From positions 1 through 13,005 of the forward strand of contig JAIVIH010000028.1 in NCBI GenBank assembly GCA_020200615.1: 13,005 nt of DNA. The letters run 5' to 3'. Positions within the stretch are counted from its first letter, which is position 1; each line of letters begins with the position of its first letter. Below are positions 1 to 13,005 of the stretch, one piece after another. The notes beneath the pieces were generated by a model. It was not told the origin of the DNA, did no database searches, and saw nothing but the letters and a program-made list of their open reading frames with translations. The translations under genes and the position numbers were made by a program. This DNA is from Actinomycetota bacterium (lineage in GTDB: Bacteria; Actinomycetota; Acidimicrobiia; Acidimicrobiales; AC-14).

Positions 1-9
1 GGTCTGACC

Positions 10-33
10 TTGTCTCCATGTTTGTCTCCATGT
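10..33. repeat. 12-bp tandem duplication at left edge
   Basis: The 12-mer TTGTCTCCATGT occurs twice back to back (10-21 and 22-33). It lies upstream of the hemerythrin gene, outside any coding region I can support. It could be replication slippage or the edge of an element extending beyond the window; nothing else here shows which. Confidence 0.6.
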
Positions 34-177
34 CCCCAGCCAACGGCACTTTCCTGAGAACCGGCTGTGGCCCGGCCCCGAGGTGCCTGTGAACTTCGGC
101 GGCGGACGGTAGGGCAGTTCGCCGGAAGGGTAGGAACGCCGCCGCAACGCTGGACCACTCCGAGGAGACACCCAACC

Positions 178-663
178 ATGCCTGACGTCTTCGCCCTGCT
201 GTCCGAGGACCACCGGAAGGTGGAAGCCCTGTTCCAGGAGTTCGAGAGCTCCGGCGACCCCCAGGTGGCCCTGGAGATCTGCGGAGAACTCACCATCCAC
301 GCCGTCCTGGAGGAAGAGCTGGTCTATCCCGTCCTGGCGATCAAGATCGCCCGGGAGACGGCCGAGGAGGCCAGGCACGAGCACCAGGAGGCCAAGCAGC
401 TGGTGTCTCAGATCGAAGCGGGGGTGGAGAACGGCGACGACATCTCCGGTCTCGTGCAGGAGCTGAAGGCGAGCGTGGAGCACCACGTGCAGGAAGAGGA
501 GACCGAGATCTTCCCCAAGATGGAGGCCGAGCTCCCGACCCTCGTCGAGACGATGGGGGCCGACGTGGTCCAGCGCAAGCAGGAGCTGATGTCGAACATG
601 GCTGACGCCATCGGCGGCTCGCAGCGGCCCAGCACCGTGGGCCAGAAGCCCATGGGCGGCTGA
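178..663 (+). CDS. Hemerythrin HHE-domain protein
   Basis: A 161-residue cytoplasmic four-helix-bundle protein of the hemerythrin HHE cation-binding family, which holds a di-iron site used for oxygen, NO or redox sensing or for iron/oxygen storage. Visible ligand candidates are H12 (EDHRKVE), H41 and E45 (HAVLEEE), H67/H69 (RHEHQE), and H102/H103 with E107 (EHHVQEEE); the HxxxE spacing is typical. The frame is open upstream to 67, but I chose ATG 178 because GAGGAG lies at 162-167 and the family motif begins immediately after (PDVFALLSEDHR). The last 20 residues are a Gly/Pro-rich tail. It appears monocistronic and is followed by a hairpin. No promoter is clear upstream. Family assignment is secure; the physiological role is not. 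Confidence 0.9.
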   Translation: MPDVFALLSEDHRKVEALFQEFESSGDPQVALEICGELTIHAVLEEELVYPVLAIKIARETAEEARHEHQEAKQLVSQIEAGVENGDDISGLVQELKASVEHHVQEEETEIFPKMEAELPTLVETMGADVVQRKQELMSNMADAIGGSQRPSTVGQKPMGG

Positions 664-664
664 T

Positions 665-700
665 CTGGGGAGCCGCGCAGAAAACGATGAGGCTCCCCGG
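665..700 (+). terminator. Hairpin after the hemerythrin gene
   Basis: GGGGAGCC (667-674) pairs perfectly with GGCTCCCC (691-698), extendable by a T-G wobble and a C-G pair to 665/700, with a 16-nt A-rich loop. It begins two bases after the TGA stop. There is no T-run afterwards, so it may be a non-canonical actinobacterial terminator or an mRNA-stabilising hairpin. Confidence 0.55.
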
Positions 701-740
701 GTACGCTTCCGTCGTCGAGTGAGTCAGGCGGAGGAGCAAT

Positions 741-1415
741 CTGCCCAAGTTCGTCCCCGTCCTCCGCAGGGCTGAGGCCCGGGCCTCGGCCCTGCCGCGT
801 GCACACCGGTTCAATGCCGCCCTCTATGCCTTCGCTCTGATGGGGCTGGGTCTGATCGCGGCCGAGGTCCGCCAAAACGACGGCGCCGACCGCCAGGTGC
901 GATCGCTCCCACGGGTCGTCACCGAGACCACCCAGCCCAAACCGGCGGAATCCGTCAGGCCGCGTCCGGTCCAGGAGGCGGCGCCCGCGTCGCCCAGCGA
1001 GCCGGTCGTCAGCGCCACCGAGGACGGGTCCAGCGGGACGGGCCCGGTCACGGCGGGCGTGCCGGCTACGGACGGGTCAGGGCAGGGAGCTGAGATCCTC
1101 AGCACCACGACCGAGACGGTGACTTTCGAAACCGTGGAAGTGCTGGCGGAACTGACCGGACCGGCGGACGCCGCGCCCCCTTTGCCTCCGCCCGTCAACT
1201 ACGTGCCGCCGGCGCCCCTGTCGCTCGTTCCTCCGGCCGGCGCGCCCACCCTGCCCAGGCCGGGGTCAGACTTCAACGCCCTGCCCGACGGGTCCCCGAT
1301 CGTTCCCGGCCCCTCAATACGGCCGCCCGGCGACCTGGATCTGGATCTGGAGGAGCCGTCGGAGCCGTCGGACCCGACCTTCTCGGGCCCGACGCCGGCC
1401 AAAGCACCTGCGTAA
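741..1415 (+). CDS. Membrane-anchored Pro-rich hypothetical protein (CTG start)
   Basis: I do not recognise a family. The frame is open from 723 to the TAA at 1415 and has GC-rich third positions. The first ATG (840) falls inside the only hydrophobic segment, whereas a strong Shine-Dalgarno GGAGGAG (730-736) sits just before CTG 741. A CTG start gives 224 residues: a basic N-terminus (PKFVPVLRRAEARA), one membrane segment around residues 24-42 (NAALYAFALMGLGLIAAEV), then a low-complexity Pro/Thr/Val/Asp-rich tail likely outside the membrane. The C-terminus contains DLDLDLEE and PSEPSDP runs. The last ~215 bp are antisense to the 3' part of grdA; its final codons lie opposite conserved GrdA sequence, so this gene may also have lost its original end. 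If ATG 840 is the start, the product is 191 aa without a proper anchor. Confidence 0.55.
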   Translation: MPKFVPVLRRAEARASALPRAHRFNAALYAFALMGLGLIAAEVRQNDGADRQVRSLPRVVTETTQPKPAESVRPRPVQEAAPASPSEPVVSATEDGSSGTGPVTAGVPATDGSGQGAEILSTTTETVTFETVEVLAELTGPADAAPPLPPPVNYVPPAPLSLVPPAGAPTLPRPGSDFNALPDGSPIVPGPSIRPPGDLDLDLEEPSEPSDPTFSGPTPAKAPA

Positions 1416-1693
1416 GCCGGATCCCCCAGCACCACCGTCTCCGCTGATATCTCGGCTGCCTCCGGATCGGGGGCACCGAGCAGCACTAGGAGTTCGGTGG
1501 CGCCGTGGGTCTCAGCCAGCCGGGAGATTGCCTCCTGGCTCTGCAGGTCCATGGCGCCGGCTGCGGTTCAGACGAAGCACTCCGTGGCGACGAACACCAC
1601 ATCGCCTCCCGCAGCCTTGACGCAGGCGGCGATGGCTGGGCCCGAGATGCCGTCCCGTTCGCCGAGAGCGATGACCTTTCTACCTGCCAGCAT
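1199..1693 (-). CDS. grdA: GrdA, selenoprotein A of glycine/betaine-type reductase (in-frame TGA = Sec)
   Basis: GrdA is the small redox selenoprotein shared by glycine, sarcosine and betaine reductases; its selenol takes the carboxymethyl group from protein B. From ATG 1693 the frame reads 41 codons, crosses TGA at 1568-1570, and continues to a stop at 1199, giving 164 residues. Family hallmarks lie on both sides of the [16 protein letters not shown] before, then [17 protein letters not shown], with redox pair C39/U42 (CxxU), then [17 protein letters not shown] and [12 protein letters not shown]. Similarity I can recognise stops at about residue 101. Residues 102-164 (Gly/Ser/Arg-rich) do not resemble the usual GrdA C-terminus and lie opposite the Pro-rich gene. 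ATG 1693 is 6 nt past the trxA stop, with a GGGGG run as possible RBS; GTG 1699 is an alternative. Last gene of the operon. Identity is firm; activity of the altered C-terminus is uncertain. Confidence 0.88.
1517..1570 (-). promoter_or_regulatory. Sec codon and candidate SECIS hairpin in grdA
   Basis: TGA (1568-1570) is followed on the minus strand by a layered stem: CAGCCGG with CCGGCTG (7 bp, 1557-1563 with 1517-1523), then GCC/GGC, then CCTG/CAGG closing the 6-nt loop CAGAGC about 24 nt past the UGA. The loop distance fits bacterial SECIS elements. The pairing was found by eye; competing folds exist in this GC-rich RNA. Confidence 0.5.
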
Positions 1694-1699
1694 GCACAC

Positions 1700-2035
1700 T
1701 CACCCCCTCTCGGCCGTGAGGCGCGCCAGCGATTCGTCCACCCAGTCGCGCAACGCAGAGGCGGTGACGTCGGCCCCGTCGAGGCGGTCGACCTCCTGGC
1801 CGTCGTGGAACATGAGGAAGGCGGGCAGGCCCATGACCTTGAGCTCCATGCACAGCCGGCGGGCCTTGGGCGCCTCCAGCTTGACCACCTTGAGATCTGC
1901 CGACTTCTCCTCGGCCAACCTCGCGACATCGGGCATGAGGGCCATGCAGGGGACGCACGACGTTCCCCACACATCGACCAGGGTCACACCCTCGGCGACC
2001 AGGTCGCGGAACGTCTCCTTGGTTGCTTCGACCAT
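1700..2035 (-). CDS. trxA: Grd-associated thioredoxin, CVPC active site
   Basis: A 111-residue cytoplasmic thioredoxin expected to pass electrons to the selenoproteins of the reductase. The fold signature VDVWGTSCVPCMALMPDVARLAEE is present. The active site is Cys-Val-Pro-Cys instead of Cys-Gly-Pro-Cys, which I recall as the form found in thioredoxins of clostridial glycine reductase operons, as is the following ALMPDV. The cis-proline region is MGLPAFLMF. I start at ATG 2035, whose A is also the last base of the grdC TGA (TGATG), implying translational coupling; GAGAGG lies a few bases upstream. A TTG at 2038 is a possible longer start. It ends 6 nt before grdA. No thioredoxin reductase gene lies in the window. 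There is a third cysteine in RRLCMEL. Confidence 0.9.
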   Translation of the reverse strand: MVEATKETFRDLVAEGVTLVDVWGTSCVPCMALMPDVARLAEEKSADLKVVKLEAPKARRLCMELKVMGLPAFLMFHDGQEVDRLDGADVTASALRDWVDESLARLTAERG

Positions 2036-3486
2036 CAAGTACCTCTCGCGTTGCGCTCGAGCACCACGCTCATTCCATCGGACAGCTGGCTGAGGCGCCC
2101 CAGGAAGAGGCTGCCCTTGGCCAACAGCATGATTCTGCCCGCATCACCTTCGGTAAGGCGATTCCGGGCGTGGGGCAGGTAGCAGAAAGCCGACGCCAGG
2201 TGTCCCTGAGTGGGGGAAAAGCCGGGCATGCCTCTGGACTCGACGAAGCCGGCGATGCCGTCCCGCTCGATGTCACCCCTGCGGGCGGCGAGGGCGGCGA
2301 TGGTCCGGTAGTTCCGCTCGGGGACGTTCCCGGACCCCTGGGGCTCGGTGATCTCCGGGTTGTGGAGCTCGGTGGCGAAGTCGTCCACGTCGGTCGTGGT
2401 GAGCCCCAGGCGGGTGAGGGGCTCGATGGCTAGGGCCTCCATGATCTGGGGGTTGGCCCCCCCGGCGGCCACCCGATGGCGGCCGACGGCGTCCAGCCGG
2501 ACGCGCGGGGACACGCCGTCGTCCCGCTGGACCAGAGCGGCGGCCCCGCCCAGCACGTCCTCGAGGACGGGCAGGTCGTGGCTCAGGTGGCCCTGGAACT
2601 TCATGCCCAACTTGGCCAGCGAACCGCCGGCGACCACCGCCACCCGCTCGAACACACCCGCCGCCACCAGGCTGGACGCGATCACCAGGGCCGGGATGGG
2701 TGCGGCGCAGAAGTTCTTGACGTCGGCGCCCGAGGCCTCGGTCAGGCCGGCGATGCCGGCCACGGTCTTGCCCAGGTTGCCCCCGCCCCGTTGATAGCGG
2801 TCGCCGATGGCCTCCTCACCGCAACCGATCACGTAGTCGATGGAGGCGGGGTCGATCCCGTTGCGATCGAGGAGGTGGAGCAGGGAGAGGGTGGCGGTGA
2901 CCTTGGAAGCCAGGTTCTCGAGGAGCACGTGGGCCGCTAGGGACTCGTCGTCCAGCTGGCCGGCGCGGATGGTCCCGGCCAGGCGCCCGTCCCGGGTGTG
3001 GAGGGTGAGGACCCCAGGCTGCTTGGCCACGGTCTCGACATCGCCCACTGCGCGCTCGATCCGGTCGACGCCGAGGGTCTTGGCCAGGGCGTGGGTGTTC
3101 AGGGCGGCGGCCGCCCGCTCGGCCACGTCGGGCGCCAGGGTGATGAGGTCGAACTCGTCCACCGCCGCCAGCAGTCCCAAGAGCTCGACCTCGGGGATGA
3201 CCTCGCCCGACGGTCCGACGCGGTCCCCGCCGGTGGTGACGGCCGTCCACGGCCGGGCGGGCAGGTCGCGAGGATGGACGGATCCGATGTACGCCTGGTG
3301 GGGCGGGTAGGCCACGGCCTCCTCGAAGGTGCGGAGGGAGGTGAGGAAGGCTTTCTCGACGTCGGGGTTCTTGGGCAGCTCGCGGCTCGGCTTGGACCCG
3401 AGACGAGCGAGCCCTGGGGCATGGGCCAGCACTTGGGTCGCGGCCCGCACCACCACGGTGGGCACGGTTGGTTCGGCTGTACTCAC
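2035..3486 (-). CDS. grdC: GrdC-like protein C subunit (glycine/sarcosine/betaine reductase complex)
   Basis: Protein C of Grd systems resolves the Se-carboxymethyl group of GrdA into an acetyl thioester and releases it to phosphate as acetyl phosphate. This 483-residue thiolase-like protein matches the GrdC subunit: LAHAPGLARLGSKPSRE and EAVAYPPHQAYIG near the N-terminus, GCGEEAIGDRYQRGGGN (221-237), VKNFCAAPIPAL with Cys260, SLAKLGMKFQGHLSHDLPVLEDVLGG (289-314), PGFSPTQGHLASA, and a C-terminal KGSLFLGRLSQLSDG. Family length is about 510. The start is GTG 3486; GAAGG lies roughly 12 nt upstream, and the N-terminal pattern begins soon after. It sits 30 nt after the fused protein-B gene and overlaps trxA by one base. 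Its usual partner GrdD is absent from the window, so either GrdD is elsewhere or the acyl group has another acceptor. Confidence 0.9.
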   Translation of the reverse strand: MSTAEPTVPTVVVRAATQVLAHAPGLARLGSKPSRELPKNPDVEKAFLTSLRTFEEAVAYPPHQAYIGSVHPRDLPARPWTAVTTGGDRVGPSGEVIPEVELLGLLAAVDEFDLITLAPDVAERAAAALNTHALAKTLGVDRIERAVGDVETVAKQPGVLTLHTRDGRLAGTIRAGQLDDESLAAHVLLENLASKVTATLSLLHLLDRNGIDPASIDYVIGCGEEAIGDRYQRGGGNLGKTVAGIAGLTEASGADVKNFCAAPIPALVIASSLVAAGVFERVAVVAGGSLAKLGMKFQGHLSHDLPVLEDVLGGAAALVQRDDGVSPRVRLDAVGRHRVAAGGANPQIMEALAIEPLTRLGLTTTDVDDFATELHNPEITEPQGSGNVPERNYRTIAALAARRGDIERDGIAGFVESRGMPGFSPTQGHLASAFCYLPHARNRLTEGDAGRIMLLAKGSLFLGRLSQLSDGMSVVLERNARGT

Positions 3487-3516
3487 TGAATCGCTCGCCT
3501 TCGTTCGCTCATCGGC

Positions 3517-6141
3517 TCAGCTTTTCACTTCGAAAATGGTCGGCTCGTGGACGGAGGTGGACACCGCTTCGAGGGCCGTCTCCACCAGCCGGCGGCGCCA
3601 GGCGTGCTCGGCCTCCGGATCGAGGGACGGGTCGCCCGCGGGATAGGGAATGCCCCGGGTGGGGACGATCCGGGGCGCTCCCACCCGGACGGCGATGGAC
3701 GTGAGGTTGCACAGGAGGGCGGTCGGAATACCCGCCCGCTCGAGCTCTTTGGCCAGCGTTGCCCCGCAACGCGTTCCCGTCCCTCAGGTGGACGTGAGGA
3801 TCGCCGCGCGCGCTCCCGAACGGCGGAGGTCGGCGGCCCACTCGATCCCGAACCGCTGGGCGCTGCCGACAGCGGTGCCGTTCCCGGCCGTGACGAGGTA
3901 CGCAGGGTGCAGGCTCCCGATCCGGCCCTCGGACTCCAGCTCACGGGCCACGTCGAGGGGCAGGATGCGGTGCGGGTCGGCGTTGGCCCACTGGGTGGAG
4001 AAGCCCCCGTGGACCGAGCGCCACTCGCCCGCGGCCAGGGCGTCAACCCCCTCCAGGGGGTAGCGGAGCCATCGCGTGGCCCGGGCCGACTCCAGGCCAT
4101 CGGGGTTGGCGTCGGGCACGAGCGCACCTTCGGTGACCAGGGCGACAACCGCGGTGGCCACGTCGTCCACCGGAGCCGCGGGCGCCACCCGGTCGAAGCG
4201 GGGGAGGGGCACCTCGGTCACGTCCCGGTCACCCCCCAGCCGGGCCAGCACCATGTCGACCGCCCGCTCGGCGGCGTTGCGTTCGACCAGGACGTTCCGC
4301 CGCGGGACCTTGCCGACGCGACCGTCGTCGGCGGTGAGCGTCTCTCCTGCAGCGAGCTTGGCCGCTGCGGCGGCCAGCCGTTCGAGCGAAGGGCCCATGG
4401 TGCGGGCCGCCTCCCCGGCGGCCACCACGGGTGCCGCACCGGCTTCGTCCACCCCGGGGTTGTCGCCGTGGAGCGCAGCCACCGCGGCGAGCCCGGTGGC
4501 CTGGGCGGCGGCCACCAACCGGGCGCAGGCCAGGCCGTAGCGACCGCTGGTGAAGGCGGGCCCTGCGACCAGCAGATCCGGCTCGGCCGCCTGCACCAGG
4601 GCGAGGACCTCTTCGGTGACAGCCGGCCCGGAGACGGCGTAGTCGTCACCGCAGAAGACGGTGGCGACGACCTCGAAGCCCGGCCCCAGGAGGTCGGCCA
4701 GCTTGCGGCCGGGCCCCACGGGGCCAGGACGGGAGTCGGCCCCCGTGTTGGCCGCGTCCTCTCCTCCAAGCCCGGCGAAGAACTGGTTCACGTAGTGGAC
4801 GACCCGGATGGGCCCGTCGTGTGGTGCCCGCTCGGCGAGGGGCGCCCCCTCGGTCGCGTCCTGCTCGCGGCAGGTCAGCCGGCCCCACCCCACGGGGCTG
4901 TCGGAGCCGTAGATCACGGCCACGGGCAGTATCATCTCGGCCGTGGCCGGCACGTCCAGCAGGGCCAGGCGCTCGCCGCCCAGGGCCCGGTCGACCGCCG
5001 GCAGGGTGATCCTCTCGTCGTAGTTCCCGGAGCTGACCATGGCTGTCGCCCGGTTGGGAGGCACGACGATGGGCGGCCCGGTGCCGTCGGGCCCCGCCAT
5101 CTCGGCGAAGATGCCGACGGCTGTCACGCCCCGCTCCTCGAGGGCGTCCATCTTGAGGGCCATGTCCCCGTCGGCGTTTCCTCCCCCCTCCTTGGTGACG
5201 ACGGCGGCGTCCCATCCAAGGGCGGCGCCCAGCGTGCCGGCGTGGGCCGACGTGAGCTCCTTTTGGGTGGCCTCGACGGGCTCGGGTGAGATCACGAGCC
5301 CGGCGAACGTCAGGTCCTGACCGTCGCGACAGCGGAGCTCGGCCAGCACCGGGTGGTTCTGGTGAACGAAGGTGGGGTTCTTGAGGGCCGGGTGCCCGAA
5401 CTGCCCGCTGACCACGGCCCCGTCCTCCACCTCGGTCGCATCCAGGAGAGTGGGGAGGGAGGTCCCGAAGCTCCGGCCGTAGACGTACACGTCCTTGAAC
5501 GAGCCCTGGGTCTGCAGGTTGGTGATCGCACCCACCCGGGGGAGCGCCCCTTGCCCGGCCCGGGCTCCTGGGGCCACCGCCGGCAGCTCCTCCACCTCGT
5601 CCGGCTCGGCGTCGAGGGCGGCGTCGGCCAACCGCACGGCCGCCTTCAGGAGGCCCAGCCGCAGGGCGCGGTCGACCTCGGCCCAGTCCGCTTCGGGAGC
5701 GGGGACGAATTCGACGACCAGGTTGTGGGTCGAACCCAGGGGGGAGAGGGCCGCGCCCGGGCCCGAGAGGTCCACGAGGGCTTCCTGAGCACGAGGCAGG
5801 TAGCCGGCCGCCACCACGGCTGCACCCCGGAGGACGTGCGTGACCCCACCACCGGCGGCGCGGGCGGGACCGACGAAGCCGGGGAACATGCCGCCTCCCC
5901 CCGCAGCCTTGGTGCGAGGCTCCACCGCGTCCAGCACCTTCACGATGCGGGCTGAGTCGCCGGGGGATACCCACGACACCTCCACCGAAGCGAGGGCAGG
6001 CGAGGTGAAGCAGGCGGCGACATCGTCGGGGGCCACGGTGAGGTGGCTGTCCTCGAAGCTGGTTGCGTTGCCGAGGCTCACCGCTCGCACGTGGTGAACC
6101 ATCCGGGTCAGGGCGGTCTTGAGGGCAGGTTCGGCTGGCAT
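3517..6141 (-). CDS. grdEB: Fused GrdE-like/GrdB-like selenoprotein, protein B of a glycine/betaine-type reductase (in-frame TGA = Sec786)
   Basis: Protein B binds the substrate amine and transfers its carboxymethyl group to GrdA. Here both subunits are one 874-residue polypeptide. Residues 1-425 match the GrdE/G/I subunit (EPRTKAAGGGGMFPGF, THVLRGAAVV, TNLQTQGSFKDVYVYG, VHQNHPVL, KEGGGNADGD). After a ~20-residue linker, residues 445-874 match GrdB/F/H, starting RVVHYVNQFFAGLGGEDAA. Gene callers would stop at TGA 3784-3786, but the frame continues 88 codons with the conserved GrdB end: ILTST-U-GTGTRCGAT, ERAGIPTALLCN, GDPSLDPEAE. Sec is residue 786 (~342 of the GrdB part, close to the usual ~350). 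Oddities: the GrdE Asn-Cys processing site reads Gln247-Phe248, and UxxCxxC reads UxxGxxC. These, with EGGGN and GPDGT, hint at a betaine-type (GrdI/GrdH) rather than glycine enzyme. ATG 6141 has no Shine-Dalgarno; ATG 6102 is an alternative. First gene of the operon. Confidence 0.9.
3756..3786 (-). promoter_or_regulatory. Sec codon and bacterial SECIS hairpin in grdEB
   Basis: The UGA at 3784-3786 is followed by a perfect 7-bp hairpin GCGTTGC-GGG-GCAACGC at 3772-3756 on the minus strand. The GGG loop starts about 18 nt after the UGA, within the range for SelB-recognised elements, and G-rich apical loops are typical. The stem is compact, with no mismatch or bulge. Confidence 0.75.
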
Positions 6142-6179
6142 CAGGGGGGCACGCTACCGAGAATTGCGATACTGCAGAA
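6142..6179. promoter_or_regulatory. 38-bp divergent start region between grdEB and the methyltransferase
   Basis: Only 38 bp separate two divergent start codons and neither has a Shine-Dalgarno sequence. On the plus strand TGCGATACT (6165-6173) looks like an extended -10 placed 7 nt before GTG 6180, consistent with leaderless transcription. On the minus strand TAGCGT (6149-6154 region) precedes ATG 6141 by about 10 nt. No convincing -35 is visible on either strand. Any promoters for the two genes would overlap. Confidence 0.35.
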
Positions 6180-7022
6180 GTGGGGGAAGCGGCCCGGCGG
6201 TGGCGACAGCTGGTGCGGGCCCGGATGGCGGAGATGGACCGCTTGCAACCGGGCGCAAGTCCCCTGGCCAATCCCGCGTTCTGGGACCGCCGGGCGCGCC
6301 GGTTCGCAGCAGGCCCCATGCGCTCGGCCGAGGGCGACCCGCTCCTGTCCCGCCTGCGCCGGGCGGTCACCCCTGCCCGCAGCCTCCTCGATGTGGGATC
6401 GGGACCGGGGCGGTTCAGCCTGGCCCTCGCCCCACGGGCCCGATCGGTGGTGGCCGTGGATCCCAGCCGGCGGATGCTGGCCATCCTGCGACGGGAGGCC
6501 CGGGAGGCGAACCTCGGCAACATCCGCACCGTCACCGGCGCCTGGGAGGACGTGGACGTCGAGCCGGCCGACATCGTGCTCTGCTCCTACGTGCTCCCCC
6601 TGATCGCCGAGGCCGGCCCGTTCCTCACCAAGCTCGACCGCTCGGCCCGCCACCGGGTCTTCCTGTACCTCGGCGCCTTCGCCAGCGACGCCATGGCCGA
6701 CCCTTTCTGGCGGCACTTCCACGGCGCCCCTCGCCGCCCCGGTCCCAGCTACCTCGACGCCGTGGCCGTGCTCGACGAGCTGGGCATCCGTCCTGACGTG
6801 GAGGTGGTGGAAGTCACGGTCCGCACCCGGCACCCCACCCTGGAGGCCGCGGTGGAGAACTACCGCGACGCCCTAGTGCTCGCGAAGACGCCAGCCGTGC
6901 GCCGGGAGCTGGCCCGCCTGCTGGAACCTTGGCTCCAAGCGGCCGATGGAGGCCTGCGACCGCCGTTTCGGAGCCACCCGGCGGCCGTCCTCAGTTGGTC
7001 ACCGGCGGGGGCGGGGCGATAA
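6180..7022 (+). CDS. Class I SAM-dependent methyltransferase
   Basis: A 280-residue cytoplasmic Rossmann-fold methyltransferase. The SAM-binding motif I is SLLDVGSGPGRFSLAL (68-83), with the acidic ribose-binding residue at VVAVDPS (91-96), a motif II/III region TVTGAWEDVDVEPADIVLCSYVLPLI, and an N-terminal NPAFWDRRARRFA segment common in this superfamily. The substrate cannot be told from sequence; the C-terminal half (residues ~160-280) carries no motif I know. Start GTG 6180 is chosen as the longest frame and because it sits just behind an extended -10; ATG 6225 is possible. It is divergent from the grd operon and 39 nt upstream of the amine-oxidase-like gene, so it may be co-transcribed with that gene. 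A role in methylated-amine metabolism would fit the neighbourhood but is only inference. Confidence 0.85.
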   Translation: MGEAARRWRQLVRARMAEMDRLQPGASPLANPAFWDRRARRFAAGPMRSAEGDPLLSRLRRAVTPARSLLDVGSGPGRFSLALAPRARSVVAVDPSRRMLAILRREAREANLGNIRTVTGAWEDVDVEPADIVLCSYVLPLIAEAGPFLTKLDRSARHRVFLYLGAFASDAMADPFWRHFHGAPRRPGPSYLDAVAVLDELGIRPDVEVVEVTVRTRHPTLEAAVENYRDALVLAKTPAVRRELARLLEPWLQAADGGLRPPFRSHPAAVLSWSPAGAGR

Positions 7023-7061
7023 GCCGGGCGTACAGTACGCGGCCCATGACCCGGCAGCGAG

Positions 7062-8624
7062 GTGGTGGAGGTCGACGGGTTCCTCGGCTACCCGGACCTG
7101 TCGGTGACCCCGACCCGGCGTCACCGGCTGCCGAACGAGGAGGAGCACGCGTGGGCACGGGAAGTCCTTCGCGTCGACCCCGAGCTCGCCCGCCGCCTCG
7201 ACGAGGGCGAGCTGAGTACCTACCGGCCCCTGCCCCCACTGGCCAGCAGGGCCACGCCGGACGGATCCGTCGACCGGGCGGTCACGGTGGGCCTCCGCGA
7301 GGTCACTCCCAAAGGCGTACGCCACCGGGTGGTGGCCGTGCGGGCCGCCGACGGCGAGGTGCTGGACGACGTCCCCGGTCTGCCGGAGGGCGACCGGGAG
7401 TTCGGCGTTCCTGACGGGCCTGAGTGCGGGCCCGGCAGCGGCGACAGCCAGGCTCGAGTCCGTGTCTGGCGGGGCGAAGAGCTGCTGTGGGACCTGCTGG
7501 TGGTGCGCCCGTCGGCCTCCTCCGGCGTCAACGGGTCGGGGGTCGAGCTGCGGACCGTCGACTACCGGCGGGTGCGGGTCCTGCACCGGGCCCACCTTCC
7601 CGTACTCAACGTGGCCTACGAAGGGCCCGAGCGGCCCTCTGAGCGGGGTGCCGGGCCCGAGCGGCCCTCTGAGCGGGGTGCCGGGCCCGAGCGGCCCTCT
7701 GAGCGGGGTGCCGGGCCCGAGCGGCCCTCTGCGCGGGGTGCAGGGCCGACCCACCGGCTCTGGCTCAACGAGGAGGCGTGCTTCGAGGCGGAAGGTGACG
7801 AGCCGGTGGCTGGCTTCCGGGTCTGCCAGCAGCCGCCCACCACCATCCTCGAGCGGGGCGAGGGCGGTGGCGCTTTCCGGGGGGTGGCCCTCTTCGTAGA
7901 CGGAGACGAGCTGCTGATCGTCAGCCAGCTGCAGGCGGGATGGCACCGGTACGTGAACGAGTGGCGGCTGGCATCGGACGGGACCATCCGCCCCCGCCTG
8001 GGCTTCTCGGCCGTGACCAACCCCTGCACCGGTGAGCCCCACATCCACCACGCCTACTGGCGGCTCGACTTCGACGTGGTGGCCAGCGACAGCAACCAGG
8101 TGCAGGAGTTCAACGACCCCACCCTGCCCGGCCAGCTCAGCCCCTGGCACACCATCCGCTACGAGGTTCGCCGTCCGCGCGACCCGGAGCGCCAGCGCCG
8201 CTGGCGCGTCCGCAGCATCCGCATGCCGCACGGATACACGCTCGTTCCCGGCGCCGGTGACGGGAGCGCGGACGCTTATGGCGTAGGCGACGTCTGGATC
8301 GTGGCCTACCACGGGGACGAAATCGACGACGATCAGGGCTGCACGCGCGATCCCGCCGATTCCCGTGCCCATCTCGACCGGTTCGTTTCGGGCGAGATGC
8401 TCGAGCGCCAGGACGTGGTCCTCTGGTACTCAGCTCATGTCCGCCAGGACGCAGACGCCGCCCCCGAGGGATCCGGAGGCCGCGTGGGCCCCGACCTGGA
8501 GCCCTACAACTGGCGGCCGCCGTCCGAGCGGGGGCCCTACATCCCGATCGAGCCCCCTCCTCAGGACGACCCCGACGACGACGACCCGGGCCCGCCGCCC
8601 TCGGAGCCGGCCGCTACCGAGTAG
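7062..8624 (+). CDS. Copper-amine-oxidase-like protein lacking the TPQ tyrosine
   Basis: A 520-residue protein resembling the catalytic beta-sandwich of copper amine oxidases, which oxidise primary amines to aldehydes with TPQ and copper. Seen: WHRYVNEWRLASDGTIRPRLGF (294-315), HIHHAYWRLDFDV (327-339) giving the paired His copper ligands H327/H329, and a distal candidate ligand H459 in DVVLWYSAHVRQD. The TPQ-forming Tyr of the Asn-Tyr-Asp/Glu motif should fall near 294-296, where the sequence is Trp-His-Arg, so classical amine oxidase activity is doubtful. Residues 10-150 resemble a degenerate N-terminal domain. Residues 188-229 are a tandem-repeat insert. The tail is Pro/Asp-rich. No signal peptide is visible. 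GTG 7062 (or 7065) follows an in-frame stop at 7047-7049 and only a weak GCGAGG. The 3' end overlaps the convergent pseudogene by 64 bp. Family call moderate; function unknown. Confidence 0.7.
   Translation: MVEVDGFLGYPDLSVTPTRRHRLPNEEEHAWAREVLRVDPELARRLDEGELSTYRPLPPLASRATPDGSVDRAVTVGLREVTPKGVRHRVVAVRAADGEVLDDVPGLPEGDREFGVPDGPECGPGSGDSQARVRVWRGEELLWDLLVVRPSASSGVNGSGVELRTVDYRRVRVLHRAHLPVLNVAYEGPERPSERGAGPERPSERGAGPERPSERGAGPERPSARGAGPTHRLWLNEEACFEAEGDEPVAGFRVCQQPPTTILERGEGGGAFRGVALFVDGDELLIVSQLQAGWHRYVNEWRLASDGTIRPRLGFSAVTNPCTGEPHIHHAYWRLDFDVVASDSNQVQEFNDPTLPGQLSPWHTIRYEVRRPRDPERQRRWRVRSIRMPHGYTLVPGAGDGSADAYGVGDVWIVAYHGDEIDDDQGCTRDPADSRAHLDRFVSGEMLERQDVVLWYSAHVRQDADAAPEGSGGRVGPDLEPYNWRPPSERGPYIPIEPPPQDDPDDDDPGPPPSEPAATE
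7623..7742 (+). repeat. Four 30-bp tandem repeats inside the amine-oxidase-like gene
   Basis: A 30-bp unit beginning GGGCCCGAGCGGCCCTCT runs 7623-7652, 7653-7682, 7683-7712 and 7713-7742. The first three copies are identical; the fourth differs at two bases (GAG to GCG, final C to A). It encodes a 10-residue repeat GPERPSERGA. Because the unit is a multiple of three, changes in copy number keep the frame. It lies in the linker between the N-terminal and catalytic-like regions. Confidence 0.97.
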
Positions 8625-9501
8625 CGGAGGGTCACCCCCCTGACGACCGGGGTTTGCGAAGGATCGGTGGTCGACAGCCGCATCCGGTACTGGGCGAAGC
8701 GCCCCCGCAGGGTCGGGGGATCGGACACGGGGGCCCAGTCCGACCATCCCGAGTCCGGCTCCTTGGCGTCACCGGCCCGCATCTCGGCCACCAACGCGGT
8801 ACCCGGCGGCAGGTCAAGGTCGAAGTCGCACGCCACCCATACGGCGGGCTCACCGGCGTCGTGGACCCGGGAGGTGAACGTCCCCTGCGGGCGGTAGGGC
8901 GACATGCGCATCCACTCCACCGTGACGGGCCCGTCCCCCAGGCTTGCGTTGCTGGCCAGCGGCCGCATGTAGCCCACGATGGGTGCCAGCTGGTGGGCGA
9001 CGCGCTCCCCGGCGATCCAGTATTCGACGTCGATGACGTTCCAGTCGATCCGAAACCGATGGGGTGAGCCGAGGAAGCTGGCCGAGAGCCGGTTGTCCTC
9101 GGCGATGAAGAAGTGGCTCCGGGCGTAGAGTGCGGGCGCTTGTTGAAGGTGGCCACGAACTCGAGCGATCGGTCGGCGCCGAAGACGTTGACGTAGCCGG
9201 CGCGGGTCCCGCTGAGCCGGAGGCCCTCCTCGACCACCTCCGCCGTCCCCCCTTCCTTCCACTCCTCGACGAACCAGTCGGCAGGCAGCGCCTCACCCCT
9301 GAAATCGGCGACCACCTTGGGCTGGAGGATGACCTCGGCCCCCTCGGACGTGACGGCGACGTGAATGCCCTCCTCCGCGAAGCCGGCGCCGAAGGCGACC
9401 GGGTCGCGGTCAGCAGACTCGAGCACGGGGGCTGAGGGGGTAGGGGCCACGCTGGGCATCGTCGCGCGCGACCGCCCGGTTGCTACAGGCGGCTCCCCCA
9501 T
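8561..9501 (-). pseudogene. Frameshifted beta-sandwich (lectin/jelly-roll-like) protein gene
   Basis: Two minus-strand frames together encode one protein. The upstream frame carries VVADFRGEALPADWFVEEW ... GYVNVFGADRSLEFVATFNK; the downstream frame continues ALYARSHFFIAED, SPHRFRIDWNVIDVEYWI, TVEWMRMSPYRPQGTFTSRV, then a second module ending GRFAQYRMRLSTTDPSQTP and VVRGVTLRYSV. These patterns resemble secreted-type actinobacterial proteins with a concanavalin-like sandwich followed by a second sandwich module. The switch falls at about 9135-9150, between FNK and ALYARS. In relatives as I recall them extra residues separate these two motifs, so an out-of-frame deletion may explain it better than one lost base. 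The start is uncertain: ATG 9501 chosen, ATG 9459 or 9609 possible; no signal peptide is seen. A sequencing error is an alternative. The 3' end overlaps the convergent amine-oxidase-like gene. Confidence 0.65.
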
Positions 9502-9513
9502 GCGGAGAAATCC

Positions 9514-9560
9514 CCGGAGCCGCGCCCAGCGAGAAGTTCTCGCCCGCGGGCGAACTCCGG
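9514..9560. promoter_or_regulatory. Nested inverted repeats in the divergent intergenic region
   Basis: CCGGAG (9514-9519) and CTCCGG (9555-9560) flank the perfect 15-nt dyad GCGAGAA-G-TTCTCGC (9529-9543) and the overlapping 10-bp palindrome GCCCGCGGGC (9542-9551). The region lies upstream of both the frameshifted gene and the plus-strand gene at 9724, a natural place for an operator. It does not fit an actinobacterial LexA box. The rest of the 9502-9723 interval holds only the promoter-like element listed separately. Confidence 0.4.
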
Positions 9561-9582
9561 TCGTTCCCGGGTGTGAACGCGG

Positions 9583-9588
9583 TAGAAT
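9583..9588 (+). promoter_or_regulatory. Possible -10 element upstream of the 179-aa gene
   Basis: TAGAAT is a good -10 match in otherwise GC-rich DNA. The expected -35 position (~9560-9565, GTCGTT) is a poor match. It would give a leader of about 125-130 nt before ATG 9724 and place the nested dyad just upstream of the promoter. Confidence 0.3.
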
Positions 9589-9723
9589 GGAATCCGAGAC
9601 CGGGTCCATGTCTCGGGACCGTCTTGTCCGGGCCGCGGCGTCGGCCAGCGGGATAAGTTCATCGTTTGTTTCCAGTTATCGTTGCAGAATGCCCACACTC
9701 AATTTTGCGAAAGGACCGCACCC

Positions 9724-10263
9724 ATGAAGCTTGCCTTTCTCAGGAGCAAGATCTCCAAGGAGCAGCTCGAGAAGGAGGCGGCGGAGGAGTTGGAAGCGGC
9801 CATGGCCCGAGCCACGCCCCCGACTGAATCCGAGCGCACCTGGGCCCACGCCGAAACCGGTGAGGGGCGAAACTTCTCCCCGCTTCCGGAGGAGGGGCTG
9901 CGGGAGCCCGTGGAGCCCTACCCCGCACCTACGGCTCCCTCCGAGGCCTCCCAGGCTCGAGCGGGCGCCGTAGTCGACGTCGACGAGCTTCGCACCGAGC
10001 TGTGGGCCGACCCTGAGGAGGACGAAACCGGTACCGCCCAGGCCGGGCCCGACGACTTGGACGATGTCGACCTCGACGATGTCGACCTCGACGATGTCCC
10101 GCCCGGGGGGCAAGCGCCTCCCGATGTCCACTCCCGTCCCGCACCGCGGCCTGCCGGCAACAAGAAGGCAGCAACGGCCACCGTGGCCCGCGGCGCCAAG
10201 AAGCCGGCGGCCAAGCGGGCTGCGCGTAAATCTCCCGGATCGACGCGTACCCGCGGCGTCTAG
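9724..10263 (+). CDS. Charged hypothetical protein with Lys/Ala-rich basic tail
   Basis: I do not recognise a family for this 179-residue protein. It has three zones: an N-terminal segment likely helical or coiled-coil (SKISKEQLEKEAAEELEAAM, residues 8-27), a long acidic Pro/Glu/Asp linker including the repeat DDVDL (111-125), and a basic tail (146-179) rich in Lys, Ala and Arg (KKPAAKRAARKS) like the histone-H1-like tails of some bacterial DNA-binding proteins. No membrane segment or signal peptide. ATG 9724 has AAAGGA at 9710-9715 with good spacing; the frame is open upstream to 9682 but without a better start. It ends just before a strong hairpin facing a convergent operon. Nucleic-acid binding through the tail is inference; the N-terminal part gives no hint of function. 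Confidence 0.75.
   Translation: MKLAFLRSKISKEQLEKEAAEELEAAMARATPPTESERTWAHAETGEGRNFSPLPEEGLREPVEPYPAPTAPSEASQARAGAVVDVDELRTELWADPEEDETGTAQAGPDDLDDVDLDDVDLDDVPPGGQAPPDVHSRPAPRPAGNKKAATATVARGAKKPAAKRAARKSPGSTRTRGV
10060..10098 (+). repeat. 15-bp tandem repeat in the acidic linker
   Basis: GACGATGTCGACCTC occurs at 10060-10074 and 10075-10089, followed by a partial copy at 10090-10098. It encodes repeats of Asp-Asp-Val-Asp-Leu and, like the 30-bp repeat at 7623, is frame-neutral. Confidence 0.9.
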
Positions 10264-10285
10264 AACAACAACGCCGGCCTGACTG

Positions 10286-10312
10286 GAGAGGACGCCTCGC
10301 AGGCGCCCTCTC
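10286..10312. terminator. Bidirectional terminator-like hairpin between convergent genes
   Basis: GAGAGG (10286-10291) pairs with CCTCTC (10307-10312); one A-C mismatch follows, then CGCCT (10293-10297) pairs with AGGCG (10301-10305) around a CGC triloop. The stem starts 22 nt past the plus-strand stop and lies 2 nt past the minus-strand stop, so it could serve both. It has no T-run on either side. Confidence 0.65.
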
Positions 10313-10314
10313 GG

Positions 10315-10719
10315 TCACGCCTGGGAAGGGCCTTGACCGTTCTCCGTCCGGTCGTCCTGACCTTCGATGGTGAAGACCTGGGTGAGACCGCAGATCTCCA
10401 GCACCTTGGCCGTGGCCCGCGTGGGCGAACGCAGCACCACGTCGCCCCCCGCCCCCCGGAACAGCCGGAGGCTGGCGACGAGAGCCGATAGCCCGGATGA
10501 GTCGATGAAGGTGAGGCCTTCGAGGTCGAGCGTGACCTGACGCGCCCCCTCGTCGTAGAGCCGCTTCAGGCCCTCTTCGTACGTGGGGATGGTCACCATG
10601 TCGAGCTCGCCCAAGAGGCCGACCGTGGCGTTTCCGCCATCGGCCCAGATCCGCAGCTCGAACCCCTGCGTTGAGCCCGTTCGGAGCACGGGCTCAACTT
10701 CCGGAGAGCCGGCCGTCAT
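10315..10719 (-). CDS. STAS-domain anti-sigma factor antagonist
   Basis: A 134-residue cytoplasmic protein of the SpoIIAA/RsbV type. Such proteins bind an anti-sigma kinase and free a sigma factor; the kinase inactivates them by phosphorylating a serine. The STAS domain spans about residues 20-120: VGLLGELDMVTIP (33-45), then VTLDLEGLTFIDSSGLSALV (62-81) with the phospho-acceptor serine in DSSGL (74/75), and a C-terminal RATAKVLEICGLTQVF. The last ~15 residues are polar tail. I chose ATG 10719 because it overlaps the preceding small ORF by ATGA and has GGGAGG upstream (about 13 nt, rather far); ATG 10794 is an alternative that would cover half the small ORF in another frame. Third gene of the GAF-ANTAR operon, ending at the shared hairpin. 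The partner kinase and sigma factor are not in the window. Confidence 0.9.
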   Translation of the reverse strand: MTAGSPEVEPVLRTGSTQGFELRIWADGGNATVGLLGELDMVTIPTYEEGLKRLYDEGARQVTLDLEGLTFIDSSGLSALVASLRLFRGAGGDVVLRSPTRATAKVLEICGLTQVFTIEGQDDRTENGQGPSQA

Positions 10720-10871
10720 GACGCTTGTGGAACCTCCCACTCGACGGAAAACTGCTGCTCGTCCTCCTCTAGGCGCGGATCCGGGTTCGGCCACGATGGG
10801 AACTGCGGTCGGTAGGCCCCGGCATCGGGCTCGCCGTCCGGGGACGCTTCCGTGCGGAACGGAAAGGTCAT
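10716..10871 (-). CDS. 51-residue small protein coupled between GAF-ANTAR and STAS genes
   Basis: This short frame runs from ATG 10871 to TGA 10716. Its start overlaps the GAF-ANTAR stop as ATGA, and its stop overlaps the STAS start as ATGA, so all three genes are joined by translational coupling. A good Shine-Dalgarno GGAGG lies about 10 nt upstream of the ATG. The product is hydrophilic, rich in Pro, Glu and Asp, with two Trp (SWPNPDPRLEEDEQQFSVEW), and has no membrane segment or known motif. Its exact fit between the two regulators argues for a real gene; it could bind a partner in this regulatory pathway, but I recognise no family. The longer STAS start at ATG 10794 would be the main competing reading. 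Confidence 0.65.
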   Translation of the reverse strand: MTFPFRTEASPDGEPDAGAYRPQFPSWPNPDPRLEEDEQQFSVEWEVPQAS

Positions 10872-11536
10872 GGCCTCGATTCCTCCGGGAGTGCGACGAA
10901 GAGAGTCTGCCTCCGCAGGAGGTTGAACGCCGCGTCGGCGTCGATGCCTTCCCTCACCATGATGATCCCCTTGGCCTGCCCGATAATGTCCCGCGACTCC
11001 AGGGCTTCATTCAGTTGATCCACGAGAAGTCGGGTGCGCTCATAGGCGCTGGCGTTGGCCAGCGTGATGGCGGCTTGGTGACTGAAACTGGCCGCCACTT
11101 GCTGGTCGGGTTCGGCGAATCGGCCGTCCCGGGAGTAAAGGTTGAGGGCACCGAGGATGCGGGACCCCACCTTCAGCGGAGCCGAGTAGGACGCGCTCAC
11201 CCCCTCCTCCGCGGCCCGCTTCGTGAACTCGGGCCAGCGCGTCTCGGAAGCCATGTCGTCGATGCGGAGGAACTGGCCCGTCTTCACCGCGTCGATGCAG
11301 GGGCCCCTCCCGATGCCGTACTGGATGTCGTCTACGCGGTCGGCGAGGTCGTCGGTGGCCGCCCGAGCGGGCGTGCGGCGATTCTCGGTGAGGGTGACGC
11401 CGCACGTGTCGCACGCGGGAATGGTGGCGACAGCCATCGCCGCCACCCGCTGAAGGGACGTGTCGAGCGTCGCCTCGCTGAGGAGCAGGTCGTGCAGACC
11501 GCGCAGGTCGAGAGTGAGATCTTCCGTGTCGGCCAT
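10868..11536 (-). CDS. GAF and ANTAR domain regulator (shortened ANTAR)
   Basis: A 222-residue cytoplasmic signalling protein. The GAF sensor spans about residues 20-165: LHDLLLSEATLDTSLQRV, ACDTCGVTL, DDIQYGIGRGPCIDAVKTGQ (69-88), WPEFTKRAAEEGVSASYSAPL, and VGSRILGALNLYSRDGRF. Then comes an ANTAR RNA-binding segment, NEALESRDIIGQAKGIIMVREGIDADAAFNLLRR (176-209), the typical class of protein that binds two-hairpin RNA to stop premature termination. The usual third ANTAR helix is missing: after LLRR the protein ends in 13 atypical residues. No frame restores it. ATG 11536 has GAGG five bases upstream; the frame is open to 11632 but the extra residues look non-native. Cysteines C42, C45 and C80 are possible redox or metal residues, as an inference. 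First gene of the operon with the small ORF and STAS. Confidence 0.88.
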   Translation of the reverse strand: MADTEDLTLDLRGLHDLLLSEATLDTSLQRVAAMAVATIPACDTCGVTLTENRRTPARAATDDLADRVDDIQYGIGRGPCIDAVKTGQFLRIDDMASETRWPEFTKRAAEEGVSASYSAPLKVGSRILGALNLYSRDGRFAEPDQQVAASFSHQAAITLANASAYERTRLLVDQLNEALESRDIIGQAKGIIMVREGIDADAAFNLLRRQTLFVALPEESRP

Positions 11537-11616
11537 CGGCACCTCGCGCCAGCAAGTAGCGGACCGCGGGGTACCAACGCTCACGCGAGCAGCCCGTCGG
11601 AACAAAAGGGTTCTCG

Positions 11617-11657
11617 ACGGCTGGCGTTTCAACCGACAGCGCGACGATACCAGCGTC
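11617..11657 (-). terminator. Weak terminator-like inverted repeat after the dehydrogenase gene
   Basis: CCAGC (11650-11654) pairs with GCTGG (11620-11624), extendable by flanking GTC/GAC with one bulge, directly after the dehydrogenase stop. On the minus strand a TTTT run follows about ten bases later (11604-11607). The loop is long (~25 nt), so this is only a candidate. The remaining 11537-11655 interval must also hold the promoter for the GAF-ANTAR operon; I see no convincing consensus. Confidence 0.35.
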
Positions 11658-12780
11658 AGGGTTTCAATACGACCTTGATCGCCCCGTCAGCCTTCTTTTG
11701 GAACATGTCGTAACCCTTCGGCGCCGCGGCGAGGGGGAGTTCGTGGGTGGTCAGATCACCGACGCCCAACGGGTCTTCCTCGTTGAGGAGGGGAAGGATG
11801 TCGTCCGTCCAGCGGCGGACGTTGGCCTGTCCCATGCGCAGCGAGATCTGCTTGTCGAACAGGTCACCGATAGGGAACAGGGGGACGGCGCCGGCGTAGA
11901 CGCCGGTGATCGACAGCGTCCCGCCGCGGCGGATGGAGCCCATGCAGGCGTGAAGGGCGACGAGCTTGTCGGTCTGCGCCTTCACCGTCGTCAGCACGCT
12001 GTCGGCCAGTGACCCGGCGGCCTCCATGCCCACGGCGTCGATCCCCGAGTCGACCCCCCGACCGTCGGTGAGCTCGCATACCGCCTCGGTGACGTCGTCC
12101 ACGTCGCTGAAGTCGAGGGGCTCGATCCCGTGGCGTTGGGCCATGGCCAGCCTATCGGGGACCTGATCGACGCCGATCACCCGGCCCGCGCCCTGGTACC
12201 ACATCTGGCCGATGGGTCCCAGTCCCCACACCCCCACGGTTCCCCCCGGGGGCACGTCGGCGTAGGCCACTGCTTGCCAGGCGGTGGGGAGAACGTCGGA
12301 CAGGAAGAGGTAGCGGCTGTCCGGCCCCTCGTCGGGCACCTTGATGGGCCCGTAGTGGGCCTGGGGCACCCGGAGATACTCGGCCTGACCGCCGGGAACC
12401 TCCCCGTAGAGGAGGGTGTAGCCGAACAGGCTCGCCCCCTTCCTGGTCTCCTGGTTCTGGGTGGTGTCGCACTGGGACTGGAGGCCGCGGTTGCAGTAGA
12501 AGCACGAGCCGCAGGAGATGTTGAAGGGAACCACCACCCGGTCGCCGGGCGAAAGGTGGGTTACCTCCGAGCCGACCTCCTCCACGATGCCCATGGGCTC
12601 GTGGCCGAGGATGTCGCCCTCCTTCAGGACGGGCCACAGCTTGCTGTAGAGGTGCAGGTCGGAGCCACAGATGGCCGTGGAGGTGATGCGCACGATGGCA
12701 TCCGTCGGCTCCTTGATGCTGGGGTCGTCGACATCGTCGACCCGGACGTCTTCCTTCCCGTGCCATACCAGTGCCTTCAT
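11656..12780 (-). CDS. Zinc-dependent alcohol dehydrogenase family protein (formaldehyde/threonine dehydrogenase-like)
   Basis: A 374-residue cytoplasmic medium-chain dehydrogenase that would oxidise an alcohol or an aldehyde adduct with NAD(P). Catalytic zinc ligands: C38 in AICGSDLHLY and H60-E61 in LGHEPMGIVEEVG. Structural zinc: C90, C93, C96, C104 (ISCGSCFYCNRGLQSQC). The Rossmann motif is VWGLGPIGQM followed by GAGRVIGVDQVPDRLAMA. Between GPIGQ and GAGRV only a few residues (MWYQ) remain where relatives have a longer helix, suggesting a 5-6 residue in-frame deletion that may impair cofactor binding. The C-terminal third is the group common in glutathione-independent formaldehyde-dehydrogenase-like enzymes (HACMGSIRRGGTLSITGVY). 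ATG 12780 has AAGGAG 8 nt upstream; a longer frame to 12849 is not supported. It starts 47 nt after the preceding epimerase-like gene, probably the same transcript. Confidence 0.9.
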   Translation of the reverse strand: MKALVWHGKEDVRVDDVDDPSIKEPTDAIVRITSTAICGSDLHLYSKLWPVLKEGDILGHEPMGIVEEVGSEVTHLSPGDRVVVPFNISCGSCFYCNRGLQSQCDTTQNQETRKGASLFGYTLLYGEVPGGQAEYLRVPQAHYGPIKVPDEGPDSRYLFLSDVLPTAWQAVAYADVPPGGTVGVWGLGPIGQMWYQGAGRVIGVDQVPDRLAMAQRHGIEPLDFSDVDDVTEAVCELTDGRGVDSGIDAVGMEAAGSLADSVLTTVKAQTDKLVALHACMGSIRRGGTLSITGVYAGAVPLFPIGDLFDKQISLRMGQANVRRWTDDILPLLNEEDPLGVGDLTTHELPLAAAPKGYDMFQKKADGAIKVVLKP

Positions 12781-12826
12781 GGTTCCAACTCCTTCGTGGA
12801 ATTCGACGTGGGGGACGACTGAGCGT

Positions 12827-13005
12827 TCAGACCGCTTCTCGCTCCTCACGGAGCCTGAGCCCGGGCTGCACGAACCGGCGGGCCAGCGCCGGCGTCGGAC
12901 CTTCGGCTCCCGCCGCCAGCCCCTCCAGCAGGTCGAGGACGGCCTCGTGGGCGGTCACCCGAGGAGACCAGCCCAGGTCGGTACGGACGCGGGTCGAGTC
13001 CAGGA
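12827..13005 (-). CDS. NAD-dependent epimerase/dehydratase, C-terminal fragment (cut by window edge)
   Basis: Only the last 58 codons lie in the window, ending at TGA 12827-12829. The sequence LDSTRVRTDLGWSPRVTAHEAVLDLLEGLAAGAEGPTPAL has the C-terminal signature of extended short-chain dehydrogenase/reductase sugar epimerases: a D-x-[ST]-R-x-R-x-x-LGW-x-P motif followed by an amphipathic helix and a GPTP tail. These enzymes alter nucleotide sugars with NAD. The catalytic YxxxK and Gly-rich motifs would lie outside the window. It ends 46 nt before the dehydrogenase start, on the same strand. Confidence 0.7.
   Translation of the reverse strand, partial: LDSTRVRTDLGWSPRVTAHEAVLDLLEGLAAGAEGPTPALARRFVQPGLRLREEREAV

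Follow-up and report, generated by a model that had tools for sequence, protein, structure and literature searches.

The window, by which we mean the whole 13,005-nucleotide stretch of DNA analyzed here, probably encodes a one-chain, pyruvoyl-free, and unprocessed protein B that belongs to a GrdD-less selenium reductase of oxidase-bearing Actinomycetota. The fused protein would correspond to the substrate-activating "protein B" of a glycine reductase-type selenoenzyme system. A sequence-only reading of the same DNA had proposed a GrdE-GrdB fusion selenoprotein read through an in-frame TGA, and retranslation of the open reading frame (ORF) gave the same coordinates and lengths (785 residues, 874 residues, and a tail of 88 codons). 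The genes lie on the minus strand in the order EB-C-Trx-A, and the features are as follows.

3517..6141, minus strand: grdEB fusion gene, 874 residues, with predicted selenocysteine (Sec) at residue 786 and the terminal TGA at 3519-3517
4870..6105, minus strand: GrdE-like domain, residues 13-424, on the basis of PF09338
4810..4869, minus strand: 20-residue linker, residues 425-444
3520..4809, minus strand: GrdB-like domain, residues 445-874, on the basis of PF07355 and TIGR01918
3784..3786, minus strand: in-frame TGA, predicted Sec U786, motif TST-UGTGTRC
3756..3772, minus strand: SECIS-type hairpin directly 3' of the TGA, stem GCGTTG/CAACGC, loop CGGGG
2035..3486, minus strand: grdC (component C subunit beta), 483 residues, NF040746 546 bits against a cut-off of 450
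1700..2038, minus strand: thioredoxin-like gene (PF00085), found at the same position in many relatives
1391..1693, minus strand: 5' portion of grdA, including a predicted Sec TGA of its own at 1570-1568; the remainder of the gene is absent

How the fused gene is read depends on one codon. Under translation table 11, the ORF (3784-6141, minus strand) starts at the ATG at 6141, stops at the TGA at 3786-3784, and encodes 785 residues; when that TGA is read through, the frame gains U786 and 88 more residues and ends at the TGA at 3519-3517. Both domains were recognized in this single frame, as PF09338 (GrdE type) matched residues 16-424 with 332 bits and PF07355 (GrdB type) matched residues 445-785 with 359 bits (Pfam cut-offs about 22). 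Moreover, TIGR01918 matched across the TGA, at residues 446-871, with 422 bits against a cut-off of 65. Curated cut-offs were thus passed over both domains, and the protein is a member of the protein B superfamily. The AlphaFold model of the fused protein was confident, and a structure search with that model returned nothing beyond generic matches. We note that the start of grdEB and the start of a divergent methyltransferase-like ORF are about 38 bases apart (6141-6180), which leaves little space for separate promoters.

Fusion of the two domains was also found beyond the window, which supports a GrdE/GrdB-type fusion. Both domains shared one chain in 29 of 37 protein-search matches (P0002-P0030), with linkers of 19-38 residues. 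That search scored the 7990 candidates sharing the most words and was limited to lengths of 481-1531 residues, and hence it was blind to separate subunits. The other eight matches (P0031-P0038) were frame-scrambled or partial ORFs and were kept outside the fused count; one of them, P0031, joins E and B in one frame across its readable middle. In genome contigs, 34 loci among the best 80 of 568 formed a close clade with the window, and within that sample E and B were separate in 33 clade loci and fused in L002 alone. In 20 of the 33 unfused relatives (again among the best 80 of 568 loci), the E stop and the B start overlap as ATGA, GTGA, TTGA, or TGATG. Because many unfused relatives have E and B in different frames with a short overlap of a few bases, one indel could join them, and the fusion could in principle be an artefact of assembly or sequencing. 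We find that explanation scarcely credible, however, as a single indel at the overlap would not create the linker of 19-38 residues that is inserted in the 29 fused matches, and P0002, a separate database record of 616 residues that is 99% identical and possibly comes from the same organism, is fused as well.

The history of the fusion is not simple. When the linker was removed and a tree was built from both domains (64 rows, quick method), three changes were required to account for the fused state, and the window fell inside a 21-row all-fused group (SH-aLRT 99). A single clade of all 29 fused rows was rejected (AU p 0.0004). Both trees that were built used the quick method, and P0027 is a long branch; the first excluded L059 and P0030 and had 7 outgroup loci, and the second excluded L030, L048, L059, P0002, and P0030 and had 5. 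Judged by these trees, the fusion arose more than once or was repeatedly undone. If it arose several times, the starting point would have been overlapping genes whose translation was probably coupled. It is plausible that fusion locks a 1:1 subunit ratio, with E and B probably coupled in translation already.

The in-frame TGA appears to encode selenocysteine. Every clade sequence with a tail (31 in total, 30 relatives from the best 80 of 568 loci plus the window) carries the TGA, followed by GTGTRC. Four loci had no usable tail and stand outside the Sec counts, L002, L058, and L059 because the tail is cut off by a contig end or the edge of the stretch and L054 because its frame is disrupted. 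In L054, the GrdB frame is broken at the Sec region, at about 12262 (TAPGSPPSS, not TATUGTG), by either an assembly error or a lesion. When these relatives were compared with the window over the 79 codons that follow the TGA, the differences at codon positions 1, 2, and 3 were 345, 261, and 1164 bases, respectively, and none of the 2370 codons was a stop. The tail is counted as coding because of this conservation and not because the frame is merely open, since an open frame by itself is little proof in GC-rich DNA where a 580-residue antisense ORF (3547-5289, plus strand) overlaps grdEB at the same place.

The hairpin behind the TGA is conserved at the level of codon choice. Its Arg codon is CGT in 31 of 31 sequences, while CGT accounts for 6.1% of Arg codons in the upstream part of those genes; its Ser codon is TCA in 20 of 20 (3.4% of Ser codons upstream) and its Ala codon is GCA in 10 of 11 (4.3% of Ala codons upstream), all counted in related sequences (clade loci among the best 80 of 568) that are not independent of one another. 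Across 75 distinct sequences, Bacillota included, changes on both sides of the stem occurred at 4 of 6 pairs, and 94.9% of stem cells paired compared to 83.9% in shuffles. The outermost pair failed in 17 of the 75 sequences, and a hairpin shifted by +2 retained half of the covariation score (0.109 versus 0.213). Among clade members only, the stem is almost invariant, and no both-side change was seen. The fold energy of the window hairpin was unexceptional (z -1.2, with 23 of 200 shuffles equally good), and no Rfam match was found. Together, the TGA in 31 of 31 sequences, the hairpin, and the codon bias point to TGA-encoded Sec and a SECIS element downstream of it.

The machinery for selenocysteine was sought in the genomes of relatives, which also supplied the data on GrdD and oxidases and whose proteins are 58-76% identical to that of the window. 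Genomes for 24 of the 34 clade loci (drawn from the best 80 of 568) were searched. Each of selA, selB, and selD was over its cut-off in 23 of 24 genomes, and tRNA-Sec was over its cut-off of 47 bits in 20 of 24, at 55-77 bits; that cut-off is a loose marker, as control genomes passed it in 5 of 14 cases compared to 2 for selB. In G002, the genome from which the fused relative L002 comes, selA, selB, selD, and tRNA-Sec are all present. The sequence-only reading had named two results that would count against it, the absence of selenocysteine machinery and homologues that end naturally at the TGA without a conserved tail. Neither was borne out, as the machinery was present in most of the 24 genomes and 30 relatives keep the tail. 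Alternatively, the TGA could be a plain stop, so that the product is 785 residues and the tail a remnant. Gene calling with table 11 does stop at 3786-3784, and 25 of the 29 fused database proteins reach this codon, and all 25 terminate there, in T-S-T or T-A-T, as the earlier reading had expected of standard annotation. We regard a plain stop as very improbable nonetheless, given a tail with coding-type divergence and no stops, a TGA kept in all 31 clade sequences with a tail, conserved hairpin codons, and the presence of selB and tRNA-Sec in the genomes of most relatives.

What kind of protein B the window encodes is indicated by its active site. Glycine reductase-type enzymes are usually taken to use a pyruvoyl group for amine substrates. 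In Clostridioides difficile GrdE, that group is at the N terminus of the peptide starting at aa242 and is derived from Cys, according to passages of PMC9908766. At the equivalent place, the GrdE-like domain of the window reads SGQFGHP instead of SGNCVSAC, with F248 in the pyruvoyl column, and the precursor Cys is absent. Among the best 80 of 568 loci, all 35 clade sequences had F, Y, or L in the pyruvoyl column and none had Cys, which occupied the column in 27 of the 46 sequences from outside the clade. The fused proteins examined, 21 in all, had only F or Y there and no Cys. Loss of the pyruvoyl Cys is thus common to fused and unfused clade members. Moreover, the Sec motif is UGTGTRC (UxxGxxC) and not UGTCTRC, and the middle Cys was gone in 31 of 31 clade sequences, while UxxC was found in 43 of the 46 sequences that lie outside the clade (both from the best 80 of 568 loci).

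An ordinary protein B active site does not fit these data. We consider it quite unlikely that the window encodes a normal glycine reductase protein B that is merely fused, with a pyruvoyl-dependent GrdE, a UxxCxxC GrdB, and glycine as the substrate. The domain matches point to the glycine reductase protein B superfamily and the neighbors of grdEB are GrdC, Trx, and GrdA, but the glycine reductase GrdB model TIGR01917 scored 391.4 bits, below its equivalog cut-off of 602.2, compared to 662.8 for the control GrdB of L028. In addition, the pyruvoyl column lacks Cys, the middle Cys of the motif is lost, and GrdD was found in none of the 24 relatives' genomes. Given the loss of both the pyruvoyl Cys and the middle motif Cys and the miss with the glycine GrdB model, the fused chain most likely is not self-cleaved. 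The same signature would make a primary amine an improbable substrate.

The closest known systems share parts of the window's arrangement. Like clostridial glycine reductase, the window has both domain families of protein B (GrdE and GrdB), Sec in a TST-U-GT context, a SECIS-type hairpin at the same place, and GrdA (Sec), GrdC, and Trx as neighbors. It differs from clostridial protein B in being one chain with no pyruvoyl Cys, a UxxGxxC motif, and a score below the TIGR01917 cut-off, and its relatives differ from the clostridial system in having oxidases and no GrdD in their genomes. The unfused actinobacterial E-B pairs (L001, L003, L005, L068, and others) have the same active-site signature, gene order, and Sec, show 58-76% identity, and lack GrdD in those searched; they differ from the window in having separate genes for E and B, which overlap or lie next to each other. 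The sarcosine GrdF and GrdG models were missed, at 414 and 214 bits against NCBIfam cut-offs of 800 and 780, and the fluoroacetate FarE model was missed, at 125 bits against 675, but five control E subunits also fell below the GrdG and FarE cut-offs, so the models are strict and a miss is weak evidence. In betaine reductase, GrdH and GrdI are encoded by separate genes, and the GrdH model scored the window at 368 bits against a cut-off of 775. GrdI is stated to be without the pyruvoyl Cys pair, and hence without self-processing, in the part of PMC10838667 consulted, and in this it resembles the window. The same part of that source describes FarEB, the fluoroacetate reductase of Cloacibacillus porcorum MFA1, as lacking both Cys residues for pyruvoyl formation and as having no full CxxC in its B part while keeping Sec (PMC10838667). 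FarEB and the window therefore share, as far as those passages go, a pyruvoyl-Cys-free E part, an incomplete CxxC in the B part, and a retained Sec; FarEB differs in its separate genes and other neighbors (PMC10838667), and the window differs in keeping the last Cys (UGTGTRC). No published GrdE-GrdB fusion or GrdD-less actinobacterial system was found in the titles and abstract openings of the papers listed, with few subscription journals covered, or in the passages of PMC13188914, PMC2398784, PMC5029168, and PMC9751293 that were consulted.

In the 24 genomes searched, GrdA was found in all 24, with one internal TGA each, and GrdC was found in all 24, over its cut-off in 23. GrdD (component C alpha, NF040747) was found in 0 of 24 at an E value of ≤1e-10 and had no match in an NCBIfam scan of 18 window ORFs. 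A complete glycine reductase system, one that includes GrdD, was thus found in none of these 24 genomes. The control search was positive in 10 of 15 genomes, which are the 10 of 10 grd-bearing Bacillota, Spirochaetota, and Synergistota. The loss of GrdD is not special to the clade, as GrdD was equally absent from the other 5 of 5 genomes, which are divergent and nonactinobacterial. Two E/B pairs occur per genome or contig in nonactinobacterial L033 and L055 (one Burkholderiales genome, G035) and L050 (Acidobacteria), and GrdD was not found in G035. Among the fetched loci, GrdC retains the Cys of its FCAAP-type motif in 94% of the clade and 100% of 16 others, and it has a Cys in AFCYLPHA (column 490) in 91% of the clade and 0% of the 16 others. 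Another GrdC Cys is present in 62% of the 16 others and 6% of the clade. It is possible that these Cys changes, including the gain in AFCYLPHA, are linked to the missing GrdD.

The window's own operon copy may be nonfunctional. GrdC is complete in the window, and GrdA is represented by its 5' part only, broken near 1394. Homology to grdA ended at about 1391-1397 in 15 of the 15 best-scoring matches listed, with 25 relatives as queries. The ORF at 1199-1693 (minus strand) is GrdA up to ...ALAG(V) and unrelated to GrdA in the remainder, and a proline-rich ORF at 840-1415 (plus strand) overlaps the break. Perhaps the operon is decaying, grdEB being intact by recent inheritance only and the pathway dead in this strain because grdA is truncated, and the consistent end of the grdA homology favors that explanation. 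We think it unlikely, however, as grdEB and grdC are full length with undamaged frames and clade members ordinarily lack GrdD. In addition, an assembly join or a recent rearrangement could explain the break, and the genome could carry an intact grdA at another site. Of the fused relatives, L002 alone belongs to one of the 24 genomes searched, and a contig edge precedes its Sec codon. In that genome, C-Trx-A lies on contig C294 (L099), apart from the E-B contig, and no E-B was found in the 8.5 kb examined around C-Trx-A on C294. Its GrdA is 91% identical to the window GrdA part, and its Trx and GrdC are lower, at 72-77%. Elsewhere in the window, a 520-residue ORF (7062-8624, plus strand) that holds the in-frame repeat GPERPSERGA has a copper-amine-oxidase-like match of 26.5 bits, just below the cut-off of 27, and an anti-sigma-factor-antagonist family protein is encoded at 10315-10794 (minus strand; TIGR00377, 68 bits, cut-off 53).

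The relatives are equipped for oxygen. A haem-copper oxidase (COX1) was found in 24 of 24 clade genomes compared to 0 of 10 anaerobe controls, the latter being 10 of the 15 GrdD control genomes. The clade genomes belong to Actinomycetota (Acidimicrobiia, Thermoleophilia-type families, and others) and include one Dormibacterota metagenome-assembled genome (MAG). Oxidase genes in MAGs are evidence of a capacity for O2 respiration, not of an enzyme that works in air. Taken together, the gene content marks a GrdD-less variant that spans the clade, whose bacteria are equipped for O2 respiration.

How such a protein might work can be proposed from known chemistry. SelB would insert Sec at U786, the E domain would escape self-cleavage, and the fusion would persist as a single polypeptide. 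U786 then could attack C2 of an X-CH2-carboxylate with a leaving group that can depart without a Schiff base; such a leaving group has been argued in print for fluoroacetate, and GrdI suggests the same for betaine. The carboxymethyl group would move to the Sec of GrdA, GrdA would be rereduced by thioredoxin, and GrdC would accept the acetyl group. Because GrdD is missing, the product probably passes to coenzyme A or another acceptor and is not released as acetyl phosphate. We speculate, and only tentatively, that an actinobacterial lineage that respires O2 has a selenium reductase independent of GrdD, in which one unprocessed, pyruvoyl-free EB protein acts on a nonamine or quaternary X-CH2-carboxylate and GrdC alone acetylates coenzyme A or another acceptor.

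Glycine reductase and its kin are usually seen as Stickland-type enzymes of anaerobes that yield acetyl phosphate via protein C (GrdC/GrdD). Here, a clade keeps both Sec proteins and GrdC without a recognizable GrdD, the pyruvoyl Cys, or one active-site Cys, and E and B appear to have merged more than once in a clade whose searched genomes all carry haem-copper oxidases. For annotation, the consequence is that grdEB-type genes are cut at the Sec codon, as in the database proteins above. Two points are directly testable, namely, the chemistry of protein B without a pyruvoyl group and the destination of the GrdC acetyl group without GrdD. If the tentative scheme is true, there would be a selenium-dependent route to acetyl coenzyme A outside the strictly anaerobic Stickland world.
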